DNA from: an uncultured Planctomycetia bacterium
GTDB lineage: Bacteria > Planctomycetota > Phycisphaerae > FEN-1346 > JAACEH01
Assembly: GCA_903929765.1 (NCBI GenBank)
Contig: CAIYVX010000094.1
Span: 62,001-126,000 of the forward strand
Direction of reading: 5' to 3'
DNA: 64,000 bases
In this document: in pieces, positions 1 through 64,000 of the stretch
Position numbering within the stretch: position 1 is the stretch's first letter
Layout of the letters: the number at the start of each line of letters is the position of its first letter
The notes under the pieces: generated by a model
Told to the model about the DNA's origin: nothing
What the model saw: only the letters and a program-made list of their open reading frames with translations
Database searches by the model: none
Made by a program: the position numbers and the translations under genes

Positions 1-36
1 TTCGTTGTGTTCATTTGCTTCTGGGTTTCTAACAAA

Positions 37-52
37 AGCAAACTGCGTGCCA
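37..52 (-). promoter_or_regulatory. Sigma-54 (-24/-12) promoter reading leftwards
   Basis: On the minus strand this reads TGGCACGCAGTTTGCT, a full match to the sigma-54 consensus TGGCACG-N4-TTGCW: the -24 GG and the -12 GC have the right spacing. Transcription would start near position 25 and leave the window to the left. It lies about 130 bases from the start of the sigma-54 activator gene, which is transcribed the opposite way. That is the usual arrangement of an RtcR-type activator and its divergent target operon. Confidence 0.8.
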
Positions 53-148
53 CATGTCCTGAAACACACGCATGCCATGTAACGGCCACTTTCTTACAGA
101 TTTTGGCGATCATAATAGGACGCTGTGCGTTTGTTTTCGAACTGGCGA

Positions 149-176
149 TTGACAACGAACGGTATTCGATTACAAT
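149..176 (+). promoter_or_regulatory. Sigma-70-type promoter of the CARF/sigma-54 activator gene
   Basis: TTGACA at 149-154 and TACAAT at 171-176 are separated by 16 bases, close to the ideal vegetative promoter. The expected start point (about 183-185) coincides with the ATG at 184, so the transcript would be leaderless or nearly so. This supports 184 as the start codon and a constitutive, sigma-70-driven activator. Confidence 0.6.
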
Positions 177-183
177 AGACCGC

Positions 184-1779
184 ATGGCTACCAATACGCT
201 GTGCAGTTGGATTGGGATGACGGACTTGGCGCATATGGGCGGCAAGAAGTCAGGAAGTCCGCTGCTCGCTGTTGCCGAATACATCAAGCCCAGACGCATA
301 GTGGTGCTTTGGCCCGACACGGCCAAGGTTCCAGCGTCCTACGCCACCGAATACGCGGCATGGCTGCGTAGTTGCTTGGCGAAGAAGGGGGCAACGGTCC
401 AAGTGGATGTGGAGGTAATGGAGGATTCCGAAGGGCGACTCATGGATTTCGCATGGGCCTATGGTGGAATAGATGGGGCGATCAACAGACTGCGCGATGC
501 GAAGAGCATCGCCGTAAATGCCAGTAGCGGCACCTGGGTTATGCAATCAGCCTGGGTGGTGTATGCCAAGGCCGTTGGCGACATCGACGTGCAGTTGTAT
601 GTCAGCAGCGAAGAGCGCGGCGTCCAGGAACTCCGATTGCCCCCGGGGTTGAGAATAGACCTTCGCCGCATCCTGGCCCTGACGGATGACGACCCACTCG
701 TTGAACGGTACATTCGTGGTGAGCTCTGGCAGCGTTCACCAGAACTGGCCGATTTCATTGGCGACTCGCCGGCAATGAGCCGTGTTAAGTACATGGCCGA
801 GGCTGTTGCCCGCTTCAGAATCCCCGTTCTAATCACAGGAGACCCTGGAAGCGGGAAGAGTCTCCTCGCCAGAATAATCCACCGCTTGAGCGGTGCTTCG
901 GGTGGGTTCGTGCCAGTGGACTGTGGACAACTCTATGCGGAGGCAGAAGTCCACAGTGTCTTCGGCTGGGAAAAAGGGGCGTTCACAGGAGCTGACGCAC
1001 CAAACCCGGGAATCATCAGTAAAGCTAAGGATGGCACCCTATTCCTGGATGAGATTGCCAACGCTCCCGCCGCGATTCAGGCAGGTCTCCTGCGGTTTCT
1101 TCAGGAAGGCAAGTATCGGCCGCTGAAATCTTTGGAGGAGATGGACAGCACGGCCAGAGTGATCGCGGCCACCAACACGGATCTGGATGAGGCGGTGAAA
1201 GAAAGGAAGTTTCGGCAGGATCTTCATGACCGCCTTCGCGCGGTCATGATTCATATTCCGCCACTTCAGGACCGCGGGGATGACGTAATATCATTGGCAC
1301 ACTTAAAGCTCTCGGAGTTCCAGAAGAAACAGACGCAGGCTATGCAGGCAAAAGGCGTGAGGGAAAAGCGGCTTTTGGCAGAAACAGAAGACGTTTTTCG
1401 CAGGCACGACTGGCCGGGGAATGTTCGGGAACTCGAGCACCTTATTGCGCGGCTCGTCATCTTCAGTGCTCCAGAAAAAGAGGATATCACGGCAGATGAC
1501 GTGCGCCGCCAGCTTCTTCCGTCCCGTCGAAAGGATGGCATCCTGGGTCGTGAACTGAGTCCTGGTTTCAGGCTCGATGACGTCATCCACGAGGTTCAGT
1601 CGCACTACGTGACGCGGGTGGACGAGGAAACCGGAGGCAACAAGGCAGAAATGGCTAGGCGATTAGGTTTCGGTGAGAGCCGGACCCCCCTGCTAACCAT
1701 ATTGAAGAGTTTGGAACGCGCTGGGCTTGCCCCATTACGAGACGACTCTGATGGGGCAAGGCCAAGTGTTTCTCCCTGA
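184..1779 (+). CDS. Sigma-54-dependent transcriptional activator with CARF-like sensor domain (RtcR-like)
   Basis: A 531-residue bacterial enhancer-binding protein. The AAA+ domain has Walker A GDPGSGKS near residues 219-226, the sigma-54-contacting GAFTGA loop at 265-270 and Walker B with D289/E290, followed by an arginine-finger region. The C-terminus has an HTH (NKAEMARRLGFGESRTPLLTI) of RtcR type. The N-terminal ~190 residues lack a receiver domain; they show a Rossmann-like pattern with an NASSGTWVMQSAW segment resembling CARF-domain ligand loops. RtcR activates the RNA-repair operon rtcBA through a CARF-like domain, and a divergent sigma-54 promoter is present here at 37-52. The frame is open further upstream, but the promoter at 149-176 and the first predicted beta strand favour ATG 184. 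Its target genes are not in the window. Confidence 0.85.
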   Translation: MATNTLCSWIGMTDLAHMGGKKSGSPLLAVAEYIKPRRIVVLWPDTAKVPASYATEYAAWLRSCLAKKGATVQVDVEVMEDSEGRLMDFAWAYGGIDGAINRLRDAKSIAVNASSGTWVMQSAWVVYAKAVGDIDVQLYVSSEERGVQELRLPPGLRIDLRRILALTDDDPLVERYIRGELWQRSPELADFIGDSPAMSRVKYMAEAVARFRIPVLITGDPGSGKSLLARIIHRLSGASGGFVPVDCGQLYAEAEVHSVFGWEKGAFTGADAPNPGIISKAKDGTLFLDEIANAPAAIQAGLLRFLQEGKYRPLKSLEEMDSTARVIAATNTDLDEAVKERKFRQDLHDRLRAVMIHIPPLQDRGDDVISLAHLKLSEFQKKQTQAMQAKGVREKRLLAETEDVFRRHDWPGNVRELEHLIARLVIFSAPEKEDITADDVRRQLLPSRRKDGILGRELSPGFRLDDVIHEVQSHYVTRVDEETGGNKAEMARRLGFGESRTPLLTILKSLERAGLAPLRDDSDGARPSVSP

Positions 1780-1875
1780 AGTGGGCAGGCCAGGATCGAT
1801 GAAACCGTGTTGTAGAGGGCGGAGGAAAAGTGCGGCGGGTGGCGGTCCAAAAGTGAAGCGTCCAGCCACTATCTA

Positions 1876-1892
1876 CCCCACACGGTGTGGGG
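1876..1892. repeat. GC-rich inverted repeat after the activator gene
   Basis: CCCCACAC (1876-1883) and GTGTGGGG (1885-1892) form a near-perfect palindrome that could fold as a 7-bp stem with a CGG loop. It is not followed by a T-run, so it may be an operator or a weak terminator. Confidence 0.5.
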
Positions 1893-1899
1893 TGTCAAG

Positions 1900-1927
1900 G
1901 TTTGATTCACTCCGTTTGATTCACTCC
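1900..1927. repeat. Two tandem copies of a 14-bp direct repeat
   Basis: GTTTGATTCACTCC occurs twice back to back (1900-1913 and 1914-1927), followed by a degenerate third copy (GTTTCACTC at 1931-1939). It lies between the host-like activator gene and the 3' end of the recombinase cassette, where the left element boundary is expected. It could be an accessory recombination or regulatory site; function unknown. Confidence 0.6.
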
Positions 1928-2009
1928 TTTGTTTCACTCATGAGGCACCCGTAGCGCATGGGTATGATCTCCTGCCGCCGCCCACAGCCGCAGGGAATCG
2001 TGGGTTATA

Positions 2010-2408
2010 TCACAACTCGTCAGGGCCACAGAGTTCCGCCCTCTGCTCATCCCACCGTATCGGAAACCCCTTCATCAGTCGCCGCACCGACAGGCTGTTC
2101 GGCTCATTGCCCTCGACGATCAACTCCACCAAGTCCGGAGCCAGACTGGCTAACCGCAGTGTCCTCGCGACATAGGAATGGTCCACGTGGAACCGTGCGG
2201 CCAGGGAGCCAATGGAACTCAGTTCGCCGGAATCGAGCAACGCCTGCCACATGTGGGCGCGGGCCACGGCTCGCAACAGGGCTTCCTGCGGTGTCGGCTC
2301 ATTCTGAACCGCAACGACCTCTTTGCGGCCGGCGCGCGTCCGCACCTTGATCGGAATGCGGATCCGAATGATCTCGCTGTCTGCCGCCATGCTCATTAAG
2401 GTCGTCAC
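2010..2408 (-). CDS. ParB-like HTH protein of the serine-recombinase cassette
   Basis: A 132-residue protein whose centre (about residues 64-98, with GSLAARFHVDHSYVARTLRL) looks like the helix-turn-helix of ParB/KorB-type DNA-binding proteins. It overlaps the end of the recombinase gene by four bases (ATGA), so the two are translationally coupled. Small HTH proteins of this kind commonly follow large serine recombinases in prophages and integrative elements and may act as directionality or regulatory factors. That role is inferred from context. Confidence 0.7.
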   Translation of the reverse strand: MTTLMSMAADSEIIRIRIPIKVRTRAGRKEVVAVQNEPTPQEALLRAVARAHMWQALLDSGELSSIGSLAARFHVDHSYVARTLRLASLAPDLVELIVEGNEPNSLSVRRLMKGFPIRWDEQRAELCGPDEL

Positions 2409-3799
2409 TGGCTCACCGTCCTATTCTCTGCTCCGCTGGCCGTCTCCTGGAGTTCCGCCACCAGGGATTGCAATCCGCCCGTGCGGATAACCACGTCCAT
2501 CGCGTCGGGATTGACGACCACCTTTTCGACCAGCAACTTCACAATCCGCTCCTGCTCTTTCGGAAACAGAACCTCCCACACCGGGTCGATGTTCATCAGG
2601 GCGTCGCGCACTTCATTCTCCGTCGGCAGGCATTCCTGCAGCGCCGGGTCTTCAGCCGCCTTGTCCACGGCGGCGCGGTACGTCCGGGCGATCATGTCGG
2701 GGCTGCGGAATATGGCCCGCAGTTGTTCTACCACCGCCGCCTCGGCCGTGCCCGCCGGCAGGCTGCAGACCGGGCAGGTGTCGTAGCCGCTCTTAGCGGC
2801 GCGGACGCAGACGTAGTAGCGGTAAAGCTTGTCCGGTTTCTTCACGAAACTTATGCCCATCGACGTGCCGCAGTGGCCGCACTTGATCAGGCCTTTGAGC
2901 ATGGCCGGCGTCTTGGCCCGCGTGTGCGCGCCGCGGACACGGGAATTCCCGGCGATCACCGCGTGGGCGGCGTCCCAGGTGCGGCGGTCGATTAGGGCTT
3001 CCTGCTCGCCGGGGTAGACCTTGTCCTTGTGGCACACCTCGCCCAGATACGTGCGGTTGGTGACCAGGCGATAGACGCGGGCGTGGTCCCACGTACCGCC
3101 CTGCCGCGTCCGGCCCTTCTTGGTGGTCCAGGACTTGGCGCGGTAGCCCTTGGCGTTCAGGTCGCGGGCCACCAGGAGGCAGGAGCCGAGTTGGATAAAT
3201 CGCTTGAAGACCAGGCGGACGAGTTTGGCCTCGTCGGGATTCACGACCAGGCGACCGGCCGCATCGAGGTCGTAACCCAGGACGGGCGGGCCGCCGGTAT
3301 GCTTGCCCCTCTTCTTCGCTGCGGCGATCTTGTCGCGGACGCGCTCGGCGCCGATTTCGCGTTCGAACTGGGCGAACGAGAGCAGGATGTTCAGCGTCAG
3401 GCGGCCCATGCTGGTCGTCGTGTTGAACTGCTGCGTGACGGACACGAAACTCACCTTGTGCTCGTCGAACAGGGAAATCAGCCGCGTGAAATCCATGAGC
3501 GACCGGCTCAGGCGGTCAACTTTGTAGACCACCACGCAGTCGACTTTTCCGGCGGCGATGTCGGCCAGCAACCGTTGGAGCGCCGGGCGATCCATGTTGC
3601 CGCCGGTGTAACCGCCATCGTCATAGGCGTCGCTTAGCGCCATCCAGCCTTCGTGCCGCTGGCTGGCGATGTAGGATTCGGCGGCTTCGCGCTGGGCGTC
3701 GAGGGAGTTGAATTCCTGCTCCAGGCCCTCTTCGGTGGACTTGCGGGTGTAGATGGCGCAGCGAATGCGAGCGGGCCGGCTGTCGTTGCGGTCGATCAT
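2405..3799 (-). CDS. Large serine recombinase (site-specific integrase)
   Basis: 464 residues with the standard large-serine-recombinase order. The resolvase catalytic domain contains YTRKSTEEG with nucleophile Ser21, VVYKVDRLSRS and the helix after it. Next come the recombinase domain (around residues 170-270) and a zinc ribbon with paired cysteines (CGHCG, later C and CPVC around 305-345). A coiled C-terminal part follows. It integrates or excises a circular element between attP and attB. It overlaps the upstream DUF2924 gene by four bases and the downstream HTH gene by four bases, so the cassette is one operon. It is the best candidate integrase for the prophage to its right. Confidence 0.92.
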   Translation of the reverse strand: MIDRNDSRPARIRCAIYTRKSTEEGLEQEFNSLDAQREAAESYIASQRHEGWMALSDAYDDGGYTGGNMDRPALQRLLADIAAGKVDCVVVYKVDRLSRSLMDFTRLISLFDEHKVSFVSVTQQFNTTTSMGRLTLNILLSFAQFEREIGAERVRDKIAAAKKRGKHTGGPPVLGYDLDAAGRLVVNPDEAKLVRLVFKRFIQLGSCLLVARDLNAKGYRAKSWTTKKGRTRQGGTWDHARVYRLVTNRTYLGEVCHKDKVYPGEQEALIDRRTWDAAHAVIAGNSRVRGAHTRAKTPAMLKGLIKCGHCGTSMGISFVKKPDKLYRYYVCVRAAKSGYDTCPVCSLPAGTAEAAVVEQLRAIFRSPDMIARTYRAAVDKAAEDPALQECLPTENEVRDALMNIDPVWEVLFPKEQERIVKLLVEKVVVNPDAMDVVIRTGGLQSLVAELQETASGAENRTVSQ

Positions 3800-4266
3800 T
3801 CGTCACCCCGCTTTCTGTTTCTCGGTCGGGCGACGCCGAAGAAGGCCCTGCCGCTCAGGTGGCTGCCGGTGATGGCCTTGGCTACGGCCGAGAGCGACCG
3901 GTAAACCCGGCCCTGGTGCTCGAAGCCCTCGCGGACCACCGTCACCTCGTAGCGCCCGCCGTTCCACTCCCGCACCAACCGCGTGCCCAGCATCGGGATG
4001 CCGTCGAGCCGCCGGCGACGCCGCCTGGCCCGGCCGGTGCGGGTGCCGGGATCGTCGTCTTGGGCCGCCTGGCGGAGCCGCTCGCGGGTTTCGTCCTTCA
4101 GGCCGCCGAAGGCCAGTTCCTGGATGCGATAGGCCAACCGCCGCACCAGGTACTCGCGATTGTTGGCCGGCGGCTCGCGGCCGTAGAGAATCCGCCAGCG
4201 CTCTTTCAGCGCCGCCGTCGGCAGGTGCGGCAACTCGCTGACTTGCTTCAAAACCATTTCGCTCAT
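3796..4266 (-). CDS. DUF2924 domain protein
   Basis: 156 residues. The N-terminal half (about residues 8-55, with LKERWRILYGREPP and LVRRLAYRIQELAFGG) and the C-terminal part (GTRLVREWNGGRYEVTV, then a segment ending SLSAVAKAITGSHLSG) match what I know of DUF2924 proteins. These are nearly always encoded beside large serine recombinases in elements of Proteobacteria and Planctomycetes. Biochemical function is unknown; the basic, arginine-rich middle suggests nucleic-acid binding. ATGA overlaps on both sides place it in the recombinase operon. Confidence 0.8.
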   Translation of the reverse strand: MSEMVLKQVSELPHLPTAALKERWRILYGREPPANNREYLVRRLAYRIQELAFGGLKDETRERLRQAAQDDDPGTRTGRARRRRRRLDGIPMLGTRLVREWNGGRYEVTVVREGFEHQGRVYRSLSAVAKAITGSHLSGRAFFGVARPRNRKRGDE

Positions 4267-4460
4267 GTGGTCTCCTTTCCCACTAGTTCAGCCACATGAG
4301 GGCTATTCCGGCGCCCCAGCTCAAGGGGATTCCTGAGGAAATCTCCGCCTCCAACCCGCGTCCGAAAACGGAGACGCAACAGGCCTGCGGCGAGGATTTC
4401 GGCAACCTCGGAGAGGCGCTCTTCGGCGGGCGTCTGGTTCATGTTCTGCTCGCTTGGCAT
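4263..4460 (-). CDS. Small protein at the head of the recombinase operon
   Basis: 65 residues, with the recognisable segment EERLSEVAEILAAGLLRL. Short proteins with this motif are typical first genes of serine-recombinase/DUF2924 cassettes. It overlaps the DUF2924 gene by four bases. No catalytic motif is visible and the function is unknown. Confidence 0.6.
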   Translation of the reverse strand: MPSEQNMNQTPAEERLSEVAEILAAGLLRLRFRTRVGGGDFLRNPLELGRRNSPHVAELVGKETT

Positions 4461-4679
4461 GCGGATTCCTCGGTGCTCCGATGGCGTGTCCCCCTATTCT
4501 GTGATCTATGCCGCCGCTGACGACGATGTCCGACATTCGCTCTCGGTGGTCACGGGGTTGTGGCGGAATATGTCGCGTGAAGCGCAGGCGTAACATGAGG
4601 TGGGATAAGGCGTTACGGCGGCACAACAAGAGGTAGAACACGGACTTGGCGAGACGGCATTTTTCTGTAAGGTAAACGG

Positions 4680-4708
4680 TTGACATGCGGTGGGTGAATA
4701 TGCTAAAA
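4680..4708 (+). promoter_or_regulatory. Probable promoter of the XRE/ImmA gene pair
   Basis: A perfect -35 TTGACA (4680-4685) is followed after 16-17 bases by an A/T-rich -10 candidate (GCTAAA or CTAAAA, 4702-4708). The expected start point is only a few bases before ATG 4718, so the message would be almost leaderless. The -10 match is mediocre. Confidence 0.45.
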
Positions 4709-4717
4709 AGAGCACCC

Positions 4718-5083
4718 ATGAGTGACCAGCAGAAACGCTTCGGCGACATCATCCGTGACAAGCGGCTGGCCAAGGGCTTCAGCCTGCGGAAATTCGCTGA
4801 AATGGTGAAGGTCAGTCCGACCTACATCTCCCACGTCGAACAGGGCAAGGTCCAGTACGCCCCCGCTGCGGATTGCGTGCGGCGGATGGCGGAGGCCCTC
4901 GGCGAGCCGTCGGATGAGTTGATCGCTTTGGCGGGTCGTGTGCCTGAGGGGCTGCCCGCAGTATTCACGGAAGAGCCGCGGATGATGGCCACCTTTCTGC
5001 GCGAGGCCAAAGGTCTGACGGCCGAGGACCTCCGCAAGCTGATTGATCAAACCCGGCGCATGAAGGAGAAACGCGAGACATGA
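4718..5083 (+). CDS. XRE-family helix-turn-helix repressor
   Basis: 121 residues. The N-terminal HTH_XRE domain (RFGDIIRDKRLAKGFSLRKF, then VSPTYISHVEQGK) spans about residues 5-62, followed by a helical tail that may dimerise. The start at 4718 is chosen over in-frame ATGs at 4685 and 4700 because those fall inside the promoter elements. The next gene encodes an ImmA/IrrE-type protease overlapping by four bases. In ICEBs1 and many prophages such a protease cleaves the XRE repressor to induce the element, so this pair is probably the lysogeny switch. Confidence 0.85.
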   Translation: MSDQQKRFGDIIRDKRLAKGFSLRKFAEMVKVSPTYISHVEQGKVQYAPAADCVRRMAEALGEPSDELIALAGRVPEGLPAVFTEEPRMMATFLREAKGLTAEDLRKLIDQTRRMKEKRET

Positions 5084-5793
5084 ACCGTTCCTCCTCCAAA
5101 CCACGTCCGGCGGTGCCCTTTCTGCCGGAGAAACGGATCGAAGACGAGGCCGCCCTGCTCCTGGCCGAGTACGCCGAGAAGCACGGCCCGGTGAGCGTCC
5201 CGCCGATCCCCGTCGACGAGATCATCGAGCTGCACCTGGAGTTGGCCTTCGAACTGGCGGACTTGCAGCAGATGTTCCAGCTTCCCGACGTTCACGGCGC
5301 CCTGTGGGTGAACGAGCGTCGAGTCGGTGTGGACCAGAGCCTCGATCCGTCGCTCTATCCGCAGAAGCTGGGGCGATTTCGTTACACGCTCGCCCACGAG
5401 GGTGCCCACTGGCGTCTGCACCGCCCGTACTATTTGAAAGACCCCAACCAGGGCTTACTGGTGGCGTATGCCGGCAAGCCGGCATACATCTGCCGTTCGA
5501 GCGACAAGAGTCCGGCGGAGTGGCAGGCGGATTTTTTCGCGGCCAATCTGCTCATGCCGCGACAGATGGTTTATGCCGAGTGGCAGGCCTGGCGCGGTGA
5601 TGTCCAGCCGGTGGCGCTGGACGATTTTCGCAGCGCCGAGGTGGCCCGGACGAACGGCTGTACCGACGAGGAACTGATGGAGGATTTCTGCCGGCCGCTG
5701 GCGCTTAAGTTCGAGGTGTCGCCCATGGCCATGCGCATCCGCCTGGAACAGTTGGCGCTGATGACGCGGGAGAAGGTGAACCTGCTGTTTTAA
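5080..5793 (+). CDS. ImmA/IrrE family metallo-endopeptidase
   Basis: 237 residues. A zinc-metalloprotease motif HEGAH (H106, E107, H110) sits in LAHEGAHWRLHR, with the third ligand probably in the AEWQADFFAANLLMP segment around residues 145-160 (E-x2-A-x2-F-A-x2-L-L-M-P is typical of the family). ImmA-like enzymes cut a partner XRE repressor after DNA damage or signalling. The four-base overlap with the preceding XRE gene fits that role. The C-terminus resembles the winged extension seen in IrrE-like proteins, but I could not confirm it. Confidence 0.9.
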   Translation: MNRSSSKPRPAVPFLPEKRIEDEAALLLAEYAEKHGPVSVPPIPVDEIIELHLELAFELADLQQMFQLPDVHGALWVNERRVGVDQSLDPSLYPQKLGRFRYTLAHEGAHWRLHRPYYLKDPNQGLLVAYAGKPAYICRSSDKSPAEWQADFFAANLLMPRQMVYAEWQAWRGDVQPVALDDFRSAEVARTNGCTDEELMEDFCRPLALKFEVSPMAMRIRLEQLALMTREKVNLLF

Positions 5794-5881
5794 CCGATTC
5801 TTTTTTTTGATCGTAGTGTTTACTGTTTGCGTTACGTGGACGCAGGCGAAAATGGGTGCCGCATAGTTAGGAGGTACGAGG

Positions 5882-7060
5882 ATGGCAAAGCAATTTGATC
5901 CGAGGAAGGTGTTGAAGCAGGTGTCCAACAACATGTTGCAGCAGCTGTTCACGCGGCACGGCGTCGTGCAGGAGCTCCCGTGGGACAGGCTCACGGAAAC
6001 GCAGATCGAGCCGCTCTTCGAAGTCTGGCAGCAGTTGCCGGAGCGCCAGCGGGTCGAGGTGCAACTCGTGCTGCAAGACGTCAACGAGTTGGCGGGCGAC
6101 CGCGGCCTGCGCGTCCTGGCGGAAGAGATCAGTAAGTCCGCCCCGGGGCGCATCGACGAGTGGTCCGTGTTGGAAAGCCAGCGCGACAAGGCCATGTGGG
6201 TTTACCTCAATTTGCCTGAGGCCTTTGCCGAGGCGGCGCTGTTCGCGCGGGCCGACGCGCTGGCGTCCGGCCGCTACTGGGTCAAACGCAACAACCTGCC
6301 GAAGCAGAAGGTGGTGGCCAACGAAGGGTGCCGCGCCGCCCTGGCCCAGGCGCTGTCGGAATATTACTGGCCGACGCAGCTCCGCGGCCAGCACTGCCTG
6401 GTGGAGCACTATCCGCGGGCCAACGGGACGGAATATTTCTTCGCCTACCTGGACGACTATCCGGACCGGCACCTGATCTTTGACGAATCGGGAGAAATGG
6501 TGCCGAGGTCGGACCGTTACGCCTTCGACAACGTCTTCGCCTACTCGCCGCAGGACGGCACGCTGGAAATCTTTGCCTTCGGCGGCGGCAAAATCATCTC
6601 CGCGCTGCAGAGCATCTTCTGCCGCACCGTGCTCGACACGGAAATCGACCCGGACGACGCGGAGAAGGCGGTCTACCAGCTCGATCAACTGAAGCTGCGA
6701 TCCGCGCGGCTGCCGACCAACCCGGCCGATCGGATTGCCGAGGTCCGGGTCGGTAGCCTGCGTCTAGAGGTCGTCGGCTCGCCCCGGCGGCGGATCACGC
6801 TGGACGCCGATCCGCGGGGGGAGCGCGGCGACATCTACCAGATGATCGAACGCTACCTCAACAGCGAACGCCTGCCGCTTTCCGCCCTGCGCGTGATTCA
6901 CGCGCGCATCAACCTGACGTTCCTGGCCGAGGACGACGCCCGGTCCAAGACGCTGACCTTCAACGTGGGCCAGAATTCCTGCGACCTGAAGAGCAAGCCC
7001 GAGGACATGCGGGCCATCGGCGAGCGCTGCCTGAAGCTGTGGGAAGTGACTCATGACTGA
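5882..7060 (+). CDS. Protein of unknown function (392 aa), paired with the next gene
   Basis: A clear RBS (AGGAGG at 5871-5876) precedes ATG 5882. I do not recognise the family. The N-terminal ~90 residues are helical, and the middle and C-terminal parts look mixed alpha/beta with no transmembrane segment or catalytic motif I can name. The C-terminal segment (about residues 280-392) has RITLDADPRGERGD and a strand-rich end. It overlaps the next gene by eight bases, so the two act together. Position just after the XRE/ImmA switch suggests accessory or early prophage genes. Confidence 0.7.
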   Translation: MAKQFDPRKVLKQVSNNMLQQLFTRHGVVQELPWDRLTETQIEPLFEVWQQLPERQRVEVQLVLQDVNELAGDRGLRVLAEEISKSAPGRIDEWSVLESQRDKAMWVYLNLPEAFAEAALFARADALASGRYWVKRNNLPKQKVVANEGCRAALAQALSEYYWPTQLRGQHCLVEHYPRANGTEYFFAYLDDYPDRHLIFDESGEMVPRSDRYAFDNVFAYSPQDGTLEIFAFGGGKIISALQSIFCRTVLDTEIDPDDAEKAVYQLDQLKLRSARLPTNPADRIAEVRVGSLRLEVVGSPRRRITLDADPRGERGDIYQMIERYLNSERLPLSALRVIHARINLTFLAEDDARSKTLTFNVGQNSCDLKSKPEDMRAIGERCLKLWEVTHD

Positions 7061-8012
7061 TCCTTTGGAACTGCTGTGGGTTTGCCTGGAAACGGACGCG
7101 CCGCGGCTGACCGTGGCGGACCTGGGCCATTGGCCGCCCGGCGTGGTCCAGCAACTCATCGCCCTCAAGTTGCTGGAGCGTACCGACAATTCGACGCAGG
7201 TGGTCTGTCCGAACTGCGACCGCGGCCACGTGGAAGAAGTTATGCCGCGCCGCGGGCGTGACGGCACGGTGCGTTTTTTCATTCGCTGCCCGGAGGCCCT
7301 GAAGGTCGAGATTCCCGAAACCTTGCTCTATCAGTGGACGATAGGCTTCGAATCCCTCGTCCAGTGGCTCGCCGAGGCGCTCACGCTGAAAGGGCGACCT
7401 GCGGTTATTGTGCCGGATCGCCTGTGGCGCCTGGGCAAGACCCTCTGGCAAGGAGTCAATCGCGAGGTCATTTTGATTCGAGGGCTGGCTTGGCCAGACG
7501 TCCGTGACATCACCCGCCACATCGGTCCCCACGGCCGACCCATTGTGCTGGTGGCGGACCGGGTGCCGATGACGAACGTCTGGCCCGGCAAGCCTCCCGC
7601 CGTTGTTGTCATCTCGCATCTGGTCACAGTGGACGACCACGGGTTACAGGTGGACGCGGCCGATCTGGCGGCGCGAGTCAATGAAGCCGACCAGTACGTG
7701 GCCAAGTTCATGGCCGCGCCCGCCACGGAAGTTGAACAGAAGCTGGCGATCCGCCGCCAGGTGAAGGCGGAGAGGAAGAGCGAGCTCGAGGACGACGTGC
7801 TTGTGGCGGCCTATCTGGAGTTCGGCTCCATCAGGGCGGCGGCAGACGGGCTCACGAACCGAGGTGACAGGAAGGTCACCAAGGACAAGGTCTACGGGGC
7901 GGTCAAGCGTGCTGGCGGCATCCACGCTGTGGCCCGCACCGAGGATAGCATGTCGGTCCATCGCTCTGTCGCGTCGCAACATCGCGACAGTGGTAAAAAA
8001 ATTGTGAAATAA
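7053..8012 (+). CDS. Zinc-ribbon protein of unknown function (319 aa), paired with the previous gene
   Basis: 319 residues. Near residue 50 there is a CPNC motif, and a further Cys near residue 75 (IRCPEAL) may complete a zinc site. The middle (RPAVIVPDRLWRLGK, later VVVISHLVTVDDHG) reads like a Rossmann-type alpha/beta domain. The C-terminal ~90 residues are helical, with a possible HTH (LEFGSIRAAADGLTNRGDRK). It begins inside the previous gene and is followed by a strong terminator, closing a two-gene unit. A role as a regulator or partner of the 392-aa protein is inference. Confidence 0.7.
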   Translation: MTDPLELLWVCLETDAPRLTVADLGHWPPGVVQQLIALKLLERTDNSTQVVCPNCDRGHVEEVMPRRGRDGTVRFFIRCPEALKVEIPETLLYQWTIGFESLVQWLAEALTLKGRPAVIVPDRLWRLGKTLWQGVNREVILIRGLAWPDVRDITRHIGPHGRPIVLVADRVPMTNVWPGKPPAVVVISHLVTVDDHGLQVDAADLAARVNEADQYVAKFMAAPATEVEQKLAIRRQVKAERKSELEDDVLVAAYLEFGSIRAAADGLTNRGDRKVTKDKVYGAVKRAGGIHAVARTEDSMSVHRSVASQHRDSGKKIVK

Positions 8013-8044
8013 TCCTAAGCCCTTATCCCACAAGCACTTCCTCC

Positions 8045-8081
8045 GAATCCCGCAGCCACACCGGTTGCGGGATTCTTCTTT
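8045..8081 (+). terminator. Rho-independent terminator after the 392/319-aa gene pair
   Basis: A perfect 10-bp inverted repeat, GAATCCCGCA (8045-8054) and TGCGGGATTC (8066-8075), with an 11-base loop, is followed by TTCTTT. It lies about 30 bases after the stop codon of the zinc-ribbon gene. Confidence 0.75.
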
Positions 8082-8242
8082 GCGCCCGCGACACCACGGC
8101 TGCCGGTTGAGGGCCGCGAGGCCAGATCCCGGTAGTCGTCAGCCGCATCCCGTGGGGAATTGCGGCGCGTGCCGCAGCACGGTGACTTCCGCGCATCTCG
8201 GCTGACGCACACGGGCAGTCGCCTCCGGCCCCGGAGGCAGTC

Positions 8243-8842
8243 ATGTCTACAGCAGCGGTTCATGCGGCACTCGGGTCGGGGTACGTCCAGAAGATGATCA
8301 AGGTCAAAGCCTGCCAGCTCCGGCGCCGCCCGGAGTTCGCCCGCACCGACCTGAAGGACATCCAGCAGGAATTGGTGACCCACATTCTCAAACGTGCGCC
8401 CCAGTTCAATCCCGTCCGTGGCGCCCCCACCACGTTCATCGCGGCGGTCATCGGGACGGCGGTGCCCATGATGTGCCGCGACCGGCGGCGGTTCAAGCGG
8501 GCCGGCGCCGTCCGGAACGCGTCGCTGGACGCCTGCGTGCTGGAACAGGACGGCGAGGAAGAGGTGGAGGTGTCGCTGGCCGACCGGTTGAGCGAGCCCG
8601 ACCGGCTGCGCCACCGCTGTGCCGACCACTGCCCGGAGCAGCAGCGCCGCGACCTGGCCACCGCCGTGGCGGCGGCGACCGAGCGGATGCCGTCCCAGGT
8701 GCGCGAAGTGTGCCGGCGGTTGATGGACGGCGGCACCGAGTCGTCGGTGGCCCGCGACCTGGGCATTTCCCGGTGCCAGGTGCGTCAGGCGATGGACCTG
8801 GTCCGCAACGAGTTGCGCCGTGCCGGCCTAGAGGGAATCTGA
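8243..8842 (+). CDS. RNA polymerase sigma-70-like factor (prophage-encoded)
   Basis: 199 residues. The N-terminal half has a region-2-like segment (LKDIQQELVTHILKRAPQFNPVR, followed by ATTFIAAVIGTAVPMMCRDR) in which the FxxxRGxPxTFI layout matches small sigma factors. The C-terminal part (AAATERMPSQVREVCRRLMDG, then SSVARDLGISRCQVRQAM) is a region-4 helix-turn-helix. It opens the replication module, so it may steer host RNA polymerase to prophage promoters. Start at ATG 8243. Confidence 0.75.
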   Translation: MSTAAVHAALGSGYVQKMIKVKACQLRRRPEFARTDLKDIQQELVTHILKRAPQFNPVRGAPTTFIAAVIGTAVPMMCRDRRRFKRAGAVRNASLDACVLEQDGEEEVEVSLADRLSEPDRLRHRCADHCPEQQRRDLATAVAAATERMPSQVREVCRRLMDGGTESSVARDLGISRCQVRQAMDLVRNELRRAGLEGI

Positions 8843-8920
8843 TCTTTGGCGGACAGCTCGCTGGCGGACGGCATAGATCAAGTAATAGGGGGACAAACTT
8901 CCCCCGAGAAAGGAAGCACC

Positions 8921-9208
8921 ATGATCCGTGAAGCCTATCGTTATCGGTTCCGTAGCGACGTCAATCCGCGCGACGTCGAGGACACGCTGTTTCTGGCGAT
9001 CATCGCCGCTGAGGGGTTGTTCGGCGAGGCCCGGACGCGGATGGACGTGGCCTATGCCACGGACCCCAGCCTCCGGGCGTTCATCGTCGACGCCTCGACC
9101 GAGGTCGGGCAGGCCGTCAATGCCATCTTCACCGCTTTCGTCATGCGGGAGTTCGGCCGGCTCGCGGTCGACGTGCGGCGGGTCGAAAGCGTCGGGGAGG
9201 CCCGGTGA
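8921..9208 (+). CDS. Small early prophage protein of unknown function
   Basis: 95 residues. ATG 8921 is preceded by GAAAGGAAG and is preferred over the in-frame GTG-like start at 8846, which has no RBS. The product is helical and acidic, with no motif I recognise. It overlaps the following nuclease gene by four bases, so it belongs to the replication/recombination operon. Confidence 0.7.
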   Translation: MIREAYRYRFRSDVNPRDVEDTLFLAIIAAEGLFGEARTRMDVAYATDPSLRAFIVDASTEVGQAVNAIFTAFVMREFGRLAVDVRRVESVGEAR

Positions 9209-10230
9209 TGAAGCAGGTCCTCACCTACTCGGCGCTGAACTGTTTCCGCAACTGCCCGCGGAAGTTCAAGCACCGCTATCTCGACCAGTTGCGGCATCCG
9301 GAAAAGCCGGAAGCCCAGGCGTTCGGCTCAGCGATCCACGCGGCGCTGGAACTCTGGTACTCCCTGGCGCCAGAAGGCGAGCGTCTGCTGCCGGTCCTGG
9401 ACTTCGCGGATCGGTTGTATCCGAATCATGCCGGCGACCCGGCCGTGAAGGCGGCCTGGCAACTGGCGCGGGCCATGCTGGTCGGCTACGCCACCAGGTA
9501 TGCCACGGAGGAATTCGAGATCATCGCCGTCGAGAAGGAGTTCGAGGGCGAGATTCGCAACCCCGACACCGGCCGACCGAGCCAGACGTTCACGATGGCC
9601 GGCAAGGTGGACGGCATTGTTCGCATCGGCGACGAACTGTACCTGCTGGAACACAAGACGGCGGCGGCGCTGACCGCGGATTACCTCGACCGCCTGTGGA
9701 CTGACACGCAGATCGCCCTGTACTGCCACTACCTGCGACAGCTCGGTTTCCCCATCGTCGGCGTGGTCTACAACGTGCTGTTGAAGAGCCGGCTCCAGCA
9801 GCGGGCCGGCGAAACCGAGGCGGAGTTCGAGGAACGCCGCGCCGCCCTGGCCGCCAAAAACAAGACCGGCCGTTCGACGGCCAAGCGTCAGGAACCGGAG
9901 ACGGACGAGGAGTTTCAGGCCCGGCTGTTCGACTGGTACGGCCAGAGCGGCGCCTTCCACCGCGAGAAGATTTATCTCTCCCAGGACCGCCTGGCCATGC
10001 TCCAGGACGAGGTCTGGGAAGTCACCCAGCAATATCTCGACGCCAAGGGCCGCGGCAAGTGGCTGATGAACACCTCCAACTGCTTCTCGTTCCAGCGGCC
10101 GTGTGAATACCTGCCGTACTGCCAGAGCGGTTTCAACCCCAACGTGCGGGACAACCTGTTCGAAGTTGCTCCGGCGCACGAGGAGTTGTCGCTGACGCAG
10201 GCCACTGAATCCCCCGAAACCGAGTTCTAA
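9205..10230 (+). CDS. PD-(D/E)XK exonuclease, RecB/Cas4-like
   Basis: 341 residues. The N-terminus LTYSALNCFRNCPRKFKHRY is the signature opening of PDDEXK_1 (RecB-like) nucleases. H near residue 47 (FGSAIHAALE), D136 (GKVDG), E149 and K151 (EHKTAA) form the catalytic set, and a YCHYL-type motif follows near residue 173. C-terminal cysteines (NCFSFQRPCEYLPYCQSG), with the N-terminal ones, suggest a Cas4-like Fe-S cluster. It probably resects DNA ends for phage recombination together with the Sak4-like ATPase and DUF669 protein that follow. Confidence 0.88.
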   Translation: MMKQVLTYSALNCFRNCPRKFKHRYLDQLRHPEKPEAQAFGSAIHAALELWYSLAPEGERLLPVLDFADRLYPNHAGDPAVKAAWQLARAMLVGYATRYATEEFEIIAVEKEFEGEIRNPDTGRPSQTFTMAGKVDGIVRIGDELYLLEHKTAAALTADYLDRLWTDTQIALYCHYLRQLGFPIVGVVYNVLLKSRLQQRAGETEAEFEERRAALAAKNKTGRSTAKRQEPETDEEFQARLFDWYGQSGAFHREKIYLSQDRLAMLQDEVWEVTQQYLDAKGRGKWLMNTSNCFSFQRPCEYLPYCQSGFNPNVRDNLFEVAPAHEELSLTQATESPETEF

Positions 10231-10241
10231 GGAGACCCGCT

Positions 10242-10967
10242 ATGACGCTCGCTTTACCGTCTGAAAGAACCAAGCCCACGCTGGACCTGTCTTCGCGGTC
10301 GCTGTTGCTCTACGGCCATCCGAAGACGGGCAAATCGACCTTCGCCTCAAAGTTCCCCGACGCCCTGTTCCTGGAATGCGAACCGGGCCTGGGCAACCTC
10401 GAGGTCTACAAGATTCCCACGCCGTCGTGGCCGGAGTTCATCGAGGCCTGTGGCCTCGTGGCGGCGGGCAACCACAAGTTCAAGACCGTCGTCGTCGACA
10501 CCGCCGACAACGCTTTCAAGTTCTGCTCCGACCACGTCTGCAAAAAGCACGGCATCGAGTACGAGGGCGACCTCGGCCACGGTAAGGGTTGGGCCTTCGT
10601 CAAAAACGAGTGGCACCGCGTGCTCACCAAGCTGGCCAGCTTGCCCTACGGCCTGGTGCTGATCAGCCACGCTCAGGACAAGGTCATCCAGACCCGCACC
10701 GGCGAGTACACGAAGACTTTGCCGACGCTGCCCGACCGTGCCCGGGGCGTCGTGTTGGGCCTGGTGGACATGATCCTCTACTGCGACGTCGTGGCCGGCA
10801 AAGACGGCCAGGGCAACGTCGTCACCAGTCGCACAATCCACACTAAGCCGCACGTGAATTTCGAGGCCGGCGACCGCACCGGGCGGCTGCCGGAGACTCT
10901 GCCCCTGGACTTCGACGCTTTCCAGCAGGCTTTCATCGGTAACCCCACTTCCAACGGAAAGGAATAG
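10242..10967 (+). CDS. Sak4-like RecA-type ATPase (AAA_24)
   Basis: 241 residues. Walker A GHPKTGKST lies at residues 25-33 after a strand LLLYG. A Walker B-like strand TVVVDTADNA is near residue 80, and LVLISHAQ near residue 138 matches sensor positions of AAA_24 phage proteins. Sak4-type proteins are short RecA-like recombinases that pair single strands. RBS AAGGAG precedes ATG 10242. The gene sits between the RecB-like nuclease and the DUF669 protein, the usual phage recombination trio. Confidence 0.82.
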   Translation: MTLALPSERTKPTLDLSSRSLLLYGHPKTGKSTFASKFPDALFLECEPGLGNLEVYKIPTPSWPEFIEACGLVAAGNHKFKTVVVDTADNAFKFCSDHVCKKHGIEYEGDLGHGKGWAFVKNEWHRVLTKLASLPYGLVLISHAQDKVIQTRTGEYTKTLPTLPDRARGVVLGLVDMILYCDVVAGKDGQGNVVTSRTIHTKPHVNFEAGDRTGRLPETLPLDFDAFQQAFIGNPTSNGKE

Positions 10968-10969
10968 TC

Positions 10970-11464
10970 ATGGAAGAGCACAGCAACGCATTCGACGAGA
11001 CGCCCCAGGCATCCCAAACCAGCGGCCCGAACCTCTCGACCTTCGACGAGGAGTATGCCCAGGCCTCGGCCCCGGATTTTGAGGAACTGCCCGACGGCAA
11101 GTACCAGGTCACCGTGCACGGCGTCCGTCTCGGCGAGAGCCAGAAGGGCGACCCGATGCTCAAGTGGGACCTGGTGGTGATCAGCGGGCCGTGCGAAGGT
11201 CGGCACATCTTCAAGAACGCCGTCATCACCTCGGCCTCGCTGCCGTTCGTGAAGGGCGACCTGAAGATGCTGGGCCTGACCCTGCCGCGGTTCAGCGAGT
11301 TGCCGCAGCACCTCCCCGGTCTCCTGGACAAGAAGTTGCTGGTCACGAAGAAGACCCGCGAGGAGTTCGCCAACGTCTACTTCAACCGCCTGCTCGACGT
11401 GCCGGCGGCGGGCAACGCTGGCCCCGGCGCCGGCCCTGGCCAGGGCGCACCAGCCCCGTTCTGA
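10970..11464 (+). CDS. DUF669 family single-stranded-DNA-binding-type protein
   Basis: 164 residues. The FEELPDGKYQVTVHGVRLGE segment followed by PMLKWDLVV and a C-terminal LVTKKTREEFANVYFN pattern is typical of DUF669, an OB-fold-like phage family found beside Sak4/AAA_24 ATPases. The tail is rich in Gly, Ala and Pro and ends in PF, reminiscent of the acidic or flexible tips of SSB proteins. Two bases separate it from the ATPase gene. Confidence 0.8.
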   Translation: MEEHSNAFDETPQASQTSGPNLSTFDEEYAQASAPDFEELPDGKYQVTVHGVRLGESQKGDPMLKWDLVVISGPCEGRHIFKNAVITSASLPFVKGDLKMLGLTLPRFSELPQHLPGLLDKKLLVTKKTREEFANVYFNRLLDVPAAGNAGPGAGPGQGAPAPF

Positions 11465-11485
11465 GCATGAGGAGGCAGATGTGCC

Positions 11486-11734
11486 ATGTCGAACGGCCAG
11501 GAAATGTGCATCCGGCTCATGCCGCACCGGGACAGCCAAAACTCGCCGGGCCGGCACGTTGACTGGAGCCACCGGTTCGACGGCCATGAGGAGCGGCTGG
11601 TGGCCCATGAGCAGCGTATCCACAGCCAACTGTGCCCGTGCGGCAGCGGCCGAACCTACGGCCGCTGCTGCCTCGGGCGGGTCAACCAGGAAGAATTGGA
11701 ATTGCGGCAGCGACGAAAGCAGGCCAGACAATGA
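11486..11734 (+). CDS. Small SEC-C-motif zinc protein
   Basis: 82 residues. CPCGSGRTYGRCCLG near residues 51-65 is the SEC-C zinc-binding motif (CxCxSxxxxxxCC). Such motifs bind nucleic acids or proteins in SecA and many small proteins. The last base pair overlaps the next ATG (ATGA). Function in the phage is unknown. Confidence 0.7.
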   Translation: MSNGQEMCIRLMPHRDSQNSPGRHVDWSHRFDGHEERLVAHEQRIHSQLCPCGSGRTYGRCCLGRVNQEELELRQRRKQARQ

Positions 11735-11940
11735 AAACCTGTGAAGCCTGTGGCCGGGAGTTCGAGTGGCACCGCCGCCAGCCGCTGGACTGTCCCTGGT
11801 GCGGCTATGACAACAGCAAAAACTCCCTGCCGTATTCGGAGAGCTACCTGAAGGAGCTCGAGGAGAAACGGAAGCGCGACGAAGAGGAGGCGTCCCGGCT
11901 ATGGTTCGCGGGCGACGACGAAGATACGGAGGACGAGTAG
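11731..11940 (+). CDS. Small zinc-ribbon protein
   Basis: 69 residues. Two CxxC knuckles, CEAC and CPWC, lie within the first 30 residues, followed by a charged helix with an acidic end (DDEDTEDE). ATG 11731 overlaps the previous stop codon. It may be a nucleic-acid-binding helper of the replication module; this is inferred only from size and neighbours. Confidence 0.7.
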   Translation: MKTCEACGREFEWHRRQPLDCPWCGYDNSKNSLPYSESYLKELEEKRKRDEEEASRLWFAGDDEDTEDE

Positions 11941-11943
11941 CCC

Positions 11944-12396
11944 ATGGACTTCCGAATCGTGATCGACACGCGGGAACAGGCTGAATATGGCTTCGACTGC
12001 CCGACGGTGCGCCACAAGCTCGACGCCGGTGATTATTCCGTCGAAGGTTTGGAAACGGTCGTCGCCGTGGAGCGGAAGAGCCTTTCGGACTTCACCTCGA
12101 CTGTGATGCACGATTTTCAGCGTTTCGCGGTCGAGTTGGAGAAGCTGGCGGCGATGGAGGCGGCGTGCGTCGTGGTCGAAGCGGACCTTGACGCCGTGCT
12201 GCGCGGCCAGGAAACCGAGGCCCTGCACAACACGTCGCCCGGCTCGCTGCTCGGGGCAGCCCTCTGGCTCAGTCTCAGGTTCGGCGTGCCCATCTATTGG
12301 TGCGGCAGCCGCCAGGCGGCCCGGGCTTTCACTGACGGATTCCTGAGGATGTTCGTGCGAACAAGAAAGGAGCAGCATGGCCACAAGTGGAACTGA
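11944..12396 (+). CDS. ERCC4/XPF-type nuclease
   Basis: 150 residues, essentially a stand-alone ERCC4 nuclease domain. IDTREQ (D8-Q12) and the canonical ERKxxxD motif (E43 R44 K45 ... D49) are both present, followed by VVVEADLDAVL. Such phage enzymes cut branched or flap DNA structures. It lies between the zinc-ribbon gene and the HNH gene, which begins inside its last 20 bases. Confidence 0.85.
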   Translation: MDFRIVIDTREQAEYGFDCPTVRHKLDAGDYSVEGLETVVAVERKSLSDFTSTVMHDFQRFAVELEKLAAMEAACVVVEADLDAVLRGQETEALHNTSPGSLLGAALWLSLRFGVPIYWCGSRQAARAFTDGFLRMFVRTRKEQHGHKWN

Positions 12397-12943
12397 CCCG
12401 GCGGCGGCCATCGCGGCGTCATGCGGCGACATTCCGCGATCTTTCATGCGAGCCGATGGGCAGATAGCCCGCTCGGAAGAACGATTCTGGGCCAAAGTCG
12501 ACAAGTCCGGCGAATGCTGGAATTGGACGGGCTCGACCGGCAACTTCGGTCACGGTGTCGTGCGCATCGCCTGGATTCTCTATAAGGCCCACCGCGTCTC
12601 ATGGACCTGGGCAAACGGACCCATCCCCCGAGGACTGTGCGTCTGCCATCGCTGTGACAACCCCAGGTGCGTGCGACCCGATCACCTGTTCCTGGGCACC
12701 AAGCAGGACAACAGCGCGGACATGGCCCGGAAAAGACGCGGCAGTTCCATAGTTCACCCCGAGCGAGTGCCGCGCGGAGAGGCCAGCGGAGCGGCGCGAT
12801 TGACGACCGTGGCTGTTATGGAGATTCGCCAGCTATATGCCATCGGGGCATACAGCCAGTACGAACTGGCGGAGCGGTTCGGGGTGTCGCAGCCGGCCAT
12901 TGGAATGATCGTGCGCCGCAAGAATTGGAGGCATGTGGCATGA
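12377..12943 (+). CDS. HNH (homing-type) endonuclease with C-terminal HTH
   Basis: 188 residues. A strong RBS (AAGGAG at 12366-12371) fixes ATG 12377 although it overlaps the nuclease gene before it. Residues about 50-115 form an HNH/His-Me zinc-finger fold (KAHRVSW, VCHRCDNPRCVRPDHLFLG, then DN and MARK). The C-terminal ~45 residues have an HTH (YSQYELAERFGVSQPAIGMI). This layout is common in free-standing phage homing endonucleases. The gene is the first of three HNH genes in the prophage. Confidence 0.85.
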   Translation: MATSGTDPAAAIAASCGDIPRSFMRADGQIARSEERFWAKVDKSGECWNWTGSTGNFGHGVVRIAWILYKAHRVSWTWANGPIPRGLCVCHRCDNPRCVRPDHLFLGTKQDNSADMARKRRGSSIVHPERVPRGEASGAARLTTVAVMEIRQLYAIGAYSQYELAERFGVSQPAIGMIVRRKNWRHVA

Positions 12944-13221
12944 GAGACTATGCCAAGCAAATCTCAGACGAATGTGACGCGCTCAAGGCCATGCTGATCG
13001 CGAAGAACATCGCCTATGGGGCATCGGCATTCGAACCCCTGCGCATCTTCAGCCGGGCCGACCCGGTCGAGCAACTCAACGTCCGCATCGACGACAAGCT
13101 CTCGCGGATCGCCCGTGGGCGGGAGTTCGCCGGCGATGACACCGAGCTGGACCTGATCGGCTACCTGGTGCTGCGCCGCGTGGCGGCCCGAATTGGAAAG
13201 GACGCCGCCGGTGCCCAATGA
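12940..13221 (+). CDS. Small phage protein (Nmad1/DUF1599-like)
   Basis: 93 residues. The pattern KNIAYGASAFEPLRIF, then LNVRIDDKLSRIARG and DDTELDLIGYLVLRR matches a common phage family I recall as DUF1599, a nucleotide-modification-associated domain. The identification is from memory of the motif. ATG 12940 overlaps the HNH stop (ATGA). It overlaps the helicase start by 11 bases. Confidence 0.65.
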   Translation: MRDYAKQISDECDALKAMLIAKNIAYGASAFEPLRIFSRADPVEQLNVRIDDKLSRIARGREFAGDDTELDLIGYLVLRRVAARIGKDAAGAQ

Positions 13222-15343
13222 AACCATTAGCGGCCAGGTCCACCGTTGCTATTTTTCCAGCCCGACCTTCTCGGCGGGGTTGCTCCTGTCCGAGGATGGG
13301 GCCTTTGTGAAATTCCGGGGCAAGTTCTGCGCCGTCGAAGGCGACCACGTGACGCTGTGCGGCGCGTGGCAGCACGACGAACGCTTCGGCCGCCAGTTCG
13401 ACGTGGCGGGGTTGAGCTACGAGTTGCCGGAAACCAGAGACGGCCTGGTCCAGTATCTGGCGGGCCATCCGGCCTTCACGGGCATCGGTCCCAAGATCGC
13501 CGAGAAGCTGGTGGACTATGCCGGTGACAGTCGGCGTTTCGACCGGCTCATCCGTGACGGACTGGATGAGTTGCACGAGCGACTGCGCATCCCGCTGGCC
13601 ACACTCGCGGACCTGCGCGAGGTCTGGATTGCCCACAGCGACGAGAACGAGGTGCGTTCGTACCTGGCCGGCTTCGGCCTGACGCACCACCAGATGACGG
13701 TGCTGCTGGAGACTTTCGGTACGGCCGTCGTCGGCATTCTGCGGAGCGACCCGTACCAGCTCATCCGCCACGTCTCTGGTTTCGGCTTCAAGCGGGTCGA
13801 CAAGATCGCCCGGCAGATGGGCGTGGCCAAGGACCATCCCGGGCGCATCGAGGCCGGGTTGCTCTATTGCCTGAATGAGGAAATCTCCAGCGGCCATACC
13901 TGGACGGGCGGCGCCGGACTGCTGGAAAAAGCGAACGAGTTGCTCCTGCTGGACACGCTCGACAGTCTGAAGCTGATCCGCGCCCGGGCCGACGAACTTC
14001 TGGCCCGTGGCGACATCGTGGCCGATGGCACGGCCGTGACCACGCCCGGCATTCTGGACGCGGAGCGGCTCATCCGGGACACCCTGAGTGCCCAGGCGGC
14101 GCGGCGCCGTCCCGTTGCCCCCATGACGGGCTATGACGCCGGACTCAACGCCGGCCAGCTGGACGCCTATCGGCGGGCCCTCGATCACGTCATCTCGGTG
14201 ATCAGCGGCGGCGCGGGCACGGGAAAAACGTTCGCCGTCTCGCGTCTGGCCAAGGCATTTCGTGACACCGGCCTGTCGGTCGCCCTCTGCGCCCCGACCG
14301 GCAAGGCGGCTAAGCGGATCGAGGAAGTGATGCGCGGCTACAGCGTCAACCTCGAGGCCAAAACCATTCACCGCCTGCTCGAATACGACGGACGGGTCTT
14401 CCGCCGCGACACTCTTTCCCTGCCCGGCACCGCCGACGACGGTTTTGACGTGATCATCGCCGACGAGGTCTCGATGGTCGATGTGCCGCTGTTGGCCGAG
14501 TTGCTGAAACGCATCGACTTTGCCCGGACCCGTTTCGTCCTGGTCGGTGACCACAACCAGTTGCCGCCGGTCGGGCCGGGGAACGTTCTCCGCGACATTA
14601 TTCACCACGGTCTGGCGCCGACCACGGTGCTCACCGACGTCGTTCGCCAGGCTGGCATCCTCAAGGTCAACAGCACCACGGTCCTGTCCGGCGTCGTCGC
14701 GCCCACGGCCGCGGGCGATCCCTCGTGGACCGTCATCGACTCGTTCCGTGAGGCCCAGCACGTACAGGTCTACCTGCGCGACCTCGTGCTCAAGCACATC
14801 CCCGAGCGGTTGGGTTACGACCCCGTCCGCCAGGTGCAGATCATCACGCCCATGCACAACGGGCCGCTCGGCACCAAGGCCCTGAACGAGATGATGCAGC
14901 GGCTGTTGCACGGCCAGGTCAAGGGCCGCTTCGCCGTCGGCGACAAGGTCATCCAGACGTCCAACGATTACGAACTGGGCGTCATGAACGGCACCATCGG
15001 TCGCGTGGTTGACATTGAGGGCGCCCAGACCTTCGTCGAATTCGAAGGCCTGCCCGTCATGCCGCTGAGCCGCGAGCAAATGAGCGACGTGCAACTGGCC
15101 TATGCCCTCACGGCCCACAAAGCCCAGGGCAGCGAGTTCCCCTGCGTCGTGGTGGTCTGCCACAAAAGCCATTTCTTCGCCGACCGTAACTGGCTCTACA
15201 CCGCCGTCACGCGGGGGGCCAAAACCTGCATTATCGTCGGCGACCGCTGGGGTCTGCGCCACGCCGCCGAGAAGAACAATGTTATCAAGCGCCGGACTCT
15301 GCTGAGCCTGTGGGCCGGGCGAGAAGGTGGTGGTCGGCCGTGA
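13211..15343 (+). CDS. RecD2-like superfamily 1 DNA helicase
   Basis: 710 residues from GTG 13211, preceded by GGAAAGGA; the frame is open from a TTG at 13193. The N-terminal OB-like region and HhH-like segment (FTGIGPKIAEKLVDYAG) are followed by Walker A GGAGTGKT (G333-T340). Motif Ia is CAPTGKAAKR, Walker B is IADEVSMV, motif III is GDHNQLPPVGPGNVLRD and the C-terminal motif is AYALTAHKAQGSEFP. This is the full RecD/RecD2 set: a 5'-3' helicase for replication or repair. It ends in an ATG-like overlap with the primase gene. Confidence 0.88.
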   Translation: MPNETISGQVHRCYFSSPTFSAGLLLSEDGAFVKFRGKFCAVEGDHVTLCGAWQHDERFGRQFDVAGLSYELPETRDGLVQYLAGHPAFTGIGPKIAEKLVDYAGDSRRFDRLIRDGLDELHERLRIPLATLADLREVWIAHSDENEVRSYLAGFGLTHHQMTVLLETFGTAVVGILRSDPYQLIRHVSGFGFKRVDKIARQMGVAKDHPGRIEAGLLYCLNEEISSGHTWTGGAGLLEKANELLLLDTLDSLKLIRARADELLARGDIVADGTAVTTPGILDAERLIRDTLSAQAARRRPVAPMTGYDAGLNAGQLDAYRRALDHVISVISGGAGTGKTFAVSRLAKAFRDTGLSVALCAPTGKAAKRIEEVMRGYSVNLEAKTIHRLLEYDGRVFRRDTLSLPGTADDGFDVIIADEVSMVDVPLLAELLKRIDFARTRFVLVGDHNQLPPVGPGNVLRDIIHHGLAPTTVLTDVVRQAGILKVNSTTVLSGVVAPTAAGDPSWTVIDSFREAQHVQVYLRDLVLKHIPERLGYDPVRQVQIITPMHNGPLGTKALNEMMQRLLHGQVKGRFAVGDKVIQTSNDYELGVMNGTIGRVVDIEGAQTFVEFEGLPVMPLSREQMSDVQLAYALTAHKAQGSEFPCVVVVCHKSHFFADRNWLYTAVTRGAKTCIIVGDRWGLRHAAEKNNVIKRRTLLSLWAGREGGGRP

Positions 15344-17757
15344 CCTCCCGCGAGATCGCCGTCGAAAACGTTCCGGCCCAGTTGCGCGAGCTGCCGCGCT
15401 GGGTCTGCTGGAAGGTCGTCGAGCGCGGCGGCAAGCCGACCAAGTGCCCGGTGAGCGCCAGTAGCGGCGCCAACGCCGATTCGACCGACGCGGCTACGTG
15501 GACGACGTTCGACGAGGCGTTGGCGGCATTCCGTGGCAATGACGCCCTCGCCGGCGTCGGCTTCGTCTTTGCGCCCGACGACGGTCTCTGCGGCGTCGAC
15601 CTTGACGATAGCATCGCCCCATCCACGGGTGAGCTGAAACCATGGGCCAGGGAGATCGTCGAGCGGCTGAACAGTTACACCGAAATCTCGCCCTCAGGCG
15701 GTGGCGTGAAGATATTCCTGAGCGCCCAGAAGCACGGTGACCGTTGCCGCAAGGGTTATCACGATGGTGAGGTTGAAATGTACTCGGCCGGCCGGTTCTT
15801 TACGGTGACCGGCCGCCGGATTGACGCCGTGAGCGCCGACGTCGAGAGCCGCCAGGCGGAGCTTGACGAAATCTATCACCTGGTCTTTGGCGATACGCAG
15901 ACGGTGCCTGCGCCGGCTCCCCTCCGTCCGCAAGAACCGGTCGCTGCGTCGGGGCTGTCCGACGACGAGATCATTCGCAAGGCCTGTACCAGCCGCAAGA
16001 ACGGGGCCAAATTCACCGCCCTGTGGGACGCTCGCTGGAACGACTTTTTCAACTCCGCCAGCGAGGCCGACTCGTCGGTCGTCTTCACGCTGGCGTTCTA
16101 CACCAAGGATGCCGCCCAGATCGACCGCCTGTTTCGCCGCTCCAAACTTTATCGCCCCAAGTGGGACGAGGTGCATGGGGCGGACACCTACGGTCGAACG
16201 ACCATCGCTAAGGCGCTGGACAAGGTCACGGGCCAGTATGAGCCGCGGAAGCGCCGGCCAAATTCCGGTGCGACCCGGCCGGCTCAGCCCGGCGCGGCCG
16301 CGGCGTCCGGCGATCAGACGGTCATTCCTCTGGGGCAACGTGATCCGGCCAGTGGCAAGCTCGTCCTGTCGGCCAAACGCACGCTGCCCACGGCGGAGGC
16401 CTACGTCCGGGAGTTTCATAGCCATGCGGACAGTCGCACGCTGCACAACTATGCGGGCCTGCTCATGGCCTGGCAGGATAATCGGTATGCCGAGGTCGAG
16501 GATGAGGCGGTCAAGAACCGGCTCCAGCCCTGGCTGCATGGTGCCTTGCAATATGTGTTCAACCGGAAGACTCAGCAACTCGAACTTGTGCCCTTCGATT
16601 CCAATCCCGGCACCGTCAAGGCGGCGCTGGAGTCGGTCCGCACATTCGTCCACCTGCCTGCCTCGCTCACGCCGCCGGCGTGGATCGGTCCGGCTGAGGG
16701 CAAGCCCGACGCCCGCGAAGTGTTGGCCTGCCGCACCATAAACCTGCACATTCCCACGGGTAAAATTCTCCCGGCCACCCCGTCGCTCTTCGCCACGAAC
16801 GCCCTGGAGTTCGACTACAACGCCGAGGCGCCGACTCCGGAGCAGTGGCTCGCGTTCCTACAGCAACTCTGGGGCGACGACGGCGAATCCATCCAGCTGC
16901 TTCAGGAATGGTTCGGTTACTGTCTCACCGTCGACACTTCACAGCAGAAGATGCTCATGCTTGTCGGCCCCAAAAGGTCCGGCAAGGGTACCATCGGCCG
17001 CGTGCTCCAGCGGCTGGTCGGCGCCGCCAACGTCGCGGGTCCAACCACCCGCAGCCTAGCCGGGGCCTTCGGTCTCCAGCCCCTGATCGGAAAAAGTCTG
17101 GCCATTGTCTCCGATGCCCGCTTCTCCGGCGAAGACATGATCACCGTCGTCGAACGGCTCCTCTGCATCAGCGGCGAAGACGCCCTGACCATCGACCGCA
17201 AACATATCGGCTCGGTCACCATGAAGTTGCCGACCCGGTTCGTTTTTCTGACCAACGAGTTGCCCCGGTTCACCGACGCCAGCGCCGCCCTGGCCGGCCG
17301 TTTCATGATCCTGCGGCTGACCCAGAGTTTTTATGGCCGCGAGGATCCGTCGCTGACCGGGCGGCTGCTTGCCGAACTGCCGGGCATCTTGCTCTGGGCG
17401 CTCCACGGCTGGGAACGGCTACGCCAACGTGGGCGGTTCATCCAGCCGCAGAGTGTCGAGGACGCCATCTGTGACCTCGAAGACTTATCCAGCCCGGTGG
17501 GCGCGTTTGTTCGTGAGCGATGCGTCTTGGCCCCCGGCCGTAGCATTGAAGCCAGCGAGCTTTTTGCCGCGTGGAAGGACTACTGTCGAGACATGGGGCG
17601 AGACCATGTCGGAACCGTGCAAACGTTTGGTCGAGATCTGAGAGCTGCAGTGCCTGGGATACGTGCCACCCAGCCGCGTACGACGGTAGGCAGACTGCGA
17701 TGGTACGAGGGCATCGACCTTGCGAATGTCGCTCCTGGCAGTCGGGAGGACGTGTGA
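15340..17757 (+). CDS. Primase-polymerase / P4-type phage replicative helicase
   Basis: 805 residues from GTG 15340, which overlaps the helicase stop by four bases. The N-terminal ~220 residues resemble a prim-pol (RWVCWKVV, GVDLDDSI, and SGGGVKIFLS near residue 122). The C-terminal half is a D5/DUF5906 superfamily-3 helicase with P-loop GPKRSGKGT (G543-T551), a Walker B region near 590 and FLTNELPRFTDAS. Such fused proteins prime and unwind at the phage origin. The long imperfect dyad just after it (17798-17920) is a candidate origin. Confidence 0.87.
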   Translation: MTSREIAVENVPAQLRELPRWVCWKVVERGGKPTKCPVSASSGANADSTDAATWTTFDEALAAFRGNDALAGVGFVFAPDDGLCGVDLDDSIAPSTGELKPWAREIVERLNSYTEISPSGGGVKIFLSAQKHGDRCRKGYHDGEVEMYSAGRFFTVTGRRIDAVSADVESRQAELDEIYHLVFGDTQTVPAPAPLRPQEPVAASGLSDDEIIRKACTSRKNGAKFTALWDARWNDFFNSASEADSSVVFTLAFYTKDAAQIDRLFRRSKLYRPKWDEVHGADTYGRTTIAKALDKVTGQYEPRKRRPNSGATRPAQPGAAAASGDQTVIPLGQRDPASGKLVLSAKRTLPTAEAYVREFHSHADSRTLHNYAGLLMAWQDNRYAEVEDEAVKNRLQPWLHGALQYVFNRKTQQLELVPFDSNPGTVKAALESVRTFVHLPASLTPPAWIGPAEGKPDAREVLACRTINLHIPTGKILPATPSLFATNALEFDYNAEAPTPEQWLAFLQQLWGDDGESIQLLQEWFGYCLTVDTSQQKMLMLVGPKRSGKGTIGRVLQRLVGAANVAGPTTRSLAGAFGLQPLIGKSLAIVSDARFSGEDMITVVERLLCISGEDALTIDRKHIGSVTMKLPTRFVFLTNELPRFTDASAALAGRFMILRLTQSFYGREDPSLTGRLLAELPGILLWALHGWERLRQRGRFIQPQSVEDAICDLEDLSSPVGAFVRERCVLAPGRSIEASELFAAWKDYCRDMGRDHVGTVQTFGRDLRAAVPGIRATQPRTTVGRLRWYEGIDLANVAPGSREDV

Positions 17758-17797
17758 TGAGGTCCAGGGCAAATGCTCAAGCACGGTTTGGCACGGA

Positions 17798-17920
17798 CTG
17801 GCACGCGTACCACTCTATTGCATATACGCGGGCGCACAGGCGCGCACGCGTGCGCACGTACGCGAGAGCTAATAGGTTGCAATAGGCTGGCTCGCGTGCC
17901 AGTACGTTCCAGCGTGCCAG
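17798..17920. repeat. Large imperfect dyad with a central palindrome (candidate origin or operator)
   Basis: Nested inverted repeats centre on position 17850: CTGGCACGCG (17798-17807) with CGCGTGCCAG (17893-17902), and CTATTGCA (17815-17822) with TGCAATAG (17878-17885). At the middle is the 14-bp perfect palindrome GCGCACGCGTGCGC (17842-17855), inside a 25-bp run of strictly alternating purine and pyrimidine (17840-17864). Another GCGTGCCAG lies at 17912-17920, and AATAGG is repeated at 17871 and 17881. The region is not convincingly coding. Confidence 0.7.
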
Positions 17921-17926
17921 GGAGAA

Positions 17927-18427
17927 ATGACGTTGAGCGAGCAGATTTACAAATTCAAGACTCCTGCCCCGCCACGGCAATCGGCTGCTCCTGCGATACA
18001 GCCGATTCCACGGCAGCCGCTCACCGCCGACGAACGCTTCATGTGGGACGAGCGTGTCGCCATCTGCATGGTGGATGGCAAGGTAAGCCAAGCTGATGCC
18101 GAGCGGATTGCGTGGGAGCAGGTGGAGCAGGCCCGGCAGACCAGGCCACCGACCATCCTGAAACATTGCCGCTGTCAGGATTGCCGGCGTCTGCGTGACG
18201 GGCAGTGCGCTGTGGGCATCCTGGTGTCGGGCGACTGTCCGCCGACCGCCTGGCATTACTGTGCCGAGTATCTGGGGCCAGCGATCAGTCCCGACACGTT
18301 TGTGTGGCGCTACGACGACCCCCCTGTTCCGCAACAGGCCGCCCACGTTGGCCCACGGGCTATAGCGGCGTCAGAGGCGGCGAACGATACCACGGTGGCC
18401 GAGAGGGTAGCACGTGGGCCTACGTGA
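17927..18427 (+). CDS. Cys-rich prophage protein of unknown function
   Basis: 166 residues. Cysteines cluster in the centre (CRCQDCRRLRDGQCAVGI, later C and C near residue 105), suggesting a metal site. The N-terminal ~35 residues are Pro-rich and likely disordered. RBS-like GGGAGAAATGAC precedes the ATG. It follows the dyad and precedes an HNH gene. No family recognised. Confidence 0.65.
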   Translation: MTLSEQIYKFKTPAPPRQSAAPAIQPIPRQPLTADERFMWDERVAICMVDGKVSQADAERIAWEQVEQARQTRPPTILKHCRCQDCRRLRDGQCAVGILVSGDCPPTAWHYCAEYLGPAISPDTFVWRYDDPPVPQQAAHVGPRAIAASEAANDTTVAERVARGPT

Positions 18428-18546
18428 CGCGAATTTTATGGTTCCTCCCCGGCCATCGGTTGCCGCCGTGGTCACGCGGAATAGCCAGGCGGCCGCTGTT
18501 TGTTTGTTAGACCAGCGAACGTAACGAGAAAAGGAGCGAAACAGAC

Positions 18547-18990
18547 ATGGGCAGACCCAGAAGTACATTCAAGAGGCGGCCAAAATACCGTCGAGTTGGC
18601 GGGCGAACGGTCGCTGAGCATCGGCTCGTCTGGGAGGCACACCACGGCCCCATTCCTGACGGCATGGCCATTCACCATGTCAACGGCAACAACCAGGACA
18701 ATCGGATCGAGAACCTGCAACTGGTAACGCCGGCCGAACACTGCCACATCCATGCCGGGTACGAACTCCGCGACGGCGTCTGGCACAAGCTCTGCCGCAA
18801 GTGTGGTCAGGTCAAGCCGCTGAGCGAATTCTACCAGTACCCGTACTATCCCCACGACGGTGTGATTCCCAACTGTAAGCCCTGCCATCGCGAGGCGTGC
18901 CGGCAGCGACAACGAGAAGTGCGTGAGCGGCGACGGACGTCGCACGCGGCCCAGGAAACCATTTCAGGAGAGGTGACCCTATGCAGGTAG
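18547..18990 (+). CDS. HNH endonuclease (second copy, homing-type)
   Basis: 147 residues. Residues about 18-70 hold the HNH_3 signature: AEHRLVWEAHHGPIPDGM, then IHHVNGNNQDNRIENLQLVT with the catalytic HH and N residues. A zinc-ribbon-like tail (CRKCGQVK, CKPCHREAC) follows. Preceded by AAAGGAGCGAAA. It overlaps the methyltransferase start by ten bases. Free-standing homing endonucleases of this kind invade phage genomes. Confidence 0.85.
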   Translation: MGRPRSTFKRRPKYRRVGGRTVAEHRLVWEAHHGPIPDGMAIHHVNGNNQDNRIENLQLVTPAEHCHIHAGYELRDGVWHKLCRKCGQVKPLSEFYQYPYYPHDGVIPNCKPCHREACRQRQREVRERRRTSHAAQETISGEVTLCR

Positions 18991-20432
18991 AACTTCGCAG
19001 CATCAACGACATCCGTCCGTACGAGAAGAATCCCCGGCAGAACGACCAGGCCGTGGACGCCCTGGTGGCCAGCCTGAAGGCCTTCGGATTCCGCCAGCCC
19101 ATTGTGGTGGACGCTGAGGGCGTGATCATCGTCGGCCACACGCGCTGGAAGGCGGCGCAGAAGTTGGGCCTGACCCAGGTGCCGGTCCACGTGGCCACGG
19201 ACCTGACGCCGGAGCAGGTCAAGGCCTACCGCATCGCCGACAACCAGACGGCGACGCTGGCCGAGTGGGACATGGAACTGCTGCCCCTTGAGCTGAAGGA
19301 CCTCCAGGCGCTGAACTTCGACCTCAGCGTGCTGGGGTTCTCCCAGGACGACCTGGCGGCTTTCATGGCTCCCGAGGGCACCGTGGGCCTGACGGATCAG
19401 GACGCGGTGCCGGAGCCGCCGGACGTGGCGGTGACGAAACGCGGCGACCTGATCATTTTGGGAAATAACCGACTCTATTGTGGAGACAGCGGGTCGGTCG
19501 AGGATCTGGACCGGCTGCTCGACGGCGCCGTCATCGACTGCGTCAATACCGATCCACCGTACAATGTGAAGGTCGAGCCGCGGTCGAACAACGCTATCGC
19601 CGCCGGCAACAGTTCCTTTGCCCCCAACGCCCAGAGCCAGATGCACCACCAGAGCTTCGACGTGGCCCGACGAGCGAAAAAGGAAGCGGGCAAAGGCAAG
19701 CACACGATTCTGACCGAAGGCGACGCCCAACGCGTGCCATCCAAATACCACGGGATGGACCTGGCGACGGGCGCCCAAACGGGCGTCCCGACGACGAAGA
19801 AGATGCGGGCCAAAGATCGGCCGTTGGCCAATGATTTTGTCTCGGACGAGGCCTTCGACGAAATGCTCCGGGCCTGGTTCACCAACCTGGCCCGGGTGCT
19901 GAAGCCCGGCGGGAGCTTCTACGTCTGGGGCGGCTACGCCAACCTCGGCAACTATCCGGGTCCGCTCAAGGCCGCCGGCCTCTACTTCTCGCAGGCCATC
20001 GTCTGGGATAAGTGCTGGCCGGTGCTCAGCCGAAAAAATTACCTCGGGGCCTTCGAAATTTGCTTTTTCGGTTGGCGCGAGGGCGCCGGCCACGACTTCT
20101 ATGGGCCGAACAATGAAACCGACCTCTGGCACATCAAAAAAGACAACCCGGCCTCCTATGTCCACCTGACGCAGAAGCCGGTTGAATTGGCGGCACGGGC
20201 GATTAACAATTCCTCGCGGCCCGGCGAGAACGTCCTGGATTTGTTCGGAGGCTCGGGGAGCACTTTGATCGCCTGCGAGCAGACCGGCCGGCACGCGTTC
20301 CTGATGGAACTCGACCCGCCCTACTGTGACGTGATCGTAAAGCGGTGGGAGGATTTTACGGGCCGGAAAGCCGAGAGGATCGCCGCCGATGTGCCCTCTC
20401 TAGGTAGCACAGATAGCGGTCAAGTTCCTTAA
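18981..20432 (+). CDS. DNA methyltransferase with N-terminal ParB-like domain
   Basis: 483 residues. The N-terminal ~110 residues are a ParB/sulfiredoxin-type domain (IRPYEKNPRQND, then GVIIVGHTRWKAAQKLGL). The methyltransferase domain has catalytic DPPY (D191-Y194) upstream of the SAM motif FGGSGS (422-427). This is the beta-class order typical of N6-adenine or N4-cytosine methyltransferases. Phages use such orphan enzymes to protect their DNA or control packaging. The last 77 bases overlap a gene on the other strand. Confidence 0.9.
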   Translation: MQVELRSINDIRPYEKNPRQNDQAVDALVASLKAFGFRQPIVVDAEGVIIVGHTRWKAAQKLGLTQVPVHVATDLTPEQVKAYRIADNQTATLAEWDMELLPLELKDLQALNFDLSVLGFSQDDLAAFMAPEGTVGLTDQDAVPEPPDVAVTKRGDLIILGNNRLYCGDSGSVEDLDRLLDGAVIDCVNTDPPYNVKVEPRSNNAIAAGNSSFAPNAQSQMHHQSFDVARRAKKEAGKGKHTILTEGDAQRVPSKYHGMDLATGAQTGVPTTKKMRAKDRPLANDFVSDEAFDEMLRAWFTNLARVLKPGGSFYVWGGYANLGNYPGPLKAAGLYFSQAIVWDKCWPVLSRKNYLGAFEICFFGWREGAGHDFYGPNNETDLWHIKKDNPASYVHLTQKPVELAARAINNSSRPGENVLDLFGGSGSTLIACEQTGRHAFLMELDPPYCDVIVKRWEDFTGRKAERIAADVPSLGSTDSGQVP

Positions 20433-21024
20433 CGAGAGCCTGCGGCTTCCTACTGGCCGCTTCTTCATAGAGAGTCCAGAATCGCTTGCAGAAGAAACAA
20501 TAGGTCTCGTCGGCAGATCTGGGACTCTTGAAGGCTTCCTCCACCGCATCGGTCCAGGGAATGGCCCGCGAAAGAGCGAGCTGAGCATAGCTGTCGTAGA
20601 TTGGCACAAAGGGGAAATGGAAATGCAGGTACTTGGAGACGAACGACCTGGGCGAGCGAGTGCAGATTTTTTTGGTGAGGATACGGACCAGGTGTCCATG
20701 CACGTCCACGGCTTCGCGGAAATGTTCAACCCGGCTGCCGTCGAGGGAACGGATTCGGTCCATCTGGCCGTCAATCAGGGTTGCGTTCCGGCAGAAGTAC
20801 TCGGCCAACTGCTCGACCGAGCTGCCCTGTTGACCCTTGCTGCGAACCGTCCGTTCAATGCCAGTCGCATAGGAGCGGCCGATGATCAGCAACTTGGCCC
20901 TGGTTTCCCCTGGGCTGTCGTGTCGTGGCATGTCGCGGCACATCTGATACAGAATCGCGTCGGTCTTGGTCCAGTTGCGGTTTCGTTCGGCGACCGCCTT
21001 CTCGAAAGTCTTTCCGTCGAACAT
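20356..21024 (-). CDS. Protein of unknown function, convergent with the methyltransferase
   Basis: 222 residues on the minus strand; its 3' end lies within the methyltransferase gene. The segment SKYLHFHFPFVPIYDSYAQLAL (about residues 130-151) resembles a motif seen in several helical families of unknown function. Base composition is visibly more A/T-rich than the neighbours, suggesting a recent insertion (moron). It is transcribed away from the dyad-containing region at 21079-21135, which probably holds its promoter. Confidence 0.65.
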   Translation of the reverse strand: MFDGKTFEKAVAERNRNWTKTDAILYQMCRDMPRHDSPGETRAKLLIIGRSYATGIERTVRSKGQQGSSVEQLAEYFCRNATLIDGQMDRIRSLDGSRVEHFREAVDVHGHLVRILTKKICTRSPRSFVSKYLHFHFPFVPIYDSYAQLALSRAIPWTDAVEEAFKSPRSADETYCFFCKRFWTLYEEAASRKPQALVKELDRYLCYLERAHRRRSSRLSGP

Positions 21025-21078
21025 GGTTGTCTACTCCGCCAGACGCTTGAGGTCGTTCCCGGCTATGGCAAGAGTTCT

Positions 21079-21135
21079 CGTTAGTAAAGAACGCTTACCT
21101 AACCACAAGCGTAAGTAAAGAGTTCGTTACTAACG
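21079..21135. promoter_or_regulatory. A/T-rich dyad between divergent genes (probable operator region)
   Basis: CGTTAGTAA (21079-21087) and TTACTAACG (21127-21135) are a perfect 9-bp inverted repeat. Inside it are GAAC (21089-21092) with GTTC (21122-21125) and CTTAC (21094-21098) with GTAAG (21111-21115). AGTAAAGA occurs as a direct repeat at 21083 and 21114. Such symmetry in an A/T-rich intergenic stretch is typical of an operator or a cruciform-forming control site. Confidence 0.55.
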
Positions 21136-21201
21136 CCCACCGGTACGATTAGCTCCAGTCTAACCGGGAGTCTTTGGTAGGTCCAGAACGGAGGTGCCGG
21201 A

Positions 21202-22098
21202 ATGCTGAGAATCGCCCGTGTCTTTCCACGCTGCACCAGCGCCACACCCGACGACGATCTGGCCTTCATCGGCGACCCGCCGCTCTTCCTGCCCGACGTG
21301 GACGAGGTGCATATTTCCTGCACTTTCACCTGGGACGTGAATGAGGCCAACCGGCTCTATCGGGCGTGGCAGGCCCAGGGTTACAAAGTGCGGCTCGGCG
21401 GGCCGGCCTTCGGCTCGCCGGCCGGGGAATTCACGCCGGGCCTGTACCTGAAAGAGGGCCTGACCATGACCAGCCGCGGCTGCATTCGCCGGTGCCCGTT
21501 CTGCTTCGTACCCCAGCGTGAGGGCACGCTCCGGTTGCTCCCGATCCAGCCAGGTTGGGACATCATGGACAACAACCTGTTGGCCTGCCCGCGCGAGCAC
21601 GTCGAAACCGTGCTGGACATGCTGGAGGCGCAGCCCAAGCTGGCGCGGTTCACCGGGGGCATTGATTCTCGGCTCTGCCAGGAATGGTTCGCCGCGCGGC
21701 TCGGCGGCATGCGGGTGCAGATTCTCTATACGGCGTTCGACCAGCCCGCGGAGCAACCGTATGTCGAACGGACGGTGGCCACGCTCCGCGCCGCGGGCCT
21801 GACGCAGCGGCAGGTCGGCTGTTACGTTCTGGTAGGCGCCGAGGCCGACACGTTGGCCGCGGCCGAGGAGCGGTTGGAGTGGGTTTTCCGGACGGGCGGG
21901 ACGCCGTTCGCCATGTATTACCGGCCGGCCGAGGATCGGCGGACGCGCATCCCGCGGGACTGGAGCCGGTTCGTGCGGCGCTGGAACCGGCCGGCCCTGA
22001 TTTTCTCGACGCACGCGGATTACCTGCGCGGCGATCTCCACCCGGAGAGCGCCCCGGCCTTGGTCGAGGCCGGGGCGTCGGAAAGCGAGGTGCGGTGA
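21202..22098 (+). CDS. Radical SAM protein (prophage-encoded)
   Basis: 298 residues. SRGCIRRCPFCFVP (about residues 91-104) gives the CxxxCxxC cluster motif of radical SAM enzymes. The preceding ~85 residues (DDDLAFIGDPPLFLP, then VNEANRLYRAWQAQGYKVRLGGPAF) look like the B12-binding-like or Rossmann lead-in found in several radical SAM families. The remainder fits a shortened TIM barrel. Substrate unknown. Its position beside a DNA methyltransferase and a HARE-HTH gene makes DNA-base modification a possible role (inference). Confidence 0.82.
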   Translation: MLRIARVFPRCTSATPDDDLAFIGDPPLFLPDVDEVHISCTFTWDVNEANRLYRAWQAQGYKVRLGGPAFGSPAGEFTPGLYLKEGLTMTSRGCIRRCPFCFVPQREGTLRLLPIQPGWDIMDNNLLACPREHVETVLDMLEAQPKLARFTGGIDSRLCQEWFAARLGGMRVQILYTAFDQPAEQPYVERTVATLRAAGLTQRQVGCYVLVGAEADTLAAAEERLEWVFRTGGTPFAMYYRPAEDRRTRIPRDWSRFVRRWNRPALIFSTHADYLRGDLHPESAPALVEAGASESEVR

Positions 22099-22106
22099 TG
22101 GTGGGC

Positions 22107-22646
22107 CTACTTCGTGACAATCTCGAACTTGCCGCGTTCGGTTTTGCGGAACCGGGCGGCGTCGCCCTTGGTGGTAATCTCCCTCAGGATGGCGCTGTAC
22201 AACGTGGCGCTCGGCGTCTTGCCGCTGGTCTGCCACAGGCCGGTGGCCAGGACCTTCTCGACCATTTCTTTGCAGTTGAGCGGCGCGGCGGCTTCGGCCA
22301 GGACCTTGGCGGCGAGGTTCAGGAGGCTGTGGCGTTCCTTCTTCGCTTCGGGCACCGTGATGCCTTCGGCCAGGTTGCCTTTTTCGACGGCCGCGACCGT
22401 GTCGGCCACACCCTTGTCGTCGGCCTTGCCCTCGGTCTTCCCGGCGACGATGGGCAAGTTCTTTTTCGGCCAGAGGCCCCGCAGGCGGCCGGCGTTGCGG
22501 ACGCGGACGGTCTTCTTGGTCTCCTGGTTGACGCCGTCGTAACCGCCATGCGGGTTGACGGCGGTGAGTTTCACCGGCGCGACTTTGCCCGACACCTTCA
22601 CCACATACGTCTGTCCGAGCTTCACCTTTTCCTTCTTCATCTGCAT
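22107..22646 (-). CDS. HARE-HTH domain protein
   Basis: 179 residues. The C-terminal ~70 residues (SLLNLAAKVLAEAAAPLNCK, then EMVEKVLATGLW and TLYSAILREITTKGD) match the HARE-HTH winged-helix domain, which Aravind and colleagues linked to systems that recognise or make DNA modifications. The N-terminal ~60 residues are beta-rich (KLGQTYVVKVSGKVAPVKLT). It heads away from the radical SAM gene and is the last of four small minus-strand genes. Confidence 0.78.
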   Translation of the reverse strand: MQMKKEKVKLGQTYVVKVSGKVAPVKLTAVNPHGGYDGVNQETKKTVRVRNAGRLRGLWPKKNLPIVAGKTEGKADDKGVADTVAAVEKGNLAEGITVPEAKKERHSLLNLAAKVLAEAAAPLNCKEMVEKVLATGLWQTSGKTPSATLYSAILREITTKGDAARFRKTERGKFEIVTK

Positions 22647-22685
22647 CTCCTTCGCGTTTGGCCCGGCGATGCGCCGGGCAGCCTG

Positions 22686-22970
22686 TTAAAGCCCCGCCTC
22701 TTTCAAGAGGTCGTGGTATGCGTTTTCACCACCCAACATCGAGACCAGGCGATTCGCCAGCCAGTCGAGTTGTCGCCGAACTTCGGGGTTCGTGCGTCGG
22801 CCGTTGACATGCACCCGGACGGCGTTGGCCAGGGTCGCGACGGCCTCGGGGCTGAGGTTGCCCTTTATGGCTTCGCCCAGGGCGTCGGCCTCGTCGCTCT
22901 CGGGGACGGTGACCCGGACCTTGCGGCCCTTGAATTCTGCGTCGTAGGTTTTCAGTTTTCGTCGCGCCAT
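22686..22970 (-). CDS. Small early prophage protein (94 aa)
   Basis: 94 residues, unrecognised. Basic N-terminus (MARRKLKTYDAEFKGRKVRV) then an acidic helical part. A GGAGAA-type RBS lies just upstream on the minus strand. It belongs to a four-gene minus-strand cluster (22107-23492) of short, probably co-transcribed genes. Confidence 0.65.
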   Translation of the reverse strand: MARRKLKTYDAEFKGRKVRVTVPESDEADALGEAIKGNLSPEAVATLANAVRVHVNGRRTNPEVRRQLDWLANRLVSMLGGENAYHDLLKEAGL

Positions 22971-22985
22971 GTGCTGGTTCTCCTT

Positions 22986-23255
22986 TCAGTCAGCGAAACG
23001 TTCGATCTCGCGGGCGTAAACTTCGATGTCGCAGTTGGTGCCTTCGTATTCTTCGAGCTGCCGGTGCAGGTAGCCGGCGAAGGCCCGGCGGACCTTCTCG
23101 CCGGTCTCATCGCCGCGGGCGGCCACGTCCATCTTCATGCCGTCCGGGCGTTCCGGTATCAGGACGGTGACCTCGATGTTCGGGTTGCCGCGCTGCCTGG
23201 TGATCGTGGCGAAGCGGCCTCGGCGTCCTTCAATTTCAATACGCGTGATTCTCAT
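22986..23255 (-). CDS. Small early prophage protein (89 aa)
   Basis: 89 residues with an alternating strand pattern at the N-terminus (MRITRIEIEGRRGRFATITR) and a helical C-terminal half. No family recognised. An AGGAG-type RBS precedes it and it lies 15 bases from its neighbours, so it is in the same operon as the HARE-HTH gene. Confidence 0.65.
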   Translation of the reverse strand: MRITRIEIEGRRGRFATITRQRGNPNIEVTVLIPERPDGMKMDVAARGDETGEKVRRAFAGYLHRQLEEYEGTNCDIEVYAREIERFAD

Positions 23256-23270
23256 GGTTCGTCTCCTTGG

Positions 23271-23492
23271 TTAGCGGCTCTGGACCAGGGTCATTTGGAA
23301 TTCGCTGCCGTCCTTCATGCGGACGACCAAGCCTTTGTTGTTGGTCATGATGCCGGCCTCTTCGAAGGTCTGGACCATCTCGACGGTGCCCAACTCGGCG
23401 GGCAGGTCTTCCGGGTACTCGTCGCAGTCGGCGGCGAGGATCAGGTTGGCGAAGAGGTCGTTGAGGGCGGTCTGCATTTTGTTCTCGTTCAT
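23271..23492 (-). CDS. Small early prophage protein (73 aa)
   Basis: 73 residues, acidic in the middle (DCDEYPEDLPAELG), ending in a beta-hairpin-like region. First gene of the minus-strand cluster, preceded by AAGGAGAG. Unrecognised; the acidity would allow DNA mimicry, but nothing more specific supports that. Confidence 0.65.
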   Translation of the reverse strand: MNENKMQTALNDLFANLILAADCDEYPEDLPAELGTVEMVQTFEEAGIMTNNKGLVVRMKDGSEFQMTLVQSR

Positions 23493-23648
23493 CGCGGCTC
23501 TCCTTTTCCTGGTTTCGTCCTACGCTTCTATGGATCAGTTACCATGTTTTCGGGGGGAAGCAAGGCGATTCCAGAAGTAATCTGCAATGATCGATGAGAA
23601 TTTTCATAGCGCCTAACTGGGGCCGAACTGTGGCCGGGAGGACGTGGC

Positions 23649-23837
23649 GTGGTCGAAGAAAAAACGGGCCTGAACCTGATGGCCCTGACCGTGGAGGCGG
23701 CGGCGAAACTGCTGGCGTTGCCGCCGGAGAAGATCACCGAGCATGTGGCCAGGGGCCTGCCGACCAGCGCCGAAGGCCGGATCAACCTGGTGCAATACGC
23801 CGCCTGGCTGAACAAGGAGCTCGCCCGTGCCGATTGA
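23649..23837 (+). CDS. Putative small terminase-like DNA-binding protein
   Basis: 62 residues from GTG. LTVEAAAKLLALPPEKITEH is HTH-like, followed by EGRINLVQYAAWLNKEL (residues 42-58). The same RxxxLVxYxAWLxxxL motif recurs at residues 46-61 of the large terminase that overlaps it. It precedes TerL directly, the usual place for a small terminase subunit, but it is unusually short for one. Confidence 0.6.
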   Translation: MVEEKTGLNLMALTVEAAAKLLALPPEKITEHVARGLPTSAEGRINLVQYAAWLNKELARAD

Positions 23838-26118
23838 TGTGACCAACCTCTCGCAGACGGACCTGCTACAGATCGTGAACGCCACACCCCTGGGCAGCGT
23901 CCTCGACCGCTCGCGGCTGCGCCGCCAGATGGACCAGGCCGCCTTCCGGGTGGGCGACGGCCGGCACATTCACCTGGTGCGGTATGTGGCCTGGCTGGCG
24001 CGGAAACTTGACCAGCCGCGGCCGCCGCCCGTCGATTACGTGGAAGCCAAAAAACGGCAAGCCGAGAAGAACCGGGCCGGCACGAAAGCGGCCCAGGACA
24101 TTTTTCCGATCCCGGAGGTCGAAGACGTTCATCGCCGCCGGGCCACGAGCGAATCGTTCCGGCTGTTTTGCGAGACGTATTTTCCACGGGCCTTCTACCG
24201 GGCCTGGTCGCCGGACCACCTGAAGGTCATCGCCAAGATCGAGCGGGCGGTACAGGACGGCGGGCTGTTTGCCTTCGCCATGCCGCGCGGCAGCGGCAAA
24301 ACGACCCTGGCCCGGCTCTCGGCCCTCTGGGCGGTGCTGGTCGGCTACCGGCCATTCGTCTGCCTGGTCGGCGGATCGGATGAACGGGCCAAGGACCTGC
24401 TCTTGCCGATCAAGAAATACCTGTTGGAGAATCCGGGCCTGCTGGCTGACTTCCCCGAGGCGGTCTATCCCCTGCGCTGCCTGGAGAACAGTTCCAAACG
24501 CCAGCTTCAGCAGCACATCCAGGGGCGGCTGACCCACGTCCACTGGGGCCAGGACAAACTCGTGTTCCCGACCATCGAAAACGACCATCTGCCTGATGGC
24601 GTGGGCGCGGCCGGCGCCGAGGGGAGTCCGTCGTCGGGGTCAATCATCACTATCACCAGCCTCGACGCCAACATGCGCGGCCAGCAGCACACCCGGGCTG
24701 ACGGCTCGACCATCCGGCCATCGCTGGTGCTTCTGGACGATCCGCAGACGCGGCAGTCGGCCCGGTCACCGACGCAGACGAAATACCGGCTCCAACTCCT
24801 AAACGGCGACGTCCTGGGTCTGGCCGGCCCGGGCGAAGAGATCGCCGGCGTGCTGACCTGCACGAAAATCTACGAGGCCGACCTGGCGGACCAGATTCTT
24901 GATCGGGAAAAATGCCCCGAGTGGCAGGCCGAATGCACGAAGTTGGTTTATGCCTTTCCGACGAACGAGAAGCTGTGGCACCAGTATGCCGAGATCAGGG
25001 GGGAGAGCCTGCGGCAAGGTCACGGCGGGGAGGAGGCCACGGCGTTCTACCGGCAGAACCGTGTGGAGATGGACGCCGGCGCCGTCGTCGCCTGGCCGGA
25101 GCGGTTCGACGCCAAAAAGGAGGTGTCGGCGCTGCAGCACGCTATGAACCTGAGGCTCCGGGACGAGGAGGCCTTCTTCGCCGAGTACCAGAACGAGCCG
25201 ATGCAGGAACAGTTGCACGATGAGATTCTGACGGTCGAGCAGGTCATGGAGAAGACCAACGGTCGGTCGCGCGGCGAGGTGCCCCTGGCGGCGACCAAGC
25301 TGACCATGTTCGTCGACGTCCACGAAAAACTGCTCTACTGGTGCCTCTGTGCTTGGGAAGAGAATTTTACGGGCTATGTGGTCGATTACGGCACGTTCCC
25401 GGAGCAGGCCAGAGGCTATTTCACGATGGCGGAAGCCAAGAAAACCCTGGGCCGGGCCGCCCCTGGCGCGGGCACGGACGGCGCCATCCGAGCGGGTCTG
25501 GAAAAGCTGGTGGCCACTTACCTGGCCCGCGATTTTAAGCGCGGCCAGGGCCTGGTGAAAATCGACCGGCTCCTGGCGGACATGGGATTCAAGCCGGGCC
25601 TGGTGGCCGACGTGAAGCACCAGGCGGGCGGCGCGGTGATGATGCTGGCCAAGGGCATAGGCATTCGAGCCGGCCGGAAGCCCATGAGCACCTATGCCCG
25701 CAAACCCGGCGAGGTGCATGGGCATTTCTGGTACGTCCCGAACGTGGCCAAAACGGCGGAGTTTCCCCACGTCGCCGTGGATGTGAACTACTGGAAGACT
25801 TTCGTCCACGCAGGCCTGGCGACTGCGGCCGGCGATCCGGGCGCTATTACCATCTTTGGCAGCAAGCCCCGTGACCACGAGCTCTTCGCTGAGCAGGTCG
25901 CTCATTCGGAGACGTGGGTCGAGACGCAGGGCTACGGCCGCGTGGTCCACGAATGGTCGCTGCGGCCGGCCAAACCCGACAACCACTGGTTCGATTGTCT
26001 GGTCGGTTGCGCCGCGGCAGCCTCGATGTGCGGCGTGAAAGCTGCGGGTATGGACGAGAAACCAGCCCGACCACGGAAACGGTACACCCAGGATGACTTG
26101 CGGAGGAACAGTTCATGA
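23827..26118 (+). CDS. terL: Phage terminase large subunit
   Basis: 763 residues from GTG 23827. The ATPase domain has Walker A PRGSGKT (P153-T159) and a Walker B strand LVLLDDP near residue 303. The C-terminal half contains the nuclease region, with acidic residues in TMFVDVHEKLLYW (around residue 490) and VAVDVNYWKTF (around 650). It drives ATP-dependent packaging of phage DNA into the prohead and cuts the concatemer. An N-terminal ~75-residue extension resembles the preceding 62-aa protein. It overlaps the next gene by four bases. Confidence 0.88.
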   Translation: MPIDVTNLSQTDLLQIVNATPLGSVLDRSRLRRQMDQAAFRVGDGRHIHLVRYVAWLARKLDQPRPPPVDYVEAKKRQAEKNRAGTKAAQDIFPIPEVEDVHRRRATSESFRLFCETYFPRAFYRAWSPDHLKVIAKIERAVQDGGLFAFAMPRGSGKTTLARLSALWAVLVGYRPFVCLVGGSDERAKDLLLPIKKYLLENPGLLADFPEAVYPLRCLENSSKRQLQQHIQGRLTHVHWGQDKLVFPTIENDHLPDGVGAAGAEGSPSSGSIITITSLDANMRGQQHTRADGSTIRPSLVLLDDPQTRQSARSPTQTKYRLQLLNGDVLGLAGPGEEIAGVLTCTKIYEADLADQILDREKCPEWQAECTKLVYAFPTNEKLWHQYAEIRGESLRQGHGGEEATAFYRQNRVEMDAGAVVAWPERFDAKKEVSALQHAMNLRLRDEEAFFAEYQNEPMQEQLHDEILTVEQVMEKTNGRSRGEVPLAATKLTMFVDVHEKLLYWCLCAWEENFTGYVVDYGTFPEQARGYFTMAEAKKTLGRAAPGAGTDGAIRAGLEKLVATYLARDFKRGQGLVKIDRLLADMGFKPGLVADVKHQAGGAVMMLAKGIGIRAGRKPMSTYARKPGEVHGHFWYVPNVAKTAEFPHVAVDVNYWKTFVHAGLATAAGDPGAITIFGSKPRDHELFAEQVAHSETWVETQGYGRVVHEWSLRPAKPDNHWFDCLVGCAAAASMCGVKAAGMDEKPARPRKRYTQDDLRRNSS

Positions 26119-26312
26119 CTGACCTGGTGGCAAGTGCGCTGCCGGCCGCGCCGCCGGCCGAAAGCCAGCGTGGGCTGGAATGCCGCAAGTGCGGCTGCCG
26201 CGACCTCCGCGTGGTCTACACCCGGTCGGGCCGGGGCGGACACATTGTCCGGCGTCGGGAGTGCCGACATTGTGGACACCGTATCGTCACCTGGGAGAAG
26301 GTGATCGGGTAG
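26115..26312 (+). CDS. Small zinc-ribbon protein (NrdR-like ribbon)
   Basis: 65 residues. CRKCGCRDLRVVYTRSGRGG and the following RRRECRHCGHRIVTWEKVIG form a CxxC...CxxC zinc ribbon very like the N-terminal ribbon of NrdR, without the ATP-cone. It overlaps TerL by four bases. Probably nucleic-acid binding; role unknown. Confidence 0.7.
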   Translation: MTDLVASALPAAPPAESQRGLECRKCGCRDLRVVYTRSGRGGHIVRRRECRHCGHRIVTWEKVIG

Positions 26313-26517
26313 CCGCTGGCGGCGGCCAGTGGCCGGTGGCGGCGCTACCTGTTCCATTAGTGTAACAATCTTCTTTTTCCGTCCAAAACGCGCTGGCCCG
26401 CTTTCTGGACCGCGATATAGATAGTCGCAGACAATCAGACCGGGCGACAACCGGGCGGCTCGCTACCGCCGGGCGAGCCAAGGCCGTGCGGGGCCGCAAC
26501 TGACGGATTAGTGCCGC

Positions 26518-27006
26518 ATGACGGAATTGCAAGTCGGCCAGATCGTCGGCAATCTGACGGTTCTCCAAGTTGAACGCCGCCGCCGAGGGCATGTAGTCCA
26601 CTGTCGTTGTCGTTGTGGCAAGGAGTTCGTCAAGAACCTAGCGGAACTGCTTCGCGGCAAGCGCAAGAGTTGCGGCAATCCAAAGTGCGGGCGCCAGCCC
26701 GGTTACGGATCGGGACGGTTCACACGGGATGGGTATGAGTGCGTCAGAGTCGGTGGCAAGGAGAGGTTTGTTCATCGCCTGGTGATGGAGCGGCACCTTG
26801 GGCGAACTCTGGCGGCGCAAGAGGAAGTTCACCACGTCAATGGCGACAAACTGGACAATCGGCTTGAGAATCTGGTGGTTCTGGACAGGAAAAAGCACAG
26901 CAGGATGCATGCCGCCCGGTTGAGTGACATTTGCCGGCTGCTGAAGGAGAACGAGACGCTTCGGGCCGAGAATCACAGGCTCACATCGATGCTGATTAGC
27001 AACTGA
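26518..27006 (+). CDS. HNH endonuclease (third copy)
   Basis: 162 residues. An N-terminal Cys-rich segment (CRCRCGKEFVKN, later CGNPKCG) precedes the HNH_3 core FVHRLVMERHLGRTLAAQEE, VHHVNGDKLDNRLENLVVLD (around residues 81-122). A coiled-coil tail follows. A 200-base gap without a gene precedes it and the tRNA gene follows after eight bases. Such free-standing HNH genes next to terminase genes are typical homing elements, and some assist packaging. Confidence 0.83.
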   Translation: MTELQVGQIVGNLTVLQVERRRRGHVVHCRCRCGKEFVKNLAELLRGKRKSCGNPKCGRQPGYGSGRFTRDGYECVRVGGKERFVHRLVMERHLGRTLAAQEEVHHVNGDKLDNRLENLVVLDRKKHSRMHAARLSDICRLLKENETLRAENHRLTSMLISN

Positions 27007-27014
27007 ATGTCGCT

Positions 27015-27090
27015 CGCGGGATAGCTCAGTTGGCAGAGCACGGGGTTCATAACCCCGACCGGGTTGGTTCGAATCCAACTCCCGCGTCCA
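27015..27090 (+). tRNA. tRNA-Met(CAT) with encoded CCA, inside the late operon
   Basis: A perfect 76-base cloverleaf: acceptor CGCGGGA/TCCCGCG, D-stem GCTC/GAGC, anticodon stem CGGGG/CCCCG with loop TTCATAA (anticodon CAT at 27048-27050), five-base variable loop, T-stem GTTGG/CCAAC with TTCGAAT, and CCA at 27088-27090. C1 pairs with G72 and position 11:24 is C-G, as in elongators, but the anticodon stem has the three G-C pairs characteristic of initiators. The discriminator base is T. It could also be an Ile2 tRNA needing lysidine. Confidence 0.93.
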
Positions 27091-27101
27091 AGGAGAACCC
27101 G

Positions 27102-27299
27102 ATGGCGGAAGAGTTGACCGACACCATCAAACGCAATGCTGAGGGGCCGGCTGAAGCCCACGGCGATGCCGGTGGCGTAAAGCAGCACCCGCTCCCAGAC
27201 GTGGTGGAGACGGACAAGTACATGTTGAACAAGGCGGCCGCGTCTCGGCCGAGCCTTAGCTTGCGGAAGGTCAAGATCATTCCGTCAGGAAGTGTGTGA
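27102..27299 (+). CDS. Small head protein between terminase and portal
   Basis: 65 residues; RBS AAGGAG (27090-27095) starts at the last base of the tRNA gene. Helical and charged, with HPLPDVVETDKYMLNKAAAS in the middle. The position between terminase and portal is that of lambda gpW (head completion), but sequence resemblance to gpW is not evident. Function inferred only from place. Confidence 0.65.
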   Translation: MAEELTDTIKRNAEGPAEAHGDAGGVKQHPLPDVVETDKYMLNKAAASRPSLSLRKVKIIPSGSV

Positions 27300-27305
27300 G
27301 GAAGC

Positions 27306-28862
27306 ATGGGACGACTGGTTGACAAGATCAAGGCGGTGTGGGCTGGCGCCGGCGAAAAGGGCCGGCAACGGGTCATGACGGCCGTGCAACGACTGTTCGT
27401 GCGCGGCCGGTACGACTCCGCTCAGACCACGCCCGACAACCAGCGCCACTGGCGGAATGTCGACTACCTGTCGGCCAACGCCGCCAACCGGCCGGAGATT
27501 CGCCGCGTCCTGCGGGCGCGGGCCCGCTATGAGGTGGCCAACAATAGTTACGCCCGCGGTATCGTCCTGACCCTGGCCAACGACGTGATCGGCACCGGGC
27601 CGCGGCTCCAGATGCTCCTGGGGGACGGGGAGAACGACGGCGGCACCAACCTGAACGGCCAGATCGAGCGGGAGTTCGCCGCCTGGGCCAGGGCGGTCGA
27701 TCTGGCCGGCAAGCTCCGCACCATGCGGATGGCCAAGGCCCAGGACGGCGAAACGTTCGGCTTGCTGCACACCAACCCGCGAGTCGACCATGCGGTGAAG
27801 CTCGACCTGAAGGTAATCGAAGCCGACCAGGTGGCTACGCCGCTCATGCAGTTGCCGACGCCGACCTTTGTCGATGGCATCGTTTTCGACTCCTACGGCA
27901 ACCCTGAGAGCTACAACATCCTCGACCGCCACCCCGGCGACATGGTGATTCTGGAGCCGCTGGCCTGCCACGCCTTCCTGGCCGCCTCCGTCATCCACTG
28001 GTTTCGGCCCGACCGGCCGGGCCAGAATCGTGGCCTGCCGGACATCATGCCGGCGCTGCCGCTCTTCGCCCAACTCCGCCGCTTCACCCTGGCCGTGCTC
28101 TCCGCGGCCGAGTCGGCGGCCAACATCGCCATCTTCATGAAGACGATGGCCCCGCCCGGCGGCGAGGCGGCCGAGGTCGAGGCCGGCGTGACGATGGAGT
28201 TCGAGCCGAACATGGCCGTCTTCGGCCCTGAAGGTTGGGAGCCGAGTCAGATTCGGGCCGAGCAACCGGCCACGACCTATGAGATGTTCAAGCACGAGAT
28301 TCTCAACGAGATCGCCCGCTGCCTGAATATGCCGTTCAATATCGCTGCGGGCAACAGCTCCGGTTACAACTATTCCTCAGGCCGGCTGGACCACCAGACC
28401 TACTACAAGAGCATCCGCGTCGAACAGTCCCACATTGAGACGTTGATCCTGGACAGAATTTTTGCGGCTTGGCTCGCGGAGGCCGCCCTGGCACTTGACC
28501 TGGGTGATGAGTTGCCTGACGACGTCGTCGCCGTTCCGCACCAGTGGTTTTGGGACGGTCACGAGCATGTCGATCCGCTGAAAGAGGCCTCTGCCCAGGC
28601 CGAACGGCTGGCCAATAACACGACGACCCTGGCTACGGAATATGCCCGCCAGGGCAAGGATTGGGAAACGGAAGTGCGGCAGCGGGCCAAGGAAGTGGCC
28701 CTGATGAAGGAACTGGGGCTGCCGCTGGTGGCGCCGAAGGGCGCGGTGATCGAGCCGGAGCCGACTCCGGGCGACGCGCCGCAGGGCCAAAAGGGAGAAA
28801 AAGAAGATGAAGGTGACTCGCAACCAACCAGCCGCCGGGCCGGACAGCAACGCGCCGCGTGA
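27306..28862 (+). CDS. Phage portal protein, lambda family
   Basis: 518 residues. VDYLSANAANRPEIRRVLRA, then ARARYEVANNSYARGIVLTL is the hallmark opening of lambda-type portals (Phage_portal_2). NVVGTGP-like NDVIGTGPRLQ, WFRPDRPGQNRGLP and the C-terminal FNIAAGNSSGYNYSSGRLD also fit. The dodecameric portal is the DNA gate and the docking site for the terminase. The tail is charged and disordered and overlaps the next gene by 56 bases. Confidence 0.92.
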   Translation: MGRLVDKIKAVWAGAGEKGRQRVMTAVQRLFVRGRYDSAQTTPDNQRHWRNVDYLSANAANRPEIRRVLRARARYEVANNSYARGIVLTLANDVIGTGPRLQMLLGDGENDGGTNLNGQIEREFAAWARAVDLAGKLRTMRMAKAQDGETFGLLHTNPRVDHAVKLDLKVIEADQVATPLMQLPTPTFVDGIVFDSYGNPESYNILDRHPGDMVILEPLACHAFLAASVIHWFRPDRPGQNRGLPDIMPALPLFAQLRRFTLAVLSAAESAANIAIFMKTMAPPGGEAAEVEAGVTMEFEPNMAVFGPEGWEPSQIRAEQPATTYEMFKHEILNEIARCLNMPFNIAAGNSSGYNYSSGRLDHQTYYKSIRVEQSHIETLILDRIFAAWLAEAALALDLGDELPDDVVAVPHQWFWDGHEHVDPLKEASAQAERLANNTTTLATEYARQGKDWETEVRQRAKEVALMKELGLPLVAPKGAVIEPEPTPGDAPQGQKGEKEDEGDSQPTSRRAGQQRAA

Positions 28863-30798
28863 GCTGACGTTCACGTCGGACATTGCCCTCGAGGCCGCCG
28901 CCCCTGTGGGCCAGGACGGGCAGGTGCCGCGGACGCCGCGGAAGTTCAGCATGGAGGCCTACGGTGGCGGCCAGTTGCAACTGGCTGGCTGGCGCTTCCC
29001 GGTCGTGGTGGACCTGGATGGCCTGTCGATCCGCAACGGGGCCAAGGCCTACCTGGAGCACGACCGTTCGGCCCGCGTCGGTCACCTCGACGGCGTGAAT
29101 GCGGAGGGCGGCAAGCTCCGCGTGACGGGCGTGGTTTCCTCGACCACCCCGACGGCCAGAGAGGTGATGGCCGACGCCGACAATGGCTATCCGTGGCAGG
29201 CCAGCATCGGAGCCGGCGTGCAGCAGGTGGAGTTCGTCGGCGAAGGCAAAACAGTGACCGTCAACGGGCGCGAGTTTACCGGGCCGATCAATGTGGCCCG
29301 GCGGTCGAGCCTGTCGGAAGTGAGTTTCGTGGGCAATGGTGCGGACGATCAGACGTCCGCCAGCATCGCGGCCAAGGCCGCCAAGGAGAAAACCGTGGAC
29401 ACTGCGACGAACGAGAAGGTGGAGACGACTGTGGCCGCCGCTGAGCCGGCGCCGGAAAAGACGATAACTGCCGCCGACCAGGTGGCCGACCTCCGCGCCC
29501 AGGCGGCGGCCGAGCAGGAGCGGATCGCCGCCGTGCGTAAGGCCTGCGGCGACAACCATCCCGACATTGCCGCCCAGGCCATCCGCGAGGGGTGGGACAA
29601 GACCCGCACCGAACTGGAGGTCTTGCGCGCCGAGCGGCCCAAGGCGCCCGCGGCGCACATCCCCGACCACTCGCTGACCAGCCGGGTGCTGGAAGCCGCA
29701 TGCATGCTCTCCGGCAAGTTCGAGGGCGTCGAGAAGCTGTTCGACGAGCCGACGCTCGAAGCGGCCGACAAGCGTTTCGGCAGCGATCTCGGCCTGCAGG
29801 AGTTGCTCCTGGAGGCGGCTTGGGCAAATGGCTATACGGGACGAACGTTTCGGGATAGCCGCGAGGTGATGCGGGCGGCTTTCGGCCGCGACATCCAGGC
29901 CGGCTTCTCCACCGTGGACATCGACGGCATCCTCTCTAACGTGGCCAACAAGTTTCTGCTGCTGGGCTTTTTCTCGGTCGAACGCACCTGGCGAAATATC
30001 TGCGCTATTCGCAATGTGCGTGACTTCAAAACCGTGACGAGCTATCGATTGGTGGGGGCCGACCAGTACCAGCCCATCGGTCGCGGCGGCACGATCAAGA
30101 GCGGCACGCTCGGCAACGAGACCTACACCAACAAGGCCGACACGATGGCCTTGCTCCTGTCCATCGACCGCCGGGACATCATCAACGACGACCTGGGCGC
30201 CATCACCACGGTGCCCCGGAAGCTTGGCCGCGGCTCGGGCCTGGCGATTAACGACGTGTTCTGGAACATCTTCCTGAACAATGCCGCGTTCTTCGCCGCG
30301 GGCAACAGCAACTATCTGACCGGCGCCGCGACCGCCCTGAGCATCGACGGTCTGACGGGGGCCGAGACGACCTTCAATAACCAGGTCGATGCCGAAGGCA
30401 AGCCGATCGGGATCGCTCCCGCCATCGTCCTGGTGCCGACGGCCCTGAACGCCATCGCAACGCAGCTCTTCAAGTCTGCGGAAATCCGCGACAACACGAC
30501 GAACAAGGGCTCCTACGGGACGACGAATCCGCACCAGGGCAAGTACCAGGTCCAGTCCAGCCGCTACCTGGCCAACGCCAAGTTCACCGGCAACAGCGCC
30601 GCGGCCTGGTACCTGCTGGCCGACCCGGCCGACCTGCCGGTGATCGAGGTGGCCTTCCTGAACGGTCAGGAAGCGCCGACCATCGAGACGGCCGAGGCTG
30701 ATTTCACAGTTCTCGGTATACAGATGCGTGGTTATCACGATTTCGGCGTGAACCTGCAGGACCCGCGCGGCGGCGTCAAGAGCAAGGGCACGGCGTAA
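28807..30798 (+). CDS. Fused prohead protease, scaffold and major capsid protein
   Basis: 663 residues. Residues 1-190 resemble a prohead protease (LEHDRSARVGHLDGV with a possible catalytic His, and RRSSLSEVSFVGNGAD). Residues about 195-300 are a low-complexity, helical, scaffold-like linker. From about 300 onward it looks like a Mu gpT-type capsid protein (VANKFLLLGFFSVERTWRNI, WYLLADPADLPVIEVAFLNG, and QMRGYHDFGVNLQDPRG at the end). RBS AGGGAG precedes ATG 28807. An in-frame internal start with its own RBS lies at 29395, right at the protease/scaffold junction. Confidence 0.82.
   Translation: MKVTRNQPAAGPDSNAPRELTFTSDIALEAAAPVGQDGQVPRTPRKFSMEAYGGGQLQLAGWRFPVVVDLDGLSIRNGAKAYLEHDRSARVGHLDGVNAEGGKLRVTGVVSSTTPTAREVMADADNGYPWQASIGAGVQQVEFVGEGKTVTVNGREFTGPINVARRSSLSEVSFVGNGADDQTSASIAAKAAKEKTVDTATNEKVETTVAAAEPAPEKTITAADQVADLRAQAAAEQERIAAVRKACGDNHPDIAAQAIREGWDKTRTELEVLRAERPKAPAAHIPDHSLTSRVLEAACMLSGKFEGVEKLFDEPTLEAADKRFGSDLGLQELLLEAAWANGYTGRTFRDSREVMRAAFGRDIQAGFSTVDIDGILSNVANKFLLLGFFSVERTWRNICAIRNVRDFKTVTSYRLVGADQYQPIGRGGTIKSGTLGNETYTNKADTMALLLSIDRRDIINDDLGAITTVPRKLGRGSGLAINDVFWNIFLNNAAFFAAGNSNYLTGAATALSIDGLTGAETTFNNQVDAEGKPIGIAPAIVLVPTALNAIATQLFKSAEIRDNTTNKGSYGTTNPHQGKYQVQSSRYLANAKFTGNSAAAWYLLADPADLPVIEVAFLNGQEAPTIETAEADFTVLGIQMRGYHDFGVNLQDPRGGVKSKGTA
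29383..29397 (+). promoter_or_regulatory. Internal ribosome binding site and in-frame GTG within the capsid fusion gene
   Basis: AAGGAG (29383-29388) stands six bases before GTG 29395, which is in frame with the fusion gene. A product from here would be 467 residues: the scaffold-like linker plus the capsid domain, without the protease. This parallels nested starts in lambda C/Nu3-type genes. Confidence 0.5.
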
Positions 30799-30901
30799 GC
30801 GGTCGCAGCGACGTGACGTGGCGCGGCGGGCGGCGGAGGCGAGTTACCCCTCCGCCGGCCCCGCCGCAAACGAGTGATCTTCATTCTCAAGGAGACGGAC
30901 G

Positions 30902-31261
30902 ATGGCTTTCACGGCGACTTATGTTCAGGACGACAAGGCGGTCGATTACACGCCGACGACGGCGGTGGCGGCCGGCCAAGTCGTGGTTCAGGGTGCCCTG
31001 GTGGGTGTGGCCAAGGAACCTATCCCAGCCAACACGCTCGGGGCCTTGGCGGTGCGGGGCGTCTTCGACTTCCCGAAGGCCGCGGGCGCCGGTTCCGGTA
31101 TCGCGGCCGGCACCACGGTTTATTGGGATGCCGCGGATCAGGTGGCCACGGCCAGCGCCAATAGCGGCGGCCAGGCCCCGACCGCCTACACGCTGCTCGG
31201 GGTGACGGTACAGGCCTGCGCCGATGCCGACGCCACGGTCCGGGTCAAGCTCAACCAGTAG
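30902..31261 (+). CDS. DUF2190-type capsid decoration protein
   Basis: 119 residues, rich in Ala, Gly, Val and Thr. VDYTPTTAVAAGQVVVQGAL near the N-terminus, GTTVYWDAADQVATA and a strand-rich end with RVKLNQ are characteristic of DUF2190 proteins, which stabilise capsids. Preceded by AAGGAG. It lies 100 bases after the capsid gene. Confidence 0.82.
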   Translation: MAFTATYVQDDKAVDYTPTTAVAAGQVVVQGALVGVAKEPIPANTLGALAVRGVFDFPKAAGAGSGIAAGTTVYWDAADQVATASANSGGQAPTAYTLLGVTVQACADADATVRVKLNQ

Positions 31262-31270
31262 GAAGACGCG

Positions 31271-31648
31271 GTGGTCGATCTGCTGGAACAATCTTCGGCC
31301 TGGCTCGACGACCAGCGGAAAAAGTACCTGTCGCGGCCGGTGACCTATAGCCGCGGCGCGGCCTCGGTCGAGGTTTTGGCCACGGTCGGGAAAACGACGT
31401 TCAACATCGAGAGTAGCAGCGGTCTGACGGAAACGTTCGAGTCCCGCGATTTTATCATCCTGGCGGCCGACCTGGTGCTCGGCGGCGCGCCCGTGACACC
31501 GGAGCGCGGTGACCGGATCAGCGAGACGCAGGGCGGGCAGACGTTCGTGTACGAACTGGTGGGGCCGGGCCAGGAACCGTGTTGGCGCTGGAGCGACCCG
31601 TACCGGCAGGCCAGGCGGATTCACAGCAAACAGGTGGATGTGCAATGA
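31271..31648 (+). CDS. Probable head-tail joining protein
   Basis: 125 residues from GTG 31271. SSAWLDDQRKKYLSRPVTYS then a beta-rich core (VLATVGKTTFNIES, DFIILAADLVLGG) and ERGDRISETQGGQTFVYEL are typical of phage head-tail joining/stopper proteins. Overlaps the next gene by four bases. Confidence 0.68.
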   Translation: MVDLLEQSSAWLDDQRKKYLSRPVTYSRGAASVEVLATVGKTTFNIESSSGLTETFESRDFIILAADLVLGGAPVTPERGDRISETQGGQTFVYELVGPGQEPCWRWSDPYRQARRIHSKQVDVQ

Positions 31649-31887
31649 AAGACGACTGTGAGAGGTACAAGACCGTGTGCCAGGACGAATTCGCCTCGAT
31701 TCACCGCAAGCTTGACAACCTGGACACGGCCATTCGCGGCAACGGCAAGCCGGGCATTCAACTGCGGCTCGACCGGCTGGAAGAGTCGCAGCGGCTACGC
31801 AGCCGCATAGTCTGGCTCATCATCGGCGCGGCGATCACCCTGGCGGCCAGCGCCGCCTGGCGATGGATCTGGAGTGCTGGTCAATAA
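31645..31887 (+). CDS. Small membrane protein with coiled coil
   Basis: 80 residues. A charged N-terminal helix (FASIHRKLDNLDTAIRGNGK, later LDRLEESQRLR) precedes a single membrane segment (IVWLIIGAAITLAASAAWRW) near the C-terminus. Layout resembles hemolysin XhlA-like or phage accessory holin proteins. It overlaps the previous gene (ATGA). Confidence 0.65.
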   Translation: MKDDCERYKTVCQDEFASIHRKLDNLDTAIRGNGKPGIQLRLDRLEESQRLRSRIVWLIIGAAITLAASAAWRWIWSAGQ

Positions 31888-31925
31888 TGAAGTTCGTGCT
31901 GGTCGCGTAACGGGAGACGAACGCG

Positions 31926-33191
31926 GTGGCCATTGTGCGAAGGTTTATCGGCTCGGCGGACTTGGCCCAGGACGCAGCCACCGGTGCGATCCTGATCGCC
32001 AAGCAGACCAGCGCTACGGCGAACCTGGTCCACCGCACCATCAGCGGTGTGGACCTGATGGTCGATGCCGTGACCGGCGCGGTCCAGACCTCGGTCGTCG
32101 ACGCCGATGTCGCAGCGACGGCTCCGGGCACGCCGGCAGTTCGCCGGCCGGCCTGTGCCGCCGATCTGGCCCAGGACGCCGTGACGGGCGCGGTCCTGTG
32201 CAAAGTGGTGGACTTCGACGACGGCTATGTCGCCGGGCAGAGCGCCGGAATTGCGGGGCAGAAGGCCGTGTCGATTTGCCCCGGCGGATTATCAACGGTG
32301 CTGAGCGCCACCCAGACTCAACATCTGCCCGGCTGGGACGGTAACCCGACGCCATCGACTGACGTGGTGGTCGCCAAGGCGCACGTGGCTTCGATCCAGA
32401 GCGTCACGCAGGACGCCTGTTCCGGTTACGACATCGTGCTCACCTTCGACGACACGAACGGCGCCGTCCTCGCGGCGATGCAGAATGGCGGCTGGGTCTT
32501 CTGGAACCAAATAACCTCGCTCCAGCCCGGTACGTTCAACATCGGGGATATGCCGCTCGGCCTCGGCAACAACAGCTTTTCAGTCTGCGGCACAGGCGGC
32601 CTCTGGACCGGGACGCATGGCGGCCAGTCGTGTCCGGCCGTGATCTCCTGGGTGCAATGGGCGCAGACTGACGGCAACGGGCACACCCAGATGTTCTGCA
32701 TCTTGCAGCCCTGTGACAACGCCGGTTTCGCCACGAACTTCGTCAACGGCCTGGTCGGTCAGGAAGTCTGTATTTGCACCATGCAGGCGGTCGGCGGTGG
32801 CAACCCCGCCGACCTGCCGCCGAGTCTGACCTTCAACCTGGCCGACGCTTACTCCACGGCGCCCCAGGTGATCGTTGGAGCCACGATCTGGTCCGACGGC
32901 GGCAACGGGGGTATCGGCGGCGGAGATTACAACGGCCAGTGGTACGGCACCGGCGGTGGCTGGCTGCGGGCGACCTGGATTTACGACGACGGGCCGGACA
33001 CCGCCAACGCCGTGGACTTCGGCGATCCACCCTGGGGTTCCTGCCAGGATGTGGCCGCCGTGACCATCACCACGAGCGGGAACCGCACGCCGGTGGGCCT
33101 GCAGTTGCAGTGGATTTCGTCTCTGAGTCAGGACTCTCCGCCGACTTACGGCGGCAACGTCAACGTGCAGTTCATCGGTTCCAACGGCTGA
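31926..33191 (+). CDS. Probable virion structural protein with short N-terminal repeats
   Basis: 421 residues from GTG 31926. Three copies of a DLxxDAxTGAV motif lie at residues 12-22, 43-53 and 80-90. The remainder is rich in Gly, Asn, Trp and Cys (GGNGGIGGGDYNGQWYGTGG) and beta-like, as in phage fibres or decoration proteins. No family recognised. Context between head and lysis-like genes supports a structural role. Confidence 0.65.
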   Translation: MAIVRRFIGSADLAQDAATGAILIAKQTSATANLVHRTISGVDLMVDAVTGAVQTSVVDADVAATAPGTPAVRRPACAADLAQDAVTGAVLCKVVDFDDGYVAGQSAGIAGQKAVSICPGGLSTVLSATQTQHLPGWDGNPTPSTDVVVAKAHVASIQSVTQDACSGYDIVLTFDDTNGAVLAAMQNGGWVFWNQITSLQPGTFNIGDMPLGLGNNSFSVCGTGGLWTGTHGGQSCPAVISWVQWAQTDGNGHTQMFCILQPCDNAGFATNFVNGLVGQEVCICTMQAVGGGNPADLPPSLTFNLADAYSTAPQVIVGATIWSDGGNGGIGGGDYNGQWYGTGGGWLRATWIYDDGPDTANAVDFGDPPWGSCQDVAAVTITTSGNRTPVGLQLQWISSLSQDSPPTYGGNVNVQFIGSNG

Positions 33192-33211
33192 GGCATATAA
33201 AGGAGAAACCC

Positions 33212-33397
33212 GTGATCCTGACTCAAACGCAGCTTCAAGCTCGCAACTGGTATATGGCCCAGGCGGCGCTGGCGGCCAAAATCGCCACGGTGTCCGCCGA
33301 CGACATTGCAGCCCTGAAGACGGCGGGCATCCTCGACGCCAACAACAACTATCTGCCGCCCCTGCCGAGCAAGCTGGTCATCAACATCGGAAGTTGA
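33212..33397 (+). CDS. Small prophage protein (61 aa)
   Basis: 61 residues from GTG 33212 with a perfect upstream AAGGAG (33200-33205). LTQTQLQARNWYMAQAALAA is a helix; the rest is short and Leu/Pro-rich. Unrecognised. Confidence 0.55.
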   Translation: MILTQTQLQARNWYMAQAALAAKIATVSADDIAALKTAGILDANNNYLPPLPSKLVINIGS

Positions 33398-33477
33398 GGC
33401 GACGGGAAAGTTTGGCTGCCTCGGTGTAGGTAATGGTTCGGAACTTTAGCGGTTGGTCTTACGGAAAGGGAAAGATT

Positions 33478-34272
33478 ATGCGGAGCGTACTTCTGGTTCT
33501 GGTAGCGGCGTTGTTCATCATGGCGGGGTGCCACACGGCGGCGATGCACATGAAGATTCCGGTGGTGGCCCTGGACCCCGATAACCCCGGCGCCGTGCCG
33601 GCCGGGGTGATCGCGGCCACTCCCTCGGGGGGCACCACGACGCCCCCGGCGGTAACCGCCAACGGGCCGACCGTCGATATCGACGTGAGCTATTTTGATC
33701 TCATCGGCGGCTGGAAACCGATCGGCTCGCAGGAACTTACCCCCCAGTTGCAGGGCATCATCACCAACGCCGTGCGGAGCATGGTGGTGCGGCGCGACGC
33801 CACGACGACCTATACCTACACGGCCAGCGGTACCGTCAGCGGGGCGGTCGTGCAACAGAAGGAGCACCCGGTCGCGCCGCCCGTCCCGGACAAGAAAACT
33901 CTCGGCCAGAAGCTGGACGGCGCGGTCACGGACGTGAAGATCGCGGCGGAAGACACGCTCGCCGCCATTGGGATTCTCTTGCTCTTCGGCGGCGGGATAC
34001 TGCTCGTGCTCTGCATCGTCTTCCGCAGCACCGTGGGGGCCTGGGTGAAGTACGTGTTCGGCCTGCTCTGGAAGGCGATCTGCGCCCTTCCGAAGATTTT
34101 CAGCGGGGGCCTGGCCACGGTGGAGGCTGATTTTAAGGCGGTGGGCGCGGCCATCAAGACCACCGGCACCGTGATCGTGGACGACGTGGAGGGCAAGACG
34201 CCTCCGCCGGTGCCGACCCTGACGACTCCGGCCGCCACCGCCACGACCCCGCCCGCGCCGCCTGCGGCGTAA
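33478..34272 (+). CDS. Lipoprotein with internal membrane segment (possible spanin)
   Basis: 264 residues from ATG 33478. A lipoprotein signal ends in IMAGC, with Cys18 as the lipidation site. A second hydrophobic segment lies at about residues 162-182 (AAIGILLLFGGGILLVLCIV), and the C-terminus is Pro/Thr/Ala-rich. Outer-membrane lipoprotein plus a membrane helix is the plan of unimolecular spanins, which fuse inner and outer membranes at lysis. In u-spanins, however, the helix is at the very C-terminus, so this is tentative. The next gene encodes a holin-like protein. Confidence 0.6.
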   Translation: MRSVLLVLVAALFIMAGCHTAAMHMKIPVVALDPDNPGAVPAGVIAATPSGGTTTPPAVTANGPTVDIDVSYFDLIGGWKPIGSQELTPQLQGIITNAVRSMVVRRDATTTYTYTASGTVSGAVVQQKEHPVAPPVPDKKTLGQKLDGAVTDVKIAAEDTLAAIGILLLFGGGILLVLCIVFRSTVGAWVKYVFGLLWKAICALPKIFSGGLATVEADFKAVGAAIKTTGTVIVDDVEGKTPPPVPTLTTPAATATTPPAPPAA

Positions 34273-34281
34273 GGAGAAACT

Positions 34282-34524
34282 ATGCCGACCTGGTTGACTA
34301 TCCTCTTGCGTTGTCTCGCCGGGCTAGTGACGTTCGGCGGCGGAGCGGCCCTGGGCGCTAATGCCCTGGCCACGAACGGCCCCACGTCGGAATGGGTGGC
34401 CGCTCTGCTGCCGATCCTGGCCGGCGTTCTGCACGAACATCGCCGGCACCGGCGGGAACGCAAATCGCGACACGAAGCGAAGCATGGACGATCTGAGAAA
34501 AAGTCGCACCGTCGTGGGCACTGA
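34282..34524 (+). CDS. Holin-like small membrane protein
   Basis: 80 residues: two hydrophobic stretches (about 4-24, TILLRCLAGLVTFGGGAALG; and about 38-50) followed by a strongly basic tail of ~30 residues rich in Arg, His and Lys. Preceded by AAGGAG. Size and layout fit a phage holin, but no endolysin gene is recognisable nearby. Confidence 0.55.
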   Translation: MPTWLTILLRCLAGLVTFGGGAALGANALATNGPTSEWVAALLPILAGVLHEHRRHRRERKSRHEAKHGRSEKKSHRRGH

Positions 34525-34556
34525 AGGTCGGACGAACGTTATCCCGTGAGGGTCCA

Positions 34557-35561
34557 ATGACACCAGTCACCGTAGATCATGCTCTGCGTCATCCCGACGC
34601 CTTCTATGCCTCCGGGGCATGGTCGGAGGCCCAGACGTTGCACGTCGCGGCCGCCTACTCCAACCCGAAGCGCTGGGCCACGCGGCGGCGGACCTTCAAC
34701 GACTTCCGGCGCCACCTGGCGGGCGCGGCCAATGTCACGCTCCACGTCGGCGAATTGGCCCACGGCGACCGACCTTTCGAGGTGACCGACGCCAGCCACC
34801 CGTTCGATCACCAGTGGCGAACCCGCGACGAGTTGTGGCACAAGGAGAACCTGCTCAACCTGGTGGTCAGCCGTTTTCCGGCGGACTGGCAGTACGGGGC
34901 TTACCTGGACGGCGACTTTCACATGACGCGGCCCGATTGGGCGCTGGAGACTATTCACCTGCTCCAGCACTTCGACTGGGTGCAGCTTTTCTCCAGCTAC
35001 TCGGACCTCGGGCCGGATCACCGGCCGCTCAATGTCGTCCCCGGGTTTGCCTACAACTGGGTGGAGAAGCGCGGCCGGGTGCCGACCGGCTATCAGGACG
35101 GCTCGCCGGGCGGCGGCTGGGCCTTCCGCCGGTCGGCCTTCGAAACCTGCGGCGGCCTGCTGGACATCTGCATTCTCGGCGCTGGCGACTCATATATGGC
35201 CTGCGGCCTGGCTGGAACTGGCAGCTCCCATCCGGAAACCCGCAATGGCCGGCCGGAATATCGCCAGGCTGTCGCCGCCTGGCAGGAACGAGCCGGTCGG
35301 TTGCGGGGCAACATCTCTTACCTGGCGAACCACGCCCTGCATTATTGGCATGGCTCGAAGGCCGCCCGCGGCTACGGGACCAGGTGGAAGATTTTGCGGG
35401 ACTTCTCCTTCAATCCGCACACGGATCTGTTCCGTGACTGGCAGGGCCTTTATCAGTTGACGCCGGACAAGCCCGGACTGCGCGACGCCCTGCGGCGCTA
35501 TTTCGCTTCACGGAACGAGGACGATCCTTCCCTGGGCGGCGGCGAACGCCCGCTGGTGTAA
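34557..35561 (+). CDS. GT-A type glycosyltransferase in the structural module
   Basis: 334 residues. YLDGDFHM contains a DxD metal-binding motif (D118-G-D120). GGGWAFRRSAFETCGGLLDI followed by GAGDSYMACGL (about residues 183-217) matches the acceptor-side motif of family-2/galactosyltransferase-type enzymes. It probably transfers a sugar to a virion protein, DNA or a host surface polymer. The gene lies between lysis-like and tail genes and shares their orientation. Confidence 0.75.
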   Translation: MTPVTVDHALRHPDAFYASGAWSEAQTLHVAAAYSNPKRWATRRRTFNDFRRHLAGAANVTLHVGELAHGDRPFEVTDASHPFDHQWRTRDELWHKENLLNLVVSRFPADWQYGAYLDGDFHMTRPDWALETIHLLQHFDWVQLFSSYSDLGPDHRPLNVVPGFAYNWVEKRGRVPTGYQDGSPGGGWAFRRSAFETCGGLLDICILGAGDSYMACGLAGTGSSHPETRNGRPEYRQAVAAWQERAGRLRGNISYLANHALHYWHGSKAARGYGTRWKILRDFSFNPHTDLFRDWQGLYQLTPDKPGLRDALRRYFASRNEDDPSLGGGERPLV

Positions 35562-35571
35562 TGAGGAACTC

Positions 35572-36000
35572 ATGGCAATCACCGTAGACATAGCCGACGC
35601 GGTCGTGGCCGAACTGAATGATGCCTCGTTCAGTAAGGAATTCACGGCCGTACGCAGCTATCGGCCGCAGTACGACCTCGCGGAGATGTCCACGCTGCAC
35701 GTGACCGTGGTGCCCAAGGCCGTCGTCATCGCCGCGGTGACTCGGTCTGGCGTGCAGTATGACGTGTCGGTCGATGTGGCGGTCCAGCAGCACCTCGAAA
35801 GCGAGGACGCCGCGGCCATCGACCCGCTTATGGACCTGGTGGAGGAGATCGCGGATTTCTTCAGGTTGAATCCGCTCTCGGCGTGCCCGAACGTCTCGTG
35901 GGTCAAGACGGAGAACCATCCGGTCTATTCACCGCAGCACCTGGAGGAGTTCCGGCAGTTCACGAGCGTGTTGATGCTGACGTTCCTGGTGGTGAGGTGA
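35572..36000 (+). CDS. Tail-completion/minor tail protein candidate
   Basis: 142 residues. Order (after head-joining, before the gp10-like and major tail genes) and the pattern of strands with FSKEFTAVRSYRPQYDLAEM and VDVAVQQHLESEDAAAIDPL resemble tail terminator/gpU-type proteins. Family not certain. Three bases from the next gene. Confidence 0.6.
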   Translation: MAITVDIADAVVAELNDASFSKEFTAVRSYRPQYDLAEMSTLHVTVVPKAVVIAAVTRSGVQYDVSVDVAVQQHLESEDAAAIDPLMDLVEEIADFFRLNPLSACPNVSWVKTENHPVYSPQHLEEFRQFTSVLMLTFLVVR

Positions 36001-36003
36001 CCC

Positions 36004-36651
36004 TTGGCCGTTCTGCCCTCCATCTCGCTCTCGTTCGACGTGAAGAAGTGGTTTTTCGACCGCGACCGGGTGACGAAGTTCATGGACGGCAAGACCAGGC
36101 AGGCCCTGCAGGAAGCCGGGCGGCGGATTCGGCGGATCGCCCAGACGTCCATGCGGTACGTCACCAGCCGCAAGGAGCAGGAACGGAAGATCGTCGCCGG
36201 CCTGCGAAAGAGAGAGGCGACGGACCCGAACGTTTCGCGGCCGGGCGAGCCGCCCAAGGCTATCCGGCCCCACCCCTGGATCAGGGAGAACCTGTTCTAC
36301 GCCTATGAGCCGGCGGCGCAGTCGGTGGTGATCGGGCCGGTGGGTTTTTCACGTGGCTCCGGTGCGCCGGAGAACCTGGAGTTCGGCGGCCGGGTGCGCA
36401 TCCGGAACAAGCAACGGCGCCGGCGGCGGGTTGGCGGTGGCGGCGAGATCGACATCCGCGGCGGGCAGGTGATCTACACCCGGCTCAACACCTCCGCCCA
36501 GGCGGAGCGGGCCAACCGGATCAACGAGGAACTGTACGGTCCGATGTTCAAGGTCGTTTACATGGGGGCGCGGCCGTTCATGGGGCCGGCCCTGCGCCAG
36601 GTGCAACCGGAACTACCGCGGCTCTGGGCCGCGTCGGTGCGGTCGGCATAG
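36004..36651 (+). CDS. HK97 gp10-like minor tail protein
   Basis: 215 residues from TTG 36004. LQEAGRRIRRIAQTSMRYVT at the start, a central APENLEFGGRV and the C-terminal YMGARPFMGPALRQVQPEL (ARPFMxPAL) are the standard HK97-gp10/gpZ-type tail completion pattern. A basic stretch of arginines lies around residue 137. Confidence 0.72.
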   Translation: MAVLPSISLSFDVKKWFFDRDRVTKFMDGKTRQALQEAGRRIRRIAQTSMRYVTSRKEQERKIVAGLRKREATDPNVSRPGEPPKAIRPHPWIRENLFYAYEPAAQSVVIGPVGFSRGSGAPENLEFGGRVRIRNKQRRRRRVGGGGEIDIRGGQVIYTRLNTSAQAERANRINEELYGPMFKVVYMGARPFMGPALRQVQPELPRLWAASVRSA

Positions 36652-36671
36652 TTATAGGAAAGGACTGAGCA

Positions 36672-37136
36672 ATGACTGTCCCTGTCATCCCGGCCAAGAT
36701 CGGGAAAAACGCGAAGTTGTACTTCTGCGTCGCGGGCATCGCGGCCACACCGACGTGGACCGAGGTGACGAACGTGCAGAACCTCAAGTCCAGCGACCAG
36801 ATGGGCGGGGCCGATGTGACCACGCGCGGCAGCGGCCGGATGAAGCTGGAACTGCCGACACTGGAAACGGTCTCGGTCGAGTTCGACATGATCTGGAACA
36901 CGCTTGACCCGGCGCTCCAGGCCTTCAAGGCGGCGTATCAGGCGGGCGGCTACATCGGTGTGGCCATTATGGACGGTGACATCACCGTCAACGGTTCCGA
37001 GGGCCTGGTGGCGGACATGGCCGTCTTTGCTTTCGAGCGTGAGGAACCGCTCGAAGCGGCGATGACGGCCAAAGTCACGCTGAAGCCGACGCTCTCGCCG
37101 ACGCCCCCGTTCTGGAAGGTGGTTGCAAACCCTTAG
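36672..37136 (+). CDS. Major tail tube protein
   Basis: 154 residues. Starts with a strand-rich region (KIGKNAKLYFCVAGIAATPT), then EVTNVQNLKSSDQMGGADVT TRGSG-type text and VSVEFDMIWNTLDPALQAFK, which fit tail-tube proteins of siphoviruses. It is followed by the tail chaperone and tape measure genes. The stop codon is immediately preceded by a slippery A_AAC_CCT heptamer, so a fraction of product is probably extended by about 97 residues (see 37127-37133). Confidence 0.72.
   Translation: MTVPVIPAKIGKNAKLYFCVAGIAATPTWTEVTNVQNLKSSDQMGGADVTTRGSGRMKLELPTLETVSVEFDMIWNTLDPALQAFKAAYQAGGYIGVAIMDGDITVNGSEGLVADMAVFAFEREEPLEAAMTAKVTLKPTLSPTPPFWKVVANP
37127..37133 (+). other. Slippery heptamer A_AAC_CCT at the end of the major tail gene
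   Basis: In the tail-tube frame the codons are GCA AAC CCT TAG. The heptamer AAACCCT fits X_XXY_YYZ, and a -1 slip changes AAC CCT to AAA CCC and continues past the TAG through 37423. The downstream frame has no ribosome binding site of its own. Confidence 0.6.
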
Positions 37137-37150
37137 TCGCGTCCGGCTCC

Positions 37151-37423
37151 GTGACGCCTGACGTGACGGGCACCTTTGCGTATGGCGGCTCCTTCGACTC
37201 CGGCGACGGAACCGGCCCGCATCCGTACTGGCATAACGCGGCGGCGGGGTATTACCTGTGGTCGGACTGGGGGTGCTGGATGATTGTTCAGCAAGCCCCC
37301 ACCATGGGAACCGTCGTGTCTGCGGCCACGTGGGTGGGGCCGCGCGGCGGGGACAACCAGACCGGCATGCTGGGCACCTACAACCCGGGCGCAGGCGCGA
37401 CGGGTACTGTGACCATCACTTAA
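37151..37423 (+). CDS. C-terminal extension domain of the major tail protein (-1 frame)
   Basis: About 90 residues from the GTG at 37151, but the frame is open through the slippery site before it and there is no RBS, so expression as a frameshift extension is more likely. The text HPYWHNAAAGYYLWSDWGCW and the closing GTYNPGAGATGTVTIT resemble a beta-rich domain repeated in planctomycete and phage surface proteins. Ig-like or similar domains fused by -1 frameshift to tail-tube proteins are well known in siphoviruses. Confidence 0.6.
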   Translation: MTPDVTGTFAYGGSFDSGDGTGPHPYWHNAAAGYYLWSDWGCWMIVQQAPTMGTVVSAATWVGPRGGDNQTGMLGTYNPGAGATGTVTIT

Positions 37424-37438
37424 CGCGGGAGAGCGCAC

Positions 37439-37918
37439 ATGAAAACCTTCACCGATAACGCGGGCAATACCTGGTCGCTGTCCATCACGGTCGACGCCGT
37501 GAAGCGGGTCCGCTCGCTGTTGAACGTCAACCTCATGGACGTGATCGAGGGGACGCTCTTGGAAAAACTGTCGGCCGACCCGGTGCTCCTCTGCGACGTG
37601 CTCTTCGCCGTGGTCAAGCCGGAGGCCGACGCCAAGGGCATCACCGACGAGCAGTTCGGCCGGGCCATGGGTGGCGACGCCATCGAGGCGGCGACGGCGG
37701 CGCTGCTGGACGATCTGGTGGATTTTTTCCCGAGCCAGAGGCGGAAGTTGCTGGGCCGCGCTCTGGCGAAGTTTGCGGAGTTCGAGGCGAAGGCGATGAA
37801 GCACGCGAACGCGAAGCTGGACGCCCTGGACGACGCGGCGATGAGCCGGCTGCTGAATACTGGTGGCGAGCCGTCTGGCAACTCGCCGGCGTCGTCGGCG
37901 TCAACCCCGGCTCCTTAA
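37439..37918 (+). CDS. Tail assembly chaperone (gpG-like)
   Basis: 159 residues. Begins with FTDNAGNTWSLSITVDAVKR and RVRSLLNVNLMDVIEGTLLE, which resembles tail-chaperone proteins encoded between the tail tube and tape measure. RBS-like GGGAGAG precedes ATG 37439. The following frame (37921-38145) continues in -1 without its own RBS, so a gpG/gpGT frameshift pair is probable. Confidence 0.68.
   Translation: MKTFTDNAGNTWSLSITVDAVKRVRSLLNVNLMDVIEGTLLEKLSADPVLLCDVLFAVVKPEADAKGITDEQFGRAMGGDAIEAATAALLDDLVDFFPSQRRKLLGRALAKFAEFEAKAMKHANAKLDALDDAAMSRLLNTGGEPSGNSPASSASTPAP
37723..37732 (+). other. Candidate slippery sequence in the tail chaperone gene
   Basis: In the chaperone frame GAT TTT TTC CCG contains T_TTT_TTC (37723-37729) and T_TTC_CCG (37726-37732), both X_XXY_YYZ forms. 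The -1 frame is open from 37459 through 38145. The site is about 190 bases before the stop codon, farther upstream than usual for this gene pair. Confidence 0.3.
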
Positions 37919-37920
37919 CG

Positions 37921-38145
37921 TTGCGGGAACTGGTGCTGATGGCCGACGCCCGTCAGCGCGAGGCCTGGGGTCGGCTCAGCGCCTTGTTGGCCACCATCGC
38001 CAACGTCAACCGTGATCCGAAGAAGCGGGCGGTGTCGCCCGACGACTTCAATCCCTATGTCGACAAGCGGCCGTCGTCGGGCACGCCGATTACGGCGGAA
38101 AACGTGCACCTGTTGAAAGCGTGGGTGAACCGTGGCGGGAAGTAG
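37921..38145 (+). CDS. Tail assembly chaperone, second part (gpT-like, -1 frame)
   Basis: 74 residues if read from TTG 37921, but there is no RBS. The frame upstream already encodes the family-like text WQLAGVVGVNPGSLTLREL, which runs without break into ELVLMADARQREAWGRLSAL. It is therefore more likely the T part of a G-T fusion made by frameshifting from 37439-37918. ANVNRDPKKRAVSPDDFNPY is a common motif of these proteins. It overlaps the tape measure start by 14 bases. Confidence 0.62.
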   Translation: MRELVLMADARQREAWGRLSALLATIANVNRDPKKRAVSPDDFNPYVDKRPSSGTPITAENVHLLKAWVNRGGK

Positions 38146-40084
38146 TGGAGCCATTCGAGCGGGCCGGGCCTTCGTCGAGTTGTTCACCGACGACTCGAAG
38201 CTCGCGGCCGGTCTGAACGCGGCCAAGCGAAAGCTCGAAGCCTTCGGCCGGAGCATAAAAGACCTGGGGCTGAAGATCTCGGCCGTGGGCGCCGCCGTCA
38301 CCGGCCCGCTCCTGGCGACGGCAAAAGAGTTCGCCGACATGGGCCACGAGCTCCAGATGATGTCGGAGAAGACGGGCATCAGCGTCGAGACGCTCTCGCA
38401 GCTTGGCTTCGCCGCCAAAGAGTGCGGCGTCGAGGCCGAAACCTTGACCGGGGCGTTCGCCAGAATGGACCGCACCCTGGTCCAGGCCGAGAAGGGCAAC
38501 AAGAAGGCCGTCGAGGCGCTCTCGGACCTGGGGCTGACTCTGGCCGACCTGAAAGGCAAAAGCCCGGAAGCCCAGTTCGCCCTGATCGCTCAGCGGATCA
38601 GCGAGTTTGAAGATCCCGCCGAGCGGGCGGCAATGGCCATGCAGGTTTTCGGCCGCGGCGGCGCGGCGCTCTTGCCCTTACTGAATCAGGGCGCGGCGGG
38701 GATCACCGGCCTCATGGACAAGGCCCGCGAGCTGGGGTTGACGATTTCCGGGGAGGACGCCCGCGCCGCCAGTCAGTTTCACGACGCCATGTTGGAATTG
38801 TGGGCGGTGTTGCAGAAGTGCTGGTTCACCATCGGCTCGGCGTTGGCGCCGGTCCTCAAGGGCTTGGCTCAATGGGTCACGGCGGTTGTCATCGGCGTGA
38901 CGAAGTGGATCGGCCAGCACAAGCAGTTAGTGGTCGCCATTCTCGGCTTCGGCGCCGCCATTACGGCGCTGGGCCTCGGGCTGGTGGCATTCGGCGTCGT
39001 CGTCACCTACGTCGGCGCGGCTATCGGGGCGCTCGGGACCATCGCCAGTGTGGTCGGCGGTATTCTCGGTGCCCTTGGCTCGGTGCTCGCGGCCATCTGT
39101 TCGCCCGTGGGCCTGGTCGTGGCTGCTATCGTAGCCCTCGGGGTGATCATTCTGAAGGTGACGGGGGCCGGGGCCAAGGCCCTGAAGTGGCTCGGCGACA
39201 TGTTCAAGGAACTGTGGAAAGACGCCTGCCTGGCCTTCGACGGTATCTCCGACGCCCTGGCCGCCGGCGACATCACCCTGGCCGCGAGAATCCTCTGGCT
39301 CACCCTGAAGATGGAATGGACGAAGGGCTGCGCCACCCTCTCGGAAATCTGGACCAAGACCTGCGCTGGGTGGAAGATCATTGCGTCCGAGGCGTGGTAC
39401 GGCGTGCTGAAGGCGGGCGAGTCCACCTGGCACGCCATCGCCGCCGGCTGGATCGAGACGACCAACTTCCTCTCGAATTGCTGGACGCGGTTCGTCCAGG
39501 GCGTCACCAAAGGTTGGAATTGGGTCAAGGGCCTGTTCGACGAGAGTTTCGATTCCCAGGCCGCGAATAAGCTGGTGGACGCGGCGGCGAATTCCGACGT
39601 GGCGAAGCGGGAGAAGGAACGCGACGAAGAATTGGCGAAAGAGGACGCCATTCATAAAAAGGTGCTGAACCAAATCGACGCCGAGCGCGAGGCGAAGCTG
39701 AAGGCCATTGTCGATGCGCGCGACGCCTCCCTGAAAGAGACGCAAGACGAAGTGGACGCCGCGCGGAAGGCGTGGAACGACGCGCGGGCCAAAGCCAAGC
39801 AGGAACGGAAGGACAAAGAGGACGCGGTGAAGGCGACGGCGGACGCCGCCGCCGGTGCGGTGCGGAATCGAAAGCTGCCCGACAAGGATGACGTGTCGAA
39901 AGCCATTAACGACGCCTCGGCCAGGGGCACGTTTAACGCCTCGTCCGGGGCCATGCTCGGTATGCGTATGAACGGTGGCGAGACGATGGAGCGGGTGGCC
40001 AAGTCCAGCGAGAAGTCGGAAAAGCATCTGGAAAAGATTCAGCAGGAGCTTTCGGAGTTTGACGGCGCGGAATTTGGAGTGTAA
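38132..40084 (+). CDS. Tail length tape measure protein
   Basis: 650 residues from GTG 38132. The N-terminal region (FVELFTDDSKLAAGLNAAKR and SEKTGISVETLSQLGFAAKE) is typical of tape measure proteins. Several hydrophobic helices lie at about residues 240-350 (VVAILGFGAAITALGLGLVA, VVGGILGALGSVLAAICSPV). A long coiled, charged region at about 490-590 and a C-terminal tail follow. Its length sets the tail length; 650 residues predicts a short siphovirus tail of roughly 100 nm by the usual 1.5 angstrom per residue rule. Confidence 0.85.
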   Translation: MAGSSGAIRAGRAFVELFTDDSKLAAGLNAAKRKLEAFGRSIKDLGLKISAVGAAVTGPLLATAKEFADMGHELQMMSEKTGISVETLSQLGFAAKECGVEAETLTGAFARMDRTLVQAEKGNKKAVEALSDLGLTLADLKGKSPEAQFALIAQRISEFEDPAERAAMAMQVFGRGGAALLPLLNQGAAGITGLMDKARELGLTISGEDARAASQFHDAMLELWAVLQKCWFTIGSALAPVLKGLAQWVTAVVIGVTKWIGQHKQLVVAILGFGAAITALGLGLVAFGVVVTYVGAAIGALGTIASVVGGILGALGSVLAAICSPVGLVVAAIVALGVIILKVTGAGAKALKWLGDMFKELWKDACLAFDGISDALAAGDITLAARILWLTLKMEWTKGCATLSEIWTKTCAGWKIIASEAWYGVLKAGESTWHAIAAGWIETTNFLSNCWTRFVQGVTKGWNWVKGLFDESFDSQAANKLVDAAANSDVAKREKERDEELAKEDAIHKKVLNQIDAEREAKLKAIVDARDASLKETQDEVDAARKAWNDARAKAKQERKDKEDAVKATADAAAGAVRNRKLPDKDDVSKAINDASARGTFNASSGAMLGMRMNGGETMERVAKSSEKSEKHLEKIQQELSEFDGAEFGV

Positions 40085-40086
40085 GC

Positions 40087-40971
40087 GTGGCGATTCAGGT
40101 CGGCGAAAAGGTCAATTCTCCACGGCTGACGAGCGGACGTAGATCGTCGGCCGAAGGGCGTTGGTGGATCACCGGGACGGGCGACGAAAACGCCGCGAAG
40201 GCGGCGCTATGTGCGGCGGCGCCGGCGTCGATAGGCGGCGAAGCCGTGGTCACGATGACGACGCCGACCGGCCCGGTCGTCCTGGCGGCTTGGCCGTTTC
40301 TGGTGGCCAGCGACGTGACGGTCGAGCAGGTCGCGCCGGGCATCTGGGACGGTATCGTCACCTATTCGACCTGGGGCGAGCAACAGAAGAAGAAAGACCC
40401 GCCCGCGACCGGCGAAGCCATTTTCGATTTCGACACCACGGGCGGCACGCAGCACATCACCCAGAGTTACAATACCCGCCGCAGTTACGGTCAGGGTGGC
40501 GACACGCCGCCGGACTTCCACCAGGCCATTAACGTGACGCGGGACTCGGTGGACGGCTGCGATATTACTGTTCCCGTCTACCAGTGGGGCGAGACCCATT
40601 ATCTGCCGAGTAGCACCGTCACCGACGCCTACAAGGGCATCCTCTACAACGCCACGGGCTGCGTAAACACCTATCCGTTCAAGGGCACGGCGGCGATGGA
40701 AACGCTGTTCCTGGGCGCCAGCGGCTCGCAGCGCGGAAATAACGATTGGGAGATTCGTTTCAAGTTCGCGTCCTCGCCCAACAAAACCGACCTCTCCGTT
40801 CCCGGAATCAGCAGCGCCATCGATAAGCACGGCTGGGATTACCTCTGGGTGCGCTACCATGACGTGTTCGACAATGACGCCTCGAAGCTGATGCTGAAGA
40901 TGCCCTATGCTGTCTACGTCGAGGAGGTTTACTGCTCTATTGACTTCGCCACTCTGGGGATCGGCACATGA
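40087..40971 (+). CDS. Distal tail protein candidate (294 aa)
   Basis: 294 residues from GTG 40087, two bases after the tape measure gene. Beta-rich, with WWITGTGDENAAKAALCAAA near the N-terminus and YKGILYNATGCVNTYPFKGT in the middle. The place matches distal tail/baseplate hub genes, but no family motif is certain. It overlaps the next gene by four bases. Confidence 0.65.
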   Translation: MAIQVGEKVNSPRLTSGRRSSAEGRWWITGTGDENAAKAALCAAAPASIGGEAVVTMTTPTGPVVLAAWPFLVASDVTVEQVAPGIWDGIVTYSTWGEQQKKKDPPATGEAIFDFDTTGGTQHITQSYNTRRSYGQGGDTPPDFHQAINVTRDSVDGCDITVPVYQWGETHYLPSSTVTDAYKGILYNATGCVNTYPFKGTAAMETLFLGASGSQRGNNDWEIRFKFASSPNKTDLSVPGISSAIDKHGWDYLWVRYHDVFDNDASKLMLKMPYAVYVEEVYCSIDFATLGIGT

Positions 40972-41981
40972 GCGACCCCTTCCGCAAAGTTTCCAGCGGC
41001 CAGCCGATGCGGATTCCCGCGCGGGCCTACAACGCCTTTATCGACGCGGCGATGGACCTCCAGCAGCGCCGCATGAGCGGCTCAGGCAGCGCGGACGAGC
41101 GGAACATTCAGCCCGTCTTGGTCATGGTCCAGAACGACAGCGGCGACGATTGCCAAGAGGGCGACGTGCTCGGTATCGACAAGGCGCTGATCGACCCGAC
41201 GCAGGGCGATCCGCAAACGGTCCAGTTCGTGCATCTTCCGGCCTACAGCGGGATCACGCCCGCCGACCCGGACCACCTGGGGATGTTCATCATCACCGCC
41301 GAGCCGATCCCGGATGGGAAGATCGGCCGGGGGTTTATCAGCGGTGTCGTGCCGGCCTGGATTGACGTTCAGGACACCAATGACAACTACGCCGAGATCA
41401 ATGACGGCGACTCGAACGCCCTGAAGTCGGGCGCGTCCGGCTCGGCCTATATCCTCTGGCTAGCGGGCGACGACACCGGGGAACAGTGGGCCATCGTGCA
41501 GTTGGGTGTTCGCGTGCCACCGCTCCTGCAGGCGTCCTCCGACTCGGACGGCGACACGGTGGACGCGAAGCTTGTGGACACCGACGGCAGCCCCGTCGGC
41601 GACACCGATTCGACGATCAAGACGCTGAGCACCGACGCCTGTGGCACGAAGATTTACGAGGGCGACATGTTCCTCACCGTCGAGGCGGCCGACGGGACGC
41701 GGTTGGCCGTTCCCGTTTTCGGCACGTCCGACAACGCGACCGAACTGGACAGCGGCACCGACGACTACGCGAACAACGACGACTGGGATATTACCGACCA
41801 GGACTCCGGCGCCACCGGCGTCATCTTCACCCCGATCCGTCTGGCCTGGAGCGGCAACACCGGCGACCCGGTTCACCAGTACACCCGGAAGATGACCTTC
41901 GACTCCCAGGGGCGGCTGGTCAAAGTCGCGGCCGAGGACCAGAGCGACGCTTTTGCCACCGGACCGTGTGACGGGAGCTGA
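40968..41981 (+). CDS. Tail-tip structural protein candidate (337 aa)
   Basis: 337 residues, opening with DPFRKVSSGQPMRIPARAYN, then a middle rich in Asp and Gly (DSDGDTVDAKLVDTDGSPVG). Beta-rich with many acidic residues, possibly calcium-binding or fibre-like. No recognised family. ATG overlaps the preceding stop codon. Confidence 0.63.
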   Translation: MSDPFRKVSSGQPMRIPARAYNAFIDAAMDLQQRRMSGSGSADERNIQPVLVMVQNDSGDDCQEGDVLGIDKALIDPTQGDPQTVQFVHLPAYSGITPADPDHLGMFIITAEPIPDGKIGRGFISGVVPAWIDVQDTNDNYAEINDGDSNALKSGASGSAYILWLAGDDTGEQWAIVQLGVRVPPLLQASSDSDGDTVDAKLVDTDGSPVGDTDSTIKTLSTDACGTKIYEGDMFLTVEAADGTRLAVPVFGTSDNATELDSGTDDYANNDDWDITDQDSGATGVIFTPIRLAWSGNTGDPVHQYTRKMTFDSQGRLVKVAAEDQSDAFATGPCDGS

Positions 41982-41983
41982 CA

Positions 41984-42535
41984 ATGGCAAAGATCATGGC
42001 TGAAGACGGCAAGATTCTGATGACGAAGTGGGCTGGGTACTGGTATCGCCAGCTTGCTACGGACTGCGGTTGCCGGCCGACGGACGTACTGGTTTTGACC
42101 TGCAACGCGAACCGCATCACCGACGACGATTACACAGTGAAGGTCAATGGCCACATGGTCGGCAATGTGGTGCATATTGGAAATTCGACCACGGGTTGCG
42201 GCAGCCCCGGCAACGGCATTTGGGCCTGCACTGACCCTTCGATCACGCCGGACGATTTGGCAGCGCAACTTTGGAACGAGCAGCCCTGCGTCGAAGATAA
42301 TGCCTGGACCCCTGGAACTCTTGACCCGGCCTGGTTGCTGGACACGAACACGCTGGAACTGACGGCGACGAGTGATGAAGGCTGTGGAGATTGGGGCGTA
42401 GTGTCCGTCTACTCGGTTGACGCGCCGAACAAACGCATCTGTGAGATGATCGGTGGCGGGGCCTATACCGGGCTGTCGGGACCGCCGCCAGTGTCGATGT
42501 TCAGCGGCAATTTTGATTGGAACCCGCTGCCATGA
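41984..42535 (+). CDS. Tail-region protein of unknown function (183 aa)
   Basis: 183 residues. Several cysteines (TDCGCRPTD, CNANR, CGSPG, CTDPS) suggest disulfides in a virion surface protein. VNGHMVGNVVHIGNSTTGCG looks like a beta-sandwich. Two bases after the previous gene and overlapping the next by four. Confidence 0.62.
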   Translation: MAKIMAEDGKILMTKWAGYWYRQLATDCGCRPTDVLVLTCNANRITDDDYTVKVNGHMVGNVVHIGNSTTGCGSPGNGIWACTDPSITPDDLAAQLWNEQPCVEDNAWTPGTLDPAWLLDTNTLELTATSDEGCGDWGVVSVYSVDAPNKRICEMIGGGAYTGLSGPPPVSMFSGNFDWNPLP

Positions 42536-42861
42536 TCCTCATCACGCCCGCCCAACTTCAGGCCCGCGCCGCCGAACGGCCACCGGAGTATCTCCAAGAG
42601 ATCGCTCCGGCCCTGGTCCGCGTGCGGCCCGACGGAGTGCATGAGTACGACGACCGCCACCCGGCCTGGCGGGCGGCCGTGAAAAAATACCGCCCGGCGC
42701 CGCGCGGGCTGGGCGACACGGTAGAGCGAACGCTGGACGCCACTGGCATCGGGCCGGTGGCAAAGAGAATCATTACCACCGTCACCGGCCGGCCGTGCGG
42801 CTGCGCCAAGCGGCGGGACTTCTTAAATGGGCTGGTGCCCTACAAACGACAGGGAGAATGA
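42532..42861 (+). CDS. Small tail-region protein (109 aa)
   Basis: 109 residues from ATG 42532, overlapping the previous stop. Helical, basic, with HPAWRAAVKKYRPAPRGLGD and a C-terminal CGCAKRRDFLN. Unrecognised. Confidence 0.6.
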   Translation: MILITPAQLQARAAERPPEYLQEIAPALVRVRPDGVHEYDDRHPAWRAAVKKYRPAPRGLGDTVERTLDATGIGPVAKRIITTVTGRPCGCAKRRDFLNGLVPYKRQGE

Positions 42862-42863
42862 CA

Positions 42864-43049
42864 ATGGCAGGGAACGCTTCTCAGATCGCAGTTTTGCAGG
42901 CACAGGTCGTGGTGGTCCAGAATCAAAAGTTGTTGGCGGCGTCGCAGAACGCCCTTCAGCAGGCGAAGTTCGACCAGCAGATCGCTAACCTGAACGACCA
43001 GACCACCAAGTTGACCCCGGCGCCCGCGGCGGTGCCCCCCGCCAGGTAG
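42864..43049 (+). CDS. Last gene of the phage structural operon (61 aa)
   Basis: 61 residues; AGGGAG (42851-42856) favours ATG 42864 over 42858. Gln/Ala-rich helix (VVVVQNQKLLAASQNALQQA) ending in a Pro-rich tail, coiled-coil-like. Unrecognised. After it a 340-base region without genes begins. Confidence 0.55.
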   Translation: MAGNASQIAVLQAQVVVVQNQKLLAASQNALQQAKFDQQIANLNDQTTKLTPAPAAVPPAR

Positions 43050-43069
43050 AGGAAACTGTTCAACAATTT

Positions 43070-43349
43070 GGCCGCGGCCGTGCCGCGGCCGGCTATTCTG
43101 ACGCCGCGGCGGCAAGGGTGTCCCGGCCCCCCGGCCCATTCCACGGCTGATCACACCAGACACGACAGCGACAAGGCCACCATAACTGATTGTCCCAAAA
43201 TAAGTTACGCTCTGACTCGGTTTCCCTCATGTTGGCAGGCTAAATAACCGACGAAAAACCTTTGACAGCAGACCGCAATAGTGGTTAAATCAGTTCGGTA
43301 GTTGTTAGCGCTGCCGCGGTACTGTCATCTTGCCGCGGCGGGGCCGCGG
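43070..43349. repeat. Intergenic region with a hairpin and six CCGCGG sites
   Basis: GGCCGCGGC (43070-43078) and GCCGCGGCC (43082-43090) form a perfect 9-bp stem with a three-base loop, 20 bases after the last phage gene; it could end transcription although no T-run follows. CCGCGG recurs at 43072, 43083, 43104, 43314, 43333 and 43344. This 340-base gap separates the phage structural genes from the methyltransferase operon and contains no gene. Confidence 0.55.
43262..43290 (+). promoter_or_regulatory. Probable promoter of the methyltransferase operon
   Basis: TTGACA (43262-43267) and TTAAAT (43285-43290) are separated by 17 bases. Transcription would start near 43297, leaving a 90-base leader that contains three of the CCGCGG sites before the HTH gene. 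Confidence 0.5.
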
Positions 43350-43389
43350 CCACCATTTCTGAGCGGGCGGACCTGTGGGAGGCAAAGTG

Positions 43390-43608
43390 ATGAATGGCAG
43401 CCACAGCGGGGTTTTAACCATCGACGAACTGTCGGTCTATCTGAAGGTTCCGAAATCCACCCTCTACAAACTTGCCCAGGAACGGAAGGTGCCTGGCCAG
43501 AAGGTGGGACGACTCTGGCGGTTCCGCAAGGAGCGAATCGACGATTGGCTTGACAACTCCGATGGCGACGTTCTGAAGTCCGTGAGCGATTTTGCAAGCC
43601 CGTCCTGA
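43390..43608 (+). CDS. Excisionase-type (HTH_17) DNA-binding protein
   Basis: 72 residues. LTIDELSVYLKVPKSTLYKL, QERKVPGQKVGRLWRFRKER and IDDWL form the complete winged-helix excisionase-family (HTH_17) domain. GGAGG precedes ATG 43390. It stands 39 bases before three methyltransferase genes. It may control that operon, or act as an excisionase for a mobile element. Confidence 0.82.
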   Translation: MNGSHSGVLTIDELSVYLKVPKSTLYKLAQERKVPGQKVGRLWRFRKERIDDWLDNSDGDVLKSVSDFASPS

Positions 43609-43647
43609 TGAAGATCGTCTGTGAGATAACTAAACAAGGAGCCCTAC

Positions 43648-45501
43648 ATGGTGTCTAAGTCAGCAGATAGTGCCGTCGGTCGATCCAAGCTGTCCAGCCG
43701 GGTAGTGGAAGGTCTCTATCATCTTCCGATGCAGGCCACGCGGAGCGGTCCGCTGTTCAATGCGTTCCCGTACCCGACGAAGATTTCGCCGGAGACGATT
43801 GCGCTCTTCATTGCCACCCATACGTCTCCTGGTGAGACCGTCTTTGACGGATTCTCGGGGAGCGGAACAACCGGACTGGCGACGATTCTTTGCGCCAATC
43901 CTCCCGCCGAACTGAAGGCGGAGGCCATCAGATTGGATCTGCCCGTGAAGTGGGGAGCGCGAAAAGCGGTGCTGTGCGAAATTGGCACGCTGGGTTCGTT
44001 TGTCGCCCGCGTCCTCTGTTCGTCTCCTGACCCAGAGGAGTTCCGGCAGGCCGCCGAGCAGCTGTTGGCCGAAGCTTCTGCTAATTGCGGTTGGCTGTAT
44101 GAGACGACCGATCCTTCGGGCCAGACCGGGACCATTCGGTATGCCATCTGGTCGGATACGCTGAAGTGCCCATCATGCGGAAAGGACGCCCTGCTGTGGG
44201 ACGCCTGTGTGTCCCGTGACCCCGCCGAAATCGCCTCCACGTTTCATTGCCCGCACTGCCAGCATGAAGCAGCTGTCGACTCGGTCAAGCGTGTGAGCGA
44301 GACGGTAGCTGATGAGCTTCTTGACCAGCGCCGCAAACTCCGTCGGCGCCGCTTGGCTTGGGTATATGGCACGACCGGTGGGCGCAACTGGTCACGCGCT
44401 GCGAACGCCAGTGATGAGGCTTTGCTGAAGCGTATTGCTGAGGAATCGATTCCCGGTTGTGTCCCGGAGGTCGAGATTCCCTGGGGTGACCTGTACCGAG
44501 CAGGTTACCACGAAGGCATGACGCACGTTCACCATTTTTATACAAAGCGGAATCTGATTACTTTTGCTTCGTTGTGGGAGCAAGTTGAAAAACATCCCGA
44601 GCGGCTGAGGGATGCTCTGCGGTTCTGGCTGCTCAGTTACAATGCCGCGCATGCGACCATCATGACGCGAGTCGTAGCGAAGAAAGGGCAAAAGGACCTG
44701 GTGGTCACCAGTGCTCAGCCAGGTGTGCTGTATGTTAGTGGCTTGCCAGTGGAGAAAAATCTTTTCGCTGGGCTCCGGCGAAAACTGGATACCATCGCTG
44801 ATGCCTTTGCGATCACGCACGGCTATGCCGGCACGGTCGACGTACGCAACTCGTCCTGTCTATCGGTGGACTTGCCTGCTGGTTCGGTAGATTATGTGTT
44901 CACCGACCCGCCATTTGGTGGAAACATCCCTTATGCCGAGGTAAACTTCCTGAACGAGGCGTGGCTGGGGCGTCCAACAAATGTCGCTGAAGAAGTCATT
45001 GTCAGCCCCCATCAAGGGAAGACCGTAGAGACGTATGGGAGTCTTCTGGCGCAGGCGTTGCAGGAAGCCAATCGTCTGTTGCGGAAGGAGGGTAACGCTA
45101 CTGTCGTCTTCCATTCATCCTCGGCCCAAGTCTGGAATTCACTTCAAAGCGCCTGCGAAAGTGCTGGGTTTGGCATCGCCTTGACGAGCGTCCTCGACAA
45201 GACGCAGGGCAGTTTCAAGCAGGTGACTGCAACTGGGGCGGTGAAAGGCGACCCGCTTCTGCTTCTTACCAAGACGCAGACTTGCCGGGGCCAAGAAAAA
45301 AGGGGCGTATGGACTGTCGCCAAACAGCTTCTCAAGGAAGCCATCAAGATCGGAAACCCGGCGGAGACGACGCCGCAACGGCTGTACTCGCGCCTGGTAG
45401 GTTACTACCTCTCTCGGCGGCAGAACATTCCCCTTGATGCGGCCGAGTTCTATGGACAATTTGCGGAAAGGCTTGCCCTAGATGGCATTACAGTCGCATA
45501 A
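43648..45501 (+). CDS. DNA methyltransferase with inserted zinc ribbon (617 aa)
   Basis: 617 residues. SAM motif FSGSGTT at 69-75 precedes catalytic TDPPFGGNIPYAE (D420-F423), so motif order is I then IV. The long insertion between them carries a zinc ribbon (C174, C177, C201, C204). The DPPF/Y-G-x-NI-x-Y form is that of large DNA methylases of the DUF1156 neighbourhood. The opening segment (LPMQATRSGPLFNAFPYPTK) is typical of methylases that act with partner subunits. RBS AAGGAG precedes ATG 43648. It overlaps the next gene by 20 bases. Confidence 0.85.
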   Translation: MVSKSADSAVGRSKLSSRVVEGLYHLPMQATRSGPLFNAFPYPTKISPETIALFIATHTSPGETVFDGFSGSGTTGLATILCANPPAELKAEAIRLDLPVKWGARKAVLCEIGTLGSFVARVLCSSPDPEEFRQAAEQLLAEASANCGWLYETTDPSGQTGTIRYAIWSDTLKCPSCGKDALLWDACVSRDPAEIASTFHCPHCQHEAAVDSVKRVSETVADELLDQRRKLRRRRLAWVYGTTGGRNWSRAANASDEALLKRIAEESIPGCVPEVEIPWGDLYRAGYHEGMTHVHHFYTKRNLITFASLWEQVEKHPERLRDALRFWLLSYNAAHATIMTRVVAKKGQKDLVVTSAQPGVLYVSGLPVEKNLFAGLRRKLDTIADAFAITHGYAGTVDVRNSSCLSVDLPAGSVDYVFTDPPFGGNIPYAEVNFLNEAWLGRPTNVAEEVIVSPHQGKTVETYGSLLAQALQEANRLLRKEGNATVVFHSSSAQVWNSLQSACESAGFGIALTSVLDKTQGSFKQVTATGAVKGDPLLLLTKTQTCRGQEKRGVWTVAKQLLKEAIKIGNPAETTPQRLYSRLVGYYLSRRQNIPLDAAEFYGQFAERLALDGITVA

Positions 45502-47653
45502 ACCGGACGCCCTGTCTGGGGCCAGACTCCGCGCGGCTGCCTACGAAGCGAATCTTGAGCCCGCGCAGCGCAAACGCCTCGGCCAGTTCTTCAGCGGCGT
45601 GCCGCTTTCTCGCCTTCTGGCCGCCTTGAGTGTGCGAGAAGGGTGCAGTACACTCATCGACCCGATGGCCGGCCACGGCGACCTGCTTGATGCGGCTTTA
45701 GAACGATTGTCAATCCGGGGACATCGACCACAAAGGGTCGATGCCGTTGAGATCGACCCTGAGACCGCATCATTCTGTGCTGAACGACTTGCCCCGTGGA
45801 TCAGAGACGGCCACAACTCGGTTCTGGGAATTCACCCGCGGAGCGCCTTTGACGCCTCATTGTGGCGAACTCTTCAATCCAACGGCTATGACCTGGTTAT
45901 CACTAACCCGCCGTACGTGCGCTACCAGACCGTGGCCCGTAACGAACACGACCGGGCTGGGGCGAGCACCATTCGGCAAGCCCTGCTGGAGGTCGCGGAC
46001 GACCGGACTCCACGATCTGAACGCCCGATATGGCGAGAGCTGATTGAGGGCTATTCCGGACTGGCGGACCTGTCGGTACCTTCTTGGTTGCTTGCGGCGA
46101 TGCTGGTACGGCCCGGAGGTGTGCTCGCCCTCGTCGCCCCCGCGACCTGGCGAACCCGCAACTACGCCGACATCTTGCAGTACCTGATGGCTCGCTGCTA
46201 CAACGTCGAAGCCGTCGTGGCCGACAGACAGCCGGGATGGTTTTCACAGGCTTTGGTGCGCACGAATCTTGTGGTAGCCAGGCGTCTGCCCACAGATGAG
46301 GTCATTCAGCCGCTGCGTTCGCGGTCGTTCCGTGACCAGGCCATCTACTGGACCGACGTCGCTCCTGAAGCCAAGATGGCCGAAAGCCTCGTTGGTGCTG
46401 CGTTCCCCGGCGAAGACCCCGAAGGCAGGTTTGCAGATTGGCTTCTGTCATCAGAAAGCCACAAGTCGCGTGAGGACCGGCTGGGCCTGTGTCTAACTCA
46501 GCATCAGGTCCAGGACGAGGTCTCCGCCGTGCTAACTCGTGCTCGCGCCGCGTCGTGGATAAAGCAGCTCGAACCGACTTCTGACGCTACGCCGCTTTTC
46601 GGCGTTGACGCCCCAACCAGAGATCGGCTCGTTCCGCAAGCGCTGCGGAGCCTGCTACCTCGCGAGGCCGAGGGTGGCCTGATTGAAATTGGGGAACTCG
46701 GCATCGCCATAAGCCAAGGTCTCAGGACTGGCTGTAACGGTTTCTTTTACGTCGACTTTGTTGAGCAGCTTGGCGCTGGTCTGGCCAGCGTCCGTGTCAG
46801 CGATTTGCTTGGTGGCGGAGCGTTGACCGTACCTTTCCAGGCGCTCAAACCCGTTCTGCGGCGCCAGGCTGAGATCGGCGATCTGGTGGCCGGGAAGATG
46901 CCGCCCGGCCGACTGCTTGACCTGCGAATGTGGGTCTTGCCCGAGGATTGGCCACAGACCGAGGCGGCTTCGCTGCTATACCGACGTGCAGGAAGCGATC
47001 TGCCCAAGGTCATGCCTGATGAACTGGCGGCGCACGTTCGCCGGGCGGCCCAGACCGTCCACGACCAGACAGCTAACAGCCTGCGCATTCCAGAACTCTC
47101 TGCCGTGAAAACCAATGTCCGTCCGATGGGAACGGGTCCAAAAGCGAGACCCCCTCGCTTCTGGTATATGCTCCCGGACTTTGCCCGACGACATTCTCCG
47201 GATGCCTTTGTGCCACGAATCAACCAAGGCGTGCCGTGGGTAGTGGTCAATCCGGACTGCCAGATGGTGATTGACGCCAACTTCTCGACCCTGTGGGGCA
47301 CACGCAAGATCTGGACGCCCTATGCGCTGTGCGGTCTTCTGAATAGCTCCTGGGTCCGAGCCTGCATGGAAGCGATTGGAACCCCCATGGGGGGAGGCGC
47401 ACTGAAGCTTGAGGCGGCACACTTGTGTCAGTTGCCGGTGCCGCAGATTGAAGAAGCAGACATCCGGCGCATCGACGACTTGGCCAGGAGCCTGCCCATT
47501 GCGGCGGGAGAACCGGCCGAATGTTTGGATCGACTCGACGCCATCGTTGTCAATGCCATCTTGCATTTTACTGCTCAATGTGATATCGAAAGCATGGTCC
47601 GCAAACTTCGGGAGACGATGAATGGTCTCCAACTGGCAAGGCAACGAGGGTGA
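45482..47653 (+). CDS. N6-adenine DNA methyltransferase (Eco57I/TaqI-like, 723 aa)
   Basis: 723 residues. SAM motif DPMAGHGDLLDAA starts at D60, and catalytic NPPYVRYQ at N142-Y145 is the gamma-class form seen in Eco57I- and TaqI-type enzymes. The C-terminal ~350 residues look like a target-recognition domain, with IGELGIAISQGLRTGCNGFF and a terminal CGLLNSSWVRACMEAIGTPM typical of these proteins. No endonuclease motif is visible. It starts inside the previous gene and ends three bases before the next. Confidence 0.85.
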   Translation: MALQSHKPDALSGARLRAAAYEANLEPAQRKRLGQFFSGVPLSRLLAALSVREGCSTLIDPMAGHGDLLDAALERLSIRGHRPQRVDAVEIDPETASFCAERLAPWIRDGHNSVLGIHPRSAFDASLWRTLQSNGYDLVITNPPYVRYQTVARNEHDRAGASTIRQALLEVADDRTPRSERPIWRELIEGYSGLADLSVPSWLLAAMLVRPGGVLALVAPATWRTRNYADILQYLMARCYNVEAVVADRQPGWFSQALVRTNLVVARRLPTDEVIQPLRSRSFRDQAIYWTDVAPEAKMAESLVGAAFPGEDPEGRFADWLLSSESHKSREDRLGLCLTQHQVQDEVSAVLTRARAASWIKQLEPTSDATPLFGVDAPTRDRLVPQALRSLLPREAEGGLIEIGELGIAISQGLRTGCNGFFYVDFVEQLGAGLASVRVSDLLGGGALTVPFQALKPVLRRQAEIGDLVAGKMPPGRLLDLRMWVLPEDWPQTEAASLLYRRAGSDLPKVMPDELAAHVRRAAQTVHDQTANSLRIPELSAVKTNVRPMGTGPKARPPRFWYMLPDFARRHSPDAFVPRINQGVPWVVVNPDCQMVIDANFSTLWGTRKIWTPYALCGLLNSSWVRACMEAIGTPMGGGALKLEAAHLCQLPVPQIEEADIRRIDDLARSLPIAAGEPAECLDRLDAIVVNAILHFTAQCDIESMVRKLRETMNGLQLARQRG

Positions 47654-47656
47654 GCC

Positions 47657-50600
47657 ATGACGGAGCAACTGGCTGCAGCTCGCGAGATGATCGGCCGGTG
47701 TCTGCGCCTTCGCGAGCAAGGCAGCGTGGAAGCCGTGCTGCGAACCGAACTGGCCTCATGGCTCAGGAGAGTTTTCCCTGATCAGCAGGACACGGCGTGG
47801 GTCAACCACTACACGGAGGGCGTCGAGACGGCGGTGCGCATTGGCCGCAGCGATGGGCAGACGCGGCAGGGCTTTATTGACAATCTGGTGCGATCTACCG
47901 TGATCGAGTATGAGGCGGACTTGCGTCAGGAAGCCGTGTGGAAGCACGGGCATCAGCAAGTTCAGGACTATGTTGCTGCGGCGGTGCGCGCCGGCACACC
48001 GGTCTCCCAGATACTTGGCGTGTTGTCGGACACCGTCCAGTGGCATGTCTTCGACGTCGAGCTTGCACCAGGGGTAAGTGCGGCTGCGTGCCAACCAGCC
48101 CATATCAGACTAATCCCGCGTGAAGATCTCAACGCTGAGGCCGGAGACGCCGCAACAGCCGAGCGGCTAATCGCCTTCTTGCGTAAGTATCTGGCGAGGG
48201 AGCAGTCTCGGCCTCTGACGGCGGAGTTTATCACGACCGATCTTGGGCTTGAAAGCCCTGCCTATGGTCGCCATGTGGACGCATTGTCCAGACTGGTTGA
48301 CGACGGTCGACGGAGCGATACGTCAATTGCGTTGGCCACCGACCTGTGGTCACGGTTCGTGGACTACCTGGAGGGTCGCAATCTGGCGTTCCGAACGCCA
48401 GCGTACGTTGACGAGGCATACATCACCATCTTGGCCCGGTTGCTCTGCGCCAATGTTCTTGAGCGGCAAGCCCTGCTCAGCAATGACGCCGAGTTGAAGA
48501 GTATCCTGGACGGGCAGTTCTTCCGGGACCACTTTCATCTTCAGAACATGGTCGAGCATGACTACTTCGGCTGGATGCTGAAGCGGGCCTGCTTGGCGAC
48601 CGTATTGCCGGTCGCACGCGACATCCAAGGCGACCTCTATGCCTACGATTTTTCCCGAATCGGCGAAGAGGACCTCTTCGGCCGCCTGATGACCCAACTT
48701 GCTCGGCGCTCCCTGCGGAAACTCTTGGGCCAGGAGTGTACGCCCCAATGGATCGCAAAAGCCCTAGTTGAGAAGTGCCTGGGACTTTTGCCACCTGATG
48801 AGACGCCGCGCGTTGTCGACATGTGCTGTGGGTCGGGCGTCTTCTTGGCGGAGGTGCTGAAGGCTGCCAAGGTTCGTCATGCTGGCATAGGATTCCCAGA
48901 ACTCAGCGTCGCGGCCACGGGATTCGATATCGACCCGCTGGCCGTTCTTCTGGCCAAGACGACCTGGGTTGTGACGCTTGCGGACGAGGTGCGCACGGCC
49001 ACAGCGCCAGTGGTAGTACCCGTCTACCATGCCGATTCTCTCTTTGCCGTAACGCCGATTACTCGCGGCCTGCCGTTGCCGGGAGAGACCAAGAACGTCG
49101 TGGTCGAATTAGATGGGCACCGGGTGGTACTGCCGGCAGAAATGGTCGGACCGGATTGCCAGCAGTTATTTGACGAGGTTATCGACTGGTCCTACGACGA
49201 AGCCCTGCACGCTCAGGAGAACGGCGTGGCGGACGGGGTCACGATTGAGCGTGCGACAGAACTCGTGGAGGCGTTAGTTGCCAACCACGGGGTTGCCGTG
49301 CCAGAGCGGCTGACGCGACGGATGGCCAAAGCTGCCCACGAGCTAGCGCATCGCATGGCGGAACTAGCGGTCAAGAACCGAAACGGGATATGGGCGTTCA
49401 TTCTTCGTAACACGTACCGGCCTGGTCTTCTCGCGGGCCAGTTCAATGGCCTGGTCTCCAATCCGCCCTGGTTAGCGCTGAGCCAGCTTGCCGACAACCC
49501 CTATCGGCGCCAGCTTGTGGCACGGGCAGAGGTCTACGGGATAAAGCCGGGCGGCGCAGCGCACCTGCATGTAGAACTCGCGACTACCCATCTACTGCAT
49601 GCCATTGACCGGTATCTGCGGCCAGGTGCCGCCGTGGCCTGTCTCGTTCCTGGAACCATACTCAATGCGCAGCACCATGCCAAGTTTCGCGATGCGGCCT
49701 ACTTGGATGCTGATAGAGGTGTCCCGTTCGAACTACAAGAGGTGTGGAACATTCCCGAGGACACATTCAATGTACTTGCTGTGGCCGCAGTCGGCGCGAA
49801 GCGGGGAACCGTGGCGGACGTTAGTCGCGCTTCCCCGCGTGGCGTCATGGCCACACCAACTGGGTTACAGGACATCCAACTACAGGTTCACCACCTCGCC
49901 AGCCGAATAGCGTGGGTCTTGGAAAATGGGGCCAGACCCCACGATATGGCGGGGACTGGCGAGATCCCGCCGCAGGGCGCAGACCTGATGCCACGGCCGG
50001 CCGTTTGTGTGGAAATTCTCAGCCGCGACGGACGCGAGTGGCGCGTTCGGACTCCGCAACGAGGCGATCCTTCCTTCTTTGCCGTCAAAGATGCCAAGAA
50101 ACTCCAAGGGATGACCTTCCCGGGTGCCGTGGCGCCGGAATTCATCCATAGGATGGCACAATCTCTCAACCTTCTGCCCTTCACGCTCGACGGACATTGC
50201 GTGCAGGTCGCGATTCCAGCGAGGCGCCAGACCGATGGAGCATGGCAGGTTCTCGATGCTGCCGCAATACGCACGGCCGGATTCCAGGAGACGGCTCGAC
50301 GGTTTCAACGCATCGACCGGGCGATGAGGAATGCCGGCGTGATCAAACCCTTGGCCGAAAAGGTCGATGAGAGACACAAGCTCTCGGCCCAGTTGTTTCC
50401 GCCGAATCAGTTTCTGGTAGTCAACGGTGCCGGAGGTGGCATCGTCTGCGCCGCCTGCTATCCTGTTACAGGCAACGAGGACCTCATCATCGACCAGACC
50501 CTCTATTGGCAAATCACGGCGACGGAAGATGAGGCCTGGTATCGAGTTGGTCTCATGAACAGCGATGCTTTGACTGTGGCGATTCGCCCGTTCGTGCCAT

Positions 50601-50878
50601 CGGGGAAGTTCGGGGAGCGCCATCTTCACACGTTGCCTCATCGCGTCATTCCGACCTTCGACCTCCGGAACCGAGGCCATCTCAATATTGCTCATCTTGC
50701 TCAGTGCCTGTCTCAACGCGCCCAAGTCGCCATCGCGGCCGATGCCAACGTCGCCGATCCAACCTTCTCTATTGCCGGTCGGCGAAAACGACTGCGAGAC
50801 CAACTCAAGCAACTTCCGGAGTTCGAGGCGCTCGACCGCGTCTGTGCCGCAGTCCTGACTCGTCAAGGACCGCTCTAA
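47657..50878 (+). CDS. Large N6-adenine methyltransferase with N-terminal nuclease-like region (1073 aa)
   Basis: 1073 residues. SAM motif VVDMCCGSGVFLAEVL (D388-G394) and catalytic NPPW (N602-W605) define a gamma-class enzyme with an unusually long spacer. The first ~200 residues resemble type I/IIG nuclease domains: GFIDNLVRSTVIEYEADL has D75, E84 and E86 in a D-x8-E-x-E layout, close to but not the canonical D...ExK. C-terminal ~350 residues are probably target recognition (QLFPPNQFLVVNGAGGG). It ends in TAATG with the cyclase-like gene. Confidence 0.82.
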   Translation: MTEQLAAAREMIGRCLRLREQGSVEAVLRTELASWLRRVFPDQQDTAWVNHYTEGVETAVRIGRSDGQTRQGFIDNLVRSTVIEYEADLRQEAVWKHGHQQVQDYVAAAVRAGTPVSQILGVLSDTVQWHVFDVELAPGVSAAACQPAHIRLIPREDLNAEAGDAATAERLIAFLRKYLAREQSRPLTAEFITTDLGLESPAYGRHVDALSRLVDDGRRSDTSIALATDLWSRFVDYLEGRNLAFRTPAYVDEAYITILARLLCANVLERQALLSNDAELKSILDGQFFRDHFHLQNMVEHDYFGWMLKRACLATVLPVARDIQGDLYAYDFSRIGEEDLFGRLMTQLARRSLRKLLGQECTPQWIAKALVEKCLGLLPPDETPRVVDMCCGSGVFLAEVLKAAKVRHAGIGFPELSVAATGFDIDPLAVLLAKTTWVVTLADEVRTATAPVVVPVYHADSLFAVTPITRGLPLPGETKNVVVELDGHRVVLPAEMVGPDCQQLFDEVIDWSYDEALHAQENGVADGVTIERATELVEALVANHGVAVPERLTRRMAKAAHELAHRMAELAVKNRNGIWAFILRNTYRPGLLAGQFNGLVSNPPWLALSQLADNPYRRQLVARAEVYGIKPGGAAHLHVELATTHLLHAIDRYLRPGAAVACLVPGTILNAQHHAKFRDAAYLDADRGVPFELQEVWNIPEDTFNVLAVAAVGAKRGTVADVSRASPRGVMATPTGLQDIQLQVHHLASRIAWVLENGARPHDMAGTGEIPPQGADLMPRPAVCVEILSRDGREWRVRTPQRGDPSFFAVKDAKKLQGMTFPGAVAPEFIHRMAQSLNLLPFTLDGHCVQVAIPARRQTDGAWQVLDAAAIRTAGFQETARRFQRIDRAMRNAGVIKPLAEKVDERHKLSAQLFPPNQFLVVNGAGGGIVCAACYPVTGNEDLIIDQTLYWQITATEDEAWYRVGLMNSDALTVAIRPFVPSGKFGERHLHTLPHRVIPTFDLRNRGHLNIAHLAQCLSQRAQVAIAADANVADPTFSIAGRRKRLRDQLKQLPEFEALDRVCAAVLTRQGPL

Positions 50879-51717
50879 TGGAGATTAGCCAGAAAGGCTC
50901 GCTCCCGCCTAACTTGCAGCAGGGGCGTTACTTACTGTACCTAGACATCCTTGGCTTTAAGGATATCGTAAGGACACGTTCGCCGCGAGCCGTGTACGAT
51001 GTGGTTAATCATGTGCTGCAGGTGTGTGCTCGCCGAGAAAAGTTAATCGGCGATTTCCGCACACTATGCTTCTCCGACACGATTGTGTTCTACCAGAAAC
51101 CAGTGGGGTGGGCCGAGTGGGCGTTTCTCGACATCTATTCCATCGGAGGAATGATCTGGTCAGCCTTGGCTGCCGCGCACATTCCTGCTCGCGGCGCGAT
51201 TTCATTCGGTGAGTTTACGGTTGAGGTAGATTCTGGGGGGCGGCACGAGATATTCTTCGGCAACGGATTGATAGACGCATACGAAACGGAGAACGCTGAC
51301 GGTAATCGCGAGTGGGTCGGTCTGACGATTTCTCCGTCTGCGTGGCAAGCCGTAGAGTGTATGGTGCCTCGCCTGATTGATTGTTTCGCTTCGGAGAAGC
51401 GCTGGCGGCGGGTTGGTAACGTCCTACGATTAAACCCTTTCATGATGCTGTCGTCAGGCTACACGGACTACCAGATCGGCGAGATCGATTGCCCGCTGGC
51501 CACGTGGAACGCGCCCGAGTTTCCGAATGACGTGAAGGCTTATCACTTCATCTCTGAACAGAGTCAGAACCAACGACTGCCTGAAGAGGTGCGCCTCAAG
51601 TACGTATTCACGCTGTCGGTCCTGTCAGATCTACTTGGCCGCGACTGTGCGGAGTGGGCATTACGGATCGCGCCTCAGGTCGCGGCGCCGTCAAAAGGAG
51701 ACCAGACGGGCTTGTGA
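50878..51717 (+). CDS. Nucleotidyl-cyclase-like protein (279 aa)
   Basis: 279 residues from ATG 50878, which shares a base with the preceding stop (TAATG). YLLYLDILGFKDIV (D23) and CFSDTIVFY (D67) are arranged like the two metal-binding aspartates of class III nucleotidyl cyclases, followed by a strand GAISFGEFTVEV. The family of short proteins with LDILGF...FSD is widespread and mostly uncharacterised. If active, it would make a cyclic nucleotide signal, as PycC does in Pycsar defence; no effector gene is recognisable nearby. The call is structural inference. Confidence 0.6.
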   Translation: MEISQKGSLPPNLQQGRYLLYLDILGFKDIVRTRSPRAVYDVVNHVLQVCARREKLIGDFRTLCFSDTIVFYQKPVGWAEWAFLDIYSIGGMIWSALAAAHIPARGAISFGEFTVEVDSGGRHEIFFGNGLIDAYETENADGNREWVGLTISPSAWQAVECMVPRLIDCFASEKRWRRVGNVLRLNPFMMLSSGYTDYQIGEIDCPLATWNAPEFPNDVKAYHFISEQSQNQRLPEEVRLKYVFTLSVLSDLLGRDCAEWALRIAPQVAAPSKGDQTGL

Positions 51718-51893
51718 ACCGACGGAAACAGTCTCGTGGCACCCATGCAATTGCGGTGGACCAGTTCGCCAGGCTGATTTCTTCTTGCCGGCCCCGGATC
51801 GCATTGATATCCTTTCCCGTTATTGGTTCCTGCTCCACTGCGTGGCAGCGGAGGGACACCAAGGACCCGGCATCCAATGCGAAAGGGATTTCC

Positions 51894-52100
51894 GTGAAAG
51901 AGCCAGGATTAGACGGTCGTCATCGCGACAAGGACTCCGGGAAGGGCGGGCAAATCGACCAGAAGCGCAGCGATGCATTGAACGGCAACTTGCCAACACC
52001 CATTAAGGGCTTCCGGAGCGATGCCACTGTTGGGCATATGCGGGAAGTGACGGGCAAGACCAGCATTGAGGCTATTCGCCGGGCCGCGAAGAACCGCTAG
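51894..52100 (+). CDS. Small basic protein (68 aa)
   Basis: 68 residues from GTG 51894 with GAAAGGGA six to thirteen bases upstream. EPGLDGRHRDKDSGKGGQID is a motif seen in small uncharacterised bacterial proteins, followed by LPTPIKGFRSDATVGHMREV. Possibly DNA-binding. The 175 bases before it contain no convincing gene, although the frame is open. Confidence 0.5.
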   Translation: MKEPGLDGRHRDKDSGKGGQIDQKRSDALNGNLPTPIKGFRSDATVGHMREVTGKTSIEAIRRAAKNR

Positions 52101-52384
52101 GCCAGACGCCTGCTGGTGCCACGGGTTCATACTCGTGACCCCAAGGCGCAGGACGAAAAAACGTGAGATTTTGAGACTTGGCCCGAAAAACCGCGTTTCT
52201 GAGGTTCTACGCGGGACGGTCTGGTCTCATCCCATCTTTGGGCTGAGACTCTCGCGTCACTGGTTCTGTGGGATACCAAAGAATTGCCGCGTGGTGGGAG
52301 GGCGCGTCGTCTCTGTGCGACTTTGAGTTACGGCGCCGTTTGGCCCACCATTTTCTCTCTTCAAACGGCATCTCTGCCGCGATG

Positions 52385-52412
52385 AAGCCCGCTGGCCAAG
52401 GTCGGCGGGCTT
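52385..52412. terminator. Hairpin, possible terminator
   Basis: AAGCCCGC (52385-52392) and GCGGGCTT (52405-52412) form an 8-bp stem with a 12-base loop, followed by TGCTCGTTT. It is 285 bases after the 68-aa gene. Confidence 0.5.
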
Positions 52413-52513
52413 TGCTCGTTTCGGCCTTATTCTGCGGCATTTTGCGTATGTCGCGGAGCCGGAACGTGCCTTGGACATCCTGACGCGCTCGCCCCGTTTC
52501 GCCCCCGAAACAC

Positions 52514-52533
52514 CCCAAAATCTCCCTTTTGGG
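52514..52533. repeat. Short inverted repeat
   Basis: CCCAAAA (52514-52520) and TTTTGGG (52527-52533) with a six-base spacer form a 7-bp stem. On the minus strand it lies beyond the end of the HEAT-like gene (52690) and could help end that transcript. Confidence 0.45.
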
Positions 52534-52689
52534 CGTCTCTGTCTCTGTTACTTCCACACTCACCCCCAGCGCGTGTGGATGTCAGAAGTGGCTGATTGAC
52601 AAGCACTTATGGAATCGGACTTCCAGACGCGCGACGAGTTCGGCGGCGGGCACGAAAGCTGTCCGAGAGCATCTGTCCTCGAATCGTGC

Positions 52690-53589
52690 CTACCGCCGAC
52701 GGCCGCGTTTGCGGTTCTGACGCTCTCGCTTGCGTTTCGCCCGCAGGCGTTTCCTGTTCGCCAAGTCGGCTGCGGGGCGGCTTGTTCCGGCGGGAATGCT
52801 TTCCACCGCGACCGTGGCAGCGCCGCCCGGAAGACTGTCCCGCCATTTCTCAAGAAACGGGAACAGCGGTGGCGGCCGGCGCGTGGCCACCTCTTCTGGC
52901 ACCAGCCCCAATCCGGGCACCCCCAGTTCATGCCGCACCGTGGCCCAGTTGCCGACGATCTGGGTATCCACTCGGTCGGCAGCGTAGGCCCGTTCGATGA
53001 CTTCGGCGGCCTCGGTCGCCCCGATCTTAAGCAGGTAGCTGATTACGAAGCCGTTCAGATCTTCCGGATTCTCCAGGCAATGTCGCAGGCTCTCACGGAG
53101 CGCCTCAATGGCCGGCTCCCGGGTCGCTGGATGGCGCAGGGCCAGTTCGCACAGGCCATGGGCGACGCAAGCACCGACGTATACGCGAGCCCCGGCGTCA
53201 GCCAGCGCGGCCGCCAAGGGTTCAAAAGAGGCCGGGCCGATGAGGGCAAAGACTTGCGGAAACTCTTCAAGAAACCAATCATCCTCCAAGTCGTCCAAGG
53301 CCGGCAGCATCTCAATCAGCGGGGCAATGGCGGCCTCGGCTCCCAATTGCGCCAGGGCTCGCCACGCGTGGACGGCGGCATAGACCGAGAGATCCTCAAC
53401 ATCTTCCGGCCAGTCCTTCCGCTCGGCCCAGTCGCGGGCTACCGCGATCAGATGCGGCACGTCCTCAGCCGTAAGGCCCAGGGTGGCCACGTAATCGGGT
53501 TGCCGCGCCGGCCAGTTGCGCTGGTTGTGGGCGTCACCGAACTCCCTCAACTTCTCCAGCAGATTCCGCGTCCGATCATCTCTGTTCAT
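52690..53589 (-). CDS. HEAT-like repeat protein
   Basis: 299 residues, almost entirely helical. Repeated patterns such as AWRALAQLGAEAAIAPLIEM, then FALIGPASFEPLAAALADAG and ALRHPATREPAIEALRESLR indicate HEAT/PBS-lyase-type repeats; it may belong with DUF1186. The C-terminal ~35 residues are strongly basic (RKRLRAKRKRERQNRKRGRR). Opening text LEKLREFGDAHNQRNWPARQ is familiar from planctomycete proteins. It probably acts as a protein-protein scaffold; partner unknown. Confidence 0.72.
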   Translation of the reverse strand: MNRDDRTRNLLEKLREFGDAHNQRNWPARQPDYVATLGLTAEDVPHLIAVARDWAERKDWPEDVEDLSVYAAVHAWRALAQLGAEAAIAPLIEMLPALDDLEDDWFLEEFPQVFALIGPASFEPLAAALADAGARVYVGACVAHGLCELALRHPATREPAIEALRESLRHCLENPEDLNGFVISYLLKIGATEAAEVIERAYAADRVDTQIVGNWATVRHELGVPGLGLVPEEVATRRPPPLFPFLEKWRDSLPGGAATVAVESIPAGTSRPAADLANRKRLRAKRKRERQNRKRGRRR

Positions 53590-53632
53590 CTGTCACGCTC
53601 TTCTTCATCACGTCGGATTCCTCAAGCTAAGA

Positions 53633-54055
53633 TCACAGATTCGGGTCATCAAAGGCCGGGGCAGGCTGGTCGCGTTCCGAGATGCACCGCCCCGGACAGA
53701 CGGAGCAGACTTCCAGCAGGCTGTCCCAGGCCTTGGCGACCAGAGTCAGCAGGCGGTCCACCTGCTTGTCGTCCAGGTTTGGGAAGAAGCCGGCGATGTC
53801 CTTGTGGCTCATGTGAATTTCCGCCACTTCGCCGGCGAGTTTGGCCAGGATGGGCTTCTTCATGTGCTGAGCGAAGTAGACGGCAAACTCCACGATCCGC
53901 TGGTCGCTGATGCTTTTGCGATTCAGCCGTTTCCGCAGATCGGCGTCAACGCAACTGACGACCTCCGCGGCGTACTCGTAACAGAACCAGTTGAGCTTGG
54001 TCTTCTCCGTTGCCTGGCGGTAGAAGGCCGTCGGCTTGACCAGTGCGGAATTCAT
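53633..54055 (-). CDS. Small protein with a C-terminal Cys cluster (140 aa)
   Basis: 140 residues. The start at 54055 is chosen because AGGAG lies nine bases before it on the minus strand; in-frame starts at 54064 and 54124 are possible. Mostly helical, ending with EVCSVCPGRCISERD (CxxCxxxC), a possible metal or Fe-S site. No family recognised. Confidence 0.6.
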   Translation of the reverse strand: MNSALVKPTAFYRQATEKTKLNWFCYEYAAEVVSCVDADLRKRLNRKSISDQRIVEFAVYFAQHMKKPILAKLAGEVAEIHMSHKDIAGFFPNLDDKQVDRLLTLVAKAWDSLLEVCSVCPGRCISERDQPAPAFDDPNL

Positions 54056-54096
54056 AGCATTCATCTCCTGTGCCTGGACTGACGCTGGGGGCAGCA

Positions 54097-54645
54097 TCAT
54101 TCCTTGCTGGCATCCTCGTCGCAATCCTCTTCTTCCCCATCCACATACTGCGGCGGATTCTCACCAGTCCGTTTGATGACTCGTGGAAAGTTCCCGCGCG
54201 GCACCTTGCTCACGATGGCCACGACGTTGATCTGGTGCCACCAGTTGTCGCCGAAGTCGAACCAGTAGCCGAAGGCATCCCCCGTCTTCAGGCCGAGCGA
54301 GTCGATGGCGGTGCATGTCACGTCGCCGGCAGGCTTCGGCGTCCCCGGCATCGGATTATCGAACTCGCCGGAGAGTACATACCTCCTGGCCTTGGGGTCC
54401 ATCGGTCCTTTGCCGCCGACTTGGAACTCATACATGTGATGATCTTCGCGGCCAAAGGCACCGAAGATCGCATAGTGAAGAATCTCCAGAGACTGCGCGC
54501 CGCGGATCTGAATGGCCCGCGAGACGACCGGATTCTGCGAAATGAATGTCTTGGTCATAGGACCATCGATCAGGAAGACCTCCAGTTCATAGAGGCAGTC
54601 CTTCCCGGTCGCTCGCGGTCCGGTTTGTCGCTTATCTTTGTTCAT
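54097..54645 (-). CDS. Plasmid pRiA4b ORF-3-like family protein
   Basis: 182 residues. VVSRAIQIRGAQSLEILHYA followed by FGREDHHMYEFQVGG, and later FGYWFDFGDNWWHQINVVAI, match the pRiA4b ORF-3 family (PF07929), whose hallmark is a YDFGDxWxH motif. The function of this family is unknown. The C-terminus is acidic (DGEEEDCDEDASKE). It lies upstream of the Cys-cluster gene and may be co-transcribed with it and with the HEAT-like gene. Confidence 0.82.
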   Translation of the reverse strand: MNKDKRQTGPRATGKDCLYELEVFLIDGPMTKTFISQNPVVSRAIQIRGAQSLEILHYAIFGAFGREDHHMYEFQVGGKGPMDPKARRYVLSGEFDNPMPGTPKPAGDVTCTAIDSLGLKTGDAFGYWFDFGDNWWHQINVVAIVSKVPRGNFPRVIKRTGENPPQYVDGEEEDCDEDASKE

Positions 54646-54933
54646 CAGGGCACTCCCGACGGGTCGTTATTCTACCATCGCGTACCATGCCTGTCACCAC
54701 CGACGGCGCAGGGGCAACTGGTGGAGAAGCATCATTGCCAAACGGCCCCTTGCGGCATAATACAAGCATGGGCCAGGAAAAACCTCCGTGAACAATCATT
54801 CGTCGCCCGAAGCGGAGGTTGCGGTCTTTCGCGCCCTGTTTCGCGGCCGAGACGGCGTCTACCGCCTTCCGTGAACGCAGCCCCTTCCTGTCTGTTTCAA
54901 AGCGTCCTCTGTCGGTGTAGAATAACCTCTGCT

Positions 54934-56394
54934 ATGAAGGACGAGGAACGCTACATGCTCCACTTCGGCCCTTACAATCCGCCCAAGGTCAGGCGACGGG
55001 GGCGGCTTTTCGATGAGGTGCACGGCACCGTGGTCGTCGGCCGTTTCAGCGACGCCGAGATCCTGTGGCCCAAGCGTTGGGGCAGAAACTCACTTGTCCT
55101 GTGTGGAGACCTGACGCGGGCGGTGCGCAGAGAGTCTGCCATAGCTATTAGCCACTGGTGGGGTGTGTCACGAGCGGTGGTTGGACGGTGGCGGCGGGCA
55201 CTGGGGGTGGGCAAGTACACAGAAGGCACCTCTATTCTTCACTCCAAGAAAGCCAAGGAACTGTTCAGTTCTGAAAAATGGGCCGAATACAGGCTCCTGG
55301 CTTGCGATCCGGTCTTCCGTACCAAGCTTAGTCGGAGTCGGCGAAGGCAAAAGATACCTCCGGCCAAAGGGCGACATTGGACTTCCCAAGAGGAAGCCTT
55401 GTTGGGAACGATGACGGATCGGACGCTGGCGGAGAGACTGCAATGCCCAACGCACGTCGTTCTGTCGCGGCGGCAGACACTCGGCATCGCCCCTTTCGGA
55501 AGAAGGTCGCCTCAGAAGAACAAGGTGGCGGTCTCGCCGGGCAAACTGCTGGCCCGGCGGCTGATTTTGCGATTAAGCCAGAGAGCCATCGCCAAGCGAG
55601 CAGGATTGCCCTCCTACGGTCTCCTGGAACGTACGGTTCACCGATATGCTCCAATGGCAACTGTTCGACGATTGGCGGCAGCACTGGAGTGCCAGCCGGA
55701 AGATATCCTGTTGCGGAGTGCCCCGGTCAGCCGGACGGTCCCGGATGACTCTCTGTTGGGTACGATGATGGACAAGACGCTGGCCCGCCGGTGGAAGTTA
55801 CCTTGCGACACGGTTCGTCTGCGGCGGATAGAATTGGGGATTCCCTCGTTCCAATCGCAGGCTCGTTCGATTCCAGACACGTCGCTCCTGGGCACGCAGC
55901 CGGATAAAAGGCTGGCGGCCATGTGGGGCCTGAGTGCCGCACTGGTTCGTCATCGCCGTCAGGAATTGGGAATTCCAAACCACAGTCGCAGGCCGCTGCC
56001 GGATGAGTCGCTGCTGGGCACACGCCCGGACCGCGAGTTGGCGGCGCTGTGGGGCACGCACGTGGGGAAGATCGTGCTGCGCCGCTCAGAACTAGGTATC
56101 CCGACTTTCGGGCAGCGCCGAAGGCTCCTGGTCGTCCCTGGGCAACTTCTCGCCCGCCGGGAACAGGCGGGGCTGACCCAGCAACAGGTCGCCGCATCTG
56201 CGGGATTGTCATCCAGCTATTTCAGTGACGCAGAAAGGAACAAGAAGAAGACGATCCCGCGGGCCACCGCGGAGCGTTTCGCGGCGGCGTTGGGATGCTC
56301 CGTCGAGGACTTCACCAGACCGCTTCTTGCCGAGGACGGCCTTTCTCGTGTCGAACAGGAGAACTCCGAGCGCAAGGCCACTCACTATCAGTAA
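54934..56394 (+). CDS. Modular DNA-binding protein: four HTH-like repeats and two XRE domains
   Basis: 486 residues from ATG 54934. A conserved N-terminal domain (FGPYNPPKVRRRGRLFDEVH, then SDAEILWPKRWGRNSLVLCG and HWWGVSRAVVGRWRRALGVG) is one I know from planctomycete proteins. Four ~37-residue repeats start with E/D-x-SLLGT-x-x-D near residues 153, 271, 315 and 357 and end in RRxxLGIP. Two XRE-like HTH domains lie at about 202-262 and 405-463. It is probably a sequence-specific DNA-binding regulator. The last seven bases overlap the convergent hsdR gene. Confidence 0.75.
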   Translation: MKDEERYMLHFGPYNPPKVRRRGRLFDEVHGTVVVGRFSDAEILWPKRWGRNSLVLCGDLTRAVRRESAIAISHWWGVSRAVVGRWRRALGVGKYTEGTSILHSKKAKELFSSEKWAEYRLLACDPVFRTKLSRSRRRQKIPPAKGRHWTSQEEALLGTMTDRTLAERLQCPTHVVLSRRQTLGIAPFGRRSPQKNKVAVSPGKLLARRLILRLSQRAIAKRAGLPSYGLLERTVHRYAPMATVRRLAAALECQPEDILLRSAPVSRTVPDDSLLGTMMDKTLARRWKLPCDTVRLRRIELGIPSFQSQARSIPDTSLLGTQPDKRLAAMWGLSAALVRHRRQELGIPNHSRRPLPDESLLGTRPDRELAALWGTHVGKIVLRRSELGIPTFGQRRRLLVVPGQLLARREQAGLTQQQVAASAGLSSSYFSDAERNKKKTIPRATAERFAAALGCSVEDFTRPLLAEDGLSRVEQENSERKATHYQ

Positions 56395-59273
56395 TACTCG
56401 CGGATGTACTCAAACGCTCGGTCGAACAACTCCTGGTCCTGGTGCAACTTGTATTTGAGCAATGTTCGACGCAGGGCCTGTTTTACTTCGCGCTCGCCGG
56501 CGCTGGTGTGCTGCCAGTCTGGGAACCGGACCACCCGCACGATCTCATCGATGTCGGCCACGATCCGTTCGACCATGACCGGTGTTTTTTCACTCTTGGC
56601 CCGTAAAAACAAGTCCGTCAGCGCCGCCTTGGCCTGGGTCTGCTCATCCTCGGGTGTGACGGTCTTCTCGGCCGTCAGGACATCCCTGGCCAACAGGAGT
56701 AGTTCCTTCAGGAACTCCCGGCTGGTCAGCAGCCCTTGCTCATGGCGCTCGCGCAGCCGCTCCAGCCGTTCGCCCAGGGCGACGAACCGCGGGTCGCTTT
56801 TGTGCCGGCGGAGCCGGGCCACGATTTTGATTTCCACTTCCTTGGCTTTCTTCGGGTCCTTCGACGCGATCAGCCCTTCCAGCACCTCGGCGTCCATAAC
56901 CAGTGTCTCCAGGTCGTCCCGCATCGAGTCCATGTGCACGTTCTGCTGAATCAGGTCGATAGTCTTGGCGCCGAGGGCGTGCCAGAGCAGTTTACCGTTG
57001 CCGCTCGGAGGCTTGACCGACTCGTAAACCTGCGTCAGCCACCGGAAATCCGTCGCATAGGGCCGCAGACACGGGTCCGGCGACAATGCCTCCCAGAGCT
57101 GCGCCACGACCGAGTAATCCGCAGCAAAAGCATCCCGTTTCTCGTTGTTGGGCAGGCACTCCTGCGCCGCAATGAGCCCCTCGTAGCCGCCTATCGAGCG
57201 ATCTACGCCGGGGAAATATCCCAGGCACTTGGTCACCGCCGCCGGCAGCCGTTTCTTCAACTCGTCCAGGTTGGTGATGACCTGAAGCACCGTCTTCTCG
57301 TCGAAGTCCAGCGCCCGAGCCACGTCGTCGAATATGCCGAGGTAGTCGACGATCAGGCCATGCGTTTTGTGGGGAAACGGGCGGTTGGTGCGGCAAATGG
57401 CCTGGAGCAGATTGTGGTCCCGCATGGGCTTGTCCAGGTACATCGCCTGGAGAATCGGCGCGTCGAAGCCGGTCAGCAGCCGCGAGGTGACGATCAGGAA
57501 TTTGAGCGGGTCGGCCGGGTCGCGATAGCGGTCGAGCAACTGCTCCTCGCCATCCCTGCCGATCTCCGGCAACCCAAAGTCGCTCGGCTGGTTTATCACA
57601 ACGGCGCTGGCCTCTGGCCCGACCAACTCGTCCATAGCTTTCTTGTAGAGCACACAGCACTCGCGGTCGAAGGTCACCACCTGGGCCTTAAACCCGTTCG
57701 GCTCCACCTTTTCGCGGTAATGGGTGACCACGTGCTCCACGATGGCCCGGACCCGCTCCGGCGCTTTTACCAGCACGGCCATCTTGGCGGCACGCTTGGC
57801 CAGGTCGTCTCGGTCCTGCTCGCTCAGGTCGCCGGTGATCTTCTTGAAGGCGTCGTCGATGGCCGTCTGGTCGATCCTGAGCTTCGGCTCCACCGCCTCG
57901 AAATGCAGGGGCAACGTCGCCTTGTCTCGGATCGATTCCTGAAACGAGTAGCGGCTGAGATAGCCTTTCTCGTCCTCGGTGGCGCCGAAGGCCCAGAAGG
58001 TGTTGCGGTCGCGCGTGTTGATCGGCGTGCCGGTCAGGCCAAAGAGAAAAGCATTCGGCAAAGCGTCCCGCATCCGCCGGCCCAGGTCGCCTTCCTGGGT
58101 ACGATGGGCCTCGTCGACCAGGGCGATGATGTTGGCCCCGTCGTTCAGCACGCCGTCGGCCTCGCCGAACTTGTGAATGGTCGTAATGATAACCTTCCGC
58201 ACATCCTGCTGGAGCAGTTGCTGAAGCTCGCTGCGCGTGCCGGCCCGCAGCATATTGGCAATGTCTGCAGCATTGAACGTGGCCGTGATCTGCGTATCTA
58301 GGTCTATCCGGTCGACCACGATAATCACCGTCGGGTTGCCGAGCGCCGGGTGCATGCGCAGCTTCTGGGCCGCGAAAACCATCAGGAGCGACTTGCCGCT
58401 GCCCTGGAAATGCCAGATCAGGCCCTTGCGAGGCTTGCCCTTGACGACGCGGGCCACTATCAGATTGGCCGCCTCGTACTGCTGGTAGCGGCAGATGATC
58501 TTGCTGCGCCGCTGCTTCTTGTCCGTGGCGAAAACAGTGAAATTCTGGAGGATATCGAGCACCACAGCCGGGCGCAGCAGCGATTCGACCGATTTCCGCA
58601 CGTCGGCCAGCGAACCTTCACGGGCGTCCGGCTGATCGCGCCACGGGCCCCAGATGTCGATGGGCATGCGGATCGAGCCGTAACGCAGGGCCTTACCTTC
58701 GGTGGCGAAGGAGAAAACGTTGGGCACGAACATGGCCGGGACCGACTGCTCGTAATTGTCGTGAATGTCGGAGGCGCCGTCCACCCAGGTCACCGCCGGC
58801 CGCACCGGAGTTTTTGCCTCGCCGATGATGATGGGCAGGCCATTCACCAGGAGCACCACGTCGAACCGTTTCTCGACCTGGCCGGCCTGGTAGGTCCACT
58901 GGTTGGTGACGACGAACTCATTGTTTTTCAGATTATCGAAATCGATCAGCCGGACGGAGGCGTGCTCGTTGTTGGGGCCAAAGGGCATGGTCTTTTCGTT
59001 GCGGAGCCAGGCCGCCAGGGTCTCGTTGGCCCGCACCAGGCCGTCGGTCTGCACGGCCAGCGGAATGGCCCGCAGGCGATAGAGTACCTCGTCGGCCCGG
59101 TCCGGCTGCGCCGCAATCTCCGGGTTGAGCCGGATCAGGGCATCGCGCAGCATCGACTCGACGAAAACCTCATTGGGTTGCCGCGCCAGCGCCGTTGCGG
59201 GAACATACTTCCAGCCTCGACCTTTGCCTGCCTCGATGACCATCTGCTCGACGGCGTTGGATTCATTAAACAT
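56388..59273 (-). CDS. hsdR: Type I restriction enzyme, R subunit
   Basis: 961 residues. The N-terminal nuclease domain has VNGLPIIIGEAKTPV (ExK, near residue 150). The SF2 helicase/translocase has Walker A GSGKSLLMVFAA near residue 291 and DEAHRTQEGD near 388, followed by motifs such as LFGLTGTP and TSRLLTGFDAPI. The C-terminal ~200 residues are helical and bind the methyltransferase core. It cuts unmodified DNA at distant sites after ATP-driven translocation. Its start overlaps the hsdS stop by eight bases. Confidence 0.95.
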   Translation of the reverse strand: MFNESNAVEQMVIEAGKGRGWKYVPATALARQPNEVFVESMLRDALIRLNPEIAAQPDRADEVLYRLRAIPLAVQTDGLVRANETLAAWLRNEKTMPFGPNNEHASVRLIDFDNLKNNEFVVTNQWTYQAGQVEKRFDVVLLVNGLPIIIGEAKTPVRPAVTWVDGASDIHDNYEQSVPAMFVPNVFSFATEGKALRYGSIRMPIDIWGPWRDQPDAREGSLADVRKSVESLLRPAVVLDILQNFTVFATDKKQRRSKIICRYQQYEAANLIVARVVKGKPRKGLIWHFQGSGKSLLMVFAAQKLRMHPALGNPTVIIVVDRIDLDTQITATFNAADIANMLRAGTRSELQQLLQQDVRKVIITTIHKFGEADGVLNDGANIIALVDEAHRTQEGDLGRRMRDALPNAFLFGLTGTPINTRDRNTFWAFGATEDEKGYLSRYSFQESIRDKATLPLHFEAVEPKLRIDQTAIDDAFKKITGDLSEQDRDDLAKRAAKMAVLVKAPERVRAIVEHVVTHYREKVEPNGFKAQVVTFDRECCVLYKKAMDELVGPEASAVVINQPSDFGLPEIGRDGEEQLLDRYRDPADPLKFLIVTSRLLTGFDAPILQAMYLDKPMRDHNLLQAICRTNRPFPHKTHGLIVDYLGIFDDVARALDFDEKTVLQVITNLDELKKRLPAAVTKCLGYFPGVDRSIGGYEGLIAAQECLPNNEKRDAFAADYSVVAQLWEALSPDPCLRPYATDFRWLTQVYESVKPPSGNGKLLWHALGAKTIDLIQQNVHMDSMRDDLETLVMDAEVLEGLIASKDPKKAKEVEIKIVARLRRHKSDPRFVALGERLERLRERHEQGLLTSREFLKELLLLARDVLTAEKTVTPEDEQTQAKAALTDLFLRAKSEKTPVMVERIVADIDEIVRVVRFPDWQHTSAGEREVKQALRRTLLKYKLHQDQELFDRAFEYIREYY

Positions 59274-60507
59274 GAGTGTCCCCCGTAAGCACCTGGGCGA
59301 GAAGTTGGTTCTTCACATTCCGAAGAGACTCAAAGTTCGCCCGAAGATTCGCCGCAACTTGTGCGTGTGCATCAAGAATCAGAAGCGCCGCGTCTTGCGT
59401 ATTTAGACTTGGCAACCAAACAGGCGCTTTCCGCAGTTTCGCTTGCGAAATGTTCTTGGCCTCGGTTCCATTGGCGGCGCCTTCAATAAAGCGACGGCAG
59501 ATGCGTGACCGTAGAGCCTGAAGCAGGAACCGGTCGCGTGCTTTATCGGGATTCACAACCAGCCGGAGCGTCTTGTCGCTGAGCATGAGCCCGCGGCGTG
59601 TTCCTTCGACTATACAGGCACGTCCCACGCCCTTTGCCATCGCATTTGCCCGCGTGATCAGAAGGAACCCCGGCTGAACCTCCAGTGAAGAGTCGAAGTC
59701 CGCTGGTCGGGCGAGCGCCTTGTTCTCTTGTTCTTGAAATGACTCCTCGCCAACCGCGCTGACCTTCAGAACACCGTATTCGCTTGGGCCAGCCGGCTCA
59801 CTCGATCCAACAGGACTGTCGCCAGCAATAATTGTAGAGATTGCATCACCCACGGTTGCCATGCAGGTTCGCCCATGTTTGGCTTGGTCACGCTCCATTT
59901 GCGCACAGAACAAAACCTTTTCTGTGACTAACGCCGACTCAATTGCATCGACAGTTGTGTTAATTGCCTCATCCGCCGCCCGGAGGATGTCGGCAATGTG
60001 GCGCTGCTAGCCCTTTGGTGGTAGCGGGAATTCTTGGCGACGCAACGTACCCCAGTTGATGGTCGGCGAAAGCGACCCGACCGAGATGGCCAGGGCCCGC
60101 TCCATGAACATCTCGCTCTGCATGAAGAAAGGCAGAAAGTCCTTCTCGACCGCGTCCTCCCTGGCCCGGACCACCATCGCGTGCGCCGAGCAGATGCCGT
60201 CGAACTCGGCCACGCCAACTTTTCGCTGATAGACGCGGCGGCGACCGAAGATGATGTCGCCGGTCTTGAACCGCAGCTTGGTTGCCTCCACGTCGTCCGG
60301 CGTGCCCCAACGCCGAATCTTCAACGAGTCGGTGTCCAGGTGCTCCAGGCCGACGTAGTATTCTGTCTCAGCATCGCCCGGCTCCACCCGCTCACCAATC
60401 GACTCGGCAATCTCATCGAACCGCACCATTCGCCAGCCCGGTGGCAGCGCAGACCGTGGAACGGATTCAGGTGTATTACAGGAGACTGTCGGACGTCGTG
60501 GACTCAA
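59266..60507 (-). pseudogene. hsdS: Type I specificity subunit hsdS split by an in-frame amber codon
   Basis: Two pieces in one frame: residues 1-166 (60507 down to 60010) and, after a TAG at 60007-60009, the frame continues through QRHIADILRAADEAINT to the stop at 59266. The TAG stands where functional HsdS has Glu or Gln (the motif P-x-x-EQxxIAxIL), so a single base change explains it. First half carries one target-recognition domain (WGTPDDVEATKLRFKTGDII), second half the other (GDSPVGSSEPAGPSEYGVLK). The full length would be 413 residues, normal for HsdS. The second part could be translated from an internal ATG at 59913. Specificity, and so the whole R-M system, may be disabled or altered. 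Confidence 0.85.
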
Positions 60508-60523
60508 CGCTACGCCTCGCCTT

Positions 60524-60943
60524 CTAAAGCAGCAACCAATCGTCGAAATCTAATGGCTGAAGGATTTCTTGGACAGTAGTTCCCTCCATAAGGAGGGCAA
60601 TCCGATGTGGGTCGTCGATGTTCTCGATAAAGTTGTTAGCAGGCAGAATCCAATTTGGATACTGCTGGCGAATGGCCTTGGCAGCAGCATTAGGAATTCC
60701 GACTCTGTGGCTCGCGTCGTGACCGCTACTGTCCTGGTTGATGGCGAATATCTCATTCTGTTTTTTGTAGACGTGCAGGTGGTCTTGGCCCACCGGAGTA
60801 TGGGCCTTGTGCCGGATTGCGCTGTACGGCCCAGTAAGAGGCTTGCCACGATGTCGAGCCTCCGTCAGCAGTTCGTCCATGTCTGGGTCGTCGGAATGGA
60901 CAAACAACGTAAACCGTCCGAATTGCAGAGCCACTCGTTTCAT
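60524..60943 (-). CDS. Unknown 139-aa protein inside the type I R-M operon
   Basis: 139 residues. VALQFGRFTLFVHSDDPDMD at the start and DHLHVYKKQNEIFAINQDSS in the centre show strands and polar turns; no family recognised. It overlaps the DUF1016 gene by four bases and lies 16 bases before hsdS, so it is part of the operon. Its DNA is more A/T-rich than its neighbours. Confidence 0.68.
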   Translation of the reverse strand: MKRVALQFGRFTLFVHSDDPDMDELLTEARHRGKPLTGPYSAIRHKAHTPVGQDHLHVYKKQNEIFAINQDSSGHDASHRVGIPNAAAKAIRQQYPNWILPANNFIENIDDPHRIALLMEGTTVQEILQPLDFDDWLLL

Positions 60944-62028
60944 TTCAGCCCCTCCGTTGGCCCGGCTTCGAGTCTGGCCCGGGCGGTAATGATGGCCTCG
61001 TGAAGTTTCTTCTGGAGCAGCGGGCGTGGGGGTAGCTCCGTCAGGTAGGCGGCCACTCGAATGCCGGACTTGGCCAGTTGCAGCAACTCGATCTGCTCCT
61101 CGGATTTGCCGGCACAGAGGATTAAGCCCAGGGGCGGCTCCTCGCCCGCCTGCCTCTCGTGACGATCCAGCCAGCGCAGGTACAACTCCATCTGGCCCTT
61201 GTCGGCGGCTTGAAATTTCCCGAGCTTGAGGTCGATAGCCACGAGCCGCCGCAACCGGCGGTGGTAGAAGAGTAGGTCGAGGTAGTAGTCCTCGCCGTCG
61301 ACCGTAATCCGCTTCTGCCGGGCGACAAAGGTGAATCCGGCACCGAGTTCGAGAATAAAGGCCTCCAGATCGCGCAGGATGGCGGACTCCAGGTCGGCTT
61401 CGCTGTAGGTGTCCTTGAGGCCCAGGAAATCGAGGAAATAAGGATCGCGGAAAACCAGGTCGGGCGTGAGGCGGTCCTGTTCCCGCAGCTTGGCCAGTTC
61501 CTGACGGGCCAGTGCCGCTGGCTTTTTCGACAGCGCCGTCCGCTCGAAAAGCATGCCGCTAATTTTCTGACGCAGGGCGCGGACGCTCCACCGTTCCACC
61601 CGACACATTTCGGCGTAGAATTCGCGTTGGAGGGGGTCTTTGAGCGGCAGGATCGCGGTGAAGTGGCTCCAACTCAAATCTCGTGACAGCGCCACGACAA
61701 TCTTCTGGTCCGTGAACAACTCGGCGAACTGGATCATGCGGCGGAGATTCTTGTCCTCGAAACTCCGGCCATACTCGGCGGCCAATTGTCGTGACACCGT
61801 CACGACAATCTCTTGGCCATAGTCGGCGCGCTTCTCCTGGAGGATATCAGTGCGGACGCGCTGCCCAACCTGCCAGTAGAGCATGGTGAGGGCGGCGTTG
61901 GCCGCCTGGGCAACACCGGCACGGGTCTGCTCGATTAGAGACCGCAAGTCGGTCAAAAGCTGGCCGACCGCGGGGGCCGAAGCCGGAACCGGCAGGTCTG
62001 TTGGTGGTCGTTTACGCGCCAAGGCCAT
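60940..62028 (-). CDS. YhcG/DUF1016-type PD-(D/E)XK nuclease
   Basis: 362 residues. The N-terminal ~170 residues match DUF1016_N (ALTMLYWQVGQRVRTDILQE, SFEDKNLRRMIQFAELFTDQ, SWSHFTAILPLKDPLQREFY). The C-terminal half has the nuclease core: VDGEDYYLDLLFYHRRLRRL with catalytic D, then AIDLKLGKF (D-x-K) and GLILCAGKSEEQ. Such proteins often travel inside type I R-M operons as an accessory; their role is not established. It overlaps hsdM by 17 bases and the next gene by four. Confidence 0.9.
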   Translation of the reverse strand: MALARKRPPTDLPVPASAPAVGQLLTDLRSLIEQTRAGVAQAANAALTMLYWQVGQRVRTDILQEKRADYGQEIVVTVSRQLAAEYGRSFEDKNLRRMIQFAELFTDQKIVVALSRDLSWSHFTAILPLKDPLQREFYAEMCRVERWSVRALRQKISGMLFERTALSKKPAALARQELAKLREQDRLTPDLVFRDPYFLDFLGLKDTYSEADLESAILRDLEAFILELGAGFTFVARQKRITVDGEDYYLDLLFYHRRLRRLVAIDLKLGKFQAADKGQMELYLRWLDRHERQAGEEPPLGLILCAGKSEEQIELLQLAKSGIRVAAYLTELPPRPLLQKKLHEAIITARARLEAGPTEGLK

Positions 62029-63520
62029 CCTCCTTCAACGTTTTGAACAGACCATCCATAGACTTATGCAGGGCGGCGGAGCTATTTTGCCATTCGGCGA
62101 TGGCCGAGGCCAGACTCTTGTCGTCGCCCCCGGCGACGCCTCCGTGGCCATTGGCCGGCCGGATGTAGAGCGGAATGCTCAGGTTGCAGTCCTGCTGACG
62201 GATTTCGTCCAGTGCCACCAGGCGTGAGAAACCATCGACGGGCCGGTCGGGATCGTGATAGGCGTCGGCGATCTTGGCGATATGCTCGTCAGTCAGGAAA
62301 CTCTGGGCCCGTTCACGGGTCACGTCGTTGACGGCGTTGATGAAGAGAATCTGGCTGCGCGACCGCCGGGGCTTGCTCGTGCGGCAAATGACGATGCAGG
62401 CCTCCATCGGCGAGTTGTAGAACAGGTTCGGCCCCAGGCCCAAAACGCACTCGACCACGTCGTGCTCTACCAGCTTGACCCGCATGTCGTGTTCTTCATT
62501 GCGGAACAGGACGCCATGCGGAAACAGAATGGCGCAGCGGCCGCTCTTGGGTTTCAGGCTGGCAATGATGTGTTGCCAGAAGGCGTAGTCGGCCCGGCCC
62601 TGCGGCGGGGTGCCGTAAAGGTTGCGGCCCCAGGGGTCGGCGGACCATTTCGCCGGATCCCACTGCTTGATCGAGTACGGCGGATTGGCCAGGACCAGAT
62701 CGAATTGCCGCAGGCGGTCGCCCTCGACCAGCTTTGGGTCGGCCAGGGTATCGCCGCGGACAACTTCAAAATCCTCAATTCCGTGCAGGAAGAGGTTCAT
62801 CCGGGCGATGGCCGAGGTCATCAGATTGCGTTCCTGGCCGAAGAGGCGCAGGGTGCGCCATTCCTTCTTCTGCCGCTGAAGGTGGGCGACGCAGGACAGG
62901 AGCATCCCGCCGGAGCCGCAGGTCGGATCGTAGACCGATTCGCCCGGTTGCGGTTGGAGCATTTCGGTCATCAGGTGGACGACGGTGCGGTTGGTGTAAA
63001 ACTCGGCTGCGGTGTGGCCGGAATCGTCGGCAAACTTTTTGATCAGGTACTCGTACCCGTTGCCGAGTTCATCCTCGGGCAGGTTGGCGATAGACAGGGT
63101 CAGCGCCGAGAAGTGCTCGACCAGATCCTTGAGGGTGTCGTCAGAGAGGCGGTCCTTGTTCGTCCACTGGGCGTCGCCGAAGATGCCGTAGAGCTTCTCG
63201 GGGTTGGCCTTCTCGATGGTCCGCGTGGCCGATTGGATTGCGGCGCCGACATTGGACCCGGCGCTGCGCACGGCTTTCCAATGGGCCTTGGCCGGAATCT
63301 GGAAGCGATGGTTCTCGGCGAATTCGGCAAAGGCGATGTCGCCGCCGGACTCGGCCAGAGCCTTCTGGTATTCCTCATCGTAAACGTCGCAGAGCCGCTT
63401 GAAGAAGAGCAGCGGGAAGATGTACTGCTTGTAGTCGCCGGCGTCGATGTAGCCGCGCAGGAGCGTGGCGGCGCCCCAAAGGTAGGATTCGAGCTGATTC
63501 TGGGTGATACGGGTGCTCAT
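62012..63520 (-). CDS. hsdM: Type I restriction-modification methyltransferase subunit
   Basis: 502 residues. The N-terminal HsdM_N helical domain (LESYLWGAATLLRGYIDAGD, YIFPLLFFKRLCDVYDEEY) is followed by SAM motif YDPTCGSGGMLLS near residue 200 and catalytic NPPYSIKQW near 280, marking an N6-adenine methyltransferase. With HsdS it methylates the recognition site, and with HsdR it completes the restriction complex. It is the first of five R-M operon genes on the minus strand. Confidence 0.95.
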   Translation of the reverse strand: MSTRITQNQLESYLWGAATLLRGYIDAGDYKQYIFPLLFFKRLCDVYDEEYQKALAESGGDIAFAEFAENHRFQIPAKAHWKAVRSAGSNVGAAIQSATRTIEKANPEKLYGIFGDAQWTNKDRLSDDTLKDLVEHFSALTLSIANLPEDELGNGYEYLIKKFADDSGHTAAEFYTNRTVVHLMTEMLQPQPGESVYDPTCGSGGMLLSCVAHLQRQKKEWRTLRLFGQERNLMTSAIARMNLFLHGIEDFEVVRGDTLADPKLVEGDRLRQFDLVLANPPYSIKQWDPAKWSADPWGRNLYGTPPQGRADYAFWQHIIASLKPKSGRCAILFPHGVLFRNEEHDMRVKLVEHDVVECVLGLGPNLFYNSPMEACIVICRTSKPRRSRSQILFINAVNDVTRERAQSFLTDEHIAKIADAYHDPDRPVDGFSRLVALDEIRQQDCNLSIPLYIRPANGHGGVAGGDDKSLASAIAEWQNSSAALHKSMDGLFKTLKEDGLGA

Positions 63521-63526
63521 GCCTGC

Positions 63527-63889
63527 TTACTCCGGCTTCTTCGGTGAACAGTGTTGGTGACAACTTGGGCAACGATGGGTTGCGATGTCATGGAAAACCT
63601 CTCCCATCTGTGTGAGCCGCACAAGCTGTTTGTTTGTATCGAAACATCCCGTGCAAAACGGGCCGTCCAAGCCTTCTGCCTTCTGGACCCAGTAGGCGTC
63701 GTCGGCCCATCGGGCCTCTTCACTCTTGTTGCATTTGTCCTGTAGTTCCCGCACACGATCCTTCAAGGTGCGGTTCTCATCCTGAAGCTGCATCAACTCC
63801 TGCTGCAACTCCATGAGTTTCTGATTCAACTCAAAGTTGTTGATCGCCTTTGCGATCTTCAGCAGATCCTTAAGCACGTTTATTTCCAT
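63527..63889 (-). CDS. Coiled-coil zinc-ribbon protein upstream of hsdM
   Basis: 120 residues. A long coiled coil (LNQKLMELQQELMQLQDENR, TLKDRVRELQDKCNKSEEAR) precedes two CxxC knuckles (FCTGCFDTN and HRCPSCHQHC), a zinc ribbon. It lies six bases upstream of hsdM in the same direction. It may be a tethered regulator or adapter; function unknown. Confidence 0.72.
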   Translation of the reverse strand: MEINVLKDLLKIAKAINNFELNQKLMELQQELMQLQDENRTLKDRVRELQDKCNKSEEARWADDAYWVQKAEGLDGPFCTGCFDTNKQLVRLTQMGEVFHDIATHRCPSCHQHCSPKKPE

Positions 63890-64000
63890 ATAATCCCCCC
63901 TTTCTGAGCAACTCTTTCAACCGATCTTCGGCGGCGTAGGCGGTATCCAAGGTGACTTTCAGGTTGGCTACAGCCTGCTCGACCGTCACCGTTTCCTCGG
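63870..64000 (-). CDS. Partial gene running in from the right edge
   Basis: The last ~43 codons of a minus-strand gene whose start lies beyond the window: VEQAVANLKVTLDTAYAAED then RLKELLRKGG, ending at TAA 63870-63872. Helical and coiled-coil-like. Its 3' end overlaps the start of the coiled-coil zinc-ribbon gene by 20 bases, so both are probably co-transcribed. Confidence 0.55.
   Translation of the reverse strand, partial: EETVTVEQAVANLKVTLDTAYAAEDRLKELLRKGGLYGNKRA

What the first reader, a model, noticed from the sequence alone, without database searches (positions are those of the whole stretch)
1..1779. CARF-like sigma-54 activator with a divergent sigma-54 promoter: an RNA-repair-type operon should lie just off the left edge
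The sequence shows GAFTGA and Walker motifs, a non-receiver N-terminus with a CARF-like glycine loop, and a perfect TGGCACG-N4-TTGCT promoter facing left only 130 bases from the start codon. RtcR is known to activate a divergent sigma-54 operon (rtcBA) via a CARF-like domain that senses RNA ends or oligonucleotides. The N-terminus here differs from classical RtcR, so the ligand and target operon may differ. The direct repeats TGGCGAT at 104-110 and 143-149 are possible upstream activator sites.
Basis: partly seen in the sequence, partly recalled or inferred. Interest (0 to 1): 0.75.

Follow-up and report, generated by a model that had tools for sequence, protein, structure and literature searches.

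The report
CARF-sigma54 switch beside helicase-nuclease operon

Summary
Window 184-1779 encodes a 531-aa sigma-54 activator with an N-terminal CARF domain: a sequence profile, an AlphaFold2 model (pLDDT 84) and Foldseek (all 50 listed PDB hits are CARF proteins) agree. A 12/12 sigma-54 promoter at 37-52 faces left.

I read past the left edge. The promoter starts a leftward gene run beginning about 12 bases outside the window: a 95-aa ORF, a lipoprotein, a signal-peptide protein, an EcsC-like protein, a UPF1-like SF1 helicase (1171 aa), a 423-aa protein of no known family, and a double-HKD PLD protein. It is not rtcBA; RtcA and RtcB were not found anywhere in the genome.

Relatives of the activator (80 GTDB loci plus plasmids) sit next to defence operons: type I restriction-modification, CoCoNuT, RavA-ViaA. 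In 59 of 76 loci a sigma-54 site follows the activator's stop codon (1% in shuffles). A second set (plasmids of Vibrio, Pontibrevibacter and Klebsiella, and another genome of this phylum) carries a module helicase - ~370 aa - PLD - CARF activator. Its helicase and PLD are the closest relatives found for ours. I found no name for that module in PADLOC or the papers searched.

Best reading: a CARF-sensing, sigma-54-inducible helicase/PLD defence operon, in a divergent arrangement. New variant of a known kind. Defence and ligand are inferred.

The parts
184..1779 (+). CARF-AAA+-HTH sigma-54 activator (bEBP), 531 aa
184..648 (+). CARF domain (residues 1-155); all ten invariant columns of a 46-sequence CARF alignment kept; family motif SPGTPAM reads SSGTWVM here
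757..1251 (+). sigma-54 interaction / AAA+ domain (Walker A, GAFTGA, FLDE)
1620..1700 (+). C-terminal helix-turn-helix region (weak HTH_8 match, below cut-off)
37..52 (-). sigma-54 promoter TGGCACGCAGTTTGCT, 12/12 to consensus, fires leftward; start of transcription expected near 25
149..176 (+). sigma-70-like promoter TTGACA-16-TACAAT for the activator, 7 nt before ATG184 (possible leaderless start)
   Evidence: number of such sites in the region is at chance level, 4 vs 4.1; this one is the best, 11/12
104..110 (.). TGGCGAT direct repeat copy 1 (weak activator-site candidate)
143..149 (.). TGGCGAT direct repeat copy 2
1..36 (-). Leader of the leftward operon. Its genes lie outside the window, all on the minus strand of L002 (window position = L002 position - 12000): 95-aa ORF L002:11702-11989; 239-aa predicted lipoprotein 10924-11643; 374-aa signal-peptide protein 9763-10887; 224-aa EcsC-like 9022-9696; 1171-aa UPF1-like SF1 helicase 5330-8845; 423-aa (or 402-aa) protein without a family 4141-5412; 501-aa double-HKD PLD protein 2639-4144

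Best explanation
The gene at 184-1779 is a CARF-controlled sigma-54 activator. In the resting cell its CARF domain holds the AAA+ domain inactive. A ligand made during phage attack or RNA damage, most likely an RNA fragment or RNA end as for RtcR, releases it. The activator then oligomerises, contacts sigma-54 RNA polymerase through GAFTGA and opens the promoter at 37-52, so the leftward operon is expressed. The operon's core is a UPF1-like helicase, a mid-sized partner and a double-PLD nuclease, expected to act together on foreign or damaged nucleic acid. The four leading genes (95-aa protein, lipoprotein, signal-peptide protein, EcsC-like protein) are additions not seen in relatives, possibly acting at the envelope. 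Shown by computation: CARF fold, bEBP motifs, promoter, gene order, kinship of helicase and PLD to a recurrent module that also carries a CARF activator. Inferred: regulation of this operon, the ligand, nuclease activity, and the defence role.
For: CARF domain. Promoter: 12/12, 6 of 200,000 shuffles; sigma-54 itself is in the genome. Family logic: 55 of 80 GTDB relatives sit directly before type I RM genes, 7 before CoCoNuT genes, 5 before RavA-ViaA (my count), and 59 of 76 have a >=10/12 sigma-54 site facing that operon, against 1.0% of shuffles and 0 of 76 on the other strand. Gene content: UPF1-like helicase, two HKD motifs and all main helicase motifs. Recurrence: L230, L249, L250 and L247 carry helicase - mid protein - PLD - CARF activator with touching or overlapping genes; L248 is an IS-interrupted copy. 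Our PLD scores 103.5 bits with that module's PLD profile, MkoB 4.6; our helicase groups with the module's helicases (90/87) apart from MkoA and CnuH. [quoted passage not shown] CARF represses AAA+ (PMC9650030).
Against: No expression data. The 176-nt gap between the EcsC-like gene and the helicase holds a hairpin (L002:8919-8940), so helicase-423-PLD could be a separate transcript. The 423-aa protein shows no sequence similarity to the module's mid protein or to CnuE. Our activator is a long branch outside the PspF1 clade found in the module, so the pairing is not inherited intact. No canonical sigma-54 promoter was found before the module's helicase genes. RtcA and Cas10 were not found in the genome, so two known sources of CARF ligands are missing.
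Confidence: 0.66

Rival explanations
1. RNA-repair regulator: the protein is an RtcR whose target is rtcBA or a similar RNA-repair operon.
For: Same CARF-AAA+-HTH architecture and same divergent layout as E. coli rtcR-rtcBA; NCBIfam RtcR model hits at 244 bits.
Against: 244 bits is far under the 650-bit cut-off; Pfam RtcR CARF model (PF06956) gives no hit; no RtcB or RtcA in a 96%-complete genome; the operon encodes a helicase and PLD.
Confidence: 0.05
2. The activator controls only the four leading genes (95-aa protein, lipoprotein, signal-peptide protein, EcsC-like), an envelope-stress operon; the helicase-423-PLD genes downstream are a separate defence transcript.
For: 176-nt gap with a hairpin between EcsC-like and helicase genes; phage-shock-type sigma-54 activators control membrane proteins (own knowledge).
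Against: All seven genes are on one strand; other gaps are -20 to 66 nt; helicase-PLD genes recur beside CARF activators in other taxa, whereas the operons next to relatives of this activator are RM, CoCoNuT and RavA-ViaA, not envelope genes.
Confidence: 0.2
3. The activator works on another promoter elsewhere in the genome, and the helicase/PLD genes are constitutive.
For: Four other perfect sigma-54 sites exist in the genome.
Against: The perfect site in the shared intergenic region is very unlikely by chance, and in the family the site is local.
Confidence: 0.06

Closest known systems
RtcR (E. coli/Salmonella CARF sigma-54 activator of rtcBA)
   Same: Domain order, divergent sigma-54 operon, conserved CARF GT motif
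   Different: CARF outside the PF06956 model; no rtcBA; target operon encodes helicase and PLD
RtcR_PspF2 / RtcR homologues beside type I RM and CoCoNuT systems (noted in PMC4012209 and PMC11090510)
   Same: Nearest CARF relatives over full length (28-35% identity); all ten invariant CARF columns shared; sigma-54 control of a defence operon
   Different: Those are co-directional, with the promoter just after the activator's stop; ours is divergent, a long branch, and the cargo is not RM or McrBC
Module helicase - ~370 aa - PLD - RtcR_PspF1 (L230, L247, L249, L250; no system name found)
   Same: Closest helicase and PLD; same order helicase - mid - PLD; a CARF sigma-54 activator in the locus
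   Different: Activator there is the last gene and of the PspF1 type; mid proteins not similar in sequence; no leading envelope-type genes
Mokosh type I (MkoA/MkoB)
   Same: SF1 helicase followed by PLD protein
   Different: Only the helicase core matches MkoA (616-1103 of 1112); with the module's PLD profile ours scores 103.5 bits and MkoB 4.6; no kinase part
CoCoNuT type III-C (PMC11090510)
   Same: UPF1-like helicase with double-PLD effector; CoCoNuTs of types II and III-A also sit beside RtcR homologues
   Different: No McrB/McrC homologues here; helicase outside the CnuH clade; mid protein not like CnuE

Membership tests
CARF superfamily | Rossmann-like CARF fold at the N-terminus | tested here: met
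Sigma-54 enhancer-binding proteins | Walker A/B and GAFTGA in an AAA+ domain | tested here: met
Sigma-54 enhancer-binding proteins | C-terminal DNA-binding HTH | tested here: inconclusive
   HTH_8 at 14.6 bits, under its cut-off of 22
Sigma-54 enhancer-binding proteins | Activates a -24/-12 promoter in the cell | not testable with these tools
   promoter present; activity needs experiment
RtcR (equivalog) | Match to the RtcR model above its cut-off | tested here: not met
   NF038308 244 of 650 bits; PF06956 absent
RtcR (equivalog) | rtcB/rtcA in the controlled operon or genome | tested here: not met
RtcR_PspF2 | CARF domain matches the model | tested here: met
   E=1.9e-12 for the N-terminus alone
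RtcR_PspF2 | Full-length score in the range of members (about 540-730 bits) | tested here: not met
   ours 338 bits; members 542-732
RtcR_PspF2 | Promoter right after the activator's stop, operon co-directional | tested here: not met
   best downstream site 9/12; the 12/12 site is upstream and divergent
Helicase - mid - PLD - CARF activator module | Helicase and PLD of the module's own lineage | tested here: met
   (helicase support moderate, 90/87)
Helicase - mid - PLD - CARF activator module | Homologous mid protein | tested here: not met
   hhalign score within shuffles
Helicase - mid - PLD - CARF activator module | PspF1-type activator as last gene | tested here: not met
   activator is divergent
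Mokosh | Full-length MkoA match including the part before the helicase | tested here: not met
   core only, 292 bits; near full-length MkoA hits 592-768
CoCoNuT | CnuB/CnuC (McrB/McrC) genes | tested here: not met
   none among the seven genes
DISARM | drmA/drmB beside the DrmC-like PLD | tested here: not met
   only DrmC-type PLD profile hits
Antiphage defence | Protects cells from phage | not testable with these tools
   needs plaque assays

The most novel reading that the evidence does not exclude
Helicase - mid protein - double PLD is an unnamed antiviral system that has been placed under CARF/sigma-54 control at least twice, by activators of different subfamilies and in different gene orders. 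Here it is switched on by an RNA-derived ligand that does not depend on RtcA or Cas10, and is extended by envelope proteins.
Probability: 0.35. Interest if true: 0.7.

Novelty: new variant of a known kind. Interest (0 to 1): 0.56.

Why it matters
Most defence systems are studied as if always on. This family couples a nucleotide-sensing CARF domain to sigma-54, a promoter that stays silent without its activator, so it offers a clean case of ligand-gated, induced immunity. The locus adds a helicase/PLD cargo to the known type I RM and CoCoNuT cargoes, and its genome appears to lack RtcA and Cas10, which makes the open question of the CARF ligand directly testable with a reporter.

Tried and rejected
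(1) rtcBA target: rejected. (2) Mokosh: first suggested by MkoA hits at 300 bits, rejected because generic UPF1-like helicases of the phylum and CnuH score the same on the core. (3) PADLOC RtcR_PspF2 full-length E-value as proof of membership: rejected, since ordinary bEBPs reach 370-400 bits through the AAA+ domain alone; candidates drawn from that list carried receiver or PAS domains where an activator could be read. (4) 423-aa protein as CnuE-type wHTH protein or as the module's mid protein: no support. (5) Close homologues by single-sequence search: none for the CARF domain in GTDB or the class sample, for the activator in viral contigs, or for the helicase and 423-aa protein in the phylum sample. 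(6) TGGCGAT repeats as activator sites: not above chance.

Full report
WHAT IS THERE. The window is bases 62001-126000 of contig C94 of a 3.83-Mb, 96%-complete draft genome. Its first gene, 184-1779, encodes 531 residues with a sigma-54 interaction domain. The start at ATG184 is fixed by relatives that begin at the same place with the same motif. The N-terminal 184 residues alone hit CARF models, best RtcR_PspF2 at 1.9e-12. A profile of seven plasmid relatives scores them 54 bits against a maximum of 4.4 for 200 shuffles. An AlphaFold2 model built on 46 CARF sequences has pLDDT 84 and strand-helix alternation, and all 50 listed PDB hits are CARF proteins such as Csm6, Card1, Cam1 and Csa3. All ten invariant columns of the alignment are kept; the near-invariant SPGTPAM has become SSGTWVM, which may mean an altered ligand.

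THE PROMOTER. TGGCACG-N4-TTGCT on the minus strand at 37-52 matches all 12 consensus positions. Shuffling the intergenic region gave a perfect site in 6 of 200,000 trials; in the genome the pattern occurs five times against two for the reversed control. Sigma-54 is encoded. A sigma-70-like promoter for the activator lies at 149-176; such sites are as frequent as chance in the region, so this is only plausible.

THE OPERON BEYOND THE LEFT EDGE. I fetched 12 kb to the left (L002; L002 position = window position + 12000). Seven leftward genes follow the promoter, the first ATG 48 bases beyond it: 95 aa; 239-aa lipoprotein-like; 374 aa with a signal-peptide-like start; 224-aa EcsC-like; 1171-aa helicase; 423 aa; 501 aa with two HKD motifs. 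Gaps are 58, 36, 66, 176, -20 and -4 (taking the shorter 402-aa start for the sixth gene). The 176-nt gap holds a hairpin, so a second promoter or attenuation there is possible. The helicase is UPF1-like. There is no RtcA or RtcB in the genome and no Cas10 palm domain.

WHAT RELATIVES SHOW: THE ACTIVATOR. Full-length relatives on proteobacterial plasmids, 28-35% identical, precede type I RM genes, CoCoNuT genes or RavA-ViaA. Across 80 GTDB loci, 55 activators are directly followed by type I RM genes, 7 by CoCoNuT genes and 5 by RavA (counted). A sigma-54 site with at least 10 of 12 matches faces the downstream operon in 59 of 76 loci, usually within 20 bases of the activator's stop, against 1.0% of shuffles and none of 76 on the other strand. 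So the family is a set of local switches for defence operons. Association with RM systems was noted in 2014 (PMC4012209) and with CoCoNuTs in 2024 (PMC11090510); the promoter rule is computed here. Our locus breaks the rule in layout: the promoter is divergent, as in rtcR-rtcBA, and nothing better than 9/12 lies downstream.

WHAT RELATIVES SHOW: THE CARGO. Searching 392 genomes of the phylum with the CARF profile gave 25 genomes with matches. One, L230, has helicase (1013 aa) - 387 aa - PLD (464 aa) - CARF activator, the activator being RtcR_PspF1 at 421 bits. All four plasmids with a full-length match to that activator carry the same PLD, three of them an intact helicase: Pontibrevibacter, Vibrio rumoiensis and V. 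aerogenes; in Klebsiella IS elements interrupt the locus, with pieces of the mid gene left. L203, from another genome of this phylum, has helicase, a mid-protein fragment and PLD. Our PLD scores 103.5 bits against that module's profile while Mokosh MkoB scores 4.6; our helicase joins the module's helicases with support 90/87, apart from MkoA and CnuH. The mid proteins are not detectably similar. Our activator is outside the PspF1 clade and on a long branch. The same kind of core therefore meets a CARF sigma-54 activator twice, with different activator subfamilies and different gene order.

MECHANISM. [quoted passage not shown] By analogy, RNA fragments made during infection or by RNases would switch on our operon. 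The helicase would load on or unwind foreign or damaged nucleic acid and the PLD protein would cut it, as proposed for UPF1-like helicase/effector pairs (PMC11090510). These last steps are inference.

MEMBERSHIP. Not RtcR (model cut-off, operon and genome tests fail). Closest to RtcR_PspF2 by CARF, but score and layout of that group are not met. Not Mokosh, CoCoNuT or DISARM. A divergent relative of the helicase-PLD-CARF module.

JUDGEMENT. Observation confirmed; interpretation partly right. New variant of a known kind, with moderate to good interest because the module recurs across phyla and I found no name for it in the resources searched. Makarova 2020 (the CARF classification) could not be read here and the original Mokosh paper was not read, so a prior description of the helicase-PLD-PspF1 association cannot be excluded.

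Noticed in passing
window 2010-4266 (-): Large serine recombinase (Resolvase, Recombinase, Zn-ribbon domains) flanked by a DUF2924 protein and a small protein, right beside the activator: a sign of a mobile island.
   Followed up: partly
window 4685-5793 (+): HTH_3 regulator overlapping an IrrE-type M78 peptidase gene, then two unknown genes.
   Followed up: no
L002:2639-11990 and window 184-1779: Operon and activator are about 57% GC while the surrounding sequence is about 62.5%, in line with horizontal acquisition.
   Followed up: partly
L247:3847-10410, L249:512-7340, L250:546-7371, L230:4710-11802: Recurrent four-gene module helicase - ~370 aa - PLD - RtcR_PspF1 on conjugative and other plasmids and in a genome of this phylum; in V. 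aerogenes it sits beside CRISPR genes.
   Followed up: yes
L249 about 455-470 and L250 about 490-505: Upstream of the Vibrio module helicases both plasmids keep TGGCA(C/T)G-N4-TTGAT, sigma-54-like at -24 but with GA instead of GC at -12.
   Followed up: no
L125:3795-9699: In Thiorhodococcus minor a related CARF activator is divergent from two large genes that look AddA/AddB-like by eye, with a 10/12 sigma-54 site facing them.
   Followed up: no
L002:8919-8940: Hairpin followed by an AT-rich stretch between the EcsC-like and helicase genes, a possible attenuator.
   Followed up: partly
PADLOC models PDLC01995 and PDLC03920 (genomes): Both score unrelated proteins highly through their ATPase/helicase cores, so annotation by these models alone would mislabel ordinary bEBPs and UPF1-like helicases.
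   Followed up: yes

Follow-up and report, generated by a model that had tools for sequence, protein, structure and literature searches.

The prophage in the window (the whole 64,000-nucleotide stretch of DNA that we analyzed) very probably makes a short and a long tail-tube protein, and the long one would add an outward-facing domain to the tail. It seems quite likely that the mechanism is programmed -1 frameshifting, which would give a minor 250-amino-acid tail-tube protein beside the 154-amino-acid one, with the two forms co-assembled and the extra domain on the outside of the tail. The underlying observation is real, and the frameshift interpretation is well supported. It would add the prophages of planctomycete-type bacteria, a group whose phages have received little study, to those with frameshift-decorated tail tubes. 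It also offers a testable contrast with the known cases: the proline codon before the stop codon is alike, but the direction of the slip is opposite, which is set by one base of phase. The added domain may represent a new small family, with a plausible adhesive role by analogy to other tail decorations.

The tail-tube gene and its neighbors

All of the tail genes and slip sites that we describe are on the forward (+) strand. An earlier note on this DNA took the gene at 36672-37136 to encode the tail-tube (major tail) protein, and this identification agrees with our searches. Its 154-amino-acid product matches phrog_1407, "major tail protein" (E = 1.9e-5), and a profile of the protein (A2) matches the PDB chain 8qhs_A (E = 3.8e-6, 47 chains). 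The match to Pfam's Phage_tail_2 is below the cut-off (E = 0.01). A candidate tail completion or neck protein is encoded upstream, at 36004-36651 (phrog_5, weak, E = 0.0044). Downstream are a G-like tail assembly chaperone of 159 amino acids at 37439-37918, which is conserved and adjoins the tail gene in relatives, and then the tape measure protein at 38132-40084 (phrog_8462, E = 1.3e-44). The similarity to phrog_1407, the sub-threshold similarity to Phage_tail_2, the match to 8qhs_A, and the gene order together support the assignment of 36672-37136 as a tail-tube gene. Relatives of the protein were found in 84 of the 397 genomes from the class, and the phage collection had no match to it.

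Farther from the tail genes, 28807-30798 encodes a major capsid protein that is fused to a head maturation protease (phrog_4523, "major head and protease protein", E = 5.4e-73), and a tRNA-Met gene (CAT) lies just upstream of the structural genes, at 27015-27090. The structural region ends with a small helix-turn-helix gene at 43375-43608 (HTH_17, E = 1.2e-13) followed by a DNA methylase at 43648-45501 (N6_N4_Mtase, E = 1.5e-9).

A slippery heptamer, a stop codon, and an open -1 frame

The 3' end of the tail-tube gene reads GTT GCA AAC CCT TAG. As the earlier note had it, the slippery heptamer A_AAC_CCT is right before the stop codon: the heptamer is at 37127-37133 (AAC CCT in the 0 frame and AAA CCC in the -1 frame), and TAG, which might act as a pause signal, is at 37134-37136. 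The heptamer has the in-frame form X_XXY_YYZ of canonical -1 frameshift sites, and it is A_AAC_CCT in all five of the loci that carry the downstream domain. Beyond it, the -1 frame is open across 37133-37423 and encodes a single copy of a domain rich in W, Y, and G. The translation from the slip begins KPLVASGSVTPDVTGTFAYGG and ends with GATGTVTIT, just before the TAA at 37421-37423. This extension has 96 codons past the slip, and about 97 had been estimated. The +1 frame of the window is closed after 8 codons.

To estimate how often this layout would arise by chance, we took every stop-to-stop stretch of 100 codons or more from either strand of the window, 280 in all. Just 2 of them have an in-frame X_XXY_YYZ in the last four codons, and of these two, only the tail gene leads into a long open -1 frame (95 codons; the other has 12). 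A proline codon comes directly before the 0-frame stop in all five loci (CCT, then TAG or TGA). CCT is rare, with 9 of the 179 proline codons in 13 ORFs of the window that we counted, yet it is kept in every one of the five.

Relatives that share or lack the layout

This layout is found at five loci. One is in the window, and the others are in another prophage from the window's genome, in a metagenome-assembled genome (MAG) of the Phycisphaerae (two loci), and on one IMG/VR contig. They represent three separate sequence sources (the window's own genome twice, MAG JAAYDY01 twice, and IMG/VR 3300042261_002345), and they all belong to one small phage lineage. Each has the heptamer, an adjacent stop codon (TAG, TAG, TGA, TAG, and TAG), and a homologous domain in the -1 frame, and the string C AAACCCTT is invariant. 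Across the split, their tail proteins are 51-55% identical.

The second prophage in the same genome is on contig C93 (loci L004/L007), in the counterpart of 35635-38921, and has 92 percent identity in an alignment of 3,286 positions. It retains the heptamer, the stop codon, and the extension. Judging from this alignment, these are two related prophages in one assembly. The MAG (isolate AS06rmzACSIP_597) is apparently the same genome as G030, from the same family. One of its loci (L044) has a single domain and the stop codon TGA, while the other (L045) has two domains in tandem and TAG. The IMG/VR locus (L067) also has the two-domain form, so the domain is duplicated in 2 of the 5 loci.

The earlier note had proposed conservation of the heptamer in relatives as a check. 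In the other tail loci that we examined, AAACCC was not found before the stop codon, either in 28 loci that were read by eye (L010-L037) or in 94 further relatives of the tail gene, one of which (L068) ends at a contig end. In other words, the heptamer before the stop is present in 5 of 5 domain-bearing loci and absent from 122 of the 122 others, where these 122 are loci and not distinct phages, as some contigs are in both sets. The tail relatives from viral contigs were the best 80 of 570.

The domain itself is rare. With the window's sequence as the query, it was found in 2 of the 397 class genomes (E ≤ 0.001); a profile of the domain found it in 3 of 397 (E ≤ 0.01), one of which is spurious. 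It is in 2 of the 8 genomes from the order and in 1 of 392 from the phylum, which is the window's own genome (G030 is evidently outside that sample). A search of viral contigs gave only the contig of L067. The pattern AAACCCTTRRTCGNNTC occurs four times in the 8 order genomes, always at the four known tail loci, and the reversed pattern, as a control, had no match in those genomes.

Selection on the -1 frame

Purifying selection acts strongly on the extension's reading frame. Between the extensions of the window and C93, there are 13 substitutions in 294 nucleotides, and 12 of the 13 are at the third codon position of the -1 frame. The dN/dS ratio for this pair is 0.025 in the -1 frame and 5.4 and 4.8 in the other two frames; for the tail gene itself, it is 0.02. 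Between L045 (from the MAG) and L067 (the viral contig), there are 23 substitutions in 561 nucleotides, and dN/dS is 0.105 in the -1 frame. Just 1 of the 13 substitutions in the first pair and 6 of the 23 in the second alter the protein. When we placed the same base changes at random, none of 20,000 trials gave as few amino acid changes, for either pair. Given the low dN/dS and the random placements, we conclude that the -1 frame is translated.

A fused product or a separate protein

If the -1 frame is translated, then ribosomes might either shift into it or begin anew. The first start-type codon in the frame is the GTG at 37151-37153, which is not conserved in the relatives. By eye, no Shine-Dalgarno-like sequence precedes it, which fits the claim in the earlier note that the extension lacks its own ribosome binding site. 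The start-type codons after the slip are GTG at codons 9 and 13 in the window and C93, TTG at codon 3 in L044, and TTG at codon 14 in L045 and L067; we did not find one that is common to all five loci. Nor did the sequences show a conserved ribosome binding site and start for 37151-37423, which the earlier note had named as one of two findings that would refute frameshifting. Also, the second copy of the domain in L045 and L067 starts with EKLTGTGETTP, which aligns with KPLVGSGVTSP straight after the slip, which puts the start of the domain unit at the slip itself, earlier than any start codon. The mismatched starts, the extent of the domain unit, and the invariant C AAACCCTT favor a fused product over reinitiation, as far as sequence comparison can tell.

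These data bear on each of the other explanations. In termination-reinitiation, ribosomes would terminate at the TAG and begin again close by in the -1 frame, and the product would be a free decoration protein of about 90 amino acids. The GTG at 37151 is just 14 nucleotides from the TAG in the window, and in L044 the TTG overlaps the TGA stop, both of which would favor a restart. But the candidate starts do not match across the loci, the conserved N-terminal part of the domain would be lost if translation began at codon 14 in L045 and L067, and neither the invariant heptamer nor the rare CCT would be explained. We consider reinitiation to be rather unlikely. Transcriptional slippage would result in a fused protein as well; however, the runs at the site are merely AAA and CCC, and such slippage usually needs much longer homopolymers, which makes it very improbable here. 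Finally, a difference of one base would join the two frames, as expected if a tail gene that was once fused to the domain had been broken by an indel, or if there were a sequencing error. This idea is already contradicted by the relatives: the frame relation, the heptamer, and the adjacent stop recur in five loci from three separate sources, and few of the substitutions alter the protein. We regard an error or a pseudogene as very improbable.

The -1 frameshift that the earlier note proposed is the best reading, given that the heptamer abuts the stop in all five domain-bearing loci and in none of the 122 others, and given the purifying selection and the lack of a usable conserved start. The arrangement of heptamer, stop codon, and open frame, its conservation, the selection for coding in the -1 frame, and the absence of a conserved start are all established at the level of the DNA.

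How the ribosome might slip

In the proposed frameshift, most ribosomes would halt at the TAG at 37134 and release the 154-amino-acid tube subunit. A smaller share of them, held up at the last two codons, AAC CCU, with the stop codon to follow, would step back one base, to AAA CCC, and translate another 96 codons. The resulting 250-amino-acid subunit would have the same tube domain plus the C-terminal beta-rich domain, and it would contain a junction peptide spanning ...VVANPLVASGSVTPDVTGTFAYGG... The short and long subunits would then co-assemble, so that the extra domain would stand on the outer face of the tail, probably as a module that binds weakly to surfaces or glycans. We infer the shift by the ribosome, its efficiency, the slip of tRNA-Pro with the stop as a pause, the incorporation into virions, and the adhesive role.

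The genome encodes tRNA-Pro with the anticodons GGG, UGG, and CGG and tRNA-Asn with GUU. By the pairing rules, tRNA-Pro GGG should read CCU by G-U wobble and would pair better with the CCC one base back, while tRNA-Asn would lose its third pair in going from AAC to AAA. In the simplest model, the terminal proline codon would be the place of the slip, with the stop codon waiting in the A site, much as in the SPP1, 936, and Listeria phages discussed below, but in the backward direction, as the extra C is on the upstream side. A regular tandem slip in the elongation phase would fit just as well.

In a test of all 64 heptamers in E. coli, C_CCY was among the shift-prone tetramers, and cognate re-pairing in the A site mattered (PMC4066793). 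CCN heptamers shifted less than UUN or AAN heptamers, and a mix of purine and pyrimidine at X and Z lowered shifting; the change from AAC to AAA is non-cognate and disfavored (PMC4066793). From the portions of that study that were available, A_AAC_CCT belongs to a class of heptamers that is weak in E. coli.

We did not find a conserved RNA stimulator downstream of the slip. The downstream folds were near those of shuffled sequences (z from 0.36 to -2.02, for 8 folds at 4 loci), their covariation term was unfavorable, and no fold was significant or covarying. Nucleotide identity runs across the slip for 76 nucleotides (P = 0.048) and 109 nucleotides (P = 0.026), which is weakly longer than expected from the substitutions. 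The upstream TGGAAG is present in relatives that lack the heptamer as well.

More speculatively, the terminal-proline shifty stop could be bidirectional: at C_CCU.stop, the re-pairing of CCU to CCC would give a -1 shift, just as the forward re-pairing at CCC.U gives +1 in the SPP1, 936, and Listeria phages. The stimulus would come from the stop codon and not from an RNA structure, and the shift would deliver a family of tail-surface domains that has not been described before and that can duplicate in tandem. We view this broader proposal as possible but doubtful.

The extension domain

The domain has the motif G[TV][FWY]...YLW...RW...W.GP...GdY.Pg..GatGT.TI. For the 4 members that we scanned, there was no Pfam match with E up to 1, and no PHROG matched better than E = 0.39. 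In particular, no Ig-like or FN3 family from Pfam or PHROGs matched, in agreement with the earlier note's view that the domain differs from Ig-like extensions. Matches in the phage collection were weak (E = 0.2 and E = 0.9), and the second copy of the domain in L045 had no match there. Overall, the domain is absent from Pfam, PHROGs, and phage records, and on these searches it looks new.

The AlphaFold model of the extension has five strands and no helix. This is consistent with the "beta-rich" domain of the earlier note, at low confidence (mean pLDDT 60.9). A fold search with this model found no PDB match at E ≤ 0.001, and the two-domain model was worse (pLDDT 41.9). The "repeat-like ending" that had been described is no repeat within the domain. 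The domain has GATGTVTIT as its conserved end, and two relatives have the domain twice in tandem. The aromatic- and glycine-rich sequence, the site on the tail-tube protein, and the analogy to the TpeX and FN3 extensions (PMC6669499, PMC8718954; available in part) suggest that the domain might be a surface-binding decoration, and this is the least secure step.

Three other candidate matches were set aside as products of chance or artifacts. According to its ORF list, the match in viral contig L002 lies in an alternative reading frame of a different gene. The match in genome G359 (locus L040) overlaps a long unrelated ORF, which we take to be a DUF362-like protein. SAKe designed proteins are matched by the tail profile and by the extension alike.

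A second likely frameshift site, in the chaperone gene

A second likely -1 slip site, T_TTT_TTC, is inside the chaperone gene, at 37723-37729, and would lead into a GT-like product that ends at 38145. Among the 86 relatives with an FFP-like motif (another 20 lacked the motif), 73 have TTTTTTCCC at this site. The -1 frame is open from the slip site to the T domain in 85 of the 86, and the other frame is open in 20. The conserved T domain follows 46 codons downstream of the site, and the GT-like product would thus include a long and poorly conserved linker. This gene (37439-38145) fits the G/GT pattern of Lambda and is a separate event from the slip in the tail-tube gene. It is a sign, at the level of sequence, that this lineage uses -1 shifting, and it gives two conserved -1 sites in two adjoining tail genes.

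In many relatives (L050, L059, L105, L119, and others), other inserted genes or open frames of more than 100 bases to about 3.5 kb lie between the tail and chaperone genes, which makes the place behind the tail-tube gene a possible insertion hotspot.

Comparison to known frameshifted tail proteins

These comparisons draw on the available parts of the cited papers. In phage SPP1 (gp17.1/gp17.1*), a +1 shift at CCC.UAA adds an 87-amino-acid FN3 extension to the tail-tube protein, with the tube proteins at 3:1 (PMC6316719). As in SPP1, the gene considered here is for the tail tube and the slip is at the last codon, which encodes proline and adjoins the stop, but the shift is -1, at A_AAC_CCU.UAG, and the domain is unrelated. 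In the lactococcal 936 phages, a +1 shift at CCC.UAG adds a BppA-like carbohydrate-binding domain (MTP-TpeX, about 22 kDa), and the fused protein was shown by Western blot and immunogold (PMC4759559, PMC6669499). Again, the tail gene, the shifty stop at a proline codon, and a non-Ig extension are common to both, while the direction of the shift differs and the 936 domain is BppA-like. In the tsh genes of the Listeria phages PSA, A118, and A500, which are major tail genes, the site is AAA CCC UGA, with a +1 shift on CCC (PMC5009743). The letters AAACCC are the same here, but in another frame phase. The +1 direction of these terminal-proline shifty stops does not apply to our case: the +1 frame of the window is soon shut, and the conserved frame is -1.

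In Lactobacillus phage A2 and phage T3, a structural protein gains an Ig-like domain at its C-terminus by a -1 frameshift (PMC5009743). Our case resembles these in its direction and in the C-terminal extension of a structural protein, but their domain is Ig-like and their slip sites are different. The extension in A2 is reportedly also on its tail protein.

The earlier note presented Ig-like extensions by -1 frameshifting as the established background. Frameshift-extended tails are indeed known, but SPP1 and the Listeria and 936 phages shift +1 at CCC.stop, which makes a -1 shift at CCU.stop a variant. Likewise, its point that this case uses a different domain holds in that the domain is not Ig-like, but non-Ig extensions of tail-tube proteins were already known, as in TpeX (PMC4759559, PMC6669499). 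Our search of the literature, mostly without subscription journals, found no report of a frameshift at AAACCCU or of a case in the tail of a planctomycete prophage. Tail extension by frameshifting is itself known; what looks new is the -1 direction at A_AAC_CCU.UAG, together with an undescribed domain.
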